From Desulfobacteraceae bacterium (GTDB lineage Bacteria > Desulfobacterota > Desulfobacteria > Desulfobacterales > JAABTS01): a stretch of 64,000 nt of DNA. A program made the position numbers and the translations under genes. The stretch's first letter is position 1. Each line of letters opens with the position of its first letter. Positions 1 to 64,000 of this stretch are shown piece by piece. Location of the stretch: contig JAABTS010000004.1 of NCBI GenBank assembly GCA_011389735.1, positions 1 to 64,000 on the forward strand. The letters are read 5' to 3'. The notes beneath the pieces were generated by a model. That model did no database searches and was not told the origin of the DNA. It worked only from the letters and a program-made list of their open reading frames with translations.

Positions 1-93
1 GGATTTGCAATCCCCGTTTGCCGCGAGAGGGTAGACGCGGGTTGCAAACCCGCTTAGAGCCGTATTTTTAGACTTTTCGTTCAGCCACAAATT
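1..93 (-). repeat. RepB element, cut by window start
   Basis: This is the RepB core in reverse orientation: an imperfect palindrome around GGGTTGCAAACCCGC, then the outer end reading TTTTCGTTCA. The same order recurs, on the plus strand, at 7913-8025 and 30003-30094. It ends about 12 bases before the thiE fragment. Confidence 0.7.
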
Positions 94-104
94 CAGGAAA
101 GTTG

Positions 105-179
105 ATGAAAAGAGTCGATATGGATTATTCGCTTTATCTGGCGGCCGACCGGACGCTTTCCAAAGGCGGAACCACATGA
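105..179 (+). pseudogene. thiE: Truncated thiE (thiamine-phosphate synthase) 5' fragment
   Basis: A 24-codon frame starts at ATG 105, with AGGAAAG six or seven bases upstream, and stops at 177-179. Its peptide contains MDYSLYLAADRTLSKGG, which resembles the first beta strand of ThiE (D-Y-x-L-Y-L-V-T-D-R). A functional ThiE needs about 200 residues, so only the N-terminal tip is left. It lies directly upstream of thiL and thiD, so the locus looks like a former thiE-thiL-thiD operon. A complete thiE may exist elsewhere. The identification rests on remembered family sequence and has not been searched. Confidence 0.6.
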
Positions 180-206
180 ATTCCTATGAACGGCGAAAAT
201 GAAATC

Positions 207-1211
207 ATGTTAAACGAAATCAGCGAATTCGAATTCATCGAACGGATCAAACCCGGTTGTCTGATCCACACGCAAAATGTGATCAAGGGGATCGGCGATG
301 ATTGCGCGGTGTTCGGTACGGCCGGCGAAGAACTCGCTTTAGTGACTGCCGATATGCTGATCGAAAGGGTGCATTTTTTAAGAGGCGCCATATCCGGGAG
401 AGATTTGGGGCATAAATCTCTGGCCGTTAATTTGAGCGATATCGCCGCCATGGGCGGCGTAGCCCGAGCTGCATTCGTATCCATCGGAATTCCGGCGGAT
501 TGTGAACCCGGCTATATCGACCAATTTTATGAAGGGATGAAACTTCTGGCGTCCCGATTTCAAGTGAATATCCTCGGCGGCGACACCACGGGTTCGAAAA
601 CGGATTTGATCATCAACGTCACGGTCTACGGAAGCGCCCGTCCCGACGAAATCCTGTATCGGCATACGGCCACGCCGGAAGACCGGGTGTATATCACCGG
701 ATTTCCGGGCCAAAGCAGAGCCGGATTGCACCTGGTTTTGAACTCGATCAAGGCTGAATCCGAGGGGCTCAAGTCTCTGATCCGGGCGCATTTCCGACCG
801 GAACCGAAACTTATGGAAGGAAGGTTTATCGCTCTCCGGAAAGGCGCTCATGCGGCGATAGACGTCAGCGACGGCATCAGTTCGGACATGGCCCATATCG
901 TTAATGAAAGCGGGGTCGGCGTACGTTTGTATACGGATAAAATTCCGGTGTCGGATAACCTGAAGTCTTTTTGCGCCCGCTTTGGATTCGATCCGGTTCA
1001 ATTTGCAATCGCCGGCGGTGAAGACTACGAATTGCTTTTCACCGCGGCTCCGGAAACGGCTCCGGAGATCGAGAGATCCTACGCGGAAAAATTCGGCCGT
1101 CCGCTATTCCATATAGGTGAAATAACGGATACGCCGGGCATGAAACTGCTGTTTCCCGATGGACGTGAAGATGATATGCGCCCGTCCGGCTGGGATCATT
1201 TCAAACAATGA
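207..1211 (+). CDS. thiL: Thiamine-monophosphate kinase ThiL
   Basis: ThiL phosphorylates thiamine monophosphate to the cofactor thiamine diphosphate, using ATP, in the cytoplasm. The 334-residue product has the family landmarks: GIGDDCAV near residue 29, VTADMLIERVHF near 47, the Mg-binding stretch NLSDIAAMGG near 76, GGDTTGS near 128, and IDVSDGISSD in the C-terminal half. Length is normal for ThiL. An ATG at 186 would add seven residues; 207 is preferred because the family usually starts just before the E-F-x-x-I-E-R-I segment. The stop overlaps the next reading frame (ATGA at 1208-1211), so it is probably co-translated with thiD. Confidence 0.93.
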   Translation: MLNEISEFEFIERIKPGCLIHTQNVIKGIGDDCAVFGTAGEELALVTADMLIERVHFLRGAISGRDLGHKSLAVNLSDIAAMGGVARAAFVSIGIPADCEPGYIDQFYEGMKLLASRFQVNILGGDTTGSKTDLIINVTVYGSARPDEILYRHTATPEDRVYITGFPGQSRAGLHLVLNSIKAESEGLKSLIRAHFRPEPKLMEGRFIALRKGAHAAIDVSDGISSDMAHIVNESGVGVRLYTDKIPVSDNLKSFCARFGFDPVQFAIAGGEDYELLFTAAPETAPEIERSYAEKFGRPLFHIGEITDTPGMKLLFPDGREDDMRPSGWDHFKQ

Positions 1212-1225
1212 ATCAGGAGAATATC

Positions 1226-2038
1226 ATGAAAAAACGGTATTATCGAGTTTTGAGCATTGCCGGGTCGGACAGCGGCGGGGGCGCCGGGATTCAGGCGGAT
1301 CTGAAAACCTTTTCGGCCCTGGGCTGTTACGGTATGACCGTAATCACCGCGCTTACCGCGCAAAACACGAAAGGCGTCACCGCTATCCACGCCGTTCCCG
1401 TGGATTTCGTCCGCGCTCAAATGGACGCGGTTTTATCGGATATAGGTGTAGACGCAGTCAAGATCGGAATGCTTTTTTCCCCTGAACTGATCGAAAGCGT
1501 CGCCTCTAAGCTGAAGGAATACAAGATCGAAACAATCGTTCTGGATCCCGTGATGGCGGCCCAGAGCGGCGACAGGCTTGTACAGGACGACGCCATAGAC
1601 GCTATCCGAAACATTCTCACCCCCCTGGCGATGATCGTTACTCCCAATCTTCCCGAGGCCGAACTGCTGATCGGACGGCCTATCAAAACCATGAGTGAAA
1701 TGTATGACGCATGTCCTGCGCTTGTGAAGATGGGCGCGCCGAACATCCTGATCAAAGGCGGTCACATGAATGAAAAAAACAGTACGGACCTCCTCTATTT
1801 ATCAGACAAAGACCAGTATATCGAATTTAACCATAAACGGATTAAAACCCTTAATAATCACGGAACCGGCTGCACTCTGTCATCGGCGACGGCGTCTTTC
1901 CTGGCGCAGGGGGACGATATGAAAAATGCGGTTGCAAAGGCCAAGATATTCATCAGCGAGGCAATTCAAAAAGGATCGGAATATAAATTGGGGAACGGCC
2001 ACGGCCCGGTTTATCACTTTTTCAATTTCTGGGAATAA
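1226..2038 (+). CDS. thiD: Hydroxymethylpyrimidine/phosphomethylpyrimidine kinase ThiD
   Basis: ThiD carries out two successive phosphorylations of hydroxymethylpyrimidine, giving the pyrimidine half of thiamine. The 270-residue protein is a ribokinase-fold enzyme: GSDSGGGAGIQADLK near residue 11 binds substrate, VLDPVMAAQSG sits mid-protein, TPNLPEAELL follows, and NNHGTGCTLSSA near 212 is the anion-hole and catalytic-base motif. An in-frame ATG at 1208 overlaps the thiL stop, but AGGAG at 1215-1219 is spaced correctly for ATG 1226. With thiL and the thiE fragment it forms a thiamine salvage/biosynthesis locus. No TPP riboswitch was recognised upstream. Confidence 0.93.
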   Translation: MKKRYYRVLSIAGSDSGGGAGIQADLKTFSALGCYGMTVITALTAQNTKGVTAIHAVPVDFVRAQMDAVLSDIGVDAVKIGMLFSPELIESVASKLKEYKIETIVLDPVMAAQSGDRLVQDDAIDAIRNILTPLAMIVTPNLPEAELLIGRPIKTMSEMYDACPALVKMGAPNILIKGGHMNEKNSTDLLYLSDKDQYIEFNHKRIKTLNNHGTGCTLSSATASFLAQGDDMKNAVAKAKIFISEAIQKGSEYKLGNGHGPVYHFFNFWE

Positions 2039-2045
2039 ATCGCAT

Positions 2046-2100
2046 TCTTCTTCATTTCTTGTTTACAGTTTCATCAAAATCGGGATCGGGATCCCGATAT
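2046..2100 (-). repeat. RepD half element
   Basis: This is one end of RepD in reverse orientation: TTCATTTCTTGTTTACAG, then TTTCATCAAAATC and short GGGATC repeats. The other end is missing. The rest of the gap to 2210 is pyrimidine-rich CCTCCACCC tandem sequence and a few CATTCAA heptamers. No gene is visible there. Confidence 0.6.
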
Positions 2101-2210
2101 TCAACACCAGGGCTCGGGCGAATCCCGCCATTTCCTCGACCTCCTCCACCCTCCACCCTCCACCCTCACTCAACATTCAACATAATAAAATTCGAAAAAG
2201 AGCGCACACA

Positions 2211-2255
2211 GGTTACAAACCCGTTCAGAGCCGCATTTTGAGACTTTTCGTTCAA
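2211..2255 (-). repeat. RepB half element
   Basis: The sequence GGTTACAAACCCG followed by the outer end TTTTCGTTCAA matches the RepB copy at 7913-8025. It ends about 15 bases before the stop codon of the FIST gene. Confidence 0.55.
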
Positions 2256-2269
2256 ACACAAGAGAGGTT

Positions 2270-3376
2270 TTATTTGAACAACAACATTGTGGATGTCTGG
2301 TTGACATGGCCGATATATTGCTCTCCGTAGGTGCTGAAGCCGGCGGTGGGAATATCTGAAAAAAGAAGACCGTATTCTTCGGTCTGGTGTTTTTGTTGGA
2401 GTTCGAGCGTGCGTAATATGCAATGAAAGTTTATGACGCCGGAAATTTCCCCGGTTCCTTTTTTGGTTGAAAGGATATTCCCCATGTCTCTTACGATATC
2501 TGTGGATTCTAAAATTTTCAGCTCCATACCTTCCAAAATATTGCAATAAAAACCGATGCTTCCATCTTCGTATACAACCCTGGGGCTGCGCACGAAAGGA
2601 TCGCCGTCGATTATCAGGCCGACCGGATTTCGGGCGAAACGCTGTTCGATATTTTCAACCGGTTCTCCAAGCGCTTCGGCGTAAGCGGCGGCGGCGGGTT
2701 TATGGTTGAACTCGATCACTTTACGATTCCGTGTATCGGCTTTGGTGACGGTCAATTGTTTGTCCAAAATAGCGAAACTCTGCGTTTTTACTATTTCATA
2801 GCCGCATTTAAGCTTCATTAAAGCAAGCACCGCAGCATCGGAATACGCTTCACCGTCAGCGAACACGAAAGTCCGGTCGAACTTGAGATCATCCCCGGCC
2901 GACCCTCCGATAAAAAAAACATTGGTCAAATCGCCGATTTTTTCCATCACCGTTTCTTCAACACCCTGAAGACCGTCGATTAGAATAAGGCCCAAATATT
3001 GCGTGTGATCCATTTCTTCCATTGACAGGCCGAAATAGTTTTCAAACGACGAAAATACGGATTCGAGATCCGCTCCCCCCTTAATCCCTTTCAGCACCCC
3101 GATTTTCATATCCTCGACAATATCAGCGCTCAACGCCATTGCCGATATACTGTGTTTCAATATTCTACCGCTCACGATCTCACCGGCCGTTGTGCAGCCG
3201 AACGTCGGCGCCTCCGGAAATTTTTCAAACATGGCGCGGCTCAAAAGATACGGATCATATATCGATGATGCGAAATAAATAATCGCTTTGACGTCAAAGC
3301 CCTGAAATTTCGTTTGAAGTTCCCCGGCGGCGGAAACCGGGTCGGTTTGTAATGTGTATCCAGCGGCGGCTTTCAT
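2270..3376 (-). CDS. FIST-domain sensory protein
   Basis: FIST N and C domains are predicted small-ligand sensing modules, often linked to signal transduction. The 368-residue protein has no other domain. The N-terminal FIST region covers roughly residues 25-215 (AIIYFASS, FGCTTAGEI near 79, FIGGSAGDDLKF near 155 and the F-x-D-G segment). The FIST C region follows (EFNHKPAAAAYAEALG near 224, then FARNPVGL and a region with F-Y-C-N-I-L-E-G). There is no signal peptide or membrane segment, so it is probably cytoplasmic. AGGAAGG lies about six bases upstream of the start. It is monocistronic, and no partner kinase or cyclase is adjacent. Confidence 0.85.
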   Translation of the reverse strand: MKAAAGYTLQTDPVSAAGELQTKFQGFDVKAIIYFASSIYDPYLLSRAMFEKFPEAPTFGCTTAGEIVSGRILKHSISAMALSADIVEDMKIGVLKGIKGGADLESVFSSFENYFGLSMEEMDHTQYLGLILIDGLQGVEETVMEKIGDLTNVFFIGGSAGDDLKFDRTFVFADGEAYSDAAVLALMKLKCGYEIVKTQSFAILDKQLTVTKADTRNRKVIEFNHKPAAAAYAEALGEPVENIEQRFARNPVGLIIDGDPFVRSPRVVYEDGSIGFYCNILEGMELKILESTDIVRDMGNILSTKKGTGEISGVINFHCILRTLELQQKHQTEEYGLLFSDIPTAGFSTYGEQYIGHVNQTSTMLLFK

Positions 3377-3395
3377 AAACGCCTTCCTTTCATAA

Positions 3396-3603
3396 GGTTT
3401 TCATAAATTAATTTCACAAGGCGGCGGCCCATTGAGCATATTATAAGCGGTTCAAATATTGAATTTCAGTGCGTTATCGGTCCGAGACGTACGCCTTACA
3501 TTATCTCCTCCCTCTATCCTTCTGGAATGTAATATCTGAAAAGCCATGTTCGTATATCACGGAGCCGACAATACAGTGAAATTTGATTTCCGGAAGTATA
3601 TAA
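3396..3603 (-). repeat. RepA composite with nested RepA-b copy
   Basis: The outer RepA is in reverse orientation: its right end (TTAATTTCACAAGGCGGC) is at about 3396-3430 and its left end (CAGTGAAATTTGATTTCCGG) at about 3570-3600. Between them lies a complete RepA-b variant (about 3449-3542, ends TTGAATTTCAG and ATATCTGAAAA) with the inner sequence ATTATCTCCTCCCTCTATC. The same variant truncates the toxin gene at 57348. Confidence 0.65.
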
Positions 3604-3633
3604 AACCTTTTTTTCAAACTGTATTGCCCGGAA

Positions 3634-3834
3634 CTAACTCATTACACCGGTGTTCCGGGCGATCTGTTCGACTTTTTGCAGTACCGCGGGATCGTCAACA
3701 GTTGTGTAATCGAATTTATCGGGATCGATTCCTTTAAGAATGAGTTTTGTTCTGGTGATTGTGGCGAGAGTCGGGTCGCCACCGGATCGTTTTTCAATGA
3801 TTTCATCGATAAGCTTTCTTGTGCGTCCTCTCAT
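3634..3834 (-). CDS. Small hypothetical protein, 66 aa
   Basis: The 66-residue product is highly charged and probably alpha-helical. It opens with MRGRTRKLIDEIIEKR and contains TRTKLILKGIDPDKF and DDPAVLQKVEQIARN. No family, signal peptide or membrane segment was recognised. Coding is supported by the balanced amphipathic composition and by position between repeats, where the other frames are interrupted. The ribosome-binding site is weak (GGGGTG about ten bases upstream). It could be a small regulatory or helper protein; function unknown. Confidence 0.55.
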   Translation of the reverse strand: MRGRTRKLIDEIIEKRSGGDPTLATITRTKLILKGIDPDKFDYTTVDDPAVLQKVEQIARNTGVMS

Positions 3835-3875
3835 TTATCTGAACACCCCGTTGTTTATCAGGTTACATGCGCATA

Positions 3876-3964
3876 ACGCCTTCCGGAAATAAAATCCCTC
3901 AGCGTTGTCGGACCAGGATATGCCAACAGTCCCGCCGCCTTGTGAAATTTAAATTTTGAAAACC
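3876..3964 (+). repeat. RepA element, short copy
   Basis: Left end CCTTCCGGAAATAAAAT, GTTGTCGG core, then the right end CCGCCTTGTGAAATTTAAAT and TTTTGAAAACC. At about 89 bp it is near the minimal size. The following 250 bases (3965-4214) are AT-rich with no gene or repeat recognised. Confidence 0.65.
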
Positions 3965-4215
3965 CGCACACATTTTCCATGCAAGCTATACGGATTTGCA
4001 TTGCGGATTTAATACATACGCAAAGTAAAAATAAATTTTCGGACGGCCCAATACAATTTTCAGCGTTAAACTTAATTTAATTCAAAAGATAATTCACCTT
4101 CAATATAAAAGTCAAGAATAAAACAATACTCGTTCAGGTTTGGATTCATTTATGCAATGATTATATCTCTTCTCGCCTCCGAAACAAATTTTGCCTGATA
4201 TATCAAGCAGTTTGC

Positions 4216-4505
4216 TATATGCTTCCGGAAACCAAATTTCACTGTGTCGCCGGCCCTGGATATACGAGTAGGGGCCTGGTTCTAAGTTCGGCCATAATTT
4301 TTCTGGTTGCTCCGGAGCGCCAAAGTCGGAGACTGCGCTTCGTAAGTCGCGGGTTACAAACCCGCTCAGAGCAAGAGACCCGCTCGGAGGGGGTTTGCAA
4401 CCCCCGGCTTACTCCGGCGCTCTGGCCGATCTTAGAATCAAGCCCTACGAGTAGTATGATCCCGGGCCTGCCGCTTGGTGAAATTTAAATTCTGAAAACC
4501 TTTAT
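4216..4505 (+). repeat. RepA element interrupted by a RepC insertion
   Basis: The RepA left end (CTTCCGGAAACCAAATTTCA) and right end (TTGGTGAAATTTAAATTCTG) are separated by a complete RepC copy at 4271-4445. Removing RepC and one copy of its 8-bp duplication restores an ordinary RepA of about 107 bp. Confidence 0.75.
4271..4445. mobile_element. RepC MITE-like element with 8-bp target duplication TACGAGTA
   Basis: The 175-bp element starts GGGGCCTGGTTCTAAG and ends CTTAGAATCAAGCCC, which are imperfect inverted repeats extending through GGCCA. It is flanked by TACGAGTA at 4263-4270 and 4446-4453. The interior has a palindromic GCGGGTTACAAACCCGC core shared with RepB. It encodes no protein, so it is a non-autonomous element; no transposase is present in the window. 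Copies at 6245, 9464 and 24821 also show 8-bp duplications. Confidence 0.85.
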
Positions 4506-4659
4506 ATTCGGTTACGGCCCGGCGTAAGGGGCGGACTCATTTACATGTTCGAAGGAAACGCATGTTGATTTTTTTCTGTTTTAATGTTTTATTCAGTCCT
4601 GTTGTTTTCTTGAGCTTGTAATCGTGCTACAGTTTTGCAGATATTATATAGATTTTCAA

Positions 4660-4760
4660 GCATCCTTCATAAACCCAGGAAAGTGGTTGACACTTTCCAA
4701 GTCGGGATCGGGATCGGGATCCCGATTTTGATGAAACTGTAAACAAGAAATGAAGGATGC
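4660..4760. repeat. RepD element
   Basis: The ends GCATCCTTCAT and ATGAAGGATGC are exact inverted repeats. Inside are a TGACACTTTCCAAGTCGG arm, GGGATC repeats at 4703-4727, and GATGAAACTGTAAACAAG. Copies at 10237-10365 and 48926-49054 share this layout. The 150 bases upstream (4506-4659) are AT-rich and hold nothing recognisable. Confidence 0.75.
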
Positions 4761-4763
4761 CCA

Positions 4764-4866
4764 TTTTCAGGAATTAAATTTCACCAGGCGGGGCGCCCGA
4801 GATAACACTGTTCGTATGTCCCAGGCCGTCAACTCAGTGAAATTGAATTTCCGGAAGGCGATATAA
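4764..4866 (-). repeat. RepA element
   Basis: A reverse-orientation copy: TTTTCAGGAATTAAATTTCA, then GTTCGTATGTCCCAGGCCG, then CAGTGAAATTGAATTTCCGG. It ends about 12 bases upstream of the ribosome-binding site of the substrate-binding-protein gene, so the gene's promoter must lie within or beyond the repeat. Confidence 0.7.
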
Positions 4867-4890
4867 TCCACTTAGGAAAAGGAGATGTAC

Positions 4891-5652
4891 ATGAAAGGAA
4901 GAAGAGCACCGCTGTTATACGTTATTCCCTTAATTCTGATTTCTCTGTGCGGTATTGCACACGCTGACGAAATAACACTGACGAGTTGCGACTGGGAACC
5001 CTACACGGGAGAAAATATGCCGGGCTATGGGTTCACCGCTGAAATTATCGACAGAGCGATGAAACGGGTCGGCCATAAAGTGACCTTCGTATTTTATCCC
5101 TGGAAAAGAGCCGTGTACGAAACAAAAAAAGGCCGGGTTCACGGCGCGTTTTCCGCCTACCACAGCAAGGAGAGGGCCGAGACCTTCGCTTTGTCGGAAC
5201 CTTACGCCTTCAGTCAGTTGATGCTGTGCGCCAAAAAGGGAAGGGAAGTCATCTATAATTCTATCGAGGATTTAAGGCCGTATCGAATCGGTGTGGTTGC
5301 AGGGTATGCGAATACAGCGGAAATTGACGGCGCGCATTATTTGACAAAAGATGAAGCGCCGTCGGATCTGTTAAACATCAAAAAATTGCTGACGAACCGG
5401 GTTGACTTGATTGTAGTCGACCGCTATGTAGCCGTTTATCATGTTAAAAATTCCGCAGCCATTGAATACACTGTCAATGATATTGATTTTATTGAACCGC
5501 CGCTAAAAAAACAGCCCATCTATATCATGTTTTCCAGGGCCGTCCCCGGATATCAACGCTACGTAGCGGATTTCAACAAAGGGCTCGAGCTTGTGAAGGC
5601 GGACGGAAGTATCGGCAACATTATGGAAAAGTACGGATTTTTCAATCAGTGA
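4891..5652 (+). CDS. Periplasmic substrate-binding protein, SBP family 3
   Basis: The 253-residue protein resembles polar-amino-acid-type extracellular solute-binding proteins. A Sec signal peptide covers about residues 1-25 (KGRR, then a hydrophobic core, cleavage near AHA/DE). The mature part has the SBP_bac_3 pattern: TSCDWEPYTGENMPGYG, AEIIDRAMKRVG, FYPWKRAVYETKKG, then the second lobe with LRPYRIGVVAGYANTAEI and VDLIVVDRYVAVY. An ATG at 4885 lies inside the AAGGAG box (4879-4884); 4891 is correctly spaced. No ABC permease or ATPase is adjacent, so it may be an orphan receptor or signalling protein. The ligand is not predictable. Confidence 0.88.
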   Translation: MKGRRAPLLYVIPLILISLCGIAHADEITLTSCDWEPYTGENMPGYGFTAEIIDRAMKRVGHKVTFVFYPWKRAVYETKKGRVHGAFSAYHSKERAETFALSEPYAFSQLMLCAKKGREVIYNSIEDLRPYRIGVVAGYANTAEIDGAHYLTKDEAPSDLLNIKKLLTNRVDLIVVDRYVAVYHVKNSAAIEYTVNDIDFIEPPLKKQPIYIMFSRAVPGYQRYVADFNKGLELVKADGSIGNIMEKYGFFNQ

Positions 5653-5800
5653 CGCCTGTAAACGCTCAAAACGTTTTAATCGCATACGTTATTGTTAACA
5701 GCGACCAGTTCGCTTTTCGCAAGGTTTTTAGAACATGGTAAAGGCTATAGCGGCCTGGCGGGCACGCCTGTCATTGCGAACATCAGGGGAGGGGCGGCAA

Positions 5801-6244
5801 ATGAAAGCGGCCGGGATAAACATTGCGGCGCTATCGGCGCTCTTGGTTTGTATCGGATGCGTCGGTCCGAATTTGTCGGCGGTGGAATGGATTCAGCGGG
5901 GCTCGGAATTCGAAAAGGAGGGCCGTTACGCCGCTGCGGCGAAAGCCTACACGAAGGCGTTGAACAAGGATCCCGGCGATGCGAACGTTTATATGTATCG
6001 CGGTTTGGTGTACACCATGCTCGGAAAATGGGAGCGGGGGATCGCGGATCTGACGACCGCTCTGAAAATCAAGCCGGACAGCGCCCTTTTTTATACCATA
6101 CGGGGAATCATGCGATTCGACCACGGGGATTTTGAAAAGGCGGTTGAAGATGCGGAACAGGCGACCCGGCTAGATCCGGAAAGCTATAAAACGTTCCGCC
6201 GGGATATGGAAACCGAAATCCGTAAACTGAAGCATAAAAAATAA
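5801..6244 (+). CDS. TPR-repeat protein, probable lipoprotein
   Basis: The 147-residue protein begins with a hydrophobic segment ending LVCIGC, a weak lipobox, so export with lipid anchoring is likely. About three TPR units follow: WIQRGSEFEKEGRYAAAAKA, VYMYRGLVYTMLGKWERGIA, and FYTIRGIMRFDHGDFEKAVE. Such proteins scaffold protein interactions. ATG 5801 is chosen because GGGGAGGGGCGG lies just upstream; an ATG at 5735 would add 22 residues before the signal sequence. The stop codon (6242-6244) lies inside the 8-bp target duplication of the RepC element immediately downstream, so the insertion left the frame intact. Confidence 0.8.
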   Translation: MKAAGINIAALSALLVCIGCVGPNLSAVEWIQRGSEFEKEGRYAAAAKAYTKALNKDPGDANVYMYRGLVYTMLGKWERGIADLTTALKIKPDSALFYTIRGIMRFDHGDFEKAVEDAEQATRLDPESYKTFRRDMETEIRKLKHKK

Positions 6245-6426
6245 GGGCTTGGTTCTATCTTCGGCCATTTCTTCTTGCATGAAAACTCTCACAGGGGCAC
6301 AGAGGCACAGAGGCGCAAAGGTTAAAAAATTATTCATTGCGCCCCGGTGACTTTGTGAGATTTCTTTATTAAACAGCAAGCGGGCGTAGATTGGATATTC
6401 TAATGGCCGATCTTAGAACCAACCCC
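6245..6426. mobile_element. RepC MITE-like element, duplication AAAAATAA
   Basis: The ends GGGCTTGGTTCTATC and TTAGAACCAACCCC are inverted and both continue into a GGCCA block. The flanking 8-bp duplication AAAAATAA is at 6237-6244 and 6427-6434. The interior differs from other copies: it carries AGAGGCAC-type short tandem sequence instead of the RepB-like core, so only the ends are conserved. Confidence 0.85.
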
Positions 6427-6488
6427 AAAAATAAAGCCGGCCCGACCTGCAGGTTTTAAGAAATTTATTTTTTTCTGTAGAACCCGGA

Positions 6489-7514
6489 TCATTCAAAATA
6501 TGGCTTCAACACGCCGGCGATATCTTCAGGATAAGCCATACAAAGCGTTTCATTGTACAAGTTTCTCAAAGCGCCGATATCCGGAGTTCCCAGGGCCGGA
6601 TTGAAAAAGGTGCGAGGCGAAAAGAGAATATGAAAACGGGTGAACTCATCTGTCTCGGCGCCGGTGAAAAAGTTCAGATTGAAGCTGTAGATTCCCATGT
6701 CGTCGTAAGCGGCCATCGCCCTGGTCAGGCCCAGGCCGATATCGAATAGATCCTGATTCGTCAGATCCAGGGTCGACGCCGCGCCTTCGACCACCCCCAG
6801 CACATCGCCCGCCACGCCGAACGGGGCATAGGCCGAAAGCCATGTGGTTCGTCCGGTTTTCCCGAGAAATCTCTCACCTGAATTTGTTTCCGATTGAATC
6901 AGATCTTCCCAGTAATTCGACCCGTTTTGATCTTGATACCGTTTTGCGGCGATGAGTTCTTCAACCATGATATTCGGAGCCGACGCAGATGAAAACACCT
7001 GCAAATGGGGATGGATCAGCGAGCTTCCGGACACCGGCATATAGTTCCAGTTAACGAGATAATACACCGCTTCGTGATGCTTCAAATCCCTCACCCGCCG
7101 AAAAAAGGACATCGCCAGGCTGAATCCCCGGCCGATTAAATCCGCCGTTATTTCAGTCATGGGGATGTAATGTCTCGCTCCCAGAGTCGCAACCGCACTA
7201 AGGCAGTCATACGGGGCGAGGTTAGGAAACAAAACCATGTCATCCAGTGTCAAACGGCCTTCAGGGATGATTTCCGGAGGAAAATGAGGCGTTACCTCAA
7301 AAATACGTTCCGCGCAAAATGGACAATTGGTTTCAGTTCCGGCCGTCATTTTTTCAAAATCGGGCTTGGGCCATGAAAGCTTCATGAAATGGCATATTCG
7401 AGCGGTTCTGCCGGTGAGCGGATCTTTCCGGATTTCACTCGGAATTGACCGCCGCTCCATGTTTTTTAGCGGATTTAAAAGAACGGTTTCTTTTTTTAAA
7501 GCTTCGAATTCCAT
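6489..7514 (-). CDS. Galactose-1-phosphate uridylyltransferase-like protein (HIT superfamily)
   Basis: The 341-residue protein has the GalT layout: EIRKDPLTGR near residue 28, a zinc-type CPFC near 64, and the nucleotidyl-transfer motif HPHLQV near residue 170, whose second histidine would form the uridylyl-enzyme intermediate. The C-terminal half (YSFNLNFFTG, RFHILFSPRTFF) matches the second HIT-like repeat. It would transfer a nucleotidyl group between sugar phosphates in the cytoplasm; specificity for galactose is not proven. GGGGAGGGG lies directly before ATG 7514; an ATG at 7541 is upstream of this site. No galactokinase or epimerase neighbours it, so another sugar or an ADP-glucose phosphorylase-like role is possible. 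Confidence 0.82.
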   Translation of the reverse strand: MEFEALKKETVLLNPLKNMERRSIPSEIRKDPLTGRTARICHFMKLSWPKPDFEKMTAGTETNCPFCAERIFEVTPHFPPEIIPEGRLTLDDMVLFPNLAPYDCLSAVATLGARHYIPMTEITADLIGRGFSLAMSFFRRVRDLKHHEAVYYLVNWNYMPVSGSSLIHPHLQVFSSASAPNIMVEELIAAKRYQDQNGSNYWEDLIQSETNSGERFLGKTGRTTWLSAYAPFGVAGDVLGVVEGAASTLDLTNQDLFDIGLGLTRAMAAYDDMGIYSFNLNFFTGAETDEFTRFHILFSPRTFFNPALGTPDIGALRNLYNETLCMAYPEDIAGVLKPYFE

Positions 7515-7551
7515 GACCCCTCCCCTTAAAATGTCCGACATCGGTTATAGC

Positions 7552-7657
7552 TATAGCCTTCCGGAAATTGAATTTCCCTGCGTAATCGGCCCGGGATATC
7601 CGAATCGTATGATCCCGATTCGCCGCCTGGTGAAATTTAATCTCTGAAAACCTATAG
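7552..7657 (+). repeat. RepA element
   Basis: An intact 106-bp copy: CTATAGCCTTCCGGAAATTG at the left, GTAATCGGCCCGGGATAT in the core, and TGGTGAAATTTAATCTCTG then CCTATAG at the right. The two ends form a long inverted repeat. The following 140 bases (7658-7798) hold no gene. Confidence 0.8.
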
Positions 7658-7798
7658 GAAAAATAATCTTCCGGGTCAAGACGGGATTGCAAATATTTCC
7701 AAAATTATGGATTAATATTCCAATTTTTTAACTTCGCCTTGAAATTTGAGCGATCGTTCAATATGATATACTGGGTTTCGGATATCATGGGGGTTGGT

Positions 7799-7908
7799 TA
7801 TAGAGCCTTCCGGAAATCAAATTTCGCTGGGTTGTCGGCCTGGGATATACGAAATTGTATTATCCAGGGCCGGCCGTATTGTGAAATTTCATTTCTGAAA
7901 GGCTATAG
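7799..7908 (+). repeat. RepA element
   Basis: Left end TAGAGCCTTCCGGAAATCAA, core GTTGTCGGCCTGGGATATAC, right end TTGTGAAATTTCATTTCTG and GGCTATAG. A RepB copy follows within five bases. Confidence 0.8.
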
Positions 7909-7912
7909 CGTT

Positions 7913-8025
7913 TGAACGAAAAGTCTTAAAATACGGCTCTGAGCGGGTGTTTGTAACCCGAGTGCCCCCTCTCGCGGCAAACGGGGATTGCAAATCCCCA
8001 GGGAGCGTGAGGAGGTTTTCGTTCA
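7913..8025 (+). repeat. RepB element, most complete copy
   Basis: Starts TGAACGAAAAGTCTTAAAA and ends GAGGTTTTCGTTCA, giving terminal inverted repeats TGAACGAAAA/TTTTCGTTCA (one mismatch). The interior has GGGATTGCAAATCCCC and CTCTCGCGGCAAACG. It lies about 40 bases before the acyl-CoA dehydrogenase start. Confidence 0.75.
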
Positions 8026-8067
8026 GCCGCAATATATCAATTATCAATTCAATATTAAGGAGGTCGT

Positions 8068-9336
8068 ATGTACGATTTTTTGCTGACGCCGGAAGAAAGG
8101 GAATTGAAGAAAGAAGTGCGGAAATACGTTCGTGAGGAGATCACTGGCGATTTTCTGAGAAAGATGGATAAAAACGAAATCATCTATCCGAATGAATTTG
8201 TTCAACGGCTTGCCGAATTGGGGTTGCGTGGAATACGGTTTCCCAAAAAATACGGCGGCCGGGAAATGAGCTGGGTCGCCGATGTGGCCGCCACCGAAGA
8301 AATCGGGTGTTTGGGGATGGCCTTGGGATGCGCGTTCGTGATGCCGTCCATTGTCGGAGAAGCATTGAACATGTTCGGAACCGAAGAACAAAAAGAAAAA
8401 TATCTTGCGCCATACATCAAGGGCGAATTGATCGCCGCCGAAGCGCTGACCGAACCCCGCGGCGGTTCTGATTTTTTCGGGGCCATGACCAGAGCGGAAC
8501 TCAAAGGCGACCACTTTGTGCTGAACGGTATGAAACGGTTTGTGGTGGGAGCTGAAGGGGCTGATTTTTTTCTGGTGTATTGCAGAACCAATTTGGATCC
8601 CGATGCGCACAAATACCAGCGGCTGAGTCTGCTGGTGGTGGAACGGGGTCCCGGCGTGGAAACGGAATATCTGTATGGTCTCATGGGCTGCCGGGGGGGC
8701 GGCACTGGACGGCTGGTGTTTCGGAATGTGAAAGTTCCCAGGGAAAATCTGATCGGCGAACTACACGGAGGCGCTCTGTGTTTTCATCAGATGATGATCC
8801 CCGAGCGGCTTACATCGGCGGCCGGATGCCTCGGCGTATGGGGGGCTCTCGATCTGGCGGTTCGGTATTCCAACCAGAGACGAACATTCGGCAAGGAGAT
8901 TCGCAATTACCAGGGAGTGAGTTTCAATGTGGCCGATTCCATCACCCAGCTTGACGCAGCCCGGTCGATCACCTACATGGCGGCCCGGGCCGTGGATGAA
9001 AACTATTCCAATGTCCGAAGAATCGTCAGCGAGGCCAAACGGTTCGCCACGGAATCCGCATGGGAGGTAGTGAATAACGCCATGCAGATTATGGGAGGCA
9101 TCGGCTATACGGATGTGTATCCTATAGAACGTTCTCTCCGGGACACCCGGCTGGGCATGATCTGGACGGGCACCAGCGAAATCATGAATCTCATGATTCA
9201 ACACGAGTATTATAACGAAGTTCTCAGTCCGGCTTACGACCGCCGGAAAATGGAGGAGGACGCCATGAATCCGGATGAAAGCGAACGGTGCTACTCCGAT
9301 GAAGACATGGAGAGGGTTTTTGGAGGCGAGCTGTAG
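8068..9336 (+). CDS. Acyl-CoA dehydrogenase
   Basis: This FAD enzyme introduces an alpha,beta double bond into an acyl-CoA and passes electrons to ETF. The 422-residue protein has the usual order: N-terminal helical domain (1-120), beta domain with AEALTEPRGGSDFFGA near 125, and C-terminal helices with NQRRTFGKEI, QIMGGIGYTDVYPIERSLRD and GTSEI. At the usual catalytic-Glu position before GTSEI the sequence is WTGTSEI, with Thr instead of Glu. A Glu in PERLTSAAG near residue 248 fits the alternative catalytic position used by isovaleryl- and long-chain enzymes. A charged 35-residue C-terminal tail is extra. AAGGAGG precedes the ATG. No ETF gene is adjacent. Confidence 0.92.
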   Translation: MYDFLLTPEERELKKEVRKYVREEITGDFLRKMDKNEIIYPNEFVQRLAELGLRGIRFPKKYGGREMSWVADVAATEEIGCLGMALGCAFVMPSIVGEALNMFGTEEQKEKYLAPYIKGELIAAEALTEPRGGSDFFGAMTRAELKGDHFVLNGMKRFVVGAEGADFFLVYCRTNLDPDAHKYQRLSLLVVERGPGVETEYLYGLMGCRGGGTGRLVFRNVKVPRENLIGELHGGALCFHQMMIPERLTSAAGCLGVWGALDLAVRYSNQRRTFGKEIRNYQGVSFNVADSITQLDAARSITYMAARAVDENYSNVRRIVSEAKRFATESAWEVVNNAMQIMGGIGYTDVYPIERSLRDTRLGMIWTGTSEIMNLMIQHEYYNEVLSPAYDRRKMEEDAMNPDESERCYSDEDMERVFGGEL

Positions 9337-9343
9337 GAAGACC

Positions 9344-9822
9344 GCTTTTCATAAATTAATTTCACAAAGCGGCCGGCCCGGGATCATTCTATAGCTTTTC
9401 AGATAATTAATTTCACTGCGTTGTCGGCGCGGGGATATACGAATTTTATTATGTTGAATGTTGGGGCTTGGTTCTAATTTCGGCCATAATTTCTCGGGTT
9501 GCTCCGGAGCGCCAAAGCCGGAGACTGCGCTTCGTAAGTCGCGGGTTACAAACCCGCTCAGAGCAAGAGACCCGCTCAGAGGGGGTTTGCAACCCCCGGC
9601 TTACCCTGGCGCTCTGGCCGATCTTAGAATCAAGCCCGAATGTTGAATGTGAATTTCCCCCATTTAGCATTTAACATTTAGCATTCAACATAAATAATTT
9701 AGCATTGAACACAAAATTCAACAATTTCGGGCCTGCCGCCTTATGAAATTTAATTCCTGAAAAACTATATTCTTGTATCCCGGGCCGGCGACACGCTGAA
9801 ATTAAATTATCTGAAAGGCCGG
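9344..9822. repeat. Nested RepA-in-RepA-with-RepC composite
   Basis: An outer reverse RepA (right end 9344-9388, left end 9771-9822) contains a forward RepA (TATAG at about 9391 to CTATA at about 9770). That inner copy contains TTGAATG heptamers, a full RepC element (9464-9637) and AACATTTAGCATT tracts. At least three insertion or expansion events are stacked. No gene is present in the whole gap. Confidence 0.75.
9464..9637. mobile_element. RepC MITE-like element, duplication GAATGTTG
   Basis: A 174-bp copy close in sequence to 4271-4445. Ends are GGGCTTGGTTCTAAT and CTTAGAATCAAGCCC. The 8-bp duplication GAATGTTG is at 9456-9463 and 9638-9645, so it inserted into a TTGAATG heptamer array. 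Confidence 0.87.
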
Positions 9823-9836
9823 AGGTTTCTCGAAAT

Positions 9837-10127
9837 TCAAATTTGAGATAGCCGGTCCGCAATTCTGATAGCGAAAACCTTTACCGGTTCGGGTCCGAAA
9901 TGAGGATGCGTTATGGTTTTGACGGTATAACCGGCCCAGGGTTTGATCAAGGTTTTAGACATGTCTCCTGTGGACGGATATCCGCATAAGAGGTGGATTT
10001 CATCGTACTCCCGGCTCAACCGTTTTTCCCAATACGGCTTTACCAAACGGTATTCTTCGGTTTTTTCACCGTTCCGGATTTGATCGAAATATTCTTTTTT
10101 CAAGTTGAGCCGGAGTATCCTTTTCAT
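9837..10127 (-). CDS. ASCH-domain (PUA-like) protein
   Basis: The 96-residue product resembles ASCH proteins, a PUA-related beta-barrel family thought to bind RNA. Family-like features are the opening LRLNLKKEYFDQIRNGEKTE, an E-Y-R segment, and YDEIHLLCGYP in the middle. An upstream in-frame ATG (10154) would add nine residues; ATG 10127 puts the first beta strand at the N-terminus, as is usual. No strong ribosome-binding site is visible for either. It could act in RNA modification or translation control; no partner is adjacent. Confidence 0.7.
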   Translation of the reverse strand: MKRILRLNLKKEYFDQIRNGEKTEEYRLVKPYWEKRLSREYDEIHLLCGYPSTGDMSKTLIKPWAGYTVKTITHPHFGPEPVKVFAIRIADRLSQI

Positions 10128-10190
10128 ATGATTTTCTGATTTTCGCGTTATCATTTTTCAGCAATTCGGATTTCTTGATCTCTAACTACA

Positions 10191-10236
10191 GGTTTTCAGA
10201 TATTACATTTCAGAAGGCTCGAGGGAGGAGATAATA
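10191..10236 (-). repeat. RepA-b half element
   Basis: GGTTTTCAGATATTACATTTCAG, given here in two parts (GGTTTTCAGATATTAC, ATTTCAG), then GAGGGAGGAGATAATA. This is the reverse complement of the RepA-b interior and right end seen at 3449-3542 and 57348-57449. It abuts a RepD element. Confidence 0.6.
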
Positions 10237-10365
10237 GGCATCTTTCATAAATGCTGATAAATAGTTTACACTTCCCAAATAGGTATGGGTATCGAATTAT
10301 TACGATCCCGATCCCGATCCCGATCCCGATTTTGATGAAACTGTAAACAAGAAATGAAGGATGCC
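10237..10365. repeat. RepD element
   Basis: Ends are GGCATCTTTCAT and ATGAAGGATGCC. The arms contain AGTTTACACTTCCCAAAT and GATGAAACTGTAAACAAG, with GATCCC repeats near 10308-10336. An ATG inside its right end (10354) opens in frame with the downstream gene but is not a likely start. Confidence 0.78.
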
Positions 10366-10419
10366 GGAAGACTATATAAATACGGATTTTATAGTCCAGG
10401 GGCAAAGAGGTTATATAAA

Positions 10420-10971
10420 ATGGAAGGCCACCACCTGATATTGGGGGAACTCACCGATTTTCTAACCGGAAAAACCCTGATCGACACTCATGACGAACGT
10501 TTGCGGCAGGAGATATCCCGTTTGCTGGTTGAAGCCAAAGGATACGGCAAACATGAGATTCAAAGCGCCTGCGAACTCGTTGTTCGTGCGGGAGGCAAAC
10601 GGGCCGTCACGCCTGTTGCATTTATTATCGAAATCGAGGAAAAGGTCCGAATGATCATCAAGTACGGGCCGGGATCGCTTGTTACGCGCAGGCGGCCTTC
10701 ACTGGCGGCGTCCCGGCTGTTCAAGCGATATCAAATTCCGGTCGTGGTTGTGACCAACGGGGTGGACGCCGAGATTTTGGACGGTGAAAACGGAGCCTTG
10801 CTGTTCGAAGGATTGGACAATATTCCGGCCAGGGAAAAGCTGATAGAAATGACGGCCGCCGCATCATATGAAACCATCGATGAAAAAAGGGCTGAAAAAG
10901 AATCCGGAATTGTATTCGCTTATGAAATCGACGGCGCCTGTCCCTGCGATGACACTGTTTGCAGGTTATAA
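10420..10971 (+). CDS. Type I restriction enzyme R N-terminal-like domain protein (HSDR_N_2 type)
   Basis: The 183-residue protein consists only of a domain like the N-terminal PD-(D/E)XK region of HsdR. Helix RQEISRLLVEAKGYGKHEI leads to a conserved stretch with RAGGKRAVTPVAFIIEIEEK and MIIKYGPGSLVTRRRPSLAASR, then IPVVVVTNGVDAEILDGENG. A catalytic lysine pattern is only suggested by I-I-E-I-E-E-K. It lacks a helicase, and no hsdS or hsdM is near, so a stand-alone role is likely. The start at 10420 has AAGAGG upstream; an ATG at 10354 lies within a RepD repeat. The C-terminus is Cys-rich (CPCDDTVC), possibly metal binding. Confidence 0.75.
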   Translation: MEGHHLILGELTDFLTGKTLIDTHDERLRQEISRLLVEAKGYGKHEIQSACELVVRAGGKRAVTPVAFIIEIEEKVRMIIKYGPGSLVTRRRPSLAASRLFKRYQIPVVVVTNGVDAEILDGENGALLFEGLDNIPAREKLIEMTAAASYETIDEKRAEKESGIVFAYEIDGACPCDDTVCRL

Positions 10972-11034
10972 ACGGCCATTCACAAAGCCCCTGGGATAGA
11001 GCGCCTGATTAAAATGAAACGGTATTGAGACGAA

Positions 11035-11547
11035 ATGAGCATGACCGATCACGATCATCATATGTCCCAGGCACTTGAACTTGCTGAAAAAGCGCTGGCG
11101 GTCGGCGAATTTCCGGTCGGATGCGTGATTGTCCAAAAAAACGAAATCATCGCGACAGGGGTTCGAACCGGAACCGCCGGCAAACAAGTCAACGAGATCG
11201 ACCACGCGGAAATCCTGGCGCTGAAAAATCTTTCCCAAACACAACAAAGCCTTGGGAAACATAAAATCACCTTGTATTCCACAATGGAACCGTGCTTGAT
11301 GTGTTACGGCGCCATTCTTCTTAGCAGTGTCGATGTAATTGTATATGCTTACGAAGATGCTATGGGCGGTGGAACTTCCTGTCCGCTGACCCTTTTACCG
11401 CCGCTTTACCGGAATCGTTCCATTGAAATTATTCCCGGAGTGATGAGAGACCGGAGCCTTCGACTCATGAAACAATTCTTCGGCGACCCGGAAAACGAGT
11501 ATTGGAAAAGCAGCTTTCTCGCCGAATACACGTTAAGCCGGGAGTGA
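11035..11547 (+). CDS. Nucleoside/tRNA deaminase of the CDA superfamily
   Basis: The 170-residue protein is a zinc deaminase. The HAEILAL motif near residue 59 supplies the zinc ligand and catalytic Glu, and EPCLMCYGAILLS near 83 supplies the two cysteines. The opening (SQALELAEKALAVGEFPVGCVIV) matches the TadA/guanine-deaminase subgroup. It could be the tRNA adenosine deaminase or a nucleoside deaminase; the C-terminal half (PGVMRDRSLRLMKQFF) resembles TadA-like proteins but is divergent. ATG codons at 11035 and 11041 are both plausible. It follows the HSDR_N-type gene by 63 bases in the same direction and may be co-transcribed. Confidence 0.85.
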   Translation: MSMTDHDHHMSQALELAEKALAVGEFPVGCVIVQKNEIIATGVRTGTAGKQVNEIDHAEILALKNLSQTQQSLGKHKITLYSTMEPCLMCYGAILLSSVDVIVYAYEDAMGGGTSCPLTLLPPLYRNRSIEIIPGVMRDRSLRLMKQFFGDPENEYWKSSFLAEYTLSRE

Positions 11548-11841
11548 AACGTAATCGATTCCAAAACCAAAAAAACTCTATTCACAAAATAAATCGCTAA
11601 AAGGGTTGCATCGTATAAGTCGATCAGGTTAAACAATGCCGACGCTTGTTTTTTCATGCGGCGTCCTGTTTTGGCTGTAAATATCATAAACTATTGAATT
11701 TCAAATCAACCAATGCTCTGAGCGGTTTTGTAAACCACGTGTCTCTCTCGCGGACAACGGGGGTTGCAAATCCTCTGGGGAGCGAGAGAAATTTTAAAAC
11801 AATTTGCCATGCTTGGCATTGATTGAACAAAAGAGGGGAAC
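11548..11841. other. Intergenic region with degenerate RepB
   Basis: At about 11712-11790 the sequence GCTCTGAGCGG, then CTCTCGCGGACAACGGGG and GTTGCAAATCC, is a decayed RepB lacking clear ends. The rest is AT-rich and holds no gene. AGAGGGG at the end is the ribosome-binding site of the radical SAM gene. Confidence 0.5.
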
Positions 11842-12711
11842 ATGCATTACGAAGGAAACATTATCAGGCCGCCCAGCGAAGCGAACAGCATTCTGCTTCA
11901 GGCGACCGTCGGCTGTTCGCATAATAAATGCACGTTTTGCGGCGCTTATAAAGGCGAGCGGTTCAAGATTAAAAAAGACGATATCATTATGGCGGATATT
12001 GAATACGCCGCGGCTCATTTCCAGCGGATGCGCCGTTTATTCATCTGCGACGGGGACGCGCTGATCATTCCCCAGGCCAGATTGTTGAATATTTTAAAGG
12101 CGATCGAGGAGCGCCTGCCCTGGGTGACTCGTGTCGGCGTTTACGCCAACACCAAAGGAATCAAAATGAAAACGCCCGAAGAGCTGGCGGAACTTCGTGA
12201 ACACGGGCTAAAAATCGCATACATGGGGCTTGAAACCGGCGACGATGAAACTCTGGCCGCCATAAAAAAAGGCGCCGACAAGGCTAAAATGATTGAAATG
12301 GGCCGGAAGATGAAAGCGGCGGGGATCAAACTATCGATCACCGTTCTTTTGGGGATTGCGGGCCGGTCGAGATCCAAAATCCACGCCGTGGAAACGGGAA
12401 GAACGCTGACGGAAATCGATCCCGATTACGTAGGCGCCTTGAGCGTGATGCTCATCCCGGGAACTCCGCTTCACGACGATTACCAAACCGGAAATTTCAC
12501 CTTGATCGAACCGGATGAAATGCTCCGGGAACTTAGAATCATGATCGAACGGACGGATTTGACAGGCGGGCTTTTTCATGCGAACCACGCCTCAAATTAC
12601 CTGCCTATCAGAGCGAGGATGCCGAAAGACAAGCAAGCGACTCTGGATTTGATCGACAGCGCCCTGTCGGGGGAAATCGGTTTGAAACCTGAATGGATGA
12701 GAGCTTTGTAG
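11842..12711 (+). CDS. Radical SAM protein
   Basis: The 289-residue protein has CSHNKCTFC near residue 25, a C-x4-C-x2-C variant of the [4Fe-4S] site used for SAM cleavage. ICDGDALIIP is the equivalent of the GGEP region, GLETGDDETLAAIKKGA follows, and TVLLGIAG matches the later TIM-barrel strands, as in the Elp3/coproporphyrinogen-oxidase-like part of the superfamily. There is no B12-binding or SPASM domain. The substrate is unknown. AGAGGGG precedes the ATG. The stop is followed at once by a RepA end. It stands alone. Confidence 0.85.
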   Translation: MHYEGNIIRPPSEANSILLQATVGCSHNKCTFCGAYKGERFKIKKDDIIMADIEYAAAHFQRMRRLFICDGDALIIPQARLLNILKAIEERLPWVTRVGVYANTKGIKMKTPEELAELREHGLKIAYMGLETGDDETLAAIKKGADKAKMIEMGRKMKAAGIKLSITVLLGIAGRSRSKIHAVETGRTLTEIDPDYVGALSVMLIPGTPLHDDYQTGNFTLIEPDEMLRELRIMIERTDLTGGLFHANHASNYLPIRARMPKDKQATLDLIDSALSGEIGLKPEWMRAL

Positions 12712-12712
12712 T

Positions 12713-12922
12713 TTTTTAGAAATCTAATTTCACAAGGCGGCGGGCCCGGGATTGTTGCATTTTGTGTTGAATGATGAATTATTTATGTTGAATGCTAAAT
12801 GTTAAATGCTAAATGAGGGGCGCTCACATTCAACATTCAACATTCAACATTCAACATAATATAATTCTTATATCCCCGGGCCGACAAAGCAGTGAAATTA
12901 ATTATCTGAAAAGCTATATCAA
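12713..12922 (-). repeat. RepA element with heptamer expansion
   Basis: Right end AAATCTAATTTCACAAGGCG at the start; left end GCAGTGAAATTAATTATCTG then AAAAGCTATA at the end. The centre holds AAATGTTAAATGCT tracts and four CATTCAA heptamers in a row. Confidence 0.75.
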
Positions 12923-12961
12923 CTTGAATACGGAAATATTATGGAAGGAGAGATTGGAAAG

Positions 12962-14980
12962 ATGACGGAAACAAATTGTCTGTACGCGGAACGTGATGTC
13001 CGTTGCGTCAACCTGATTCGGACGTTGTCCATAGACGCCATTCAGAAGGCTAATTCAGGGCATCCGGGAGCGCCGATGGGGCTGGCGCCCGCAGCTTACG
13101 TACTATGGACCCGGATCATGAATCATAATCCGGAAAATCCGGAATGGGTCAACCGGGACCGGTTTGTGTTGTCCGGAGGCCATGCGTCCATGTTGCTTTA
13201 CAGCATGTTATATCTGACGGGATATGATTTGAATCTGGAAGATCTCCGGAATTTCAGGCAATTGGGAAGTAAAACACCGGGCCATCCGGAATACGACGCG
13301 ACGCCTGGGGTTGAAACCACCACCGGCCCTCTTGGACAGGGGATCGCCAACGCGGTAGGTTTTGCAATCGCCGAACGTTATATGAGTACTCTGTATAACC
13401 GGGACGGCCGTGAAATTATCGATCATTACACATATGTCATGTGCGGGGACGGCGACATGATGGAGGGAGTGTCATCGGAAGCCGTTTCGCTTGCGGGACA
13501 TCTCGGCCTGGGAAAACTGATCTGCATCTATGACGACAATGAAATATCCATCGAAGGCAAAACCGAAATCACTTTTACCGAAAACGTCAAGGCTCGGTTC
13601 GAAGCCTGCGGATGGGGAACTATCGAAGTTCCGGACGGCAACGACCTGGAAGTGATTCACAAGGCGCTGGCGGAGGCCGGGCGTGACAAAAACCGGCCCA
13701 CGCTTGTGCTTTTGAAAACTCAGATCGCCTATGGCAGCCCCAATAAGCAGGGTTCGGAAAAAGCCCACGGTTCCCCGCTCGGAGAAGAAGAAGTGCGGCT
13801 CACCAAGAAAAATCTGGGGTTTCCCGAAGACCGTCAATTCTACGTCCCTGACGAATTGCTGGCCGTTTTCAGGGAATGCGTCGGCAAAGGAGCCGCCGCT
13901 GAAACTGAATGGCGAAAAACATTCGATGAACTTCAAAAATTGTACCCGAATCTCATCAAACGATTCCAAAAAGCCTTGAAAAGAGAACTTCCGGACGATT
14001 GGGCGTCGGATTTACCGGTGTTCGAGCCGGGGGATGCTGTCGCCACAAGATCCGCATCGGGTAAGGCGATAAACGCGGTTGCGGAAAAGATTCCTTTTTT
14101 GATCGGCGGATCGTCGGATCTGGCCCCTTCCAACAACACGCTGGTCGCGTCTTCTCACGATTTTCAGAAAAACGCCTGGGACGGCGGAAATATTCGTTTC
14201 GGCGTCCGGGAACATGCGATGGGCGGTGTCCTGAACGGCATGGCGCTGTACAAAGGGTTGATTCCATACGGAGGCACATTCCTGGTGTTTTCCGATTATA
14301 TGCGGCCGGCGATCCGGCTGGCGGCGCTCATGGAACTGCCTGTGATTTATGTGTTCACTCACGACAGCATCGCCGTCGGAGAGGACGGCCCCACCCATCA
14401 GCCGGTGGAACATACGGCGGCGTTGAGATCGATTCCGGGGCTGACCGTAATTCGACCGGCCGACGCATCTGAAACAATCACGGCCTGGGAATATGCGGTG
14501 GAAAACACCCACGGCCCCACGGCTCTGATATTGAGCCGGCAAAAACTCCCGGTGCTGGACCGAACCCGTTACGGTTCCGCCGATTTACTCAAAAAAGGCG
14601 GATATGTTTTGGAAAACGCTGAAAAAAAGCCGGACATCATCCTGATCGCCACGGGATCGGAAGTCCATATCGCGCTTGAAGCGGCGGAGGCGTTGAAACA
14701 GAAGGCAATCGAGGTTCGAACCGTGAACATGCCCTCTTGGGAACTGTTCGAAAAATCACCCAAAGATTATCAAGACTCCGTTCTTCCGCCTGACGTGAAG
14801 CACCGAATCGCAGTGGAGGCGGGCGTCGGCATGGGATGGGAACGGTATACGGGGGACTCCGAATCCGTTATCTGCATGAATTCCTTTGGGGCGTCGGGCC
14901 CCGGCGGGGAAGTTATGAAAAAATTCGGATTCACCGCCGGCGCTATCGTCGAAAAAGCCCTTGAAATCATGGAGAAATAA
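12962..14980 (+). CDS. tkt: Transketolase
   Basis: Transketolase moves two-carbon units between sugar phosphates in the pentose phosphate pathway, using thiamine diphosphate, the product of ThiL. The 672-residue protein is full length. Motifs include SGHPGAPMGLAPAAYVLW near residue 29, the ThDP/Mg site MCGDGDMMEGVSSEA near 160 with NDNEIS-like DDNEISIEG, and the pyrimidine-domain VREHAMGGVLNGMALY and THDSIAVGEDGPTHQPVEH. ATG 12962 has AAGGAG upstream; ATG 12941 lies before that site and would add seven residues. No transaldolase or other pentose gene is adjacent. Confidence 0.96.
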   Translation: MTETNCLYAERDVRCVNLIRTLSIDAIQKANSGHPGAPMGLAPAAYVLWTRIMNHNPENPEWVNRDRFVLSGGHASMLLYSMLYLTGYDLNLEDLRNFRQLGSKTPGHPEYDATPGVETTTGPLGQGIANAVGFAIAERYMSTLYNRDGREIIDHYTYVMCGDGDMMEGVSSEAVSLAGHLGLGKLICIYDDNEISIEGKTEITFTENVKARFEACGWGTIEVPDGNDLEVIHKALAEAGRDKNRPTLVLLKTQIAYGSPNKQGSEKAHGSPLGEEEVRLTKKNLGFPEDRQFYVPDELLAVFRECVGKGAAAETEWRKTFDELQKLYPNLIKRFQKALKRELPDDWASDLPVFEPGDAVATRSASGKAINAVAEKIPFLIGGSSDLAPSNNTLVASSHDFQKNAWDGGNIRFGVREHAMGGVLNGMALYKGLIPYGGTFLVFSDYMRPAIRLAALMELPVIYVFTHDSIAVGEDGPTHQPVEHTAALRSIPGLTVIRPADASETITAWEYAVENTHGPTALILSRQKLPVLDRTRYGSADLLKKGGYVLENAEKKPDIILIATGSEVHIALEAAEALKQKAIEVRTVNMPSWELFEKSPKDYQDSVLPPDVKHRIAVEAGVGMGWERYTGDSESVICMNSFGASGPGGEVMKKFGFTAGAIVEKALEIMEK

Positions 14981-15026
14981 TACTGCAAATGTTGAAACCA
15001 CTGTTCTGAGCGGGTTTGCTCACCAC

Positions 15027-15183
15027 AAGGTTAAAGGTTACAGGGTGCAGGCTTTTTCATAATTATGGTTCTAACCTGCCCCCCTTATCGGGATCGGGAT
15101 CGGGATCGAAATTGAATCCTTCGATAACGATCCCGATCCCGATCCCGATCCAAATGAACCTGCCCCCTGCCCCCTTTAACCTT
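15027..15183. repeat. Inverted-repeat composite with GGGATC tracts
   Basis: AAGGTTAAAGG at 15027-15037 is the exact reverse complement of CCTTTAACCTT at 15173-15183. The interior has GGTTACAGGGTGCAG, GGGATC repeats (about 15087-15107), and the mirrored GATCCC repeats (about 15129-15151). A GGGTGCAGGCTTTTTCATAA block also occurs near 46062. No gene is present in 14981-15222. Confidence 0.6.
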
Positions 15184-15222
15184 GGGAGCGGTTGAACGGC
15201 GCCGACATTCAACATAATAACT

Positions 15223-17313
15223 TTACGCCTTGCGGATTTTCACGCTCGGAAACTGATCCACGTTGGTATGGGGCAGAAAAAGCGCCGACGTGAATTCGTC
15301 CATGAATTGATTGTTGTTGCTGAAATCGATATAGGTCATGCCGTTCGAGATCTGTATGGCTTCTTTTCGGTATTCTTCGGAAAGCAGGGCCATGTATGCG
15401 CCGGCGACTGAGCTGTTGCCCAGGTACTGAAATTTATTCCGGTCGATATCCGGCAGCAGGCCGATGGCGACCGCCCGGTCGATATTGAGATACCGGCCGA
15501 ATCCGCCGGTGATGACAATTTTTTCAACCATTGAGAAATCCAGGCCCGCCTGGTTGAGAAGCACGGTGAACCCTGCATAAACCGCCCCTTTGCTTCTAAT
15601 GATATTGTCAATATCGGATTCGGTAAAAACAATATCCGCATCCATTGCGGTCTTGTCTGCAAATTCCAGAATATACGCGGTTTCATCGTTCTCTCGTTTT
15701 ATTCTAGGATGGCTTGAATCCACGGCGTATTTACCTTGCTGATCAATGATTCCGGCGAGCATCATTTCGGCGATCAGATCGATCATGCCGGAACCACAGA
15801 CACCGCGCGGCAAAACGTTTCCCACGGTCGAATAATTTGGATTCAGCGTTTCGTGATCGATTTTAACCATCTCGACAGCGCCTTCTTCCGCACGCATTCC
15901 CCATCGCACGCCGCCGCCCTCGAAGGCCGGCCCGGCTGAACAGGAGGCCGTCATGAGCCAGTCTTTGTTTCCCAGAACGATTTCGCCGTTCGTCCCCACA
16001 TCGATGAACAGTGTCAACGGTTCTTCACGATGAAATCCCGCGTAAATCATGCCGGACACGATATCACCGCCCACATAGCCCGCCGGCCCGGGCATGACAA
16101 ACACAGCCGCAGCGGGGTTGATTTTGAGTCCCACCTCGTCGCCTCGGAGGATCGGAAATTGTGAAACCGTGGGTATGTAAGGTTCGCGGCGGATATAACG
16201 GGGTTCGATTTTCAGCAATAGATGCAGCATGGTGGTGTTCCCGGAAAGCGCCGCATTTCTGATCCGGCGGTAATCGGCTCCGGCTGCGTCCAGCGTTTCA
16301 TTGATAAGGCCGTTGATTGTCGCCAGCACCATATTGCCCAGTTTTTTAACGCCGTCCTTCTCGGCGCATACGATTCGGTTGATCACGTCGTCGCCGCAGG
16401 CCGCCTGACGGTTGTGGCCGGCTCCGGCGGCCAGCACCGTCCCGTCCTCCATATCCGTCAGATAAACCACCACAGACGTGGTTCCGATATCAACAGCGAT
16501 CCCCAGCGGTTTGGTTCTCTTGTTTTTCGGCTCAACATGCAAAACTTCATGAGAACATTTTTTTTTCATCACATAGGCGGTGACATTCCAGTCGTCGTCT
16601 CTCATGACATTGGCCAGATCCCTCATGACTCCCAGCCCCATGCTAAGCCGGTCAACATCGCAGCCCTCTGTTTTTTTCAGTTCCCGTATCAGACGATCCA
16701 GGTCGCTTACCGAATCTTCCATCGTGGGCGGCGTCAATTCAAGAGGGATTTCCAGCAGCATGGGCGTGATTTCAGGTACGAGTCCTTTGAGCCGGTCGGT
16801 TACGTCTTTACCCATGCCTGCGATTTTGAGCTTTTTTTCCAGGGTTTCTTCGGGTATTTTCACTCTTACATCGCCATGAACAGTACTCCGGCAAGCCAGT
16901 ACATAATTTTTCCCTTTTTCCCGTTCATCGAGCAGAGACGTGGGTGTTGTTTTTATATCTCCGGATTCGAGTATCAGTTTGCATTTGCCGCACGAGCCTT
17001 TTCCGTTGCAAGACGCATTCAAGGCTACATCCGCAGCCTGGGCCGCTTGCAGGAGAGTGTCGCCTTCATTTACGACCGCCTCCTTGTTGTCCGGCATAAA
17101 TACGACTTTATGGGTTTTGAGCGCCGCCTCCTCTTCACGCCGCCGCTCCTCTCTTTTTTTCTCCTTGTGCATAAACCATATGGGACAGGCCGACCGAAAT
17201 TTGCAGTAAATTTCAGGATCACGGCAATGAGCGCATTCGTCGCACATATAAACGTTATGTTTCATGCAAATATTGCTGGTTTCACGATCCGGATGATTGA
17301 CGCATTTTCCCAT
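15223..17313 (-). CDS. Corrinoid-activation-type protein: zinc-binding N-terminus, 2Fe-2S ferredoxin, DUF4445/ASKHA
   Basis: Proteins of this type (RACE/RamA-like reductive activators) use ATP and an iron-sulfur cluster to return Co(II) corrinoid proteins to active Co(I). The 696-residue product has three parts. Residues 1-45 have a B-box-like Cys/His cluster (CVNHPDRETSNIC, CDECAHC). Residues about 69-160 are a plant-type ferredoxin with CNGKGSCGKC (C-x5-C-x2-C) and a fourth Cys in LACRS. Residues about 265 to the end are the ASKHA part, with AVDIGTTSVVVYL, GNTTMLHL, FIDVGTNGEIVLG and ITGGFGRYLN. It is last in the DUF1638 operon. No corrinoid protein or methyltransferase is in the window, so targets lie elsewhere. 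Confidence 0.88.
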   Translation of the reverse strand: MGKCVNHPDRETSNICMKHNVYMCDECAHCRDPEIYCKFRSACPIWFMHKEKKREERRREEEAALKTHKVVFMPDNKEAVVNEGDTLLQAAQAADVALNASCNGKGSCGKCKLILESGDIKTTPTSLLDEREKGKNYVLACRSTVHGDVRVKIPEETLEKKLKIAGMGKDVTDRLKGLVPEITPMLLEIPLELTPPTMEDSVSDLDRLIRELKKTEGCDVDRLSMGLGVMRDLANVMRDDDWNVTAYVMKKKCSHEVLHVEPKNKRTKPLGIAVDIGTTSVVVYLTDMEDGTVLAAGAGHNRQAACGDDVINRIVCAEKDGVKKLGNMVLATINGLINETLDAAGADYRRIRNAALSGNTTMLHLLLKIEPRYIRREPYIPTVSQFPILRGDEVGLKINPAAAVFVMPGPAGYVGGDIVSGMIYAGFHREEPLTLFIDVGTNGEIVLGNKDWLMTASCSAGPAFEGGGVRWGMRAEEGAVEMVKIDHETLNPNYSTVGNVLPRGVCGSGMIDLIAEMMLAGIIDQQGKYAVDSSHPRIKRENDETAYILEFADKTAMDADIVFTESDIDNIIRSKGAVYAGFTVLLNQAGLDFSMVEKIVITGGFGRYLNIDRAVAIGLLPDIDRNKFQYLGNSSVAGAYMALLSEEYRKEAIQISNGMTYIDFSNNNQFMDEFTSALFLPHTNVDQFPSVKIRKA

Positions 17314-17353
17314 TTTTATTTAACTCCCGTCATGAATTTTCAGAGATTTCAGT

Positions 17354-17494
17354 TTACAAGCAGGCGGCGGGGATAAACCGCCCGAACGCCTGATTATTGT
17401 TTTTCGGTTTTATAGCCCATGGGCAATTTTTTGAAACGGCCGCCGCGCCGGTGAGCGCCGTAACTTTCAAGAAGTTTCGCCTGTTTATCCCCAT
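17354..17494 (-). pseudogene. Tat signal-peptide remnant of a lost exported protein
   Basis: A 46-codon frame begins right after a strong GGAGGT site and reads MGINRRNFLKVTALTGAAAV, a textbook twin-arginine signal (RRNFLK then a moderately hydrophobic core). The next residues (KNCPWAIKPKNNN) are not a mature domain, and the frame stops 40 bases before the activator gene. A one-base shift at the A run near 17431 gives only another short tail. Such signals usually front iron-sulfur or molybdopterin oxidoreductase subunits. It is therefore probably the start of a truncated gene in this operon. A functional micro-peptide is less likely. Confidence 0.6.
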
Positions 17495-17608
17495 ATGACC
17501 TCCTGTTCCCATAGGTAAAAAATTAATGGCCGGCCGTAATCTCCGCTTGCCACAAAATATCGGACACAATATCCATCCAGGGTTCGTGAAATGAAGCCTG
17601 TTTGATTT

Positions 17609-17848
17609 TCAAGCGCCCTGCGTGGTCTTTCTGATTACGATTCGAAATCTTCCTTCCCAGGGCGGTTCAAACGCTTCGGAAATCAATTCATAATCCGCCG
17701 CCGGCAAAATGATTTTCAAATCCTCGTATACATCGATTTCATCACCAATGATCTCCATCTCATCGCCGGCGTCCATTTTGGCGAAACGGTTGACCACCTC
17801 CAGCATGGAAAACGGTGTCAGCGTATTTCTTAAATCAAATGAATGCAT
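17609..17848 (-). CDS. TusA/SirA-like protein without the catalytic cysteine
   Basis: The 79-residue protein matches the small TusA fold: strand HSFDLRNTLTPFSMLEVVNR, then AKMDAGDEMEIIGD and a C-terminal E-P-P-W-E-G-R-F-R-I-V-I-R-K strand. TusA proteins carry sulfur as a persulfide on the Cys of the C-P-x-P motif after D-L-R-G. Here that position reads LTPFS, with Thr in place of Cys, and the protein contains no cysteine. Sulfur transfer is therefore unlikely; a structural, RNA or cofactor-binding role is possible. An ATG at 17908 would add 20 residues derived from a RepA end; AAAGGGG supports 17848. It lies between DUF1638 and the Tat remnant in one operon. Confidence 0.72.
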   Translation of the reverse strand: MHSFDLRNTLTPFSMLEVVNRFAKMDAGDEMEIIGDEIDVYEDLKIILPAADYELISEAFEPPWEGRFRIVIRKTTQGA

Positions 17849-17882
17849 CTGTTGTTTCCGTTTCCCCTTTAATTGTATGCTT

Positions 17883-17928
17883 CCCGGCCCGCCGGCTCGT
17901 AAAACCAAATTTCTAAAAACCCTGTAAT
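17883..17928 (-). repeat. RepA half element overlapping the DUF1638 gene end
   Basis: CCCGGCCCGCCGGCTCG, then AAACCAAATTTCTAAAAACC, matches the RepA right half. The TAG stop of the DUF1638 gene (17913-17915) falls inside this end. Confidence 0.6.
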
Positions 17929-18569
17929 TGTATCGCCTGATCCGTCAACAGCGATTTGAAACGGTCCAGGGTTATCGGATACGGTTGAATCGGAATTCCC
18001 ATCCAGTCGGAATATTCGAGGAATTCCTCCGGTTTTTCAGCCATGCATTGATCCACATATCCGATTCCGTCCAGAACAACTGCGCCGCCGGTGTGACGGG
18101 GGAAATTCTCATTGGCGATTCCTTTGTCCCATCCTTTGAATACGTCCTCCCGAAATTCGATCCAGCCGGGCGTCATCCACCAGACCTTTTCGCCTCCGGC
18201 CACTTCCATGCCGATTTTTTCCCGTTCCGCCTCATCGGCGAGCATATCCATACAATGCGTGGCCTGAATCCGGCACACCCCGGGCCCCTCTTCCTCGATG
18301 ATGTTTTGCATGACTCGAGTGGGTTCATTCACATTGACATAACAGTATTTCCCGCCATACACGACAATGACTTTGCCGGTTTTTTCCTTCGCTTTACGGA
18401 TACTCTTTACAAGCCTCCGCTCCAGTTCAGGGATGTCCTGATGAAGTCCCGGTTTTGTGTAAAATATGCTGTGCGCGTCCAAAAAGCCTTCCTTTTTCAA
18501 ATAATTCAGCTCAAGACTCATTGTCCCGCAGGCAACGATAGCGATGTCCGAAAACGTTACAGTGTCCAT
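17913..18569 (-). CDS. DUF1638 protein
   Basis: The 218-residue protein has the DUF1638 pattern: IAIVACGTMSLELNYLKKE at the start, a central VIVVYGGKYCYVN and QATHCMDMLADEAER, then WWMTPGWIEFREDVFKGWD and VVLDGIGY. Conserved Cys and His residues suggest a metal or cofactor site. The biochemical function is unknown. In anaerobes the family is known near corrinoid methyltransferase genes, which fits the activator gene further down this operon. AAGGAGG is well placed before the ATG. It is the first gene behind the sigma-54 promoter at 18681-18696. Its last residues and stop lie in a RepA end, so the native C-terminus may be slightly altered. Confidence 0.85.
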   Translation of the reverse strand: MDTVTFSDIAIVACGTMSLELNYLKKEGFLDAHSIFYTKPGLHQDIPELERRLVKSIRKAKEKTGKVIVVYGGKYCYVNVNEPTRVMQNIIEEEGPGVCRIQATHCMDMLADEAEREKIGMEVAGGEKVWWMTPGWIEFREDVFKGWDKGIANENFPRHTGGAVVLDGIGYVDQCMAEKPEEFLEYSDWMGIPIQPYPITLDRFKSLLTDQAIQLQGF

Positions 18570-18680
18570 GTGAATTCCTCCTTGAAATCCCGATACGAAT
18601 GAATTGCGCTGCAGGCCGGATTCAAATTCTTCCCGGCGATTTGAAACGCGCCCCGGTTCAGCTCATAACGCTTCATGAAA

Positions 18681-18696
18681 AGCAAGATCGGCGCCG
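18681..18696 (-). promoter_or_regulatory. Sigma-54 promoter (-24/-12) for the DUF1638 operon
   Basis: On the minus strand the sequence CGGCGCCGATCTTGCT matches the consensus TGGCACG-N4-TTGCW: GG and GC are exactly 10 bases apart, with TTGC intact. It would start a leader of about 100 bases before the DUF1638 gene. The next gene, divergent, encodes a sigma-54 activator. Confidence 0.65.
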
Positions 18697-18827
18697 ATTT
18701 GAAACGGAAATTTTTGTTTCAAGGTTGGTAAAACGAAATATCTTATTTTAACAGATATTTAATATGGCCAGGAAATGCAAATGGATAAAAAAAGATAGAG
18801 GAAAGTATTTCCACATTGTGTTTTACA

Positions 18828-18876
18828 TGTTCAAATGTTAATTTGATGAACACATCATATGTTTATTTTTTGAACA
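18828..18876. promoter_or_regulatory. Paired inverted repeats, candidate activator binding sites
   Basis: Two sites with TGTTCA/TGAACA-type arms: 18828-18852 (exact arms, 13-base spacer) and 18860-18876 (TGTTTA/TGAACA). Their centres are about 28 bases apart. They lie about 145 bp upstream of the sigma-54 promoter, as expected for an enhancer, and just before the regulator's own start, so autoregulation is also possible. Confidence 0.5.
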
Positions 18877-18889
18877 CAAAGGGAGAAGA

Positions 18890-20305
18890 ATGGATCATCA
18901 TAACCTTAACACCTACTGGAAAACGGTTGTGGATACAATCCAGGACGGCGTCATGATCGTTAACCCTCAAGGCGCGATTATTTCGGTCAATCGTGGTTTT
19001 GAGGAAATCACCGGTTATAAGCGCGGGGAAGTTTTGGGTAAATCCTGTTCAATTTTGAAATGCAATTCCTGTGAGTTTGTTCGGAATGCGTCGGAATGTC
19101 ATTATTGCGTTATGTTCAAGCAGGGAACGCTCAACAAACAGCAATGTGTTGTAACTCACAGGGACGGCCGCGCGGTACACATCGTGAAAAATGCATCTGT
19201 ATTGAAAAACGACGACGGTGAAATTTTCGGCGCCGTGGAGACCATGACCGATGTTACGGATCTGGTCGAGAAGGAGACCCAGATTAAAATCTACCGGCAA
19301 GAATTGGGAGCCGAAGATCGATTTTACGGGATGATCGGCGTGTCGGAGAAAATGCGGCGGGTGTTTGAACTGATATCCAATGCGTCCCGGTCTGAAGCGC
19401 CGGTGATTATTTACGGGGAAAGCGGTACGGGCAAGGAACTCGTGGCCCGGGCGATTCATGAAATCAGCCTGCGGAAAAAAGGGCCGTATATTAAGGTGAA
19501 TTGCGCCGCTTTAAACGAATCACTTCTGGAAAGCGAGCTTTTCGGGCATGTCAAGGGTGCGTTTACTGGAGCGCACCGGGATCGAGAAGGCCGTTTTCAG
19601 TCCGCCCACGAAGGAGACATTTTTTTGGATGAAATCGGCGATCTGCCGATATCGACTCAGGTGAAACTGCTTCGGGTTCTGGAAGACAAAGTTGTGGAAC
19701 GGGTGGGAGACAATACGCCGATTCGTGTGGATGCGCGTATTATTTCCGCCACCAACCGTAACCTCCCGGAATTGATCGACCAGGGCCGGTACCGGGAGGA
19801 TTTTTTCTACCGCATCAATGTCATCCCGATCCAGGCGCCGCCGCTCAGGGAAAGGACAGAAGACATTCCCGTCCTGATCCGGTCGTTCTTTAACCGGACG
19901 CGGCTTTCCAGCGGGCGAAGCCAAATTGAAAGTATTTCCAACGAAGCTCTGGAAATCCTGACCCATTATCACTGGCCGGGGAATATCCGGGAACTGAAAA
20001 GCGCATTTGAATTCGCTTTCGTAGCCTGCCGTGGGAACACGATCACGCCTGAACATTTGCCTTTCAATATCACGACAGGCGACAAACCCCTCAGACGGGA
20101 CATCGCCATATCCAGGAATCTGGATGAAATCAAAAAGCAACGGCTAATCCAGGCTATGGAATCGACCGGCGGCAATCAATCCCGGGCTGCCCGACAACTT
20201 GGCCTTTCACGAACCAGCGTGTGGAATCAAATGAAACGTTTCAATTTGAATGCCGGGCAATTCAAACCAAAACCGGATACCGGAGGCGGAATGATCCGGA
20301 ATTAA
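18890..20305 (+). CDS. PAS-containing sigma-54-dependent transcriptional activator
   Basis: The 471-residue regulator has a PAS domain (about 10-125), a AAA+ sigma-54 interaction domain (about 145-370) and a Fis-type helix-turn-helix (about 420-455, NQSRAARQLGLSRTSVWNQM). The AAA+ domain has Walker A GESGTGKE near 183, the sigma-54 contact loop GAFTGA near 224, and Walker B IFLDEIGD. The PAS has six cysteines in a short span (CSILKCNSCEFV, then ECHYC), which may bind a metal or iron-sulfur cluster and sense redox state. There is no receiver domain. It is divergent from the DUF1638 operon, whose promoter region has a matching -24/-12 site. AAGGGAG precedes the ATG. Confidence 0.92.
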   Translation: MDHHNLNTYWKTVVDTIQDGVMIVNPQGAIISVNRGFEEITGYKRGEVLGKSCSILKCNSCEFVRNASECHYCVMFKQGTLNKQQCVVTHRDGRAVHIVKNASVLKNDDGEIFGAVETMTDVTDLVEKETQIKIYRQELGAEDRFYGMIGVSEKMRRVFELISNASRSEAPVIIYGESGTGKELVARAIHEISLRKKGPYIKVNCAALNESLLESELFGHVKGAFTGAHRDREGRFQSAHEGDIFLDEIGDLPISTQVKLLRVLEDKVVERVGDNTPIRVDARIISATNRNLPELIDQGRYREDFFYRINVIPIQAPPLRERTEDIPVLIRSFFNRTRLSSGRSQIESISNEALEILTHYHWPGNIRELKSAFEFAFVACRGNTITPEHLPFNITTGDKPLRRDIAISRNLDEIKKQRLIQAMESTGGNQSRAARQLGLSRTSVWNQMKRFNLNAGQFKPKPDTGGGMIRN

Positions 20306-20763
20306 AATTCCTTTGCAGCTTCCTTGAATGATTTTTGCAATGAATTATAGCTCTTTAAAAAACCACTTTTCACATCTTCCCAGGCTTTGGCGGAACTATG
20401 CCGGATACCGCCATACCATTCGGCCAGTTCATTACGCTGCTTGCGAATTTTTTTTAACGTTTTTGTTGCATTTTTTCGTGCGGCTTCGTCCATTTCGCTC
20501 CATTTCCGGTCGATTCGGCTTTCCAGCCGCTCGATATTCGCATCCAGTTCTTCGATCACCGCTTTTACATCTTTCACGGTTTCCCGGCGCTGTTCAGCGG
20601 AATATTTTTTTATGGCCTCAAGAGCCTCCTTTGTTTCCTGCTTGACTTCTTCGAAATTAGTATTCCGTTGGTCCGCGAAAACAGACGCTCCAATAAAGAA
20701 AAGAATCAGCGATACAATGGCCGCTGGAACGATAAAAAAACGATGTTGCGAATCAAAAGTCAT
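20302..20763 (-). CDS. Coiled-coil protein with N-terminal signal or anchor
   Basis: The 153-residue protein has a hydrophobic segment at about residues 11-28 (PAAIVSLILFFIGASVFA), followed by one long charged helix region rich in Glu, Lys and Arg (VKQETKEALEAIKKYSAEQ, IERLESRIDRKWSEMDE). This is probably a periplasmic or membrane-anchored coiled coil. No family was recognised with confidence; it is loosely like small stress-induced coiled-coil proteins. AAAGGAG is placed correctly for ATG 20763; the frame open further upstream runs into repeat DNA. It ends convergent with the sigma-54 regulator, the two frames overlapping by 4 bases at 20302-20305. Confidence 0.72.
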   Translation of the reverse strand: MTFDSQHRFFIVPAAIVSLILFFIGASVFADQRNTNFEEVKQETKEALEAIKKYSAEQRRETVKDVKAVIEELDANIERLESRIDRKWSEMDEAARKNATKTLKKIRKQRNELAEWYGGIRHSSAKAWEDVKSGFLKSYNSLQKSFKEAAKEF

Positions 20764-20773
20764 GTTGTCTCCT

Positions 20774-20873
20774 TTCTGAAATCTTAATGTTGAATGTGAG
20801 TCCCCCCATTTAGCAATCGACACAAAATGCAACGATCCCGGGCCGGCAACCTGTTGAGATTTAATTTTCAGAG
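20774..20873 (-). repeat. Partial RepA with heptamer tract
   Basis: AATGTTGAATGTGAG and CCCCCCATTTAGC, then the RepA end GGGCCGGCAACCTG and TTAATTTTCAG. The opposite end was not found. Confidence 0.5.
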
Positions 20874-20894
20874 GACAATATCCATATTTTTTAA

Positions 20895-21018
20895 GGGCCT
20901 GGTTCTATCTTCGGCCATTTTCATTTATCGGGATCGGGTTCGAAACTGAATCCTTCGATAACGATCCCGATCCCGATCCCGATCCCGATCCCGATTTGGA
21001 TTCAAAAACTTCAAGCCC
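20895..21018. mobile_element. Degenerate RepC with GGGATC/GATCCC tracts
   Basis: The left end GGGCCTGGTTCTATCTTCGG is typical. The interior has GGGATCGGG, then ATCCTTCGATAACGATCCCG and several GATCCC repeats. The right end is degraded (TTCAAGCCC) and no target duplication is visible. Confidence 0.5.
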
Positions 21019-21042
21019 AATCACTAAACTGATGGCTGAAGT

Positions 21043-21274
21043 TATAGCTTTTCAGATAATTAATTTCATTTCGTTGTCGGCCCGGGGATATACGAATTTT
21101 ATTATGTTGGATGTTGGATGTTGAATGTTGGATGTGAGTCCCCCCATTTAGCATTTAACATTTAGCATTCAACATAAATAATTTAGCATTCAACATAAAT
21201 AATTTAGCATTGAACACATAATTCAACAATCCAGCGCCCGCCGCCTTATGAAATTTAATTCCTGAAAAGCTATA
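21043..21274 (+). repeat. RepA element with heptamer expansion
   Basis: Left end TATAGCTTTTCAGATAATT, core GTTGTCGGCCCGGGGATAT, then TTGGATG/TTGAATG heptamers and AATAATTTAGCATTCAACAT tracts. Right end GCCTTATGAAATTTAATTCC and AAAAGCTATAG. Confidence 0.8.
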
Positions 21275-21309
21275 GAACCAATACCTTTTTTAATCCTATC
21301 AATCCGATA

Positions 21310-21813
21310 TTAATTGGTCCGGGAAGTGTTGATTTCTTCAAACGCCGCCTGGATCGCCTTTTCATCTTCATGGCTGAGAGATGTTTGAATAACTTTGCCT
21401 TTATACCGGCTCAGTTCTTCGAGGACTTTATCCGTAGGCGCTTTTCGCACCAGGATAAACAAGGCGGATGTCCCGGGCTGAAGCGTTTCGGACAATTCTT
21501 TCATGAACCGGTCGTCTATGCCGACGTCGGACAGAGTTCCGGCTACGGCTCCGGCCGCGGCTCCGGCCGCTGCGCCTACTAAAGGACTCATGAAAATAAG
21601 TCCGATCAATGTTCCCCAGAATGTTCCGGCGATTGTTCCCTGAGCGGTAAGGTGATGCATTTGATTGAGCTTCACCTTGCCGTCCTCATTTTTTACGGCT
21701 ACAACCGCATCCTCCAAATCCACCATATATGTACGTTGCATCTGAATCAGTTCCACTTTTACCATTTCAGCCTCGTTCGGATCGTCAAATCCGATTACGA
21801 TCAAATCACTCAT
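21310..21813 (-). CDS. DUF1269 membrane-associated protein
   Basis: The 167-residue protein fits DUF1269. Residues 1-60 are a small domain (LIVIGFDDPNEAEMVKVEL, then MVDLEDAVVAVKNEDGKVKLNQ). A glycine- and alanine-rich hydrophobic hairpin follows (LIGLIFMSPLVGAAAGAAAG), and a C-terminal lobe has FMKELSETLQPGTSALFILV. The family is predicted to be membrane-associated and is often found with stress genes; its function is unknown. GGAAAAA lies before the ATG. The gene stands alone between repeat regions. Confidence 0.85.
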   Translation of the reverse strand: MSDLIVIGFDDPNEAEMVKVELIQMQRTYMVDLEDAVVAVKNEDGKVKLNQMHHLTAQGTIAGTFWGTLIGLIFMSPLVGAAAGAAAGAVAGTLSDVGIDDRFMKELSETLQPGTSALFILVRKAPTDKVLEELSRYKGKVIQTSLSHEDEKAIQAAFEEINTSRTN

Positions 21814-22033
21814 TGAATTTTTCCTTTCTTTGTTTGTCGATGATTCGAAACCCTATCGCCGTCGCAGTTTTTTTCATATACGCATTTCCCAGTATATGGT
21901 TCAGGGGATATATGTATTCCCCGGCGTTTAACCGTTTTTACGTTTTAATCGATCGCGGTTATCCTTGGCGGCTGAGTCATGGTTGACTAATATCGGCGAT
22001 TATGACAGATATGGCTTTTCAGGTAATCAGTGC

Positions 22034-22140
22034 TTGAACGAAAAACCGCAAAGTATGGCTCTGATCGGGTTTATAACTGGTCTGGTCAAGCTTTTGTGTC
22101 GCAGGCGTAAGAGCTTTCCGGCGTGGAAACGCCGGACGGC
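22034..22140 (+). repeat. RepB half element and adjacent hairpin
   Basis: TTGAACGAAAAACCGCAAAG and GGCTCTGATCGGGTTT are a RepB left half. Downstream, CCGGCG (22118-22123) and CGCCGG (22130-22135) form a compact hairpin. The remaining gap (21814-22033) holds no gene. Confidence 0.5.
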
Positions 22141-22175
22141 GTAAATAAGACTGAAACCGATTATGGAGATTTAAA

Positions 22176-23549
22176 ATGCAAAATGCAATGGACACCGTTC
22201 AAAAACAACGTGAATTTTTTTTGACCCATACGACAAAAGACGTATCGTTTAGAAAAAGGAATCTTGAAAAGCTGTTGGATGGTGTTACAAGGTATGAATC
22301 TAAAATTTTTGACGCGCTCCATGCGGATCTTCACAAGCACAAGTTTGAGGCGTATGGAACCGAAATCGGGATGGTTCGCGAGGAGCTGAAGTATCAAATC
22401 AAGCACATCGGAAAATTCGCCCGTCCAAAGCGGGTAATGACAGACCTGCTTAATTTCCCCGGTTCCGGCCGGATATACCCTCAGCCGTATGGCGTGGTGT
22501 TGATTATTGCGCCCTGGAATTACCCTTTCCAGCTCCTTATGAATCCACTTATCGGGGCCGTAGCCGCCGGAAATTGCGCCGTTTTGAAACCCGCCGGGTA
22601 TTCCGGGCGCACAAGCGCGGTTATTCAAGAATTGATCAGAGAATGCTTTGATGACAAATATATCGCTGTATTCACCGGCGGCCGGGAAGTGAACCAAATG
22701 CTTCTTGAAGAGCGGTATGACGCTGTTTTTTTTACCGGCTCCCCGTCGTTAGGAAAAATCGTGATGGAAAAAGCCGCCCGCCATGTAACTCCGGTGATCC
22801 TTGAACTGGGCGGCAAAAGCCCTTGTATTGTCGATTACGACGCCGATATCGACGTTTCCGCGCGACGAATCGTATTCGGCAAATTTCTTAACGCAGGCCA
22901 GACATGTATCGCTCCCGACTATTGTTTTGCTCATAAAACGATCAAAACCGAATTGCTGGAAAAAATGAAGGCGTATATCAAGGAGTTCTATTCCGATGAT
23001 CCAGGGAGCAGCGAACATTACGGACGAATCATCAATGCGCGGCGTTTTGAAACCCTTTCCGATCTGATGAAATGTGGGACGGTTTATACCGGAGGCGGAA
23101 AGGACGCACGGTCGCTGTACATAGAACCCACTATTCTGACGAACATCGCGCCTGAAGATCGGATCATGCAAGAGGAAATTTTCGGACCGATTCTTCCTGT
23201 AATGGAATTTGAACAGCTCGACGACGTGATAAAATTTATCAACGAACGCGAACGACCTCTGGCGCTCTATTATTTCTCCAAAAGCAGAGGCAGGCGGGAT
23301 AAGGTCATCGATCAAACGACGGCAGGCGGCGGTTGTATCAACGACACCATGATGCATCTGAGCAACCCGTCGCTTCCATTCGGCGGCGTCGGGCTCAGCG
23401 GCATGGGCAGGTATCACGGCAAATACAGTTTCGAAGCCTTCAGCCATTATCGTTCGGTGCTTATAAAACCGTTTTACGGTGATAACCCGATCAGGTACGC
23501 TCCCTATCGCGATTCATGGTTGGCCGTTTTGAAAAAAATTTTCGGTTGA
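22176..23549 (+). CDS. NAD(P)-dependent aldehyde dehydrogenase
   Basis: The 457-residue enzyme belongs to the class 3-like ALDH group that oxidises medium or long-chain and aromatic aldehydes to acids. Visible motifs: APWNYPFQLLMNPLIGAVAAGN near 110, FFTGSPSLGKIVMEKAA near 187, the general base in LELGGKSPCIVD near 210, the catalytic cysteine in AGQTCIAPDY near 245, and EEIFGPILPVM near 333. The C-terminus is longer than that of soluble relatives and hydrophobic-aromatic (SVLIKPFYGDNPIRYAPYRD), possibly for membrane association. TGGAG lies 7-8 bases before the ATG. No neighbour suggests a specific substrate. Confidence 0.93.
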   Translation: MQNAMDTVQKQREFFLTHTTKDVSFRKRNLEKLLDGVTRYESKIFDALHADLHKHKFEAYGTEIGMVREELKYQIKHIGKFARPKRVMTDLLNFPGSGRIYPQPYGVVLIIAPWNYPFQLLMNPLIGAVAAGNCAVLKPAGYSGRTSAVIQELIRECFDDKYIAVFTGGREVNQMLLEERYDAVFFTGSPSLGKIVMEKAARHVTPVILELGGKSPCIVDYDADIDVSARRIVFGKFLNAGQTCIAPDYCFAHKTIKTELLEKMKAYIKEFYSDDPGSSEHYGRIINARRFETLSDLMKCGTVYTGGGKDARSLYIEPTILTNIAPEDRIMQEEIFGPILPVMEFEQLDDVIKFINERERPLALYYFSKSRGRRDKVIDQTTAGGGCINDTMMHLSNPSLPFGGVGLSGMGRYHGKYSFEAFSHYRSVLIKPFYGDNPIRYAPYRDSWLAVLKKIFG

Positions 23550-23634
23550 AGCCGACGGATTGTTCGGTGTGAATCGTTGAAGGGGATGGTTTCCCGGAAT
23601 TTTTTTTAGATGCTATTATAACGGTAAATCCGGT

Positions 23635-24564
23635 TTATTCGTATATGACCTGATTGCCGCCCGCTTTTTTGGCGCTTTCGACCAGGGCGAGGGTTTTCAA
23701 TATCAGTTCGGCTACTTCTTCGTCGCAATGGCTGCCGATCCCACCGGATACGGTGATTTCCAATTCTTTGGGATAACGGTTGCTCCGTTCGATCATGGTT
23801 TTGATCCGTTGAGCTGTGATCATCGCATTGCGGCCTTTCGTGTTCGGCATGATCGCCAGAAACGTTTCCGTATTGTATCTGCCGATGATATCGACTTCTC
23901 TGAGTTCCTTTATAATGGTGTTCGCTGTTTTGGCGACAACTTCATCGCTGATTTCGTGGCCGTAGAGGTCCGTGATGGTTTTTAGGTGGTCAACCTCGAA
24001 GAGAATAATGGACAGATCTTTTGCATACCGGGATGCTTCGGCGATTTCTTCGGTCAGACGTTCGATAATATAATTCCGGCTGAAAAGTTCGGTCAGGGGA
24101 TCGATTATCGAAACCCGTTCCAGTTCTTTTGACAGAATATTCTTTTCGCGTATCAGTTTCAGAAAATTGAGGTGATTGGCGAGTTTGGCCGAAAGTTCCG
24201 AAAATACGGCGGGTTTCATTATGTAATCAGCGGCTCCGTTTTTGAAAAGGGTTTCAATCGTATCGGCGTCGAATTCCGGTATCATAAAGAGAACCGGAAT
24301 ATTCTTCGACCCCGCTATGGATTTGAAACGTTCGCATAGATTGACGCCTTCCAGGCCGGAAATGTTCATATCGGAGATGATTAGATCCGGAACGGCGTTA
24401 TCCATTGCCGCGACCAGCTCATTCCCATTCCCGGCGAACGCAACCAGGTAGTTGTTTTTTTTAAGGATATTGCTTAACTGGCGCAGGTTCGCCGGATCTC
24501 CGTCCACAATTAGAACAAGTGGTGGATCGGGTGTTTCGCTTTCGTAACAATTCATTGTAACCAT
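23635..24564 (-). CDS. Response regulator with degenerate GGDEF domain
   Basis: The 309-residue protein joins a CheY-like receiver (about 14-130; LVLIVDGDPANLRQL, phosphoacceptor Asp in LIISDMNISGLEG, Lys in YIMKPA) to a GGDEF-family domain (about 155-309). The latter keeps the fold markers (DPLTELFSRNYIIERL, LSIILFEVDHLKTITDLYGHE, VSGGIGS). At the catalytic loop it has RYNTETF instead of G-G-(D/E)-E-F. It is therefore probably not an active diguanylate cyclase, though it might bind nucleotide or an effector. ATG 24564 or 24555 could be the start. No cognate kinase is adjacent. Confidence 0.85.
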   Translation of the reverse strand: MVTMNCYESETPDPPLVLIVDGDPANLRQLSNILKKNNYLVAFAGNGNELVAAMDNAVPDLIISDMNISGLEGVNLCERFKSIAGSKNIPVLFMIPEFDADTIETLFKNGAADYIMKPAVFSELSAKLANHLNFLKLIREKNILSKELERVSIIDPLTELFSRNYIIERLTEEIAEASRYAKDLSIILFEVDHLKTITDLYGHEISDEVVAKTANTIIKELREVDIIGRYNTETFLAIMPNTKGRNAMITAQRIKTMIERSNRYPKELEITVSGGIGSHCDEEVAELILKTLALVESAKKAGGNQVIYE

Positions 24565-24820
24565 TCTTCCGCCTTTTAACGTGTTTATATACGGATTTGA
24601 TCGTCAGTACAATAATTTCATATATATTCCATTTTTTCAAGAATGAAATCAATGGGGGAAATCGGTAAATGATCGAATCGGTTGTTGAAAAAATGGCGGG
24701 TCTTATCTGATTTTTAATGAATCCCGTGTGTTAAGGTGGGAAATAATAATAATGGTTGACTCTGATTGAAAGAACGACTAATTTGAGAGGGGAGTTCCGG
24801 GGAACGTTCACGTAATGATC
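24565..24820. other. Intergenic region without a recognised gene
   Basis: This AT-rich stretch has no long frame, repeat family or RNA gene that could be recognised. It probably holds the promoter of the minus-strand response regulator. Confidence 0.4.
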
Positions 24821-24987
24821 GGGATTGATTCTAACTTCGGCCATTTTCATTTATCGGTATCAGTATCGCTATCGCTATCGGGATCGGGATCGGGATCGGG
24901 ATCGAGATCGGGATCGGAATCGACCTTGAATCCTCCGATCCCGATCCCGATTTGGATGCTTCGATTGGCCGAAGATAGAACCAGGCC
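24821..24987. mobile_element. RepC element with GATCGG satellite, duplication TAATGATC
   Basis: The left end GGGATTGATTCTAACTTCGG and right end CCGAAGATAGAACCAGGCC are inverted. TAATGATC flanks at 24813-24820 and 24988-24995 (GTAATGATC can be aligned as nine bases). The interior is almost entirely hexamer repeats (TATCGC, then GGGATC, then GATCCC). Confidence 0.78.
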
Positions 24988-25051
24988 GTAATGATCCGGC
25001 GCGAGGTGGTTCCAGGAGCAATACCTGAAAAGGAAATCGATAGGTGATCGG

Positions 25052-25993
25052 ATGGATGAACAAAAGCTCAAAAGAATCCTTGCGGGCCATAAAATCTGGC
25101 TGGAAACGGAAGCGCGAGGCGGCGAACGCGCATTATTGAAAGGGGCGGATCTTACCGGCGCTGATTTGATGCGCGCCAATCTTCAACGCGCTGATCTACG
25201 GAATGTCGTGCTTCAAAACGCCAATTTGCAGGAAGCCAATCTTCAGGAGGCGAATTTGAAAAACGCGGATTTGAAAAACGCGGATCTTCGAATCGCCTAT
25301 CTCCGGTTGAGCAATCTTAACGGCGCCGACCTTGAAAGAGCGAATTTACGAGGCGCCGATCTATGGGTGTCTGATCTATCGAACGCCAATTTGAAAGAAG
25401 CCAATCTAAGGGAGGCCAACCTCCAGGAATCCAATCTGAAAGGCGCCGTTCTGGAAGGCGCCAACCTGAAATTCGTAAAACTGACCAGATCGACGTATGA
25501 CCAGATTCCCGAAACAGTTAAATCAGTCTTTGCAAAAAGCTGGCATGTTATCGGTGCGGATGAGGCCGAAGATGACGAGGTCGAACAGTTTATCGATTTC
25601 CCATTGGCGCAGCGCAGTTCCGTCATTCGGATTCTGGAGGATTTCGCCGGCGCCCTCGACCAGCGATTCACCGATCAACCAGGAGTTATCCGAATTTCGT
25701 TTCAGGGAGAAAAGGTTTTTTTGGCCGTAGATCCGGCTGACGGAGAAAGAGTGATTATTGAAAACTATCTGAAGATCGATGAAGCCCCTCGGTCCGGTGA
25801 AGGTGGGGTTTTTATCGACATGTCGGCCGCTGAAAACGGAAACGCCGCTCCTGTGTCCCATGAACAGCCGTCTTTGGACATTGTTTCCGATATCGAAAGC
25901 AGGCTCAAACGGATCAAGCGACTTTATGACGACGGGCTGATAACCCGAGAGGAATTGACCCGTAAGCGCGCAGCGCTTCTGGAGCGGCTATAG
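25052..25993 (+). CDS. Pentapeptide-repeat protein with C-terminal SHOCT-like segment
   Basis: The 313-residue protein has about 25 tandem A(D/N)LxX pentapeptides between residues 30 and 150 (for example ADLTGADLMRANLQRADL). Such repeats fold as a right-handed quadrilateral beta helix. A mixed domain of about 100 residues follows. The C-terminus (IESRLKRIKRLYDDGLITRE then EELTRKRAALLERL) is like a SHOCT oligomerisation helix pair. There is no signal peptide. The role may be scaffolding; gyrase-protecting relatives exist but carry other features. The TAG stop is the one in the TATAG start of the downstream RepA. Its start region follows a RepC copy. Confidence 0.85.
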   Translation: MDEQKLKRILAGHKIWLETEARGGERALLKGADLTGADLMRANLQRADLRNVVLQNANLQEANLQEANLKNADLKNADLRIAYLRLSNLNGADLERANLRGADLWVSDLSNANLKEANLREANLQESNLKGAVLEGANLKFVKLTRSTYDQIPETVKSVFAKSWHVIGADEAEDDEVEQFIDFPLAQRSSVIRILEDFAGALDQRFTDQPGVIRISFQGEKVFLAVDPADGERVIIENYLKIDEAPRSGEGGVFIDMSAAENGNAAPVSHEQPSLDIVSDIESRLKRIKRLYDDGLITREELTRKRAALLERL

Positions 25994-26095
25994 TCTTCCG
26001 GAAATTTGTTTTCACCGCGTTTCCGATGCGGTATAAACCAACCGAATTGAGCCGGAACCGCCGTTTTGTGAAATCAAATTTCTGAAAACCATATA
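25988..26095 (+). repeat. RepA element supplying the upstream gene's stop codon
   Basis: CTATAGTCTTCCGGAAATTT at the left, a diverged core, then TTTTGTGAAATCAAATTTCTG and CATATA at the right. The pentapeptide gene ends with the TAG at 25991-25993 within this end. Confidence 0.75.
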
Positions 26096-26204
26096 AGATC
26101 ATGTTTTCATTTCGTAAAATGATTTTATCGACTTTTCGGAGCCGCCGCCGGGCCGCCGGTCTTCAATCAATGACCGCTTTCCTTGCCGGCAAAGGAGGAT
26201 AAAA

Positions 26205-29200
26205 ATGCGATACATCCTTATAATGTTCGGGATAATGTTCGGGCTTTTACCATTCGGGGCGGCCATGTTTTCCGGCGCCGCTCATGCGGCGATTTCCTTA
26301 TCGGAAAGAGCGGCGTTGATCCGCATTTACGAACAGACCAACGGCGACGGATGGATCGACAGGAGCGGATGGAAGGAAGGGAATCTCGATTCAGACGGTT
26401 TTGCGTTATCAGGAACCGAACACGAATGGAACGGCGTATACATTGAAGAAGATCATGTGACCGCCCTTTTTCTGGGGAGCAACAATCTCACCGGAACCGT
26501 TTCCTCAATGGCCGGCCTTCCATATCTCAAACATATCGATTTTTCTTACAACTCTCTGTCCGGCGAAATCCCGTCCGATCTGGCCGATATATCCGGCCTC
26601 GAGCATATCGATTTTACAAGCAACGCGTTCAGCGGCAGGGTACCCCCGGGAAACACCGGATTGACCGGCCTGACCTACCTGTCCCTCGGCGACAATCAGC
26701 TTCAGGGAGAAATCCCGCCGGGAATCGGGAATCTCGCTCAATTAACCGTTTTAAATTTAAGTTTCAACGCCTTTAGCGGGGCGATTCCATCAGGAATCGG
26801 AAACATGGCGGCGCTCGAATACCTTTCTCTTTCCAACAACGCTCTTACCGGCGCCGTTCCGGCGGATATCGGCCAATGCGCCCGGCTGGTCGAGCTGGAT
26901 CTGAGCAACAACCGTTTGACCGGTTCGATCCCCGAAAACCTCTATAATTTAGGGAACCTGCAATATTTTTCCGTTTACGAAAATCAGTTGACCGGCGGAA
27001 TTTCAAGCAGCATCGGCAATCTGGCCAATCTGAACACACTGTATATTTGCTGCAATTCTTTTGAAGGGCCGCTTCCCGAAACGCTGGGAAATTTAACCAA
27101 CCTGGAGCGTCTGCACGCCTACGAAAACCGGTTCAGCGGGCCGATCCCGTCGAGACTGGGAAATCTAACCAATCTTATCGATTGTTATCTGACCGATAAC
27201 CAGTTTTCCGGAAGTCTTCCGCCTGAGCTGGGAAATTTAAAAAAACTCGAGACGCTCGAAGTGTACAACAATTCCCTGTCCGGTGAAATTCCTTCGTCTT
27301 TGGGGGAACTGACATCTCTAAAACGGCTCGATCTGGACTTGAACCGGTTTGAGGGGAGTATCCCCGCATCTTTGGGTAACCTGGCGAACCTTGAAGGGCT
27401 ATATATTTCACGAAACGCCCTGACCGGAACTATTCCCCGGGAAATCGGAAAGCTGAAGAAACTCGAGTTTCTGAAACTCCACGATAACGCCATTGAAGGC
27501 GCGATTCCGGAGGCTATTGGGAATCTGAGCAGTCTAAAAACTTTATCGCTCTACAACAATTCGCTTACCGGCCGAATCCCGCCCGCCATCGGAAATCTGA
27601 CCGGTCTGGAAATTTTATACCTATGCTGCAACGCCCTTACCGGCCCCATCCCTCCGGAAATCGGAAACCTGCCGAACCTTCAGGAAATGCATGTTTTCGA
27701 CAACGCTCTGTCCGGCGCCATTCCTCCCGAAATCGGGAATCTAACCCGTCTCGTGGAATTGAAAGCCGGCGGGAACGCTCTGACAGGAGAGATACCGTCC
27801 GAAATCGGAAAACTGACCAGTCTGTCCAGCCTTATTCTGAATGACAATCAACTGACCGGAAACGTTCCGGAGTCGTTCATGAACCTGACCCGCATTCAAG
27901 AAGGCGAACTCAATCTTTGCGGCAATGATTTAAGCTCGACGGACACGAATTTGAACGATTTTCTGGATTCCAAACACGGATACGACTGGCTGGAATGTCA
28001 AAAAACAGATGACGGCGGAGAGGACGATTTTTATATCAACGGACTGATCGTCAACATACATCATCCGGACGGCTCCTTTACAACTCGAATATACGTCTGC
28101 GGCCTGTTTCCCGAGCCCGTGGAATCGCTTTCCGTCGCCGGGCCTTCGGGAGATCCGCTTTTTGATCTGAATTCCATCGGCCGGGACGAAAACAGCGATT
28201 GCTATGTTGGAAAATTGAACGGGCGTCCCGAGCCGGGCGAATATTCGTTTTCCGTGTCCGGAGCCGGAAAACAATTTTACGAAAAAGAAATATACGAAGC
28301 CGGCGTCATGCCCGTCCCCGATCCCGCATCCATGACGCCTGCCGATGGCGTCCATACCGGCTCCGATGTTCCTGAATTCACCTGGGCGCCGGTCGATTAC
28401 GGCCAGCCGACTTATTACCGGGTTGAAATCATGGATCAAAACAACAGAACGGTCTACATTTCAGACCCCCTTGACAACGTTTTGTCCCACACGGTCCCTG
28501 ACTGGGCCCTCGAACCGGGCCGGCCTTATTCATGGCGTCTTATCGTAGCGGACGCGCCTGACCATCGAACAGCGCCGCACCAATCCAGAAGCGCCTGGAT
28601 CAATTTTACCAGCGGATTGTCAGATCAGGACGAAATTCCGAAACCCAGGGTTTTGGGACCCGGCTATAACGCGCTGTTCCAGGGAGGGGCTGTGACATTG
28701 AGCGTCGACGGCGCTCCCATAGAGGCGCACGGCGTCAAGGCAAGGTGGAAAATCCGGCGGTTCGACAGGGGATATGCGTGCCCTGACTGTGATTACGACC
28801 CGGAGATCGATCAAACAACTGCATCCGCATCCCTGACTGTTCAGGATAGTTTGATATTGAATATGAAATATGCGTGGAAAGTAAGATTTGAATATGATGA
28901 AAACCATTATTCGGAATGGTCGGAAGAGCGGTCTTTTCTTTATGGGGAACTCACCAGGGACGCCCACGGCGTCATCCCCGGCGGCGCCGGAATCGAGAAT
29001 TTCGATATGATATCGGCAGTTTGCTGGCCTGATGATCCATATTCCAATTACGTTTTCGGATCGGCCGTGACGGATTATGAACACAATTTCAGGATCGGAA
29101 CCTATGATCCGGAAAATGACTGGTACAAGGTGTTCGGTTCCGGTGAATTTATTGTTAAACCGGGCGTTTCCATGTGGTTTCTGTCCCGCGCCGATTTCAA

Positions 29201-29687
29201 CGTCGTGTTCACCGGGGTTCGGGTCAGCACGGAGGTCGATATTGAAGTGGATTTGAAAAGGGGATGGAACATGATCGCCTGTCCGAATCCGGAGAACTAT
29301 GAGTGGGCGTCCGTCAAAGTCGTTCAATATGTGGATGGCTCGAAGGATGAAATTCGGCGGAACCCGGTTTACATCGGAGATCCGGGGGCCGCTGATTTGA
29401 TCAGGAATGCGGAATACTGGGAGTGGAACAACGGCGCCTATTTAGCCATGCAATCCGGCGTTCTTTACGCCCGCAACGGTTACTGGACGAATGCGTCGGC
29501 GGATCATGTTTCTCTGCGTTTTACTCGCGAAGCCCGTATTGCCGCTCTCGCCGGCGCCGAATTTCGGAAGCCTCGCCGGTCCGCGCAACGGGACGGCGAA
29601 AGCCCTCCGCCCCCCATGAACAGTCTGAATGAAAATTTAAAGGATGATATCGGCGGATGCTTTTTAAACACGCTTCAGGAACGCTGA
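26205..29687 (+). CDS. Large secreted leucine-rich-repeat protein, plant-type LRRs
   Basis: The 1160-residue protein has a Sec signal (about 1-28, ending SGAAHA), then an LRR N-cap-like segment with W-N-G-V. About 20 repeats of 24 residues (roughly 80-600) follow the plant-specific pattern L-x-x-L-x-L-x-x-N-x-L-(S/T)-G-x-I-P-x-x-I-G-N-L. Two beta-sandwich-like regions follow: about 610-700, and about 705-810 with a fibronectin-like TWAPVDYGQPTYYRVEI. A further beta domain has KRGWNMIACPNPENYEW. The tail is KDDIGGCFLNTLQER. It is probably exported and involved in adhesion or recognition. CAAAGGAGG precedes the ATG. The gene has no operon partner. Confidence 0.88.
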   Translation: MRYILIMFGIMFGLLPFGAAMFSGAAHAAISLSERAALIRIYEQTNGDGWIDRSGWKEGNLDSDGFALSGTEHEWNGVYIEEDHVTALFLGSNNLTGTVSSMAGLPYLKHIDFSYNSLSGEIPSDLADISGLEHIDFTSNAFSGRVPPGNTGLTGLTYLSLGDNQLQGEIPPGIGNLAQLTVLNLSFNAFSGAIPSGIGNMAALEYLSLSNNALTGAVPADIGQCARLVELDLSNNRLTGSIPENLYNLGNLQYFSVYENQLTGGISSSIGNLANLNTLYICCNSFEGPLPETLGNLTNLERLHAYENRFSGPIPSRLGNLTNLIDCYLTDNQFSGSLPPELGNLKKLETLEVYNNSLSGEIPSSLGELTSLKRLDLDLNRFEGSIPASLGNLANLEGLYISRNALTGTIPREIGKLKKLEFLKLHDNAIEGAIPEAIGNLSSLKTLSLYNNSLTGRIPPAIGNLTGLEILYLCCNALTGPIPPEIGNLPNLQEMHVFDNALSGAIPPEIGNLTRLVELKAGGNALTGEIPSEIGKLTSLSSLILNDNQLTGNVPESFMNLTRIQEGELNLCGNDLSSTDTNLNDFLDSKHGYDWLECQKTDDGGEDDFYINGLIVNIHHPDGSFTTRIYVCGLFPEPVESLSVAGPSGDPLFDLNSIGRDENSDCYVGKLNGRPEPGEYSFSVSGAGKQFYEKEIYEAGVMPVPDPASMTPADGVHTGSDVPEFTWAPVDYGQPTYYRVEIMDQNNRTVYISDPLDNVLSHTVPDWALEPGRPYSWRLIVADAPDHRTAPHQSRSAWINFTSGLSDQDEIPKPRVLGPGYNALFQGGAVTLSVDGAPIEAHGVKARWKIRRFDRGYACPDCDYDPEIDQTTASASLTVQDSLILNMKYAWKVRFEYDENHYSEWSEERSFLYGELTRDAHGVIPGGAGIENFDMISAVCWPDDPYSNYVFGSAVTDYEHNFRIGTYDPENDWYKVFGSGEFIVKPGVSMWFLSRADFNVVFTGVRVSTEVDIEVDLKRGWNMIACPNPENYEWASVKVVQYVDGSKDEIRRNPVYIGDPGAADLIRNAEYWEWNNGAYLAMQSGVLYARNGYWTNASADHVSLRFTREARIAALAGAEFRKPRRSAQRDGESPPPPMNSLNENLKDDIGGCFLNTLQER

Positions 29688-29834
29688 TTTGCGGAGCCGG
29701 TCCGGGCTGTTCACGCTTTTAAATCCTTGTTGGCGCCCGGTTCCGTCCAATCACGAATTGTTTTTTGGCCGCTCAATATCACTAATAACTTACCAGATGT
29801 ATTGACATTTTTATAAAAAAGTGTGATATCCGAG

Positions 29835-30176
29835 TTATAGTCTTCCGGAAATTTAATTTCACTGCGTTGTCGGCCCGGGATATACTAAATTTATTATGTT
29901 GGATGTTGGATGTTGGATGTTGAATGTTGGATGTTGAATGTTGAATGTTGGATGTAGGATGTTGAATTTGAGTGCCCCATTTAACATTTAACATTTGGAA
30001 TTACTGCTCTGAGCGGGTTTGTAACCCGCGTCTACCCTCTCGCGGCCAACGGGGATTACAAATCCCCTTGGAGCGTGAGGAGGTTTTCGTTCATCCACTA
30101 ATTATGCTGAATGTTGGATGTTGAATGTGATTGCCCCATTTAACATTTAGCATCTAACATTTAACATTTTTTAACA
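29835..30176 (+). repeat. RepA left half with heptamer array and inserted RepB
   Basis: TATAGTCTTCCGGAAATTTAATTTC-type left end (first bases TATAGTCTTCCGGAAATT), then eight or more TTGGATG/TTGAATG heptamers. An inserted RepB core (30003-30094) follows, and then more heptamers and AACATTTAAC tracts. No RepA right end was found, and no gene lies in 29688-30228. Confidence 0.65.
30003..30094 (+). repeat. RepB element within heptamer array
   Basis: GCTCTGAGCGGGTTTGTAAC, then CTCTCGCGGCCAACGGGG, and the right end GAGGAGGTTTTCGTTCA. The left terminal TGAACGAAAA is missing. Confidence 0.65.
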
Positions 30177-30228
30177 TTTTTTTATAAAATTCAGGCTTTA
30201 ACGGAAATACGCATCAACACGGGCGCCT

Positions 30229-33200
30229 ATGAAATCACACGACCTTCAGATACAAGAGTTGACCTGTTTACTCGAAATTTCAAGGCTCATTGAAGATCCG
30301 TATCAATCGACCGATGAAATTTTGCAAAAGACGGCGGAAACGATTCCGAATGCATGGCGCGAACCTGAATCGATCTCGGTATGCGTCAGTACCGGCGGCA
30401 ACGTATTTCAATCCTCCGGTTTCACCGAGTCCGACGAATATCGTAAATTTGATATTTCAGTGGACGGCGAACCGGCCGGTGCGATTGAACTTTTTTCAGC
30501 GGGAACCGGAGGCGTTGAGCGGATCGATCGACGTGGTGATTTTATTGCCTCCGTGGCCGGCAGGTTGACTCGGTTTATCGAGAGCAGGCGGATTCAAGAA
30601 GCGCTTCACCGGTACCATGACCATCTTGAAATGCAAATGGCCGAAACCAATGAGGAACTCAAGAGGGAAATCGAAGACCGGAAAAAAGCTGAAGAAACGC
30701 TCAAATATCGTAATCAGGAGCTGAAACTGATCAATCAGGCGGCCCGGTCTTTCAATTCCGTGCTCGATCTGAACAAAGTCCTTGAAACCGTTATGGAAGA
30801 GGTGCGGTGTTCCATGAACGTCGTCGGCACGTCGGTCTGGCTGGTCGATCAGGATACCGGCGATTTAGTCTGCCGTCATGCGACCGGGCCCAAAGGGCGT
30901 ATTGTCGAAAGCCTTCGCCTCAAACGCGGCGAGGGAATCGTCGGATGGACCCTTGTGAACGCCAAAAGCCTCATTGTATCGGACGCTCAAAAAGACGCCC
31001 GCCATATGACCAACCTGAAGGGCGAACTTGGCATGGAGCTGAGATCGATTCTTTGCACGCCCTTATGGAGCGGCGAGACACCTATCGGCGTCCTTCAAAT
31101 TGTGGATACGGAACCCAACCGGTTCGAAGAAACCCATTTGATGATGCTCGACGCTCTGGCCGCTTCAGCCGCGATCGCCATTGACAATGCAAGGCTGTTC
31201 AAGCAGGCGCGGGATGAAATCGATGATCGGAAAAAAATCGAAAAGATTCTGCAGGAAAGCGAGAAACGATATCGGGTCACTTTTGAAAACGCGCCTGTAG
31301 GAATTTGTCAAATTTCGACTGAAGGCCGTTTTTTGTGGGCGAACCCAAAATTCGGAGATATCCTGGATTACCCTCCGGATGAACTGAAAGGCGCCGTTGT
31401 CGAGGACATCGTACATGCAGGGGACAGGGGCCGGTTCGTTGATATCGATACAAAAATCCCGTTTTCAAAGGAATTTCGGTTCATCCGGAAAAACGGGACG
31501 TTCATTTGGGGGAGACTAAATTCAGCTCCGGTGACCGACGCCGACAATCGTGTTTCTTATTCCATTACGGTTCTGGAGGACATTTCCCGGCAGAAAGAAG
31601 CCGAAGTGAAATTGATCGCCAGCAAGGAAAAATACCGCTCCATTCTGGCGAATATCGAAGAAGGGTATTTTGAGGTTGACACCGGCGGAAATATTAGATT
31701 TATCAACGATTCCATCGGTAAAATACTTGACTGCCCGGTGGACGCGCCTGTCGGAAAAAATTTAAAAGAGTTCATGGACGCCAAAAATGCGGAAATCGTT
31801 TTTGAAACCTTCAATTATGTTTTTCATACGGGGCGCCCGGAACAGGGGCTCGAATTCGAACTCATATCGACCCAGGGCGATACGCGGTATGTGGAAACAT
31901 CGGTGGCCGTGATTATTGATGAAACCGGCGAGCGCACCGGTTTGAGGGGCGTTTTAAGGGATATCGGCGACCGGAAACAAGTGGAAACCATGGCCCGGGA
32001 CAAGGCGATGGCGGAAACCGCCACCCGCGCCAAAAGCCAGTTCCTGGCCTGTATGAGCCATGAAATCAGAACTCCGCTCAACGGAATCGTCGGCATGACC
32101 GAATTGATTCTGGAAACGGATCTGGACGAATATCAAGCCAATCTGATTCATATTCTGCTCTCCGAAACCAACTCCTTATTGTCCATCATCGATGACATCC
32201 TGGACTTTTCCAAGATTGAAGCCGGTAAACTGGAACTCGAAGAACTGACATTCGATCTGCGGAAGATGATTAACGGCATGGTCACAAGCCTCGCTGTCAG
32301 AGCGTCTCAAAAAGGGCTTCATCTGGATTGTGAATTGTCCCCGGAAATTCCGGATTATCTTGTGGGCGATCCGGGAAGAATCAGGCAGGTGCTGATCAAT
32401 CTGGCCGGAAACGCTTTAAAATTCACTTATGAGGGAACTATCCACATCAAGGTGGAAGTCGCCGAAGCATCCGGAGAGCAAATCAAGCTCAAATTTTTTG
32501 TCAAGGACACCGGAATCGGGATCGCCGAGAATAAAACCGGCAAAATATTCGAAAGTTTCACCCAGGCCGACGGTTCGACGACCCGGCGCTTCGGCGGAAG
32601 CGGACTGGGAACGGCCATATCCAAACAACTGGTCGAATTGATGGGCGGAGAAATCGGCGTTCAAAGCAAGCTCAACGAAGGAAGCACTTTCTGGTTCACT
32701 GTAGCCCTGAAAAAAGCGGAGCCTCCGGGTTCCGTCGAAACCGGTGAAGCCGCTTCGCCGTCCCATGAATTGAAATCCTTGGAAGACGCCGTTACGAGCA
32801 AACCGGCCGAGGAGGGAAGCGGAGGCTATCGAATCCTTCTGGTCGAAGACGCGATTATCAATCAGCAAGTCGCCATGTTGCATCTGAGAAATTCGGGCTA
32901 CTGGGTGGATATTGCGGAAAACGGCGAAAAAGGCGTGAATGCGTTTAGCAAAGAACATTATGATTTGATTTTGATGGATATCGAGATGCCTTTGGTTGAC
33001 GGTTTCGAGGCCACTAAGCGAATCCGGGAAATTGAACGAAATTCAACCCAAAACCGGCCTGAATCCGCCGGCGTCCCGATCATCGGAATCACCGCGCACG
33101 CCATTAAAGAATGTAAGGAAAAATGCCTTGCGTCGGGAATGAACGATTATATCGCCAAACCCGTCAAGCGGTTGCAATTGTTGAGCATGGTTAAAAAATG

Positions 33201-33624
33201 GCTGCCGTCGTCAGGTTCCGAACCGGTTTCCGGGGAAAGCGCTTCGGAATCGGAAACCTCCGGCGAGACCGATACGCCTATTGATTACGCTCATGCAGTC
33301 GGCGAATTTATGGATGATGAAGATGCGTTGCTGGATATTCTGGATAAATTCGTACACGACGCCCAAGAAACCATAGAGATGCTCCGGGTCGCCTTGAAGG
33401 AAGAAAACAGCCGGAAAATCAAACAAATGTCCCATAAGTTGAAAGGGTCGGCGGCCAACCTGACCGCTCACCAGCTCTCGAACATTGCCCGGGATCTTGA
33501 AAAATCATCGGGTTTGGGGGACTTTGAACAGGCGTGGGATGCGCACCGCCGGCTTGAAAGGGAGTATGCACGGCTAAGCAGCTTTGTCGACGATTTATAC
33601 AAAACAAAAATATTATATGAATAA
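30229..33624 (+). CDS. Hybrid sensor histidine kinase (GAF-PAS-PAS-HisKA-HATPase-REC-Hpt)
   Basis: The 1131-residue cytoplasmic sensor has an N-terminal GAF-like region (1-125) and a coiled-coil linker. A clear GAF domain (about 165-325, GEGIVGWTLVNAKSLIV) and two PAS domains (about 345-465 and 470-595) follow. HisKA has the phosphorylated His near 611 in MSHEIRTPLNG. The HATPase has VLINLAGNALKFT, DTGIGI and GGSGLGT. The receiver has Asp near 917 in LMDIEMPLVDG, and the Hpt domain has His near 1069 in SHKLKGSAANL. It contains a full phosphorelay ending in Hpt. The next gene, a single-domain receiver 19 bases downstream, is the obvious phosphate acceptor. No transmembrane segment is visible. 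No clear ribosome-binding site precedes ATG 30229. Confidence 0.92.
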   Translation: MKSHDLQIQELTCLLEISRLIEDPYQSTDEILQKTAETIPNAWREPESISVCVSTGGNVFQSSGFTESDEYRKFDISVDGEPAGAIELFSAGTGGVERIDRRGDFIASVAGRLTRFIESRRIQEALHRYHDHLEMQMAETNEELKREIEDRKKAEETLKYRNQELKLINQAARSFNSVLDLNKVLETVMEEVRCSMNVVGTSVWLVDQDTGDLVCRHATGPKGRIVESLRLKRGEGIVGWTLVNAKSLIVSDAQKDARHMTNLKGELGMELRSILCTPLWSGETPIGVLQIVDTEPNRFEETHLMMLDALAASAAIAIDNARLFKQARDEIDDRKKIEKILQESEKRYRVTFENAPVGICQISTEGRFLWANPKFGDILDYPPDELKGAVVEDIVHAGDRGRFVDIDTKIPFSKEFRFIRKNGTFIWGRLNSAPVTDADNRVSYSITVLEDISRQKEAEVKLIASKEKYRSILANIEEGYFEVDTGGNIRFINDSIGKILDCPVDAPVGKNLKEFMDAKNAEIVFETFNYVFHTGRPEQGLEFELISTQGDTRYVETSVAVIIDETGERTGLRGVLRDIGDRKQVETMARDKAMAETATRAKSQFLACMSHEIRTPLNGIVGMTELILETDLDEYQANLIHILLSETNSLLSIIDDILDFSKIEAGKLELEELTFDLRKMINGMVTSLAVRASQKGLHLDCELSPEIPDYLVGDPGRIRQVLINLAGNALKFTYEGTIHIKVEVAEASGEQIKLKFFVKDTGIGIAENKTGKIFESFTQADGSTTRRFGGSGLGTAISKQLVELMGGEIGVQSKLNEGSTFWFTVALKKAEPPGSVETGEAASPSHELKSLEDAVTSKPAEEGSGGYRILLVEDAIINQQVAMLHLRNSGYWVDIAENGEKGVNAFSKEHYDLILMDIEMPLVDGFEATKRIREIERNSTQNRPESAGVPIIGITAHAIKECKEKCLASGMNDYIAKPVKRLQLLSMVKKWLPSSGSEPVSGESASESETSGETDTPIDYAHAVGEFMDDEDALLDILDKFVHDAQETIEMLRVALKEENSRKIKQMSHKLKGSAANLTAHQLSNIARDLEKSSGLGDFEQAWDAHRRLEREYARLSSFVDDLYKTKILYE

Positions 33625-33643
33625 AACACACTGGAGGCGCGAG

Positions 33644-34045
33644 ATGAACATCCTGGCTGTGGACGATGATTTCGTCAGTAGAAAAAAAATGAACCTGATC
33701 CTGTCCGCCTATGGCCGGTGCGATGTCGCCATGAACGGCGCCGAATGCATTGAAGCGTTCAACATGGCCCATGAAGAAGGCGATCCGTATGACCTGATCA
33801 CGATGGATGTTCAAATGCCGGGCATAAACGGTATCGAAACCGTGCAAAGAATTCGGGAATGGGAAAAGCAACATGGCGTCCCTCTCGGAAAAGGCGTCAA
33901 AATAATCATGGTGACCGTCAAGGAAGACGCCGCAACGGTTTTTTCCTCGTTTCGGGAAGGATGCGAGGCGTATGTGTCAAAACCGTTTACAAGGGAGTCT
34001 CTTGAAAAAGCTATAGCGGGTTTACAATTTTCAAAGGAGAAGTGA
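33644..34045 (+). CDS. CheY-like single-domain response regulator
   Basis: The 133-residue receiver has the acidic pair in ILAVDDDFVSRKKM, the phosphoacceptor Asp in LITMDVQMPGINGIE near residue 51, and the conserved Thr and Lys (IIMVTVKED, YVSKPF). It has no output domain. TGGAGGCG is correctly placed for ATG 33644; in-frame ATGs at 33584 and 33617 overlap or abut the kinase gene. It is very likely the partner of the hybrid kinase upstream, taking phosphate from its Hpt domain. The target could be a motility or multiprotein switch. Confidence 0.88.
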   Translation: MNILAVDDDFVSRKKMNLILSAYGRCDVAMNGAECIEAFNMAHEEGDPYDLITMDVQMPGINGIETVQRIREWEKQHGVPLGKGVKIIMVTVKEDAATVFSSFREGCEAYVSKPFTRESLEKAIAGLQFSKEK

Positions 34046-34160
34046 CAGCGAATTGGGCCGTTTCGCGGGCGATTCCGAATTACGTCCCGAAGAATTACGT
34101 CCCGAACCGGAAAAATAAATTTCTTCCCTGATCCGGCTTGACATAAAAACATCTTTATCC

Positions 34161-34274
34161 TATAGTTTTCCGGAAATTCAATTTTACTGCGTTGTGGGAC
34201 CGGGTATACATAATTTTATTATGTTGGATGTTGGATGTTGAATGTTGAATGTTGGATGTTGGATGTTGAATGTT
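34161..34274 (+). repeat. RepA left half with heptamer array
   Basis: TATAGTTTTCCGGAAATTC, GTTGTGGGACCGGGTATAC, then TTGGATG/TTGAATG heptamers. The right end is absent. Between the regulator stop and this repeat, GAATTACGTCCCGAA occurs twice in tandem (about 34076-34108). Confidence 0.65.
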
Positions 34275-34318
34275 TTTTGATTTATTTGAACGTATAAAAA
34301 CTGAATAGAGAAAAGCAT

Positions 34319-35749
34319 ATGAAAAATCTTGAAAATCTAAGAGACCGAATCATCAACAGGGTAAAAATCAACTTGCGCGATTTGCCGGTTGATGTGGACG
34401 CCTATCTTCGAGACCTGGTTTCCCTGGAACAATTGATCAAATTCTATGCATTTTACGGTATCTGGTCCAATCATTCGATTCATTTTCATTTCAGCAACAG
34501 CAACCTCGCAGGCAGTTATTTCATGGGCAGGACCAAGGTGGATAATTCGATTATCTATAAATGCGATGTGCGGGGCGATGAGCTGAAAGAAAAAGGGAGC
34601 AAGCTGGAAACGGAAGGGATCACCCTGAAAATGGAAGAGGATGAAACCATCTGGATCAAAGACAGCATTCTGGTGAAAACGCTTGTTCATAATTTTTCCC
34701 ACAACCCTGAGAAACCGGAACTGTTTTTGATCAAAAGAACCGCAGCCATGCCTTACGCCAATATTCACGGATCTCCGGTCGAAGGTTGTCTGCTGGAGCC
34801 TTTCAGCACCGTGGATCTGACAAGCCTCCATAATTGCAGGATCGGGACTTACACCTACGTTCAGGTCGGTAAATTGTCCCATCAGGAGGTGGAATCCGGC
34901 AAAATCTGGATCAAAGTCAAGGATGCGTTCGATTTTAACTACACTTTTCCCAAAGATGTGTTGAAGAAAAAATATATTGCATTTCAACCAGGCAAAGGCG
35001 CTATGGGCATGTTCATGGATTTTGTCGAGGACCGGAAAATCGATTTCCAGAAATTATACAATGTGGTTCATCTGGATTCCCCGATTCCTGAAATCCCCCC
35101 CGGCGCATCGATTAACCGCTACAGCGTCTGGAAGGGGAACAACGACATCGGGCGGAACGTTCTTGTAGCGCAACGGGCGTACCTGGAATGTTCCCATCTC
35201 GGTGACGGCGCAAACGCCCAGGAAAATTGCTATATCGGCTATTCCCATCTGGAAGGATTTAACGTGACGGCTCACGGAGCCACCATTATCCACGCCAATC
35301 TCGGGAAAAAAGTGTTTGTCGGCTTCAATTGTTTTCTGAGAGGAAATGACGATCGAACCATCACCATTGGGGAACAGAGTATCGTAATGCCTCACACGAT
35401 CATCGATTTGACCGAACCGGTCGTCGTACCCGGCAACCACCTTATCTGGGGCTATATCCGGAATCAGGACGACTTGAAGGAAAACAGCATTCCGCTCGAT
35501 AAATTGTCGCGCGTCAAAGGCCAAATTTCCATCGGCGGCATGACGTTCAATGGAGACGGGAATGTATTGGTGGAAGCCTTTCGACACCGGATCGATCATA
35601 TTCTGGAAGCCAACGGAGCTTATTTTGACGGAGAAGAAGAAGGCAAAGGCCACGCCCAGAAAGGCCAGGATATCTCCTTCAACATTATCCAGCCATATCC
35701 GCGAGGCCACCTGAAGGGGCTTTATCCGTCCATCGATATCGAACCATAG
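34319..35749 (+). CDS. Left-handed beta-helix (hexapeptide) protein, possible acyl/nucleotidyl transferase-like
   Basis: The 476-residue protein has a helical N-terminus (ENLRDRIINRVKINLRDLPV), then irregular hexapeptide-type turns in two zones (about 60-195 and about 265-400), for example FSTVDLTSLHNCRIGTYTYV and IGYSHLEGFNVTAHGATII. These suggest a left-handed parallel beta helix as in acetyltransferases and sugar-nucleotide enzymes. The family was not identified further. No signal peptide or membrane segment is present. A GAGAAAAG site precedes the ATG. It stands alone, so the substrate cannot be inferred from context. Confidence 0.72.
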   Translation: MKNLENLRDRIINRVKINLRDLPVDVDAYLRDLVSLEQLIKFYAFYGIWSNHSIHFHFSNSNLAGSYFMGRTKVDNSIIYKCDVRGDELKEKGSKLETEGITLKMEEDETIWIKDSILVKTLVHNFSHNPEKPELFLIKRTAAMPYANIHGSPVEGCLLEPFSTVDLTSLHNCRIGTYTYVQVGKLSHQEVESGKIWIKVKDAFDFNYTFPKDVLKKKYIAFQPGKGAMGMFMDFVEDRKIDFQKLYNVVHLDSPIPEIPPGASINRYSVWKGNNDIGRNVLVAQRAYLECSHLGDGANAQENCYIGYSHLEGFNVTAHGATIIHANLGKKVFVGFNCFLRGNDDRTITIGEQSIVMPHTIIDLTEPVVVPGNHLIWGYIRNQDDLKENSIPLDKLSRVKGQISIGGMTFNGDGNVLVEAFRHRIDHILEANGAYFDGEEEGKGHAQKGQDISFNIIQPYPRGHLKGLYPSIDIEP

Positions 35750-35829
35750 ATCATCTCATGTCCGGAAATCGGTTTTAACAGAATTTTCGGCCCGCCGCAC
35801 ATCCGATGAAATCCGCCGGCCTTTGAAAC

Positions 35830-35924
35830 AGTCTATTTATATATCACAGGCCGGCGACACTCCGACATTCCATTTACGGAAGGCCATATAGTCCTCCGGG
35901 GATGGAATTTCTGAAAATCTATAA
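35830..35924 (-). repeat. Degenerate RepA left half plus minimal RepA derivative
   Basis: GGCCGGCGACACTCCGACAT and TTTACGGAAGGCCATATAG are a diverged RepA end. Next to it, TATAGTCCTCCGGGG, then TTTCTGAAAATCTATA, looks like two RepA ends with the middle deleted. Confidence 0.5.
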
Positions 35925-35957
35925 CAAAAGAATCAGCCTTAAAAGACAGGAATTCTT

Positions 35958-37361
35958 ATGGAAACGGTAATTACACGATTTGCGCCCAGCCCGACAGGTT
36001 ATTTGCATATCGGAGGCGCCAGGACGGCTTTGTTTAACTGGCTGTACGCCCGAAATCGGAACGGAAAATTTATTCTGCGAATTGAAAATACGGATTTACA
36101 AAGATCCACCAAAGAATCGACCGAGGCTATTTTTGAGGGCCTGACATGGCTGGGAATTGATTGGGACGAAGGGCCCTATTTTCAAACCGACCGGTTCGAT
36201 CTTTATAAAGAATACGCCCAAAAGCTGTTTGACGCCGGACGCGCCTATTATTGCCGGTGTACTCCCGAAGAACTTGAGGCCAAACGGAAAATTTCCCTGG
36301 AACGGGACGGCAAGGTCAAATATGACGGGACTTGCCGGGGCAAGGAGCTTTCGCCCGGCGATGACACGGTGCTTCGGTTCGCCGCTGATCCTTCGGGAAA
36401 CACGCCGTTGAACGACAAGGTCAAAGGCGGAATTATTTTTAACAATGAAGATATCGATGATTTTATCATCTTGCGGCGGGACGGGACTCCGACTTATAAT
36501 TTCGCTGTCGTTATCGACGATGTGACAATGAACGTCAACACCGTCATCCGGGGGGACGACCATGTCAGCAACACTCCCAAACAGATTCAGATTTACAAGG
36601 CTTTAGGGGCGGCCGTTCCTGCATTCGCTCATGCGCCGATGGTTCTTGGAAAGGATAAATCCCGCCTGAGTAAGCGGCACGGCGCCATGTCCGTAACCGC
36701 TTACCGGGAGATGGGGTATCTTCCCGAAGCCCTGATTAACTATCTGGTGCGCCTGGGGTGGTCATACGGCGATCAAGAGTTTTTTACCCGCGGCGATTTA
36801 ATCGAAAAATTCAGCCTGGAACACATCGGGAGATCGGCCGGCGTGTTCGATCCGGATAAACTGCTGGCCCTGAACGGTGAACATATCCGATCCACTCCCG
36901 TTTCGGAACTCGCCGAACGGCTGATCCCGTTTCTTGAAAAACGGGGGATTCATGAAACGCCGGGACCGTATCTCGAAAAAGCGGTGGAAACGCTGGTTCA
37001 ACGCAGCAAGACCCTCGAAGAAATGGCGGAAAGCGCTGTTTTTTATTTTTCGGACACGGTCGCCTATGACGAAAAAGCCGCGGCCAAATGTTTGAAGCCC
37101 GATGCAGCCGAACCGGTTCGGGTTCTTATCGAACGTCTCGAAGATATGGAAGATTTCGATGAAAAATCGCTCGAAGACGCGTTCAAGGATGTCATGGAAA
37201 AAACCGGCCTGAAGCTGGGAAAAATCGCTCAACCCGTGCGCGTGGCGCTGACCGGAAGAACCGCAAGCCCCGGTATTTTCGAAATCGTCGGCATTCTGGG
37301 AAAAGACAAAGTGATTCGGCGGCTATCGGACGCCCTTGAGTTTATAGAATCATCATCTTAA
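35958..37361 (+). CDS. gltX: Glutamyl-tRNA synthetase
   Basis: The 467-residue class I synthetase attaches Glu to tRNA-Glu, and in many bacteria also to tRNA-Gln for amidation. The HIGH motif is PTGYLHIGGARTALFNW near residue 11, the Glu/tRNA-binding VIRGDDHVSNTPKQI is near 196, and the KMSKS-type loop is DKSRLSKRHG near 236. A Zn-type cluster (YYCRCTPEE) is near 98. The C-terminal anticodon-binding helical domain is complete. AGGAATTC precedes the ATG. Unusually, no related gene flanks it; repeats lie on both sides. Confidence 0.97.
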   Translation: METVITRFAPSPTGYLHIGGARTALFNWLYARNRNGKFILRIENTDLQRSTKESTEAIFEGLTWLGIDWDEGPYFQTDRFDLYKEYAQKLFDAGRAYYCRCTPEELEAKRKISLERDGKVKYDGTCRGKELSPGDDTVLRFAADPSGNTPLNDKVKGGIIFNNEDIDDFIILRRDGTPTYNFAVVIDDVTMNVNTVIRGDDHVSNTPKQIQIYKALGAAVPAFAHAPMVLGKDKSRLSKRHGAMSVTAYREMGYLPEALINYLVRLGWSYGDQEFFTRGDLIEKFSLEHIGRSAGVFDPDKLLALNGEHIRSTPVSELAERLIPFLEKRGIHETPGPYLEKAVETLVQRSKTLEEMAESAVFYFSDTVAYDEKAAAKCLKPDAAEPVRVLIERLEDMEDFDEKSLEDAFKDVMEKTGLKLGKIAQPVRVALTGRTASPGIFEIVGILGKDKVIRRLSDALEFIESSS

Positions 37362-37367
37362 ACCTGA

Positions 37368-37574
37368 AGTTCTTCAGGAATTAAATTTCATAAGGCGGCA
37401 GGCGCGGATTGTTGAATTTTGTGTTCAATGCTAAATTATTTATGTTGAATGCTAAATGTTAAATGCTAAATGGGGGACTCGCATTCAACATCCAAAATTC
37501 AACATTCAACATAATAAAATTCGTATACCCCCGGGCCGACAACGCAATGAAATTAATTATCTGAAAAGCTATAA
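37368..37574 (-). repeat. RepA element with heptamer expansion
   Basis: Right end TTCAGGAATTAAATTTCATA, a centre with AATGCTAAATGTTAAATGC and CATTCAA heptamers, and left end GCAATGAAATTAATTATCTG then AAAAGCTATAA. It is followed by a second partial RepA. Confidence 0.75.
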
Positions 37575-37579
37575 ATGGG

Positions 37580-37665
37580 GGAATCACATTCAACATTCAA
37601 CATTCAACATTCGTATATCCCCGGGCCGGCAAAACACTGAAATATTATTTCCGGAAGTCTGTCGC
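37580..37665 (-). repeat. Partial RepA overlapping the tesB 3' end
   Basis: CATTCAA heptamers, then CGTATATCCCCGGGCCGGC and CACTGAAATATTATTTCCGG. The last residues and TAA stop of tesB (37645-37647) lie inside this end, so tesB was probably trimmed or extended by the insertion. Confidence 0.65.
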
Positions 37666-38544
37666 TTTCGGCTTATATCGAATCAACCCTTCCTGAGTGG
37701 TTGAAGCGACAAGCCTGCCGTCCCTGGTGAAGATGTTCCCGTGATTCAGGCCCCTTGCGCGGCAGGCGCTCGGGCTTTCCATTGCGTAAAGAAGCCATTC
37801 GTCCATGCGGAAATCCCGGTGAAACCACATCCCGTGGTCCAGGCTGGCGACCTGCATTTCCGGTTCCCAAAAGGTGTGGCCGTGAGGATACAATGATGTG
37901 GCCACCAGCCCGAAATCCGACGCATAAGCCAGCATATATTTGTGAACCGCGATATCCTCCGGCATTTTATCGATTGTTTTGAACCACAGATACCTGAACG
38001 GCTTTTCTTTTTTGGGCGCAAACGGATTCACCGGGTTCACCGGGCGAATTTCAATGGGCTTTTCGCAAATAAATTTGTCCCGGATACTTTGTGGAATTTT
38101 ATCTTTCACTTCTCGCGCCATTTCCAGTTCGGATCGAAGTCCTTCCGGGCCTGGGACGTCCGGCGTCGCCGCAGAATGGTCGAATCCGTCTTCATCGATT
38201 TGAAACGAGGCAGACATGGAAAATATGGGTCTGCCTTTTTGAATCGCCACGACGCGGCGGGTAGTGAAACTGCGGCCGTCCCGGATACAATCCACTTTAT
38301 AGACGATCGGCCGGGCAGGATCGCCGGGCCGTAAAAAATATGCATGAAGGCTGTGAGCTCCCCGGTCTTTCGGGACTGTGTAAGATGCGGCGGAAAGAGC
38401 CTGCCCCAGCACCTGGCCTCCGAAAATGGCCCCGAATCCAAGATCCTGGCTACGGCCTCGAAAAATCGTTTCCTCGATCTTTTCAAGCTTCAACACATCC
38501 AGCAGCTCATCCAACACGTTTTTGACGGGAACACATTCTTCCAT
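37645..38544 (-). CDS. tesB: Acyl-CoA thioesterase II
   Basis: The 299-residue double-hotdog thioesterase hydrolyses medium- and long-chain acyl-CoA. Visible features are FRGRSQDLGFGAIFGGQVLGQ at 29-48, HSLHAYFLRPGDPARPI near 69, and RDGRSFTTRRVVAIQKG near 93. The second hotdog has ASLDHGMWFHRDFRMDEWLLY, carrying the catalytic Asp of the family, then SPSACRARGLNHGNIFTRDG. CAGGAGG precedes the ATG. The final residues DFRK and the stop derive from a RepA end. Known homologues end shortly after the T-Q-E-G-L-(I/L)-R segment, so function should be unaffected. Confidence 0.93.
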   Translation of the reverse strand: MEECVPVKNVLDELLDVLKLEKIEETIFRGRSQDLGFGAIFGGQVLGQALSAASYTVPKDRGAHSLHAYFLRPGDPARPIVYKVDCIRDGRSFTTRRVVAIQKGRPIFSMSASFQIDEDGFDHSAATPDVPGPEGLRSELEMAREVKDKIPQSIRDKFICEKPIEIRPVNPVNPFAPKKEKPFRYLWFKTIDKMPEDIAVHKYMLAYASDFGLVATSLYPHGHTFWEPEMQVASLDHGMWFHRDFRMDEWLLYAMESPSACRARGLNHGNIFTRDGRLVASTTQEGLIRYKPKATDFRK

Positions 38545-38576
38545 ATTGATCGATTCCTCCTGTAAATCCGTATATT

Positions 38577-38686
38577 TTCATATAGCCTTCCGAAAATTAA
38601 GTTTCACTGCTTTGTCGGCCCGGAATATGCGACAGTATTATACCAGGCCGGCCGACTTGTGAAATTGTAATTTTTGTAAAACCATT
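38577..38686 (+). repeat. RepA element
   Basis: CATATAGCCTTCCGAAAATT at the left, TTTGTCGGCCCGGAATATG core, and ACTTGTGAAATTGTAATTTT at the right. It separates tesB from the structured leader of the methyltransferase gene. Confidence 0.75.
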
Positions 38687-38700
38687 GTCAATCCCACAGG

Positions 38701-38727
38701 TTCGGGACAATGACATATTGTCCCGAA
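38701..38727. promoter_or_regulatory. Perfect inverted repeat, possible operator
   Basis: TTCGGGACAAT (38701-38711) and ATTGTCCCGAA (38717-38727) are exact reverse complements around a 5-base spacer. A dimeric regulator could bind here, or it may form a hairpin in a leader RNA. It lies 190 bases before the DNA methyltransferase gene. Confidence 0.55.
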
Positions 38728-38769
38728 TCAAAATGACCGGGTGCGGCCACGATGTCAAGAACAAAAATG

Positions 38770-38820
38770 AAAAGCCGAAGGCGGAATGCGTCCGGTTTTT
38801 GTGTAACCGGCTTTTCTGTT
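38770..38820 (+). terminator. Attenuator-like alternative hairpins
   Basis: CCGGTT (38792-38797) pairs with AACCGG (38805-38810), followed by CTTTTCTGTTT, a terminator-like hairpin. An upstream AAAAGCCG (38770-38777) can instead pair with CGGCTTTT (38808-38815), which would disrupt it. This arrangement resembles an antiterminator/terminator switch. Confidence 0.4.
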
Positions 38821-38916
38821 TACCTGATTGCCGATTAATGATAAAAACGCCGAATGATCTCGTTACTGAACATAGGGTAGCAGGCTTTCAGAAAATTTAC
38901 CGAATAAAGGGTTATT

Positions 38917-40026
38917 ATGATCACCTCGCATATCTTTAATTTTGAAAATTCCCGAAAGATGGAACTATTGGCGTCTGATTCCGTTCATCTGGCCGTCACC
39001 TCGCCGCCTTATCCCATGATCGAAATGTGGGATGATTCGTTTATCGCTCAGGAACCGAAAATCAAGAAAGCATTTTCAGAAAAAAATCCCATCCAGGTAT
39101 TTGAGATGATGCACGGCCTTCTCGATGAAGTATGGGAGGATCTGTACCGGGTTCTTGTGGACGGCGGAATCGCATGTATCAATATCGGCGACGCCGTCCG
39201 CACGGTGAACGACCGTTTTCACCTTTTCCCGAACCACGCCAGGATTTTATCGGCCATGGTGGAACTCGGTTTTACTCCGCTTCCCGCGGTTATCTGGCGA
39301 AAACAAACAAACGCTCCAAACAAATTCATGGGATCGGGAATGTTTCCGGCGGGCGCCTATGTAACTTTGGAACATGAATATATACTCATTTTCAGGAAAG
39401 GCGAAAAGAGGATGTTCAGCAAAAGCGAAGGCGTTCCGAACCGTCGGACGAGCGCCTTTTTTTGGGAAGAACGTAACAACTGGTTTTCCGATGTATGGTT
39501 CGATTTGAAAGGCGCGGTTCAGAAAATCGACAAAGACGCCAAACGCAAGCGAAGCGGCGCGTATCCGTTTGAACTGCCTTACCGGTTGATAAATATGTAT
39601 TCCTTGTATGGCGATGTTGTGCTGGATCCTTTCGCGGGCACGGGAACGACGGCCTGCGCCGCCGCCGCTACGGCCAGAAACAGCGTTAATTACGAAATCG
39701 AAGGCGGTTTCAAGGCGCTGATCGAATCAAAAATAAAAGAGAGTGTTCACTCCGGAGCCCGGCGTCTTCTGCAACGGCTGACCGAGCACGGACGGTTTAT
39801 ATCCGGCCGTGTCGATGCTGAAAAACCAGTCAAGCATATCAATAAACCGTTGGGGTATCCGGTCGTGACAAGACAGGAATCGGAACAAATGTTCTATTGC
39901 CCTGTCGGTGTTCAGGTTAAGGACGATTTTATGTTCAATGTCGATTATCGTACACTCTCTACGGAATCATTGCCTTATGAGCTCAAAAAACACGTGAAAA
40001 CAGATTCGGGAATCGACGATAAATAA
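38917..40026 (+). CDS. Orphan site-specific DNA methyltransferase, probably N4-cytosine type
   Basis: The 369-residue enzyme has motif IV first (TSPPYP near residue 29) and the SAM-binding motif I later (DPFAGTGTT near 238), the beta-class order. The S-P-P-Y variant is typical of N4-cytosine methyltransferases, while D-P-P-Y would suggest N6-adenine. Region VDGGIACINIGDAVR follows motif IV. The C-terminal 120 residues are not recognised. No endonuclease or specificity subunit lies nearby, so it is an orphan or its partner is distant. The leader upstream carries an exact inverted repeat and alternative hairpins, suggesting control. Only a weak GGG lies before the ATG. Confidence 0.85.
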   Translation: MITSHIFNFENSRKMELLASDSVHLAVTSPPYPMIEMWDDSFIAQEPKIKKAFSEKNPIQVFEMMHGLLDEVWEDLYRVLVDGGIACINIGDAVRTVNDRFHLFPNHARILSAMVELGFTPLPAVIWRKQTNAPNKFMGSGMFPAGAYVTLEHEYILIFRKGEKRMFSKSEGVPNRRTSAFFWEERNNWFSDVWFDLKGAVQKIDKDAKRKRSGAYPFELPYRLINMYSLYGDVVLDPFAGTGTTACAAAATARNSVNYEIEGGFKALIESKIKESVHSGARRLLQRLTEHGRFISGRVDAEKPVKHINKPLGYPVVTRQESEQMFYCPVGVQVKDDFMFNVDYRTLSTESLPYELKKHVKTDSGIDDK

Positions 40027-40073
40027 CCAGAAGGCCGTTTTTTTTCAAATCAGGTCATGTGAAAGGATAACCA

Positions 40074-40412
40074 ATGCGGAAAAACAGCCCCGGCGCAGGC
40101 GGAATCGTCGACCGGCGATGCCGTTTTCATCACGACCGTGAAGCCGCGGCCCGCTGTCCTGAATGCGGAATGTTTTACTGTCGTGAATGTGTGACCGAAC
40201 ATCGAAACCGGGTGTTATGCGCTGATTGTCTGAGCAAGATGGATACGGCTGAAGGGGCGGGAGAACGACGGGGAATCAACCGTCTTTTCAAGGCGGTCGC
40301 ACTGGTCTTGAGTTTTCTGACCATATGGCTGTTTTTCCATTATTTAGGGCGAGCCCTGACGTTGACGCCCACCGAATTCCATCGTGAATCGCTATGGGAA
40401 ATGACCGAATGA
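40074..40412 (+). CDS. Small B-box-like zinc and membrane protein
   Basis: The 112-residue protein has an N-terminal Cys/His cluster (CRFHHDREAAARCPECGMFY, then CRECVTEHRNRVLCADC) typical of B-box-like zinc ribbons in bacterial membrane proteins. One membrane span follows (about 75-95, VALVLSFLTIWLFFHYLG), then a short tail. It is probably an inner-membrane adaptor. Its stop overlaps ATG 40409 of the next gene (ATGA), so the two are translationally coupled and likely work together. Confidence 0.75.
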   Translation: MRKNSPGAGGIVDRRCRFHHDREAAARCPECGMFYCRECVTEHRNRVLCADCLSKMDTAEGAGERRGINRLFKAVALVLSFLTIWLFFHYLGRALTLTPTEFHRESLWEMTE

Positions 40413-42082
40413 AATCAGCGGCCCGGATAAAACCAACCTCGACGGAAACAGGCCCTTTCAAGCTGATCGATGAGGCCGTCAATCTGATCAAGTTTGCGCC
40501 CTCGCTTCTTTTACCCTACTACATCGGAAGCCTTCCGTTCGTTTTGGGATTGCTCTATTTTATCGAGGATATGAGCCGAAGCGCGTTCGCCGCGGACTAT
40601 TGTTCCGCCGCATCGCTTGGAATGGCCTTATTGTTCGTCTGGATGAAAACATGGCAATCAGTTTATTCGAATTCTATCCATCGCCGGTTACGGCGAGCGG
40701 TTGAAAACCCGGGCGTCTTCAAACGATTCCGAACCGCAGTAAATCAAACCATCGTTCAAGTCGGCGGTATTGTCATATTGCCTGTTTCAGCGCTTTTTTG
40801 CATCCCGTTTGCATGGTGCTATGCATTTTATCAGAACGTCGGAGCCCTTGACGACGGTTCCAAGGATGGCGTCAGGAGCCTGATTCGGGAATCGATCCGC
40901 CAATCGAAAACAAATCCCCGGCAAAACCATCTTTTAATCTTCATATTTGGTGTTTTCTGCGTATTCGTATTTCTGAACATCGCCGTTACGATCTTCATGC
41001 TCCCGCAATTGCTCAAGAAATTTTTCGGCGCCGAAACCATGTTCACCATGTCGGGATTTAACATTTTTAACACGACCTTCTGGGCGGTCGCTGTTTCGCT
41101 CACTTATCTTTTGGCTGATCCGCTAATAAAAACCGTATACGCCTTGCGTTGTTTTTATGGGGTGTCGATTGAAACCGGAGAGGATCTCGAGGCGGAACTG
41201 GAACGCGTCCAACGCGCTTCGAAACAGGCGGTGCCGGTTTTGGCGGCGCTTTTGATACTGGCCGCTGTTTCCGCTCCCGAAGCGGCTGCGAATCATGCGG
41301 CTGCTTCGGAAAAATCCGTTCGCATATCGCCTGACGCCCTGGATCGATCCATTGAACACGTTATCGGCCGGAAAGAATATGCATGGCGTATTCCTCGGGA
41401 TCAAGTCAAAAAACCGGATGAACCCTCCAGCTTTGGCGTTACGCTTATCCGGTGGGCCGGCGGGATCGTAAAAAAAACCGTTCGCTTTATCGGAAATATC
41501 GTTGACTCCATCAACAACTGGATGAAGGATCTGTTTCCGGAACGGGCGCCTCCCAATAAAAACGGGTCAGGGGTAAACTGGGCAACGTCCGTCAACACGC
41601 TGCTGTATCTACTGGCGGGCGTTTTTCTGATTGCCTTGCTTTTTCTTGTTATCAAGGAGATGCGGCAAAAAAAGGATGAAAACGTATCCGCCGCGGTGTA
41701 TGCTGAAAGCCGCAGGCCGGATCTGAGTGATGAAAACGTGGCGGCCGACGTTTTGCCGGCCGACGGATGGTTTGCCCTGGCGAAAGAATTGCTGGAATCA
41801 GGATCATACAGGTTCGCCGTTCGAGCCCTGTACCTGGGCGCTATCGCTTACCTTGCAGACAATCGGCTGATTATCTCCGCCGATTATAAATCCAACCGCG
41901 AATACACGGCGGAATTGAAAAGGCGCGCGCACGGCCGGGAACCACTGATCGACCTGTTTGTGTCCCAGGTGAATTTTTTTGAAAAGGCGTGGTACGGTGA
42001 ATACGAGGTTTCCCGGACGGATGCGCTAATGTTTGAAGAAAATCACCGGCGCTTGACGGAGATGGTTTCGGAATCGGCCTGA
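40409..42082 (+). CDS. DUF4129 multi-span membrane protein
   Basis: The 557-residue protein has an N-terminal part with about five membrane spans (LLPYYIGSLPFVLGLLYFI, a VGGIVILPVSALFCIPFAW segment, HLLIFIFGVFCVFVFLNIAV, AVAVSLTYLLADP, PVLAALLILAAVSA). A periplasmic stretch is followed by another span (LLYLLAGVFLIALLFLVI). The C-terminal DUF4129 region has RFAVRALYLGAIAYLADN and NREYTAELKRRA. Such proteins usually accompany MoxR-ATPase, DUF58 and transglutaminase genes in cell-surface systems; none is here. An ATG at 40394 is also in frame; 40409 makes the ATGA overlap. A strong hairpin follows the stop. Confidence 0.78.
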   Translation: MKSAARIKPTSTETGPFKLIDEAVNLIKFAPSLLLPYYIGSLPFVLGLLYFIEDMSRSAFAADYCSAASLGMALLFVWMKTWQSVYSNSIHRRLRRAVENPGVFKRFRTAVNQTIVQVGGIVILPVSALFCIPFAWCYAFYQNVGALDDGSKDGVRSLIRESIRQSKTNPRQNHLLIFIFGVFCVFVFLNIAVTIFMLPQLLKKFFGAETMFTMSGFNIFNTTFWAVAVSLTYLLADPLIKTVYALRCFYGVSIETGEDLEAELERVQRASKQAVPVLAALLILAAVSAPEAAANHAAASEKSVRISPDALDRSIEHVIGRKEYAWRIPRDQVKKPDEPSSFGVTLIRWAGGIVKKTVRFIGNIVDSINNWMKDLFPERAPPNKNGSGVNWATSVNTLLYLLAGVFLIALLFLVIKEMRQKKDENVSAAVYAESRRPDLSDENVAADVLPADGWFALAKELLESGSYRFAVRALYLGAIAYLADNRLIISADYKSNREYTAELKRRAHGREPLIDLFVSQVNFFEKAWYGEYEVSRTDALMFEENHRRLTEMVSESA

Positions 42083-42085
42083 TTG

Positions 42086-42158
42086 ATAAGAAAGGATTAA
42101 TAAAAAAGGATGAACGAGCAGGGCAATGCATGATCCTTTCTTATAAATCCTTTTTTAT
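42086..42158 (+). terminator. Double interleaved inverted repeat, probable terminator
   Basis: ATAAGAAAGGAT (42086-42097) and ATCCTTTCTTAT (42133-42144) are exact complements. So are ATAAAAAAGGAT (42100-42111) and ATCCTTTTTTAT (42147-42158). The two pairs overlap in order, and cross-pairing is also possible. It starts four bases after the DUF4129 stop. Confidence 0.55.
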
Positions 42159-42221
42159 ATAAAATCCGTATAGCTGATCGACCGGCCGGAAAGATAATCA
42201 AGGGGAATAATATGCAAAACA

Positions 42222-42540
42222 GTGGTAGGGCCGTCCCTACGCGGCGGCCGTTCAAGGGGCATTCATAAAACCGCATGAATTTTGGGGGTGGCCAATCCGT
42301 TATGGGCCCGAGAATATACCTGTGGTAGGGCCGTCCCTACGCGGCGACCGTTCAAGGGGCATTCATAACACCGCATGGATTTTGGGGATGGCCAACCCGT
42401 TATGGGCCCGAATATACCTGTGGTAGGGCCGTCCCTACGCGGCGGCCGTTCAGGGGGCATTCATAACACCGCATGGATTTTGGGGGTGGTCAACCCGTTA
42501 TGGACCCGAACATACCCGCCACGTAGGGCGGGTCTACCAT
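42222..42540 (+). repeat. Tandem repeat, about 3 copies of a 98-100 bp unit
   Basis: Copies start at 42222, 42322 and 42420 with GTGGTAGGGCCGTCCCTACG, containing the palindrome GTAGGGccgtCCCTAC. They continue through CATTCATAACACCGCATG and GGTGGCCAATCCGTTATGGG. The third copy runs into a partial reverse unit ending GGGTCTACCAT next to the flaF stop. No coding frame is conserved between copies. Confidence 0.85.
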
Positions 42541-42546
42541 ATGAAT

Positions 42547-42927
42547 TCATTCGGTTTTTTCTCTCAATCCGGCTGCGATATTGAGGTTGATATCGATGAT
42601 CATGTTGAGTTTTTCCGGGTTTTCCGGGTCGGCCATGATTTCAAAAATCCGCCGGTCCACAAATGCGCTTAATTGAAGGATGTTCACCTTGAGCTGGTCG
42701 GGGAGAGGATTGTCTTCTTTGGACAATGCCGCCTGAAAAAAGCTCCACACCCGCTGATTGAATTTAAGCGCCGATAAAAGTCGTTCTTTGCGGCCTTCGG
42801 CTCGCCAGTCGTCCCGGCATTCTTTCAAGCGAACGGCCGCTTTGGTCAAAGCCGCGGCTTCCAGCTCCCTGGGCGACATGCCGCCCATCCCCGCGGTTTC
42901 ATACGCCTCGATCGGATTCTTTCGCAT
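42547..42927 (-). CDS. flaF: Flagellar regulator FlaF
   Basis: FlaF supports flagellin synthesis and secretion, acting opposite FlbT in alphaproteobacteria. The 126-residue protein opens with the family pattern NPIEAYETAG, then SPRELEAAALTKAAVRLKE, and a central FNQRVWSFFQAALSKEDNPL with LQLSAFVDRRIFEIM. Length is normal. Its start lies inside the end of flbT (overlap 42899-42927). It is last in a minus-strand flagellin-flbT-flaF cluster and ends next to the tandem repeat array. Confidence 0.82.
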   Translation of the reverse strand: MRKNPIEAYETAGMGGMSPRELEAAALTKAAVRLKECRDDWRAEGRKERLLSALKFNQRVWSFFQAALSKEDNPLPDQLKVNILQLSAFVDRRIFEIMADPENPEKLNMIIDINLNIAAGLREKTE

Positions 42928-43306
42928 GAGCGATCAATTCCTGTTCCCGTTCAATAAGCGTTTTGGCCAGTTTTAACGCCTGGTAATAATCCGCGGCGAG
43001 GATTCTGCCGCTGATCCGGTCGATCAATCCGAGCAGGCCCGGCGCAGCCTGAACCACTTCCCGCACCAATTCCCAATACCCTTTATGATGCCTGAGCAAA
43101 TTGGGTTCGTCCACATACATCATCTGGATCATAAAATAAATCTTCCGGCAGGGGGAATCCGCCTCATCGGGGCTCATGATATCCCCCTGCCTAAGGATCG
43201 TGGTTTTGTTTTCAATGATGAATTCAGCGCTCCGAGGCCCGTTGGTGATCACGGCGCCTCCCAGAATCAACCGTTCATCAGGCTTTAATTGAAGTTTGAG
43301 CGGCAT
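42899..43306 (-). CDS. flbT: Flagellin mRNA regulator FlbT
   Basis: FlbT binds flagellin mRNA and represses its translation in Caulobacter. The 135-residue protein matches the family: MPLKLQLKPDERLILGGAVI at the start, ENKTTILRQGDIMSPDEADS in the middle, and RKIYFMIQMMYVDEP. It sits between the flagellin gene and flaF. In Desulfobacterota flagellin is more often controlled by FliW and CsrA, so this set is notable. An inter-gene space of about 113 bases separates it from the flagellin stop; no strong ribosome-binding site was seen. Confidence 0.85.
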   Translation of the reverse strand: MPLKLQLKPDERLILGGAVITNGPRSAEFIIENKTTILRQGDIMSPDEADSPCRKIYFMIQMMYVDEPNLLRHHKGYWELVREVVQAAPGLLGLIDRISGRILAADYYQALKLAKTLIEREQELIAHAKESDRGV

Positions 43307-43419
43307 CGGTCTGAATCTCGGTGAATGTTTCTTCGCTATACAATTCTTCAGGCCTTTCCTGAAACGGTTCGGAAGATATTTCCGTTTGAAATTTCATCGT
43401 CACGACGATTTCAGACCGG

Positions 43420-44238
43420 TTATCGAAACAAGGAGAGGACCGACTGCGCCGCCTCCGCCGACAAACTCAACGCTGTAAGCCCGAGCTGCTGTCTGGTTTG
43501 CAGCATGAGCATGTTGGCGCCTTCTTCGTTTGTATCCGCCAGCGTCAGATTATCAGCGCCTGTGGTGAGCGTGTTGATCATGTTTGTTGTGAAATCCTGG
43601 CGGACACTGATGACACTCAGATTCGTGGATAAAGCCGCTGCTTCGGTTCTTAAAGTACCAAGGGCTACGTTTAAACCATCTACTGCGGCGTCAATATCCC
43701 CATCCGTTGTCCAAGTATTTACTGCAGTGTCAATGTTGAGATCCTGATGATATCTGGCGTCAAACCCTTCAATTGTAATCGAGCTGTTCCCATTTTCGTC
43801 AAAATCAACATCCAATGAGCTATTTCTGAGAAAATTGACGCCTTTGTAGCCCGAGTCATTTGCAATATAGTTTATTTGTTTCAGCAAAGCATCAAATTGA
43901 TCCGCCAAAGCCGCTCTGGCGTCTGCGTCCCCGGCGCGTGCGGCTTGAGCAAGGCCTTTTCCCGCTTCAATAAGCCCGGTAATGGAATCGATGCCATGAT
44001 TAGCTGCTTCAATGGTTTGCACCGCTTCTCCCATTGCATCTTTCAGTGCTGAAAGATCAGATGCTCTGGACATTAGGTCTTTTGCGGCAAAAAAATTGAC
44101 CGGATCATCAGAGACTGAATTCACCCGTTTCCCGGTGCTGAGTCGTTCCTGGGTCCTATCCAACAATTTCGCGGTGTTCTGAAGACTGATCAGGTTGCTC
44201 TTCATTCCCGCGGTCAGGGAAATGTCACTTATAGCCAT
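43420..44238 (-). CDS. fliC: Flagellin
   Basis: The 272-residue flagellin consists of D0/D1 helices with a short central region. The N-terminus (LTAGMKSNLISLQNTAKLLD, then TQERLSTGKRVNSVSDDPVN) and C-terminus (QQLGLTALSLSAEAAQSVLS, LFR) are conserved, and a small variable part lies at about 125-190. This is the short alphaproteobacterial-like type. It is exported by the flagellar apparatus to form the filament. AAGGAG precedes the ATG, and a sigma-28-type -10 box lies 20 bases further upstream. flbT and flaF follow. No other flagellar genes are in the window. Confidence 0.93.
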   Translation of the reverse strand: MAISDISLTAGMKSNLISLQNTAKLLDRTQERLSTGKRVNSVSDDPVNFFAAKDLMSRASDLSALKDAMGEAVQTIEAANHGIDSITGLIEAGKGLAQAARAGDADARAALADQFDALLKQINYIANDSGYKGVNFLRNSSLDVDFDENGNSSITIEGFDARYHQDLNIDTAVNTWTTDGDIDAAVDGLNVALGTLRTEAAALSTNLSVISVRQDFTTNMINTLTTGADNLTLADTNEEGANMLMLQTRQQLGLTALSLSAEAAQSVLSLFR

Positions 44239-44260
44239 GGTTATTCTCCTTTTCTAGGGG

Positions 44261-44285
44261 TTATCGGCAATTCTTGCCTTTTTTA
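44261..44285 (-). promoter_or_regulatory. Sigma-28-type promoter of flagellin
   Basis: The minus strand reads GCCGATAA (complement of 44261-44268), an exact sigma-28 -10 box. A TAAA lies 13 rather than the usual 15 bases upstream. A palindrome GGCAA-GAA-TTGCC (44265-44277) overlaps the spacer and could be an operator. The leader would be only about 15 bases. Confidence 0.45.
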
Positions 44286-44506
44286 TGCTCCATAATTTCA
44301 ATCATTAAAAATCAATCCGTCGTTTTTATCCCTCCTTTCTTTTTTTATCTCGCTTTCAATTTCATTATTGGTCGAAACCCGGAAAACCTTTAGAAAAATT
44401 TTAAACATTTTGACTACCCGGCAAGGTTTTGGTATCTTTCATAGATTGACATTATACGTTCAATTAGCCGAACCATCAACAACAATAAAACGTACAGGAG
44501 GGGAAT

Positions 44507-44728
44507 ATGAGCGGGGAAAAGACCGAACACAGCCATGAAGAATTGCAAAAGCGGATTAAATTGCTTGAAGAACGAGTCAGGGCGCTTGAAGAAATGGGAG
44601 GCGCATGCGTGTTCGACGAATGCGAAATTCACGAAGTCAATATTTACAGGTATCCAGTAGATGATGACATGGACACGGACTGGGATGAAGAGGATGATTT
44701 TGAGGGCGGGCGGGATATCCCGTTTTAA
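44507..44728 (+). CDS. Small acidic coiled-coil protein, 73 aa
   Basis: The 73-residue protein has a helical N-terminal half (EELQKRIKLLEERVRALEEM), then CVFDECEIHEVNIYRYP. Its tail is extremely acidic (DDDMDTDWDEEDDFEGG). AGGAGGGG is perfectly placed before the ATG, which strongly supports translation. No family was recognised. Two cysteines (C-x4-C) and acidic residues could bind a metal. It stands alone just before tRNA-Gln. Confidence 0.78.
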   Translation: MSGEKTEHSHEELQKRIKLLEERVRALEEMGGACVFDECEIHEVNIYRYPVDDDMDTDWDEEDDFEGGRDIPF

Positions 44729-44799
44729 TTCCCTTCCATGACACTTCAAATTTTATCTTGACTTGCATTCGAACACGTTGTATTATCTCGGCTTGTTTT

Positions 44800-44873
44800 T
44801 GAGGGATCGTCTAGCGGCAGGACGACGGGTTCTGGCCCCGTTAACCCAGGTTCGAATCCTGGTCCCTCAGCCA
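44800..44873 (+). tRNA. glnT: tRNA-Gln (anticodon CTG)
   Basis: All cloverleaf parts are visible: acceptor TGAGGGA with TCCCTCA, anticodon stem ACGGG/CCCGT around the loop TTCTGGC (anticodon CTG), and T arm CCAGG-TTCGAAT-CCTGG. The discriminator G is followed by an encoded CCA. Confidence 0.93.
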
Positions 44874-44883
44874 CAAACAACCC

Positions 44884-44928
44884 AAGGGCTATGAAGAACC
44901 AGAACAATCCTTCATAGCCCTTTTTATT
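44884..44928 (+). terminator. Rho-independent terminator after tRNA-Gln
   Basis: AAGGGCTATGAAG (44884-44896) and CTTCATAGCCCTT (44910-44922) are exact complements with a 13-base loop, followed by TTTATTTT. Confidence 0.9.
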
Positions 44929-44955
44929 TTCAACCGTTTTTCATTTCAACCTGTC

Positions 44956-45651
44956 ATGAACATGCAAAATTCTTTTCAGTCCGGCGTTGTCGCCAATTTA
45001 CCGGTGTCTCTGAGCGTTGCGGCTTACGGCGGAGTTCTCGGCGTTCTTGCGGCCCAGAAAGGATTGACCGGTCTCGAACTGCTGGCCATGAACCTGATGG
45101 TGTTCGCGGGGTCGGCCCAATTCGTAATCGTGGAGATGTGGACCCGATCTCTTCCGATCTTCGAAATTACGCTCGCCGTGCTGGCGGTAAATATGCGTTA
45201 TCTTTTGATCGGCGCATCTTTAAAACCGGTTTTTTCGGGCCAGCCGCTTCGCAGAAAACTTTACATCATGCATTTTGTGGCCGACGAAAACTGGGCGGTC
45301 ACGATGGCGGCGCATCGAAAAGGAAAAGCGACCATCTGGTTTTTGTTCGGCGGCGGATTGTGTTTGATCACGTTCTGGTGCGCCGGGACTCTTTCAGGCC
45401 ACGGCCTTGGGAGTTTTATTCAGAATCCGGAAACCTATGCCATGGACTTCGCTTTTATCGCCGTTTTCACGGCTCTGGCGGTAAGCCTGTGGCGAGGCAA
45501 GCAGGATCTGCTTCCCTGGATCATCGCCGCGGGCCTCGCCGTGGCCACTGAAAAACTGATTCCCGGCAAATGGTACATCATCACGGGCGGTGTTGGAGGA
45601 GCGTTGATCAGCGCGATTCAACACACGAGGACGGGAGACGAAGCAAAATGA
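44956..45651 (+). CDS. azlC: Branched-chain amino acid exporter subunit AzlC
   Basis: AzlC is the large subunit of the AzlCD inner-membrane exporter. The 231-residue protein has about six membrane spans. Family landmarks are LPVSLSVAAYGGVLGVLAAQ at 15-34, MNLMVFAGSAQFVIVEMW near 50, and VNMRYLLIGASLKP near 80. It overlaps the azlD start by four bases (ATGA), so the two are coupled. No good ribosome-binding site precedes ATG 44956; ATG 44962 is also possible. The tRNA terminator ends 28 bases upstream. Confidence 0.92.
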   Translation: MNMQNSFQSGVVANLPVSLSVAAYGGVLGVLAAQKGLTGLELLAMNLMVFAGSAQFVIVEMWTRSLPIFEITLAVLAVNMRYLLIGASLKPVFSGQPLRRKLYIMHFVADENWAVTMAAHRKGKATIWFLFGGGLCLITFWCAGTLSGHGLGSFIQNPETYAMDFAFIAVFTALAVSLWRGKQDLLPWIIAAGLAVATEKLIPGKWYIITGGVGGALISAIQHTRTGDEAK

Positions 45652-45953
45652 CGATTTCAAGCGGTCAGGCGTTGATTTGCATTGCCATGGCGGCTGCGGT
45701 GACCTATGCGTTGCGCGCGGGAGGCCTGCTGCTGTCTGAAAAAATACCGGACACCGGCCGGTTGAAATCCTTCATGGACGCGCTTCCGGGAACGATTCTA
45801 CTTTCTCTTGTGGCGCCGGGAATTCTTTCCGCCGGTTTCTGGGGAATCCTGGCCTCCGTAGCGGTCGTCATTTGCGTCCGGAAAACGGGCAACCTCTTTT
45901 TATCCATGATGATCGGAGTTCTGATCGTGGCTGTTCAGCGCAATGTTTTATAA
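45648..45953 (+). CDS. azlD: Branched-chain amino acid exporter subunit AzlD
   Basis: The 101-residue protein is the small partner of AzlC. Three or four membrane spans are visible: ALICIAMAAAVTYALRAGGL at the start, LPGTILLSLVAPGILSAGFW in the middle, and a C-terminal LFLSMMIGVLIVAVQR. The R-A-G-G motif after the first helix is family-typical. The start was set at ATG 45648, which overlaps the azlC stop. Confidence 0.9.
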   Translation: MTISSGQALICIAMAAAVTYALRAGGLLLSEKIPDTGRLKSFMDALPGTILLSLVAPGILSAGFWGILASVAVVICVRKTGNLFLSMMIGVLIVAVQRNVL

Positions 45954-45975
45954 AAACGTTTTGGCATGAAATGAA

Positions 45976-46302
45976 CTATAGCTTTTCAGACAATTAATTT
46001 CATCGCGTTGTCGGCCCGTGGATATACGAGTTATGTTGAGTGAGGTTGGAGGTTTCAGGGTACAGGGTGCAGGGTTTTTCATAATTATGGTTCTATAGCT
46101 TTTCAGATAATTAATTTCACTGCGTTGTCGGCCCGGGGTATACGAATTTTATTATGTTGAATGTTGAATGTTGAATGTTGAATGTTGAATGTTGAATGTT
46201 GAATGCGAATCCCCCATTTAGCATTTAACATTCAACATTCAACACAAAATGCAACGCTCCCGGGCCTGCCGCCTTGTGAAATTGAATTCCTGAAAAACTA
46301 TA
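45976..46302 (+). repeat. Two RepA copies in tandem, the second with heptamer array
   Basis: The first copy (45976-46094) has the left end CTATAGCTTTTCAGACAATT, then GGTACAGGGTGCAGGG and TTTTTCATAATTATGG, with no right end. The second (from 46095) is complete, with six TTGAATG heptamers in a row and the right end CCTTGTGAAATTGAATTCC and CTATA. No gene lies in 45954-46351. Confidence 0.75.
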
Positions 46303-46351
46303 CTAAGGCGCGCCAAATGGCGTTTAATATTCTTTTTCGAGCAAGCTTCAG

Positions 46352-47326
46352 TCAGGTATTCCCGTAGGGCTTTCCCAAAGCGGCGGGAGCGTTTCCGGAA
46401 ATCAGTTTCAGGAAAAATTGAGTCCGGCTCGATACATCGGCGTCCCCGGTTTTTTTTTGAGCGTAAGAGATAAACAGGAGCGTAAAAATCATCAGGGGAA
46501 AGGGCGCTGTCTGGAACACTTGAGACGGAATAGACGGGAACCAGTTTTGAAAATAAATGCCCATGACTTGCAGGAATGCAAATAAATACGCTCCGCAGGC
46601 CGCCTTGACCGGATGCCATCCGCCGAAAATCACCAGCGCCAGAGCTATCCAGCCGGTTCCTTCGGCTCCCTGAGGCCGGCCCCATCCGGGCTTGGCCGAC
46701 AGAGAAAACAACGCGCCCGCAAGCCCCACGAGAAGACCTCCGCAGATAGTGTAAAACAATCTCAATTTTTTTGGATCGATTCCCCGGGCGTACGAGGCCT
46801 CGGGATGTTCCCCCACGGATCGAAGTTCCAGGCCGGCCGGGGTTTTGTATAAAAACCACCATATGACGCCGATCATGATGAGGCTGAAATAAACCGGCAA
46901 ATTCTGGTTGAACAGGACGGTTCCGAAGAACGGAATTTTTTCGAGTACGGGGATCGGTAACGGCGGAACCTGGGGACCCTGGAGCCTTGAATAGGGATTG
47001 CCCAGAAAATAGGCCAGATCCCGAGCCATCAATGTCAGCACAAATCCGACCGCCACCTGGGACCGGTTCAGATATATGCTGAACAGCCCTACAATCAAAG
47101 CAATGAGCGCTCCACTGACCGCGCCGCTCAGAAAACCGAGCGCCAGACTGTTGGTTTCATATGCTGCGACGAAAGCGACCATGGCGCTCAGTAGTATGGA
47201 ACCGTCAAGCGAAAGGTTGATGACGCCCGATTTTTCGGTCACGGTTTCTCCCAGAGACGCCAGCACGATTGGAGCGGCTCCGGCGACGACACTCGAAAAC
47301 AAAAGCGTGATTTCAGATTCGTTCAT
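46352..47326 (-). CDS. Nucleoside-type ABC transporter permease 2
   Basis: The 324-residue permease belongs to the BPD_transp_2 family (YufQ/NupC-like) used with BMP-type binding proteins for purine nucleoside uptake. Eight to ten membrane spans are visible. Family features are LASLGETVTEKSGVINLSLDG at about 23-42 (20 shown: LASLGETVTEKSGVINLSLD) and ELRSVGEHPEASYARGIDP near 191. It overlaps the upstream permease by 14 bases. No ATPase or binding protein is adjacent. Confidence 0.88.
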   Translation of the reverse strand: MNESEITLLFSSVVAGAAPIVLASLGETVTEKSGVINLSLDGSILLSAMVAFVAAYETNSLALGFLSGAVSGALIALIVGLFSIYLNRSQVAVGFVLTLMARDLAYFLGNPYSRLQGPQVPPLPIPVLEKIPFFGTVLFNQNLPVYFSLIMIGVIWWFLYKTPAGLELRSVGEHPEASYARGIDPKKLRLFYTICGGLLVGLAGALFSLSAKPGWGRPQGAEGTGWIALALVIFGGWHPVKAACGAYLFAFLQVMGIYFQNWFPSIPSQVFQTAPFPLMIFTLLFISYAQKKTGDADVSSRTQFFLKLISGNAPAALGKPYGNT

Positions 47327-48386
47327 TGGAATTCGCCCGTTTTTGAAACGATTTATGTTTTTCCCGCAAGGCCTGAACCGCCAGAGCCGTCAGCACCAGG
47401 GCGCCCTGGATCACGCCGCTCAGCGACGAATCCATTTGGAGCATCATGGGAAGCTGGATACTCCCCACGTTCAAACCGGCGAACAACAGCGCAACGCCCA
47501 CGGACGCCCAAATGTTGTAGTTCGCCAGCATGACGACCAGCAGCGCCAGATATCCGTAACTTCCTGAAATAGCGGGTATTAATCGATGATACACGCCGCT
47601 GACCTGAATCGTTCCCGCAACGCCCGCAAATCCGCCTGCGAACAGCATGGCCAGAAGCATGTTCTTATCCGGGTTGAGACCGAACAACCGTGATGCGAAT
47701 GGGTTGGCGCCCACGGCTTTTAAATGGAGTCCTATTTTGGTGTAGCGCAAAATCAGTGCGGTCAAAACAACGGCGGCGACGGTCAATGAAAATCCCACGG
47801 GCGAAATCCGGAAACCTTTTAAGGAACTTAGCCATAACTCTATGGGAAACAATTCCGTGCCGCTCATGGACGCAATCCCGGGGCGTTTCCAGGGGCCGAA
47901 GATCAGCCATAAAATGAAACCCTGGGCGACAAAATTGAGTCCAAGGCCGGCGAATATTTCGTTCACGCCGCCTCTGGTTTTTAAAAAACCGGCCAGCAGC
48001 GCCCACAACCCTCCGCCCACAATTCCAGCCGGAAAAGCCGCGATTAAATACATCGTGGGATAGTCCGACGTCATTCCCCATCGCAGCGCCATAGTAGAAA
48101 AAACGGCGCCCATCATCATCTGGCCTTCGACGCCGATATTCCAGAGCCCGATTCTAAAAGTGAACAGCAATCCACAGGCGCATAGCGTCAGCGGTATCCA
48201 GGCGTTCAGTGTTTGAGCGATTTTGGTTCCCGATCCGACGGCTCCTCTGGTAATATAATAGAAGACCTCCAAAGGCGGAGCGCCGGCCGCGATAAGCACC
48301 AATGTGGTCAAGAGCGCCACGGTCGCGCCGGTCAGCACAATTCCGCCAAAAGCCGGGATGAAACGGGATATAACAGTGGATTTCAT
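47313..48386 (-). CDS. Nucleoside-type ABC transporter permease 1
   Basis: The 357-residue protein is the first permease of the pair (YufP/NupB-like). Features are LNAWIPLTLCACGLLFTFRI near 60, WNIGVEGQMMMGA near 84, and the cytoplasmic-loop motif HLKAVGANPFASRLFGLNP near 223. About nine membrane spans are predicted. ATGA overlap with the AlaX-like gene upstream and overlap with permease 2 downstream make a three-gene operon. The usual order in this transporter is binding protein, ATPase, permease, permease; here the first two are absent. Confidence 0.88.
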   Translation of the reverse strand: MKSTVISRFIPAFGGIVLTGATVALLTTLVLIAAGAPPLEVFYYITRGAVGSGTKIAQTLNAWIPLTLCACGLLFTFRIGLWNIGVEGQMMMGAVFSTMALRWGMTSDYPTMYLIAAFPAGIVGGGLWALLAGFLKTRGGVNEIFAGLGLNFVAQGFILWLIFGPWKRPGIASMSGTELFPIELWLSSLKGFRISPVGFSLTVAAVVLTALILRYTKIGLHLKAVGANPFASRLFGLNPDKNMLLAMLFAGGFAGVAGTIQVSGVYHRLIPAISGSYGYLALLVVMLANYNIWASVGVALLFAGLNVGSIQLPMMLQMDSSLSGVIQGALVLTALAVQALREKHKSFQKRANSNERI

Positions 48387-48832
48387 GTCACAGCGGGGGC
48401 GGACAGTTTAAAACGGATTCGCAAAACGGAATCTTCATGGCTAACGGAGGTAATCCGAAAAGCGCCTATCCGGCCGGTCGATGTCACATGCGGCCCGATA
48501 CACGGGCATGCGTCGTAATCTCCGATTCGAACGATCCGAATCGCCTCGCTCCCGTCGCCGGGCAATCGCCCGAGATCGAAATGCTGTACCGCCTTGTCTT
48601 TGTCGATCCATACTTCCTTTACCGGAAGGTCGGCGTCAATCGCCTGGTTGATCCGATTTTCAATTCGTTCGATTTCAGCCTGAGTTAAATTCCGGTCAAA
48701 ACGATAATCGCATTTTGATTTTTTCTTCTCGATATGCGCGCTGAAACATCTTCCGGTCTCGAACAGGTTCACCATGGTGCGGTTTAAAAGATGCTCCGCG
48801 GAATGCATTCGGGGATCCATTTGTTTTTTCAT
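48383..48832 (-). CDS. AlaX-like aminoacyl-tRNA editing domain protein
   Basis: The 149-residue protein has the zinc site of the second additional domain: HSAEHLL near residue 9 (H-x3-H) and CIGPHVTSTG near 113 (C-x3-H). The family hydrolyses mischarged tRNA-Ala or tRNA-Thr. Between lie HIEKKKSKCDYRFD and VKEVWIDKDKAVQ. It lacks the N-terminal beta barrel of long AlaX forms. The start at 48832 has only a weak GGA upstream, and an ATG at 48883 would add 17 residues. It is first in an operon with two ABC permeases, an unusual link. Confidence 0.82.
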   Translation of the reverse strand: MKKQMDPRMHSAEHLLNRTMVNLFETGRCFSAHIEKKKSKCDYRFDRNLTQAEIERIENRINQAIDADLPVKEVWIDKDKAVQHFDLGRLPGDGSEAIRIVRIGDYDACPCIGPHVTSTGRIGAFRITSVSHEDSVLRIRFKLSAPAVT

Positions 48833-48925
48833 CGAAAATCCAATATTCTTGTTTTTTTTGAACGCTGACGAATTTAATTGCAATGATGAAAATCAAACAG
48901 GCCGAAAAAAAGCAAGAAAAAAATC

Positions 48926-49054
48926 GGCGTCTTTCATAAATGCTGATAAATAGTTTACACTTCCCAAATCGGAATCGGTATCGAATTATTACGATCCCGA
49001 TCCCGATCCCGATCCCGATTTTGATGAAACTGTAAACAAGAAATGAAGGACGCC
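48926..49054. repeat. RepD element with covarying ends
   Basis: Ends GGCGTCTTTCAT and ATGAAGGACGCC differ from the copy at 10237 (GGCATC/GATGCC) at one position on each side, and pairing is kept. The arms and GATCCC repeats are otherwise almost identical. 48833-48925 is AT-rich with no gene. Confidence 0.8.
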
Positions 49055-49113
49055 AAAAAATCTATATTTAAATTTTTATCCGTGATGTTTGTCTTTAAGG
49101 TCGGCCTGTGATA

Positions 49114-49160
49114 TATAGCCTTCCGGAAATCAAATTTCACAAGGCGGCAAAAAACCGGCC
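49114..49160 (+). repeat. RepA deletion derivative
   Basis: TATAGCCTTCCGGAAATCAA runs straight into TTCACAAGGCGGC, joining a left outer end to a right inner end. Confidence 0.6.
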
Positions 49161-49207
49161 CAAACACCGGCTATGCAAAACTCTATGACGATTCAACAAA
49201 TATAACC

Positions 49208-51442
49208 ATGCTCGATCCGAAATTAACCAAACTATTGAAAAAAGCCGCGGGAGCGAAAACTGCGAACAAACCGGGGGCTGACTTTTACCGGAAGGTTTTC
49301 GACGCTGTGGAAAAATGTGAGGACTGCCTGATTCCGGTCCGGCCTGCGCCCGAACGGATTGCGTTAGGGCCGAACCTGATCCGTGAATCGTCGGCGCAAG
49401 AAAAACGGATACTGTATGCGGCTCCGGAAAAATCCCTGACCATGTACCGCCTTTTTACGCTAAAATCGATTTTGGAAATCAGCGCTACGACGATCATTAC
49501 CCAATCGAGGCGGGAGGTTCATTCCGATTCGCGGCTGACCGTTCGTTCCTTCGAAGCCCTGGCCGCCGATCTTCCGGATTGTTCCGATTTCGCGGACGTG
49601 TTTGTTTTCGATGATATGGAGTATATAGAGGACCGGATCCGCGGCTCGCACATCGAAGAATGTATCGCCTGCGCCCCCAAAAACGTCTCGCTGATTATGA
49701 TCATCAATCCGTATTCCAATATTGAAGCCCTGCAATCGGCTCTGGATCTAATTCGGGAAAAACCTGTGGCGGTTCTAGATCCGGAGTTTGAAAAGTCCAG
49801 GATCATCCCCGCTTTTCTATCTTCCGAATGGAACCTGCTTCCTCTGGCGGACAATCGCAGGATCGCCAATAAAACCAAACGTATTGCAAAGGATACGGAA
49901 CCGTTCCGGTCTCCGAGATCCGGAAAAACAATCAACACTCTGGCCTCGAAATTGAGAGACCATGAATTGACGCCGGCCTTGATTCTTTTGAAAATTCCCG
50001 GTCATTGCGAATCCGCGGTTGACGAATGCCGGAAAACGGTGGATCAGGCCGGCAAGGCCCTGACCGAACCGAGGGTTGCCGCACTGCTGGATCTGAACCC
50101 CGAATTGAAGGATCATTCCTATTTACCGCTTTCTCTCGCCAAACAGGCGGCGCCCTGCCATGAGGGGCAACATCCTTACTGGCGGGAGCTGGTTGAAATT
50201 TTTGTGGCGTACGGCGCCGTCGATATCGTTTTCGCCTCTCCGGAAAGCGCGGCGGATCTGTCCATCCGTTTCAAATCAGCGGTGTTCTTTGAAATCGGCC
50301 AACCCCAGGCGGACTGCGAAAACTGGATAACGCCGCTTCAAACGGACCGGATCGCCCGGCTGATGAGCGGAACCAAAACGGATCGCACGGCTCTGATGAT
50401 CGTGCCCCATACCGCGAATATCGACCTGGCGTACTATAAAGATCTGATAATTGCGCCTTATCGCCAACTGGAACCGTCGTTCGCATGTTCCGGCGCCTCC
50501 GTGCTACGGCTTCTGTCCGGCGGAGAATCGGCGGAGAAAACGCCGGTAAATTCGCTTTCATGGGCCATTCGTCCACAATGGGGCCGTTTTTGCCTGCAAT
50601 CCTTGCAAAACGGACTTCGGGAAGAACTGGAAAAAGCCCGGTGCCATGTCCATATCCTCACGGTGAGATCCCTGATCGATCTTCACCTGAAATTGACAAA
50701 GGACATCAACCGGCTTGAATATGAGCTGTCGGAAAAGAGATCGAGCGGCGGCCGTAAAAGCATTCGCCGATCCCTGGAAGACGCCGAACACGCCATGTCT
50801 ATGCTTCCGTGTGGATCGTGCCCGCATCACGATGTCTGCCATAAGCGGGGATCGAAAAAGTTCAGAGGGTTGTTGCAGGCCTTTGACGAATCCGCCGACC
50901 GTTTGAAAATGTCCGGAGCCGGCCTGGAACTCGAATTCTCACTGGCGTTGGAATGGCTTCAAGAATTCGGCATGATCGACCACAATCGTCAACCGACGAC
51001 GTTCGGACGGCTGGGCGCGAAAACCGGAATTCCGTTTCCCCAGTTTTTATGCCGGGCCCTCAAGGCCGGTAAAATACCCCTTGACGATAAACTCCGAAAA
51101 ACCGCCGTGCTAAGCGGGTTTCTCGATCCTGTCGCCGCCGGAAATCCGGATCTTCGGGACAATATCGGAGAATCCCTTGATCGAGCCGAAAAAGATTACG
51201 AAGCGTTGACGCCGGTTATCGATTCAACCCGGGAGCGGTTGTTACGATTCGGCATGGCAAAACCAGGGTATTATCTTCAAAATGTCGTTTTCATGCTTGA
51301 ATATCAGCAGACCGGCGATATCGACGCCGTAGCCGGCAGGCTGGATATTTCTATCGGCGGGGCGATTCGGTTTTTGAACATTGCGAAAATTCTGGCCGAA
51401 GTCGTAGATTCTTTTGAAACGGTTACTGTTTCTCTTTATTGA
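49208..51442 (+). CDS. Ski2/Mtr4-like helicase homologue with lost ATPase motifs
   Basis: The 744-residue protein can be aligned by eye to Ski2/Mtr4-type RNA helicases but is degenerate. Motif Ia-like KRILYAAPEKSL is at 66-77. At the DExH position it has VFVFDDMEYI (131-140). Motif IV-like DHELTPALILL and the Cys of HCESA lie near 251-270. CHEGQHPYWRELVE at 317-330 and IVFASPESAADLSI at 340-353 match the motif IVa/V region. Motif VI (Q-M-x-G-R-A-G-R) has become RLMSGTKTDRTAL near 385. No Walker A G-K-T exists. The C-terminal half has C535-G-S-C538 with C544 and a helical region. It is probably a non-ATPase scaffold or RNA-binding protein. No clear ribosome-binding site. Confidence 0.65.
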   Translation: MLDPKLTKLLKKAAGAKTANKPGADFYRKVFDAVEKCEDCLIPVRPAPERIALGPNLIRESSAQEKRILYAAPEKSLTMYRLFTLKSILEISATTIITQSRREVHSDSRLTVRSFEALAADLPDCSDFADVFVFDDMEYIEDRIRGSHIEECIACAPKNVSLIMIINPYSNIEALQSALDLIREKPVAVLDPEFEKSRIIPAFLSSEWNLLPLADNRRIANKTKRIAKDTEPFRSPRSGKTINTLASKLRDHELTPALILLKIPGHCESAVDECRKTVDQAGKALTEPRVAALLDLNPELKDHSYLPLSLAKQAAPCHEGQHPYWRELVEIFVAYGAVDIVFASPESAADLSIRFKSAVFFEIGQPQADCENWITPLQTDRIARLMSGTKTDRTALMIVPHTANIDLAYYKDLIIAPYRQLEPSFACSGASVLRLLSGGESAEKTPVNSLSWAIRPQWGRFCLQSLQNGLREELEKARCHVHILTVRSLIDLHLKLTKDINRLEYELSEKRSSGGRKSIRRSLEDAEHAMSMLPCGSCPHHDVCHKRGSKKFRGLLQAFDESADRLKMSGAGLELEFSLALEWLQEFGMIDHNRQPTTFGRLGAKTGIPFPQFLCRALKAGKIPLDDKLRKTAVLSGFLDPVAAGNPDLRDNIGESLDRAEKDYEALTPVIDSTRERLLRFGMAKPGYYLQNVVFMLEYQQTGDIDAVAGRLDISIGGAIRFLNIAKILAEVVDSFETVTVSLY

Positions 51443-51498
51443 TGTCGCCGTGCTTGAACGCAACGGCGGACGTTTGACAGTCCCGCTCCATTTTGATA

Positions 51499-51639
51499 AA
51501 GGTTTTAATTTCACAAGGCGGCGGGCCTGGGATGCGCCCTGATTTTTTTTCGGGAGGAAAGCAGCGATTTAAAAATTCGCTGTACATTTATACCCCGGAC
51601 CGGCGACATAATGAAATTTCATTTCTGAAAACCTGTAGA
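51499..51639 (-). repeat. RepA element
   Basis: TTTTAATTTCACAAGGCGGC at the start, then a stem GCAGCGATTT/AAATTCGCTG, and TTTATACCCCGGACCGGCG with ATGAAATTTCATTTCTG at the end. It lies about 80 bases upstream of the glycan operon. Confidence 0.65.
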
Positions 51640-51721
51640 AAACTGTCGATCGAGAGGAAATATCGCAAACAAACAGACAGTTCATAAGCGATACGGCCGT
51701 GAGTCAAATCCGGCCGTCGCA

Positions 51722-52879
51722 ATGCTCGGTTCGCTCCCGCCTCTCCGGGCCTTAAGCAGCTATTGCCTTGAATTCGCCCTCGCCGCCGCCGATGTTGCGG
51801 ATGTGGAATTTATGTCGTTTAAACGAATCTATCCGTCGTTTCTGTACCCCGGCGGAAATCTCCAGGATGATGATACTTTTCCCGGTTTCAGTCATCCGGG
51901 ATTGCGCGTAAAAAGAAATCTGACATGGTGCAATCCTTTTTCATGGATGATCGACGGTTTTTCATCGACCGGGGATTTGCTTCACGCGCAGTGGTGGAGC
52001 CTTCCTTTGTGGCCCGTATATTTCGTCATCTGCTCGATTTTCAGAATTCGTCGAAAACCTGTCGTGTTTACGGTTCATAACGTACATTCCCATGACAAAG
52101 CTCCGTTGTTTTCTTTTTTTTCCGGCCTCTTGTTTTTGTTAGGAAACCGGTTTATCGTCCATTCAAAACGAAACGAGGAACAGATGATCCGGTTTTATGG
52201 GATCGATCCGGGCAAAATAGCCGTGATTCCGCATGGAACGCTTGATTTTCATGTCAAAAAAGAGGGGGACACGGCAGACGCTAAAGCTGTTCTGGGAATT
52301 TCGCCGGCGTCTCGAACCATACTCATGTTCGGCGCCGTCCGGCCGTATAAAGGCGTTGATACGGCAATTCGCGCATTCGCTGAAACCTTGCGCCGAATTC
52401 CGGATTCACGGCTTGTGATCGCCGGCAAATTGTGGGAATCGTGGGAACCTTACGAAAGAATCGCCGAAGATCTCGGCGTCCGGGATAAAATGATCGTCCA
52501 CACGGATTATATTCCTTCCGGTGACGTGCATCGGTATTTTGCCGCGGCCGATCTGGTGATTCTCCCATACCGCCGGTTTGACAGCCAGAGCGGGGTAGGC
52601 AACGTAGCCCTGTCGTTCCGGAAGCCGATGATAGTGTCCGATGTGGGAGGACTGCCTGAATTCGTCGAAGATCGCCGGTATATCGTCCCGCCCGATGATC
52701 CCCCGGCGCTGGCCAAAGCTATGGCGGATTGCCTTGACAATCCGGACGCTTTGCGGCAAATGGCCCGATACGCCCGACAGGTTTCGGAACGATTCGCATG
52801 GCCGAAAATCGTTCAGGAAACCCTGGCCGTTTACGATTCGGTGCTCAGGGACTTTTCTTTTCGAACAGGAAAAAAATAA
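51722..52879 (+). CDS. Glycosyltransferase family 4-type
   Basis: The 385-residue enzyme transfers a sugar from a nucleotide sugar. It has the GT-B fold: LGSLPPLRALSSYCLEFALA at the N-terminus, VVFTVHNVHSHDK near 115, VIPHGT near 167, GAVRPYKGVDTAIRAFAE near 203, and ILPYRRFDSQSGVGNVALSF near 280 with DVGGLPEFV, a subgroup lacking the usual E-x7-E. The frame is open upstream (PAVAMLGS), and family members start about four residues earlier, but no ATG, GTG or TTG lies there in frame, so ATG 51722 is used. It is first of five coupled genes; the stop overlaps the next start (TAATG). Confidence 0.88.
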   Translation: MLGSLPPLRALSSYCLEFALAAADVADVEFMSFKRIYPSFLYPGGNLQDDDTFPGFSHPGLRVKRNLTWCNPFSWMIDGFSSTGDLLHAQWWSLPLWPVYFVICSIFRIRRKPVVFTVHNVHSHDKAPLFSFFSGLLFLLGNRFIVHSKRNEEQMIRFYGIDPGKIAVIPHGTLDFHVKKEGDTADAKAVLGISPASRTILMFGAVRPYKGVDTAIRAFAETLRRIPDSRLVIAGKLWESWEPYERIAEDLGVRDKMIVHTDYIPSGDVHRYFAAADLVILPYRRFDSQSGVGNVALSFRKPMIVSDVGGLPEFVEDRRYIVPPDDPPALAKAMADCLDNPDALRQMARYARQVSERFAWPKIVQETLAVYDSVLRDFSFRTGKK

Positions 52880-54027
52880 TGGGATATTTAAAGGAACTCC
52901 TGCCTCAGATGTATCGCTACCGGCTGGCGAAAAACGGCCTGGCCCATCCCGGAACTCCGATCAACCTGACTTTTTCGGTGACCAATGTCTGCCAGTCGCG
53001 ATGCAAAACCTGCCGTATCTGGGAACTTTATAAAAAACACCCGGAAAAACGTTTCGAGGAACTGAAAATCGATGAGATTGAAGCTATCTTCAAATCGATG
53101 GGCCACGTTTACATTTTTAATGTCAGCGGAGGCGAACCGTTTTTGCGCCCGGATTTCAATCGGATTATCGAACTGGCGGCGGACTGTTTGACCCCGGGGA
53201 TCATCCATATTCCGACCAACGCCATTGCCGCGGATATGGTCGAACGAAAAACCGCAACAATAATCCGCTTTTTAAAACGGTTTCACCCGGATATCAAATT
53301 GACCGTCAAGCCAAGCCTGGATCATATCGGCGAAAAACATGACGACATCCGGGGAATTCCCGGTAATTTCCGGAAGGTCATGAAACTGTACGAACGGTTG
53401 AAAACGTATCAATCCGAATATCCCAATCTTCATGTGGAACTCGGCACAGTCATATCAAGATGGAACGTGTCGGATATCGAAGAAATCGCCGAATACGTGA
53501 CCGGCCTGGGCGTGGACAGCTATCGAAACGAGATCGCCGAACAACGATCTGAAATGTTCAACACGGATTCGGCCGTCACCCCGGATGTCCGGGATTATGA
53601 ACGCGCAGTTTCTTTTTTTGTGAGCCGAATCCGGAAAAACATGGCCAATCGAACGTTTTTTCACCGGATAACCAACGCATTCCGGATCGTGTATTACGAT
53701 CTGGCGGTCCGGATCATGCGGGAAAATCGTCAGGTGATTCCTTGTTACGCCGGCGTTTCCAATGCGCATATGACTCCCTACGGAGACATATGGCCGTGCT
53801 GTACTCTGGGATATGAAAAATCCATGGGAAATCTTCGCGACGCCGATTATAACTTCAAGCGGATCTGGAACAGCCGGCATGCGGAAGATATCCGCAGATA
53901 CATTCATGAAGGGCGATGCGCCTGCCCTCTGGCGAATCAGACCTACTCGAACATGCTGATGAATATGCCTTCGATGATGAAGGTGTTTCGGGAAATGGCG
54001 ACGGATGGAAAACGGCCGGGAAAATAA
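52879..54027 (+). CDS. Radical SAM/SPASM-type protein
   Basis: The 382-residue protein has the radical SAM cluster CQSRCKTC (C-x3-C-x2-C) near 40, the SAM-binding VSGGEPFLRPDFNRI near 80, and a C-terminal Cys-rich auxiliary region (CYAGVSNAHMTPYGDIWPCC, then GRCACPLANQ) like SPASM/twitch domains. These enzymes often modify peptides or sugars, or carry out unusual rearrangements. In this operon a glycan or lipid-linked intermediate is the plausible substrate. It starts in the TAATG overlap with the glycosyltransferase stop and runs 23 bases into the next gene. Confidence 0.88.
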   Translation: MGYLKELLPQMYRYRLAKNGLAHPGTPINLTFSVTNVCQSRCKTCRIWELYKKHPEKRFEELKIDEIEAIFKSMGHVYIFNVSGGEPFLRPDFNRIIELAADCLTPGIIHIPTNAIAADMVERKTATIIRFLKRFHPDIKLTVKPSLDHIGEKHDDIRGIPGNFRKVMKLYERLKTYQSEYPNLHVELGTVISRWNVSDIEEIAEYVTGLGVDSYRNEIAEQRSEMFNTDSAVTPDVRDYERAVSFFVSRIRKNMANRTFFHRITNAFRIVYYDLAVRIMRENRQVIPCYAGVSNAHMTPYGDIWPCCTLGYEKSMGNLRDADYNFKRIWNSRHAEDIRRYIHEGRCACPLANQTYSNMLMNMPSMMKVFREMATDGKRPGK

Positions 54028-54691
54028 GAGCGATAAAAAAACGTTGCGAAAACGCCGCTTGCTGATTGTTTTTCTTTTTCTGCTGAGCGTTTTGGTATTG
54101 TTTTTCAGGCCGATCCTGAAGCAGATGGGACGATTCCTGATTCTGGACGAACCCCCGGTTACTTCGGACGCCATTGTGGTTCTGTACACCGGAGTCGATT
54201 ATTATTCACGGTTGATCGAGGCAGCCCGTCTTTATAATGCAAATCGGGCAGACTATATCGTCATCAACGGAAATAGAAAATCAGAAGATCTGATCACCCT
54301 GGAAAATATGGGTTTTGTCCCTTGCTGTCCCTGGTGGGAAGATTTTGTAAGGATACTCGAATTGTTTGACGCGCCGGCTGAAAATATCATTTCGGTCAGC
54401 GCGGAAGAGGCCTATGATACTGTTTCGGAAGCCGAAAGGGTTGGAACGGAGTTGATCGAAAGAGGATTTCGGAGTATTATCGTTACGACGAGCAAATACC
54501 ATACCCGGCGCGCCGGCCATATCTGGAAAGACCGGTTTGCCGGGGAATTGTCGGTGCGTGTTTCCGCCGCAAAGACGGATCCGTTCGATCCTGACGCATG
54601 GTGGACTCAGGGACGGCAAATCAGGTGGGTTTTATCCGAATACGGCGCATGGGTTTATTATTATTGGAAAAAAATTACGGAACCGTTTTAA
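54005..54691 (+). CDS. YdcF/DUF218-like membrane-anchored protein
   Basis: The 228-residue protein has one N-terminal membrane helix (about 20-37, LLIVFLFLLSVLVLFF). A DUF218 domain follows: VTSDAIVVLYTGVDYYSRLI near 52, ADYIVINGNRKSEDL near 83, SAEEAYDTVSEAERVGTEL near 131, and IIVTTSKYHTRRAGHIWKD near 156. DUF218 proteins are linked to envelope polysaccharide processing (ElyC/SanA-like) but have no settled activity. Its start overlaps the radical SAM gene. The N-terminus should be inside and the domain in the periplasm. Confidence 0.85.
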   Translation: MENGRENKSDKKTLRKRRLLIVFLFLLSVLVLFFRPILKQMGRFLILDEPPVTSDAIVVLYTGVDYYSRLIEAARLYNANRADYIVINGNRKSEDLITLENMGFVPCCPWWEDFVRILELFDAPAENIISVSAEEAYDTVSEAERVGTELIERGFRSIIVTTSKYHTRRAGHIWKDRFAGELSVRVSAAKTDPFDPDAWWTQGRQIRWVLSEYGAWVYYYWKKITEPF

Positions 54692-54704
54692 TGGAGACGA
54701 ATGT

Positions 54705-55691
54705 ATGAAATATCTGATTACAGGAGCTACGGGATTTGTCGGGCCATACCTGATTCGGAGGCTGGCCGGAGCCGGACATTTCGCCAGATGCCTTGTGCGT
54801 GATCAAAAAAAAGCGGAATATTTGAAGGAATTGCCGGTTGAAACGGTTTGGGGCGATATCACCAAACCGGAAACCCTCGACGGAATCGCCGACGGCGTTG
54901 ACAGGGTGCTCCATCTGGCCACGCTCGGACACATGAGCAATTACACCGTAACTGAATCCATGTTCATGAAAATCAACGTGGAAGGTACGATGAATGTTAT
55001 GGCCCAAGCGCTGCGATCAGGCGTCAAACGTATTGTGCATTGCAGTTCGGTGGCGGCGATGGGAATCTGTCCCGAATCGCCCGCCGACGAAACGACTCCA
55101 TGCCGTCCTCACCATTCCTATGGACGGAGCAAACTTCAGGCGGAACAGGAAGTCCTGAAAATGTGCCGGAAAGATGGACTTCCGGCGTCCATCGTCCGGT
55201 TTTCAATGGTCTACGGCCCGGGAGATTTCAGGGATATTTTAAGAATATCGCGGATGGCCAAAAAATGGTATTTGCCGAAAATCGGAAAGCGGCCGAAGCT
55301 GACTCCGCTTATCCATGCTGAAGATGCTGTGGCCGGGCTTTTACTTGCGGCTGAGAAAGGAAGCGCCGGTGAAATATATCTGTTGACCAATGAACAATCG
55401 GAACCTTTTGACGGAATACTGAAAACCATCCGGGATGCGCTCGGAATCCAATCCGGTCCGATTTATGTTCCGGAATGGGCGGCCATGGGCGCCGCACGGC
55501 TTTGCGAAACAATGTGCCGTCTGGCCGGCAAACCCCCCATTGTAACCCGGAAAAATATTGAATCGACCCTGGCCGACAGAGTCTTTTCCATTGACAAGGC
55601 AAAGCAGGAACTCGGGTTTAAACCCCGAATCGACCCGGAACCCGGCTTGAGGGAAACAGTTGAATGGTACATAAAAAAAGGTTGGATATAA
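54705..55691 (+). CDS. NAD-dependent epimerase/dehydratase (extended SDR)
   Basis: The 328-residue enzyme has the Rossmann motif ITGATGFVGPYLIRRLAGAG at 4-23, VLHLATLGHMSN near 70, VKRIVHCSSVAAMG near 108, and the catalytic Y-x3-K in HSYGRSKLQAEQE near 137. It could act on a nucleotide sugar or a lipid-type substrate (NSDHL/HSD-like). GGAGACG precedes ATG 54705, and the gene begins 13 bases after the DUF218 stop. One base separates it from the methyltransferase gene, so the five genes form one transcription unit. Confidence 0.9.
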   Translation: MKYLITGATGFVGPYLIRRLAGAGHFARCLVRDQKKAEYLKELPVETVWGDITKPETLDGIADGVDRVLHLATLGHMSNYTVTESMFMKINVEGTMNVMAQALRSGVKRIVHCSSVAAMGICPESPADETTPCRPHHSYGRSKLQAEQEVLKMCRKDGLPASIVRFSMVYGPGDFRDILRISRMAKKWYLPKIGKRPKLTPLIHAEDAVAGLLLAAEKGSAGEIYLLTNEQSEPFDGILKTIRDALGIQSGPIYVPEWAAMGAARLCETMCRLAGKPPIVTRKNIESTLADRVFSIDKAKQELGFKPRIDPEPGLRETVEWYIKKGWI

Positions 55692-55692
55692 T

Positions 55693-56505
55693 ATGAATAT
55701 GGACGATAAACGCATCGAAACAGAGGTGTTCGGAGTCACCTACGACCGTTATGTGCTCATACAATTACATGGTCTTATCGCCGGAGAATTAGGCGTTCGC
55801 ACTGTGGTCGAAACGCCGAGCCACGGCGCCAAAGCCGCAGGATCGCTATATTCAATCGGGTTCGGGCTCGCCGGCGCCGATGTAACCCTGGTGAATCCGG
55901 AACCTGAAATGATGTATGGCTGGGACGAACTGAACATCAGGGACCGGGTAACCACCGTAACGGAAGACAATATCTACCGGACCGGTTTTTCGGATAATAC
56001 GTTCGACCTGGCCTGGAATTTCGTCACCTGGACCGAGCTGAGCGATCCGGCCGCATACCTGGCTGAAATGAAACGCATTTCGAAATCATATGTATTGCTG
56101 GTGACCTGTAATAATTTTCAACCCGGTTATCCCTGGCACCGGTTGCTTCATCTGCTGTTCGGATTTCCGTGGACGCACGGGAATGTAAAATACAACCATA
56201 TTACGACCGTGCGGAAACTGTTCCGCCGATCCGGAATCGACGTGATCGACTACGGCGCCATCGACTCACCCGGCTGGCCCGATCCCAGCGGCCCCAGAGA
56301 CATACGCCTTCACAGGCGGTTTACCGTCCCCAAAGAAAAACCGGTCTGGCGAGTTCCCATCATCGATTATGTGAAAAACGATTCATATCCCGGATGGATG
56401 AAACGGTTGGGAAAACTGGATATGAAATTCAGGAAAGGCGTTGTTAAATTGCCGATCAGCCATTTGTTTTACGTGCTGGGGAAAACAAATGACATTAACG
56501 GCTGA
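55693..56505 (+). CDS. SAM-dependent methyltransferase-like protein
   Basis: The 270-residue protein has the class I order. A motif I-like VVETPSHGAKAAGSLYSIGF near 38 is atypical (no G-x-G-x-G). GADVTLVNPEPEMM at strand 2 supplies the acidic contact, and FDLAWNFVTWTELSDPAAYL with LAEMKRISKSYVLLVT are the motif III/IV region. The rest is helical, with many aromatic residues and a positively charged tail. It is last in the operon and would methylate the pathway's intermediate. The weak motif I means SAM binding should be tested. Confidence 0.75.
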   Translation: MNMDDKRIETEVFGVTYDRYVLIQLHGLIAGELGVRTVVETPSHGAKAAGSLYSIGFGLAGADVTLVNPEPEMMYGWDELNIRDRVTTVTEDNIYRTGFSDNTFDLAWNFVTWTELSDPAAYLAEMKRISKSYVLLVTCNNFQPGYPWHRLLHLLFGFPWTHGNVKYNHITTVRKLFRRSGIDVIDYGAIDSPGWPDPSGPRDIRLHRRFTVPKEKPVWRVPIIDYVKNDSYPGWMKRLGKLDMKFRKGVVKLPISHLFYVLGKTNDING

Positions 56506-56927
56506 TTTGAATCCGATGGCCGGTTTTCAGCCGGTCGGCGTGGAAGTATCGCTTACATTTAGTCTCCCATTCGACAGTGGTAGGTATACGAAAACAGGAA
56601 AGCTGCGCCATTCAAGGGTTACAGTCTTGCACAAATGTGGTGTAGCGCCTGCAAATTTAGGAAGCGATTTTGAAAGCCCGGACTTTTTGGGGTGGGTCTA
56701 TTTTCAGCTTTTTAAGTATGTAGCGCTGAGTTTTCGTCAATTTTGTGTACTTTAGTATATGCCCGTCTTTATGTAAAATTTTTCTGAATGGAGACTTATA
56801 ATTGAATAATCTGGGTAAAGAACATGGGAAAACACAGTGTGTATGAGATTCCTGAAATAACAACCGAACAATCGTTTGCACCCGATGGGAACTCCGCTGT
56901 TTTTCAAAGACAATTAAGGAAGAGTTT
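56506..56927. other. AT-rich gap with no intact gene
   Basis: The composition is more AT-rich than the flanking operon. An open frame from ATG 56824 gives only 37 residues (MGKHSVYEIPEITTEQSFAP at the start) and is not recognised. No repeat family, tRNA or clear promoter was found. It is the leading part of a decayed region. Confidence 0.45.
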
Positions 56928-57075
56928 ATGCCAATAATTTCAAAATTTTTTGGGATAATTATAAGAATGTTTTAAGATGAACATAATCCTCCCTCCTCAT
57001 TTTCATGCGGAGTATCAAGAGAATAAAGCAGTGTTTGACTTAAATGGAAATATGCTGAAAGGAGATTTGAAATAA
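56928..57075 (+). pseudogene. Decayed DUF4160 gene
   Basis: Starting at ATG 56928 the peptide MPIISKFFGIIIRMF is followed by a TAA (56973-56975), then DEHNPP, a +1 frameshift near 56990 in CCTCCCTCC, and PPHFHAEYQENKAVFDLNGN with MLKGDLK. The pattern MP-x-IS-x-FFGI-x-IRM and N-P-P-H-F-H-A-x-Y is DUF4160, a family often found in small toxin-antitoxin-like pairs. Stop and frameshift show it is dead. It also lacks the C-terminal helix. The identification is from remembered family pattern. Confidence 0.65.
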
Positions 57076-57176
57076 CCATTTCAAAAAGAAGGCGACCTGG
57101 AAGCGCTAAAGGAATTCTTAAGATTCTATTCGATGATGACGAACATCTTAATGACTTCAAGGGATACATGCCATGA
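57063..57176 (+). pseudogene. Antitoxin C-terminal remnant (Phd/DUF2281-like)
   Basis: A frame ending at 57174-57176 reads KRRRPGSAKGILKILFDDDE then HLNDFKGYMP. The R-x-G-S-A-K-G and acidic-D-x-F-K-x-Y-M tail are typical of the antitoxin partners of VapC-type toxins. No start codon is in frame and the N-terminal DNA-binding half is missing. The stop overlaps the toxin start (ATGA), the normal coupling in such operons. Confidence 0.6.
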
Positions 57177-57361
57177 ATGTTTTGTTCGATACTCAGGCGC
57201 TTCTTTGGTTTCTGCTTGATGATTCACGGTTGAGTGAAAATGCACGGGAAAGCATTGTTTCTACAGGTGGACTGATTTTTGTCAGTCCTGCAAGCCTTTG
57301 GGAGATTGCAATAAAAATAAGCATAGGTAAGTATGCGCAACCTGCCCTTTTCAGATATTAA
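57173..57361 (+). pseudogene. vapC: Truncated VapC-type PIN-domain toxin
   Basis: The product begins MNVLFDTQALLWFLLDDSRL, with the first catalytic Asp, and continues LIFVSPASLWEIAIKISIGK with the second acidic residue of PIN ribonucleases. Full VapC proteins need about 125-135 residues. Here coding sequence is cut after about 57 residues by a RepA-b element, whose first codons (LFRY) close the frame. The C-terminal Asp residues are lost, so it should be inactive. No toxin sequence resumes after the element, so the 3' half was deleted as well. Confidence 0.75.
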
Positions 57362-57449
57362 ATTTCAGTGTGTTATCGGTCGGAGATATACGATTTGTAT
57401 TATCTCTTCCCTCTATCTTTCTGAAATGTAAAATCTGAAAACCAATATA
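57348..57449 (+). repeat. RepA-b element truncating the PIN gene
   Basis: Left end TTTTCAGATATTAAATTTCA, core GTTATCGGTCGGAGATATAC and ATTATCTCTTCCCTCTATC, right end TGAAATGTAAAATCTGAAAA and CCAATATA. It is close to the copy nested at 3449-3542. Confidence 0.75.
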
Positions 57450-57508
57450 CCATGAGACCGGCTTGACATATCACAAGATCTTTGATTTTTTATAAAAGGC
57501 GTTGGAAT

Positions 57509-59002
57509 ATGAAAATGTTCAATGTGAAACTCGGGTTGATGTCCAGGATTAATTTGCTTTGCCTGTTGATTCTGGTTTGTTTTTCAGTGGTTCTCATCTG
57601 GATCCACGTGCAGATAAGAACAAAACTATACGAGCAAAAATGTATTAAAACGCGCCATGTGGTGGAATCGGTTTACGGTATTCCGAAATATTATCATCAT
57701 CAGGCGGAATCAGGGAACATGTCTGTCGAGGCGGCGAAGCGAATGAGCGCCGATGTGATCCGGGCCCTTAGATATGAGGGGGGCGAATATTTCTGGATTA
57801 ACGATTCCACGGGTTTTATGGTGATGCATCCGATTGAAAAAGCGGGCCTGGATCAAAGGAATACGATCGGCCTGGAAGATGTAAACGGAAAAAAAATCAT
57901 TCAGGGGATGGTGGACGTATGCAAGGCAAAAGGCGAGGGGTTCGTGGATTATGAGTGGCCGAAGCCGGGCAGAGCCGGGCCGGAACCGAAAATTTCCTAC
58001 GTAAAATTGTTCCCGGAATGGGACTGGATTATCGGTTCCGGGATTTATGTGGATGATATTGAAACGGAAATCAGGCAGAGCGCCGTTTATGTCGGCGTTG
58101 TAATATTCATTTTGATGATTTTTGTTTTTTCGGTTTCGGTATTTTTATCAAAATCGATATCCAGACGGGTTTACCGGGTTGCGAAGGGGATTTTTTTCGG
58201 CGCCGAGCAGGTGGCGGCGGCGTCAGAGGAGACTGCGTCCACGAGTCAGGAATTGACCGCCAGCGCCAATGAGCAGGCCGCAGCCATCGAAGAAACGTCG
58301 GCGGCCCTGGAGGAAATATCCGCTATGATCCGGGAGACATCCCATTTGACTAAAGGGGCTGATGCGCTGATGAACGAAAATATCAGGGAAAGCGCCTCTT
58401 CTTTGACCAGTCTGATTGAATTGATGAAGGTTTTGTCCAGCACGGAAAAGGACGGCGCAGAAATGGAACGGATCATCAAAATGATCGATGAAATTGCATT
58501 TCAAACCAATCTTTTGTCCTTAAATGCGGCCGTGGAGGCGGCTCGGGCCGGGGAATCCGGGGCGGGGTTCGCCGTCGTGGCCGACGAAGTGAGAAATCTG
58601 GCGTTACGAACCACCTCCGCGGCTGATGAAACCCAGAACCTGCTCGCCAACACCGGTGAACAGATCAGGCTGGCGTCGGATTATATCAAAAAAATCAATG
58701 AAGATTTCAACACCATTATTGAAACAGCCACTTCCATCGGTGAGAAAACGTCTTCCATTACCGCCGCCGCCAACGAACACGCCAAAGGGGTGCAGCAGAT
58801 CGGCCAGGCCATGAGCGATATTGAAAAAGGCGCTCAAAGGGTGGCGTCGTCGTCTGAGCAGACAGCGGCGTCATCCCAAGAGTTGAGCGCCCAGGCAATG
58901 GAAATGAAGCAATTTGTCGAGGAACTGCTCATCACCATTCGAGGCTCCGGAGCGGCTAAAATCCTGGAACGAGAAAAATTCCTTGAAAAAGCCGGCTCCT
59001 AA
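57509..59002 (+). CDS. Methyl-accepting chemotaxis protein with single Cache sensor
   Basis: The 497-residue receptor has a first membrane helix (about 14-32), and a periplasmic sCache_2 domain (about 35-190) with [20 protein letters not shown] near 90 and [18 protein letters not shown] near 172. The second helix lies at about 197-217. The signalling domain has the conserved tip [20 protein letters not shown] (first 20) continuing into the G-F-x-V-V-A-x-E-V-R-x-L-A segment. A normal HAMP domain is not apparent. ATG 57509 is preferred to 57482 by position after TTGGA. The C-terminus has no pentapeptide tether. It overlaps the convergent DUF362 gene by four bases. Confidence 0.92.
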
Positions 59003-60324
59003 ACCTTGAAAAAGCTTTCATCGAATTCAGGCCGATCCTGATATCGGGCCATAAAAAATCCCGGCAATTGATCGATCTGGTTGAAAAGTCCTTCATCCAC
59101 CGGAATTCCGGCCTGGCGCAAGGCTTTCAAGACATCCTTGGGATCGGGCGGACATCCTTTAACGGGAATCATTTCCTTGATATCCGGATGATCCTTGTTG
59201 GCCTTGTACATGCATTTTCCGAGAAGAATCGTTTTCTCCATTCCCGGAGTGGGCGTCATTTGTTTTCCGGTCAAAATTTCGACGTTGTTCCAGGGTTCCC
59301 CCTTCCAGGCGAATTTAATCGCTGACAGAACGACTCCGTTCAATGCGGAACAATAGGTACACATGGAAAGGTCGTATTTGCGGTAAAACAGGCCTTTGAT
59401 TCCCTGTTTGGCCATGGGGGCGGGCATAACGCCCTCGTCCGTTTTGCTGTATGCAAAATCATATTCATGATAGGCCGCCAGTTCTTCGATTGATTCGCCG
59501 GCGATATCGATGTCGGACATGTCCACGGGGCGTTTTCGACCGGCCGCCGCATGCGCCAGGTGCGGCACGTTTGCGGGGTCGTGCCCAAGTATACGGCATC
59601 CGGCCAGATCCGCCGATAAAATATCCCAGGATGCGATCAAGATGTTTTTGCGATGCATTTTGCCGTCGAACGCAGGGCCCCGCTCCAGGGAGTAGATACC
59701 GTCGATCAGCGTGAAAATGGGCGGGGTTTTGTCCGCCAGCCGGCTGACATAGAAATTGAGATCTTTTTCCGGGTCCGCGCTGTGGCATTTTTTTCTTGAC
59801 GGAATATTGATCGTTCCTTTCAGATTTTTTATCCCGAGGCTCACCATGGTCTGGTTATGGGATTTGAGAACAGGAAGATCGATCACAAAATCACTGTTCA
59901 GCATGTCCGTGTTGAAACTCAATTCAATACCGTCTCCGAGATCCACTTTTTCAAACGGCCTTTCCATGACATTGACGGCTTTGACTCCATACCGTTTTTC
60001 CAGTTCCTTGTATCCCAGCGTTTCAAAAGCATGCGCGGGCGTTTCTTTATCTTTTGCCGAGGCCGTCACCACGCCTTCGCCGATGGTGATATCATCAATC
60101 CCTTTATCTTTCAGCAGTACAACCATGTCATGAATGACACGCGACGTGGTGATAACGCCCCATTTGGGGAATGGAACGGACTTCGTCCAAAATACGATGT
60201 TCGGCTTGATGAATATTTTTGATCCCGAAGAAATCCGATCCAGCCCCCCGGCCATCCCGACCGCTTTTTTGACTGATTCGAGGGGCTCTTCATATCGAAC
60301 AATCGCAACCGTGTGTTTTTGCAT
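58999..60324 (-). CDS. DUF362 protein
   Basis: The 441-residue protein carries the DUF362 pattern: [20 protein letters not shown] at the start, [10 protein letters not shown] near 38, [20 protein letters not shown] near 79, and [21 protein letters not shown]-type strand (D-L-P-V-L-K-S-H near 148). Later, [19 protein letters not shown] follows, and the last third has [10 protein letters not shown]. Relatives sometimes carry ferredoxin domains; here there is none, only scattered cysteines. The function is unknown. AAAGGAGGAG precedes the ATG. The three coiled-coil genes lie upstream on the same strand but 57 bases away. Confidence 0.87.
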
Positions 60325-60381
60325 GTCTCCTCCTTTAAAAAAACTCGCTAAAAATATTTTAAGATTTTGAAATCAAAAGGA

Positions 60382-61641
60382 TCATTTTGCATAATGGCGC
60401 CATACGAGAACAGCAAGGAAAACCGTAACCGGCAACAGCGTAAAAAACGCTCGCTTATAAAACCGGTAAGCGGAACGGAGCGTATCTATGGATTCATTCG
60501 GGGATTCATTCGGGGATTCATTCGGAATATCCAAGCGCGTTGAGTTTATAAAGCGTTCAATTTCCATGGCTTTTACGCGGCGGCCGTTGGCTTTCAAGGC
60601 CGTGATACTTTTTTTTAAATTTTTTAACGCTGCTTTTTCTTTCCCTGCCGTATCAATCTTTCCCTCGCCGTATAAGGCCTTGATATTGAGGAAGCGGCCA
60701 TAAGCGCTGTCGGCTTCCCTCGCGCTTTTCTCGGATTCCGCTTTTTCCAGGCGTTTTTGAGCTTCAATGGTTTTATTCAGTTCCGACAAAGTCCTTTCAA
60801 CAGACGAAATATATTTAAGGATCTGTTCTTTTCTGTTTTCGTCGCCGATATCGTCAAATAGATTCGAATAACGTTCCAACGCTTCTTTCTGGCGAATCAG
60901 GGATTGGCTGTTGGATGGCTCGGCCTTTGTCGCCTTGAAATCCTGAAAAACGCCATGAACCTGGTTCAGGATGAAGCCCGACGCCCGGCGGCTGACCCGA
61001 TCTATTTCTTTCCATGCCAATGTCAGCGAGTTACGAAGATTTTGAACCGATTCTCCGATAAACGGTTCTTCTTTTAAACCGATATATGCAGATTCGATTT
61101 CCCGAAGCTGAGCCCGCATTTTGGAGAGTTTCTTGAGCGATTCAATCGATTGGGTTTCGTTTTTCGGCATTTCGATTTCGGAGTTGTCGATTCGTTTTCG
61201 AACCATATAGGCGGCCAGGGCGAGATCATCGGCTTTGACGGCTTTTTTGTGAAGATTTTCGTAAAGGGTTCGTTTTCGATTGAAAATTGCTATCAGGTCA
61301 TCGTCCTTCAATGCGTTCAGCGCTGCGGTGATCATGACTTCAAGGCGGCTTTTACAGGACTTGTAACTTTCATAAGTGTCATGATCCGCCTGCTCACGAT
61401 CCATATAAAGGCCGCCCTTGTTTTTTATCATGAGCGCGGCGTTGAACAAATACGGCAAGTGCGCCTGGATTTCCCCCCGGTTGTGGAATTCGACGATTTC
61501 ACGAATATTTTTTTCCATGGTTCCAATCACTGCATCGGGAATTGTTTTTTTATCGGACGATAAGAACCCGTCATTGATTCTGGCCTGAATGATTTTATCC
61601 AGTTCGTTTTCGAGACGAATGTGTTTTTTTTTTTGATTCAT
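60382..61641 (-). CDS. Coiled-coil protein with C-terminal membrane anchor
   Basis: The 419-residue protein is almost entirely helical and charged (for example KRTLYENLHKKAVKADDLAL, KKLSKMRAQLREIESAYIGL). It ends in one membrane helix (FFTLLPVTVFLAVLVW) with a short basic tail, so it is probably a tail-anchored cytoplasmic protein. Before the helix, SPNE repeats three times, encoded by a 12-base tandem repeat (about 60490-60528). No family was recognised. It is the third gene of a minus-strand coiled-coil set, and no ribosome-binding site stands out. Confidence 0.72.
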   Translation of the reverse strand: MNQKKKHIRLENELDKIIQARINDGFLSSDKKTIPDAVIGTMEKNIREIVEFHNRGEIQAHLPYLFNAALMIKNKGGLYMDREQADHDTYESYKSCKSRLEVMITAALNALKDDDLIAIFNRKRTLYENLHKKAVKADDLALAAYMVRKRIDNSEIEMPKNETQSIESLKKLSKMRAQLREIESAYIGLKEEPFIGESVQNLRNSLTLAWKEIDRVSRRASGFILNQVHGVFQDFKATKAEPSNSQSLIRQKEALERYSNLFDDIGDENRKEQILKYISSVERTLSELNKTIEAQKRLEKAESEKSAREADSAYGRFLNIKALYGEGKIDTAGKEKAALKNLKKSITALKANGRRVKAMEIERFINSTRLDIPNESPNESPNESIDTLRSAYRFYKRAFFTLLPVTVFLAVLVWRHYAK

Positions 61642-61747
61642 TGTAATGAGGTGAATATGAGCGAAAAAAAAGGTTCATCAGCGGCGTTCGTTTTCACAAA
61701 CGGCGCTTTCCATAAAGATCCGGATAAGGGGGATGATAAAAAATGGT

Positions 61748-62644
61748 TTATGAACAGGCGGATTCCTCCAAATGCGACCCGGGCCGGTCGTATGAACGTT
61801 GTGCCGGTTCGGGAAATGTGGATCTGCAAGATCTGACACGTTCCTGAAATTCACAGATCCGGTTGTTGTGACGATCGACCAGTTTATCGATCTTTCGTTT
61901 CATGGACCATGAATATCCGTGTTTCGCCAGACGGTTCAGGATACGGAATCCCGCCCGTAATTCGGCGGTCAACGCTGTGATCCGTTTTTTTCTGATGTTG
62001 ATGTCGAGCGTCGTGTCATTCAGGGGCGCATCGATGACGTCCGAAAGCTTATCTGAGTTTCTGTCGTCGCATTTTCCCGAAAATTTCGATTTTACTGTTG
62101 ATTCGAATTCTCTCATGGTTTCAAAAGTTTGGTTCAAGGATTGTATTTTTTCATCTCTGGAGGCGTTGAACATGATAAACGAGGGGCGGTTTTCGAGCCT
62201 TTCCCGAATGATCGACAACAAGGCCCCGGCCTCCTCGAGAGACGCCCGATGCTCTCCCAGAAGTTTCCGCACCCTGTCCGATCTTTGAACCGCCGTTTTT
62301 ACGATATCGATTTCATCCCCGATTTCCATCAGCAATTCGGCTTGCTGTTGTTTCATGGACCGGGTATAAAAACGGGTCAACCCGTTTTTGTCTTCGGTCT
62401 CCGATGAAAGCCCCGCGATTGAATTCAGCGTCAACGCGATAACGGCGTGGATACGGTTCGCTTCGGCGTCGATCTCTTTTTGGATGAATTCAGTTTCCAT
62501 ACTCCCGGTTTCCGGTCGTCTTTTTTTCAGCATAGAGGATTTTGGGCCGTGAATACAGAATTCCACGAATTTGAAAAATGTGTCCGCGTTTATTTGTCTG
62601 ACGGAATCACCGATTTGTTGAAGTGTCGCCGTTGTTTCGGTCAT
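61748..62644 (-). CDS. Helical hypothetical protein, coiled-coil set member 2
   Basis: The 298-residue protein is charged and helical throughout (TETTATLQQIGDSVRQINAD at the start; RSDRVRKLLGEHRASLEEAG and KKRITALTAELRAGFRILNR further on). It has no signal, membrane segment or motif I know. It starts 13 bases after the stop of the preceding coiled-coil gene and lies about 106 bases before the third. The shared architecture and order suggest one operon and perhaps a common complex. The C-terminus (CRSTFPEPAQRSYDRPGSHL) is less regular. Confidence 0.7.
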   Translation of the reverse strand: MTETTATLQQIGDSVRQINADTFFKFVEFCIHGPKSSMLKKRRPETGSMETEFIQKEIDAEANRIHAVIALTLNSIAGLSSETEDKNGLTRFYTRSMKQQQAELLMEIGDEIDIVKTAVQRSDRVRKLLGEHRASLEEAGALLSIIRERLENRPSFIMFNASRDEKIQSLNQTFETMREFESTVKSKFSGKCDDRNSDKLSDVIDAPLNDTTLDINIRKKRITALTAELRAGFRILNRLAKHGYSWSMKRKIDKLVDRHNNRICEFQERVRSCRSTFPEPAQRSYDRPGSHLEESACS

Positions 62645-62657
62645 GACGCGCTTTTCC

Positions 62658-63833
62658 TCAAGTCCTTTTTTCCACGACGGTTTTGAATTCCTCCCGGTTA
62701 TCCTCCAATTGATCCATCCGTATCTGGTCGTTTTTGCGGTAAATATCCTCGGCTTCTTTCAAGGCGCTGTATTCCATCTGCCATTGGGGGCTGGACGTGA
62801 TTTGATCCCCGATCAAAGACGCGTAACGTCCAAGCACTCGATTGCCGTCATCAATGCTTTCGACAATTGTGATCATGGACTGGGTCACCTTGGCTACGCC
62901 TGAACAAATTTGAGACACATTGTCAACGGCGATTTTCATGTGCCCGGCGCCTTCGGCGAATTTATCGACCATATTGACATGTATGTCGCCTCGTTCCTTG
63001 AAATCGTTAATCAGCTTTCGATAGCTTTTCAGAGCCGCCTGGTATTTAACGCCCATATCGATATTGGTTTTATACTTCAATTCCATGCTCTGGCTGTCTC
63101 TTAGCTCCATTTCAAGATGATCCCGGATTTTTTCCACTTCGGCGAAACGGTCATGGATGGGAGACATGGATTCGTGAATGGGAACGAGTTCTTGTAACTG
63201 GGTTTCAAGTTCGCGGCTGTGGGCGATCTGTGCGTTATAGGCTTTCCGGTCGCTGTGGATCTGGTCGGTGAACGTGTCGCTGACTTCAGTCAGGTTTTTG
63301 ACAATATGGTCCACGTCCAGCACTGTCTTTCTAAGCCCCTTGTTAAGGCCTTTCAAGCTGTTGATATAATTTTCGATCATGGTGCGGAATTCCGAAACCA
63401 CAACCTCGTCAGGCTCCTTGGGAACTTCCTTCCGGATGATTTCGTAGTCCGTGTAGGTTTCCATTTCCTGTTTTTTCAGCCCGGTTTTGACCAGAAGTTT
63501 ATCCAATCCCTTATAGGATACAGGACGCTCTTTTTTTTTCGGTATTTTTTCTTCAACGACTTTTTTGGTACGGGATGCGATGATTCCTTTTATTCCGTCT
63601 TCGATCACTTTGATCTCGTCAACAATATTTTGAAGATTCGAGGCGTCAAAGGAATTGGAAAGAACAATGCCCTGTTGCGTCAAATCAGCCGCAGGGACTC
63701 TGGCTTCGGCCGGTTCGAGTTTGCTGACCAACGACGCCGGTTTATTGCTATCTTTCCTGCGGTGACGTTCAAGAATGCCGTCAATACGATCGTCTTCCTC
63801 TGATTGAACGGTGTCTTTATATTCCTCTGCCAT
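62658..63833 (-). CDS. Coiled-coil hypothetical protein, set member 1
   Basis: The 391-residue product has a charged, probably disordered N-terminus (AEEYKDTVQSEEDDRIDGIL), then SNSFDASNLQNIVDEIKVIE. A long helical region from about 140 onward follows (ENYINSLKGLNKGLRKTVLD, LEMELRDSQSMELKYKTNID). No membrane span or known motif is visible. GAGGAGG is well placed for ATG 63833; the frame is open to 63905, but that part would precede the ribosome-binding site. It is first of three genes of similar build. The 160 bases upstream to the window end show no gene. Confidence 0.75.
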   Translation of the reverse strand: MAEEYKDTVQSEEDDRIDGILERHRRKDSNKPASLVSKLEPAEARVPAADLTQQGIVLSNSFDASNLQNIVDEIKVIEDGIKGIIASRTKKVVEEKIPKKKERPVSYKGLDKLLVKTGLKKQEMETYTDYEIIRKEVPKEPDEVVVSEFRTMIENYINSLKGLNKGLRKTVLDVDHIVKNLTEVSDTFTDQIHSDRKAYNAQIAHSRELETQLQELVPIHESMSPIHDRFAEVEKIRDHLEMELRDSQSMELKYKTNIDMGVKYQAALKSYRKLINDFKERGDIHVNMVDKFAEGAGHMKIAVDNVSQICSGVAKVTQSMITIVESIDDGNRVLGRYASLIGDQITSSPQWQMEYSALKEAEDIYRKNDQIRMDQLEDNREEFKTVVEKRT

Positions 63834-64000
63834 TTGATTCCTCCTCATGATTCTTATTCTTAGAAACAAAATTCCTTTTATACCTGATGAATTATTCAGG
63901 GTCAATATTCAAATTCAGGTTCCATGGCCTTTGATATTATGATATGGTTCGATTCTTTCAAGATTGTATCAAGCATGAGGTGATAATCATTTCGAAAGCT

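Follow-up and report, generated by a model that had tools for sequence, protein, structure and literature searches.

A Ski2/Mtr4-like protein family with erased ATPase motifs, probably acting with CRISPR-Cas subtype III-I

Introduction

A gene of a Desulfobacteraceae bacterium raises the question of why a protein built like an RNA helicase of the Ski2/Mtr4 type should be kept when its ATPase motifs are gone. The gene lies at positions 49208-51442 on the forward (+) strand of the window, the 64,000-nucleotide stretch of contig JAABTS010000004.1 analysed here. An earlier note on this DNA had described its product as a Ski2/Mtr4-like pseudo-helicase. The identification as a member of a pseudo-helicase family rests on an intact open reading frame, profile matches to MTR4/Ski2, a fold match to Mtr4 and the loss of motifs.

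The gene and its domain layout

The reading frame starts with ATG and runs without interruption through 744 codons, as had been claimed; its product is called Q here. The landmarks named in the earlier note are all located at the expected places, namely KRILYAAPEKSL (residues 66-77), FDDMEY (134-139), PALILL (256-261), HCESA (266-270), CHEGQHPYWRE (317-327), IVFASPESAADLSI (340-353) and RLMSGTKTDRTAL (384-396). Only the spacing between PALILL and HCESA needs correction, from five residues to four.

A search of the window found no conserved immediate neighbours of the gene. Divergent from it, the minus strand at 48383-48883 encodes a small free-standing protein that carries an alanyl-tRNA editing domain (tRNA_SAD, AlaX-like), and the spacer upstream of the pseudo-helicase gene holds a short tandem repeat of tcccga units (48980-49025). 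Further away, at 42222-42444, a GC-rich repeat containing GGGCCGTCCCTACG in three spaced copies is possibly an intergenic repetitive element.

Scanned as a single sequence, Q gave no match in Pfam or PADLOC, and its sole match in NCBIfam was Hel308 (E = 0.13, residues 63-177). Against solved structures, phmmer gave E-values of 4.4e-9 for yeast Ski2 and 1e-4 for Mtr4/DOB1. When a profile was built from ten members of the family, it matched human MTR4 in three colinear regions, at 2.9e-50. The first is a RecA1-like domain (about residues 18-196; 49259-49795, + strand; 63.9 bits), the second a RecA2-like domain with the following winged-helix region (about residues 238-455; 49919-50572, + strand; 74.1 bits) and the third a DSHCT-like C-terminal helical domain (about residues 560-739; 50885-51424, + strand; 31.5 bits). 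The family member of genome G022, scanned by itself, passes the Pfam cut-off for DSHCT. An AlphaFold2 model of Q, computed from eight sequences (mean pLDDT 68, pTM 0.53), found Mtr4, FRH and Ski2 as its top Foldseek matches, with Mtr4 at 7.9e-20; its TM score is only about 0.4 because the arrangement of the domains is uncertain. The phmmer and profile scores lie well beyond chance. Q thus has the Ski2-like SF2 DExH fold, with homologous RecA1, RecA2 and DSHCT domains in order, and the relationship that the earlier note had drawn from the letters is borne out by profile and by structure.

Loss of the ATPase motifs

The same genome encodes an intact Ski2-like paralogue of 718 aa (G000:C467, L031:4106-6262) that keeps every motif (APTGSGKTW, DEAH, SAT and GRAGRRG), and alignment with it locates what Q has lost. 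At the Walker A site (49337-49366, + strand), Q reads VRPAPERIAL where the paralogue has APTGSGKTWI, with RPAPERIAL standing against APTGSGKTW. The Walker B or DExH site, assigned by alignment and position (49607-49624, + strand), reads FDDMEY against ILDEAHF, and the SAT motif reads INPYSN against SATIGN. In motif VI (50357-50395, + strand), RLMSGTKTDRTAL replaces GRAGRRGMDNIG, so that RLM-SGTKTD is aligned with GRAGRRGMD; none of the 14 family members retains the QxxGRxGR pattern. A scan of the whole protein found neither [AG]x4GK[ST] nor DExH/D, and therefore no Walker A is hidden elsewhere in Q, a finding that would have spoken against the earlier note. Its claims of a missing Walker A, a DExH box reading FDDMEY and an eroded motif VI agree with both the alignment and the scan. 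Because Walker A, DExH, SAT and the arginine finger of motif VI are all absent, Q is classed as a homologue only and not as a helicase.

The loss is shared by the 13 relatives, a point on which the earlier note had wished to see its reading examined. Motif VI is kept in none of the 14 family members and in all 42 canonical relatives, and the same counts (0/14 versus 42/42) hold for the complete motif set. The erosion is graded and has gone furthest in Q and the protein of G067. Four members (G083, G120, G149 and G285) retain a GxGK[ST] loop and may, judging by that loop, still bind ATP. In most members the Walker A position still holds a lysine (the column of Q residue 50, where 77% of the aligned rows have K), and motif II keeps its first acidic residue (the D135 column, with D in 85%). 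Such remnants are what a highly diverged but still active ATPase or helicase working with non-canonical residues might show. That reading is nevertheless very improbable, given that motif VI is gone from 14 of 14 members, that Q has neither Walker A nor the catalytic glutamate, and that members keep just 42-68 of the 170 columns that are invariant in active relatives.

The family and its conservation

Relatives of Q were sought in 1,996 genomes in total, comprising 58 related genomes and then overlapping sets from the order, class and phylum, and in one contig collection. The collection yielded no relatives when scanned with Q alone and seven loci when scanned with the family profile. The resulting family has 14 members: Q and those designated G149, G285, G031, G022, G083, G120, G034, G067, G038, G395, G392, G734 and L121. 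They were found within one phylum, L121 being a metagenome-assembled genome (MAG) labelled Pseudomonadota, and G734 comes from outside the order, from another family of that phylum. Most of the relatives that bear a name are MAGs of Desulfobacteraceae or Deltaproteobacteria. Phages, plasmids and viral contigs were searched as well and gave no match.

In the phylogenetic tree, the branch that parts all family members from all canonical helicases is long, at 2.46 changes per column, and the G038 protein attaches beside it. The inner branching order of the family is unsure because of long branches.

The frames are full-length and lack internal stops in 13 genomes. For five pairs of members, dN/dS was 0.31, 0.45, 0.20, 0.15 and 0.21, the last three being rough ratios since dS is 1.4-1.9. 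Full-length frames and ratios of 0.15-0.45 point to purifying selection, and the earlier note was right to regard the gene as selected rather than decaying. A decaying pseudogene or an annotation artefact, to which the erased motifs and the fast evolution might lead one, is contradicted already by these frames and ratios and by the invariant cysteines described below, and its probability is practically negligible. Taken together, the profile, the structure, the 13 relatives and dN/dS support the view of Q as a selected Ski2/Mtr4-like protein with its ATPase motifs erased.

Conservation is marked in the remnant of the arch stalk (50642-50839, + strand), recognised from the invariant columns of family alignment A1, which carries the motif PCGSCPHHDVCHKRG and four family-invariant cysteines, C479, C535, C538 and C544 (C-Xn-C-X2-C-X5-C). 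This set is common to the arch-bearing canonical helicases and is missing from the short paralogue. The family retains only the stalk region with these cysteines; a complete arch, with its beta-rich (KOW-like) fist, is absent. Besides the cysteines, the conserved family-specific residues are K217, K228, K301, K411 and D412.

Among canonical proteins, intact long bacterial Ski2-like helicases (for example L040:2184-4835 and L056:3885-6605) carry the C-Xn-C-X2-C-X5-C pattern in the arch stalk, possibly as a Zn or Fe-S site, and a widespread bacterial Ski2-like version of 700-740 aa has lost the whole arch. The idea that the pseudo-helicase lends its arch to an archless helicase was rejected, as G149 has the pseudo-helicase together with an 874-aa canonical helicase of arch length; many III-I genomes with an archless helicase and without the pseudo-helicase speak against it too.

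One member departs from the usual architecture. In G022 (L033:7107-11924 / L124:7974-12791, JAABSP010000012.1), the pseudo-helicase and an M1 aminopeptidase appear to share one reading frame, through either a real fusion or the loss of a stop codon, giving a protein of 1605 aa whose aminopeptidase part has intact HExxH-x18-E and GAMEN motifs. The fusion was seen in this genome only, and the close relatives G083 and G120 are without it.

Linkage to CRISPR-Cas subtype III-I genes

Subtype III-I, consisting of Cas7-11i, Cas10i and Cas6i, was introduced from sequence and named in 2025 (PMC12669027). In the literature searched, no experimental study of III-I was found. Two genomes, G067 (L055) and the separate MAG L121, hold a same-strand gene string in which the pseudo-helicase gene is the fourth, after cas7-11i, cas10i and cas6i. 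The products of the first three genes are a RAMP fusion of 949-1075 aa, a protein of 293 aa and one resembling Cas6, and the gap before the fourth gene measures about 23 bp (L055) or 180-200 bp (L121). The two genomes are divergent, yet both place the pseudo-helicase gene directly downstream of the III-I core. NCBIfam assigns the genes of the string as Cas7-11i, Cas10i and Cas6i; the copy in the window genome, for example, scores 1761 bits against a cut-off of 800.

The window genome has a complete III-I set (G000:C284, L163:8071-13124; NF049957, NF049958 and NF049959, all above cut-off), with genes of the shikimate pathway upstream of it and a gene for an ATP-grasp protein downstream. It sits on another contig than the gene for Q, out of sight of the earlier note, which was drawn from a single window. 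The pseudo-helicase gene lies within the III-I string in two genomes (L055 and L121) and is unlinked in the window genome and most others; for the unlinked cases, the association is statistical.

As for the arrays, full cas1 matches, at least four in number, occur on other contigs of the window genome, which makes arrays in trans plausible. The cas1 loci are on C148, C53, C41, C45 and C212 (four strong, one weaker and split). Weak RAMP matches on C53 as well show that the genome contains further CRISPR systems. CRISPR-like repeat arrays were seen near the III-I genes in G237 (L185:4387-4994) and at a contig end in G031 (L170:17238-17476), and next to most of the other III-I loci a simple k-mer scan gave no CRISPR array.

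Co-occurrence and co-divergence with III-I

Cas7-11i is present in 12 of the 13 genomes with the pseudo-helicase, and Cas10i in the same 12. The sole exception, G392, is 63% complete. The three control genomes that were scanned have no Cas7-11i. Among 390 genomes of the order, 24 carry Cas7-11i, and all ten genomes with the pseudo-helicase are among these (Fisher p = 1e-13, by species); counted by genus, the 20 III-I genera of 150 include eight of eight pseudo-helicase genera (p = 2e-8), although these p-values come from a sample of the order and ignore phylogeny. Congeners were compared for this reason. Those without the pseudo-helicase (five g107 and two g35 genomes) lack Cas7-11i, and three of them carry other RAMP genes. 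A link of the pseudo-helicase to CRISPR-rich genomes in general was rejected because of the congeners with other RAMP genes. Nearly all genomes are MAGs, and although faulty binning could produce or mask individual cases, it could not account for the pattern as a whole.

Pairwise distances of the pseudo-helicase correlate with those of Cas7-11i (r = 0.78, p = 0.0002 in 12 genomes; r = 0.59, p = 0.02 in the ten that remain when near copies are removed). For the eight genomes with all data, the correlation is r = 0.78 (p = 0.006) with Cas7-11i, as against r = -0.26 (p = 0.75) with the canonical helicase of the host. The pseudo-helicase therefore follows III-I and not the host. Linkage, co-occurrence and co-divergence thus make its tie to III-I well supported.

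The gene neighbourhoods of some members could point elsewhere. G149 (L051:498-4477) and G285 (L052:1678-5771) have an operon-like order of RNase III, a radical SAM protein with a Radical_SAM_C domain and the pseudo-helicase, and in G031 (L032) cysS lies directly upstream of the pseudo-helicase gene. An intact Ski2-like helicase also occurs in the pseudo-helicase genomes examined (G000, G022, G031, G034, G038, G067, G149 and G734). All this would suit a dead helicase partner in host RNA processing or decay, working with the intact paralogue, RNase III or another nuclease, in which case the association with III-I would be indirect. Most genomes with the same host genes, however, have no pseudo-helicase, its distances track Cas7-11i and not the canonical helicase, and it is missing from the congeners without III-I, so that a host role is improbable. 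The same comparisons bear on the idea of a regulator or decoy that mimics and blocks the active Ski2-like helicase of the host, sparing crRNA or target RNA from being stripped or degraded. Q shares its fold with the active paralogue, has lost the ATPase and co-occurs with a system that uses crRNA. Neither an operon nor co-divergence is shared with that paralogue, though, and many III-I genomes carry it without the pseudo-helicase, which leaves the decoy decidedly improbable.

The tie to III-I runs in one direction. The pseudo-helicase is missing from at least 14 III-I genomes within the order and from five outside it, and is therefore an optional accessory and not essential to III-I. Cas7-11i genomes without it include G114 (L175; a single 8.03-Mb contig), G037, G044, G092, G129 and G270. 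Mapped on the Cas7-11i tree, its presence takes six changes, which implies repeated loss or gain; a single clade of all carriers on that tree was rejected on the same count.

Proposed role

It is likely that Q belongs to a single Ski2-like pseudo-helicase family acting with CRISPR-Cas subtype III-I, and the family is probably an unreported non-catalytic component of this immune system. An ancestral arch-bearing Ski2-like RNA helicase would have lost the residues for binding and hydrolysing ATP while both RecA-like domains, the four-cysteine arch stalk and the DSHCT domain were retained. Such a protein presumably has no ATP cycle and no longer translocates; if it cannot run the cycle, its RNA channel, stalk and DSHCT domain would serve to hold RNA or protein. 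The old channel and the stalk might then form an ATP-independent RNA clamp or adaptor, holding for Cas6i or Cas7-11i either target RNA or pre-crRNA that comes from arrays at other genomic sites. Given the link to III-I, such a clamp or adaptor, passing one or the other RNA on to Cas6i or Cas7-11i, has, on our analysis, a little short of an even chance of being correct. A version in which the protein is an ATP-independent RNA sensor or clamp of III-I immunity that gates Cas7-11i and can couple to an output enzyme is conceivable but unlikely.

The usual Cas10 signalling has been lost in III-I, which raises the question of how this subtype is controlled and supplied with guide RNA. The pseudo-helicase is a concrete and testable candidate for a missing component.

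Comparison with known systems

The Ski2/Mtr4 (DExH, SF2) RNA helicases, including the bacterial paralogue, share with the family the order RecA1, RecA2, stalk and DSHCT. Unlike them, the pseudo-helicases have all ATPase motifs eroded and only a short stalk, lacking the arch insert of roughly 110 residues found in arch-bearing relatives. The main text of the paper that introduced III-I, with Desulfonema magnum as its example of the subtype, uses the word helicase three times, none of them about III-I, and names no helicase-like component of this subtype, to which the family would add one that is optional and mostly unlinked (PMC12669027). In the literature searched, Pfam, NCBIfam and PADLOC, no separate Ski2-like pseudo-helicase family tied to III-I was found.

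The fusion to an M1 aminopeptidase in G022 is reminiscent of the RNA-activated protease of subtype III-E. In that subtype, TPR-CHAT (Csx29) is a caspase-like protease accessory to the fused Cas7-11 effector. TPR-CHAT and the pseudo-helicase both stand beside a fused effector of the Cas7-11 type, but the latter is helicase-like and no homology between the two is claimed.

Inactive Ski2-like domains are known from eukaryotes, where the C-terminal cassette of Brr2 (PMC8220420) and Utp25 are inactive SF2/Ski2-like modules that act as scaffolds (PMC8220420, PMC9539457). The dead cassette of Brr2 is fused to an active one, whereas the pseudo-helicase is a separate protein. In bacteria, Chi is recognised in RecC and AddB by SF1 helicase domains that have been inactivated (PMC4824097). 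The suggestion of the earlier note that a dead helicase scaffold would be novel in a bacterium was therefore too broad, given RecC/AddB (PMC4824097) and Brr2 (PMC8220420), while its core, a Ski2-like protein with an erased ATPase, is supported. What appears to be undescribed so far is a bacterial dead helicase domain tied to CRISPR III-I. RecC and AddB resemble the proposed role in that a bacterial dead helicase fold is kept to hold nucleic acid (PMC4824097); they are SF1 proteins of DNA repair, whereas the family is of the SF2 Ski2-like type and has its link to a CRISPR system that targets RNA. If the proposed role is correct, a bacterial Ski2-like helicase has been turned into a non-catalytic RNA-binding part, an RNA-side parallel of RecC and AddB.
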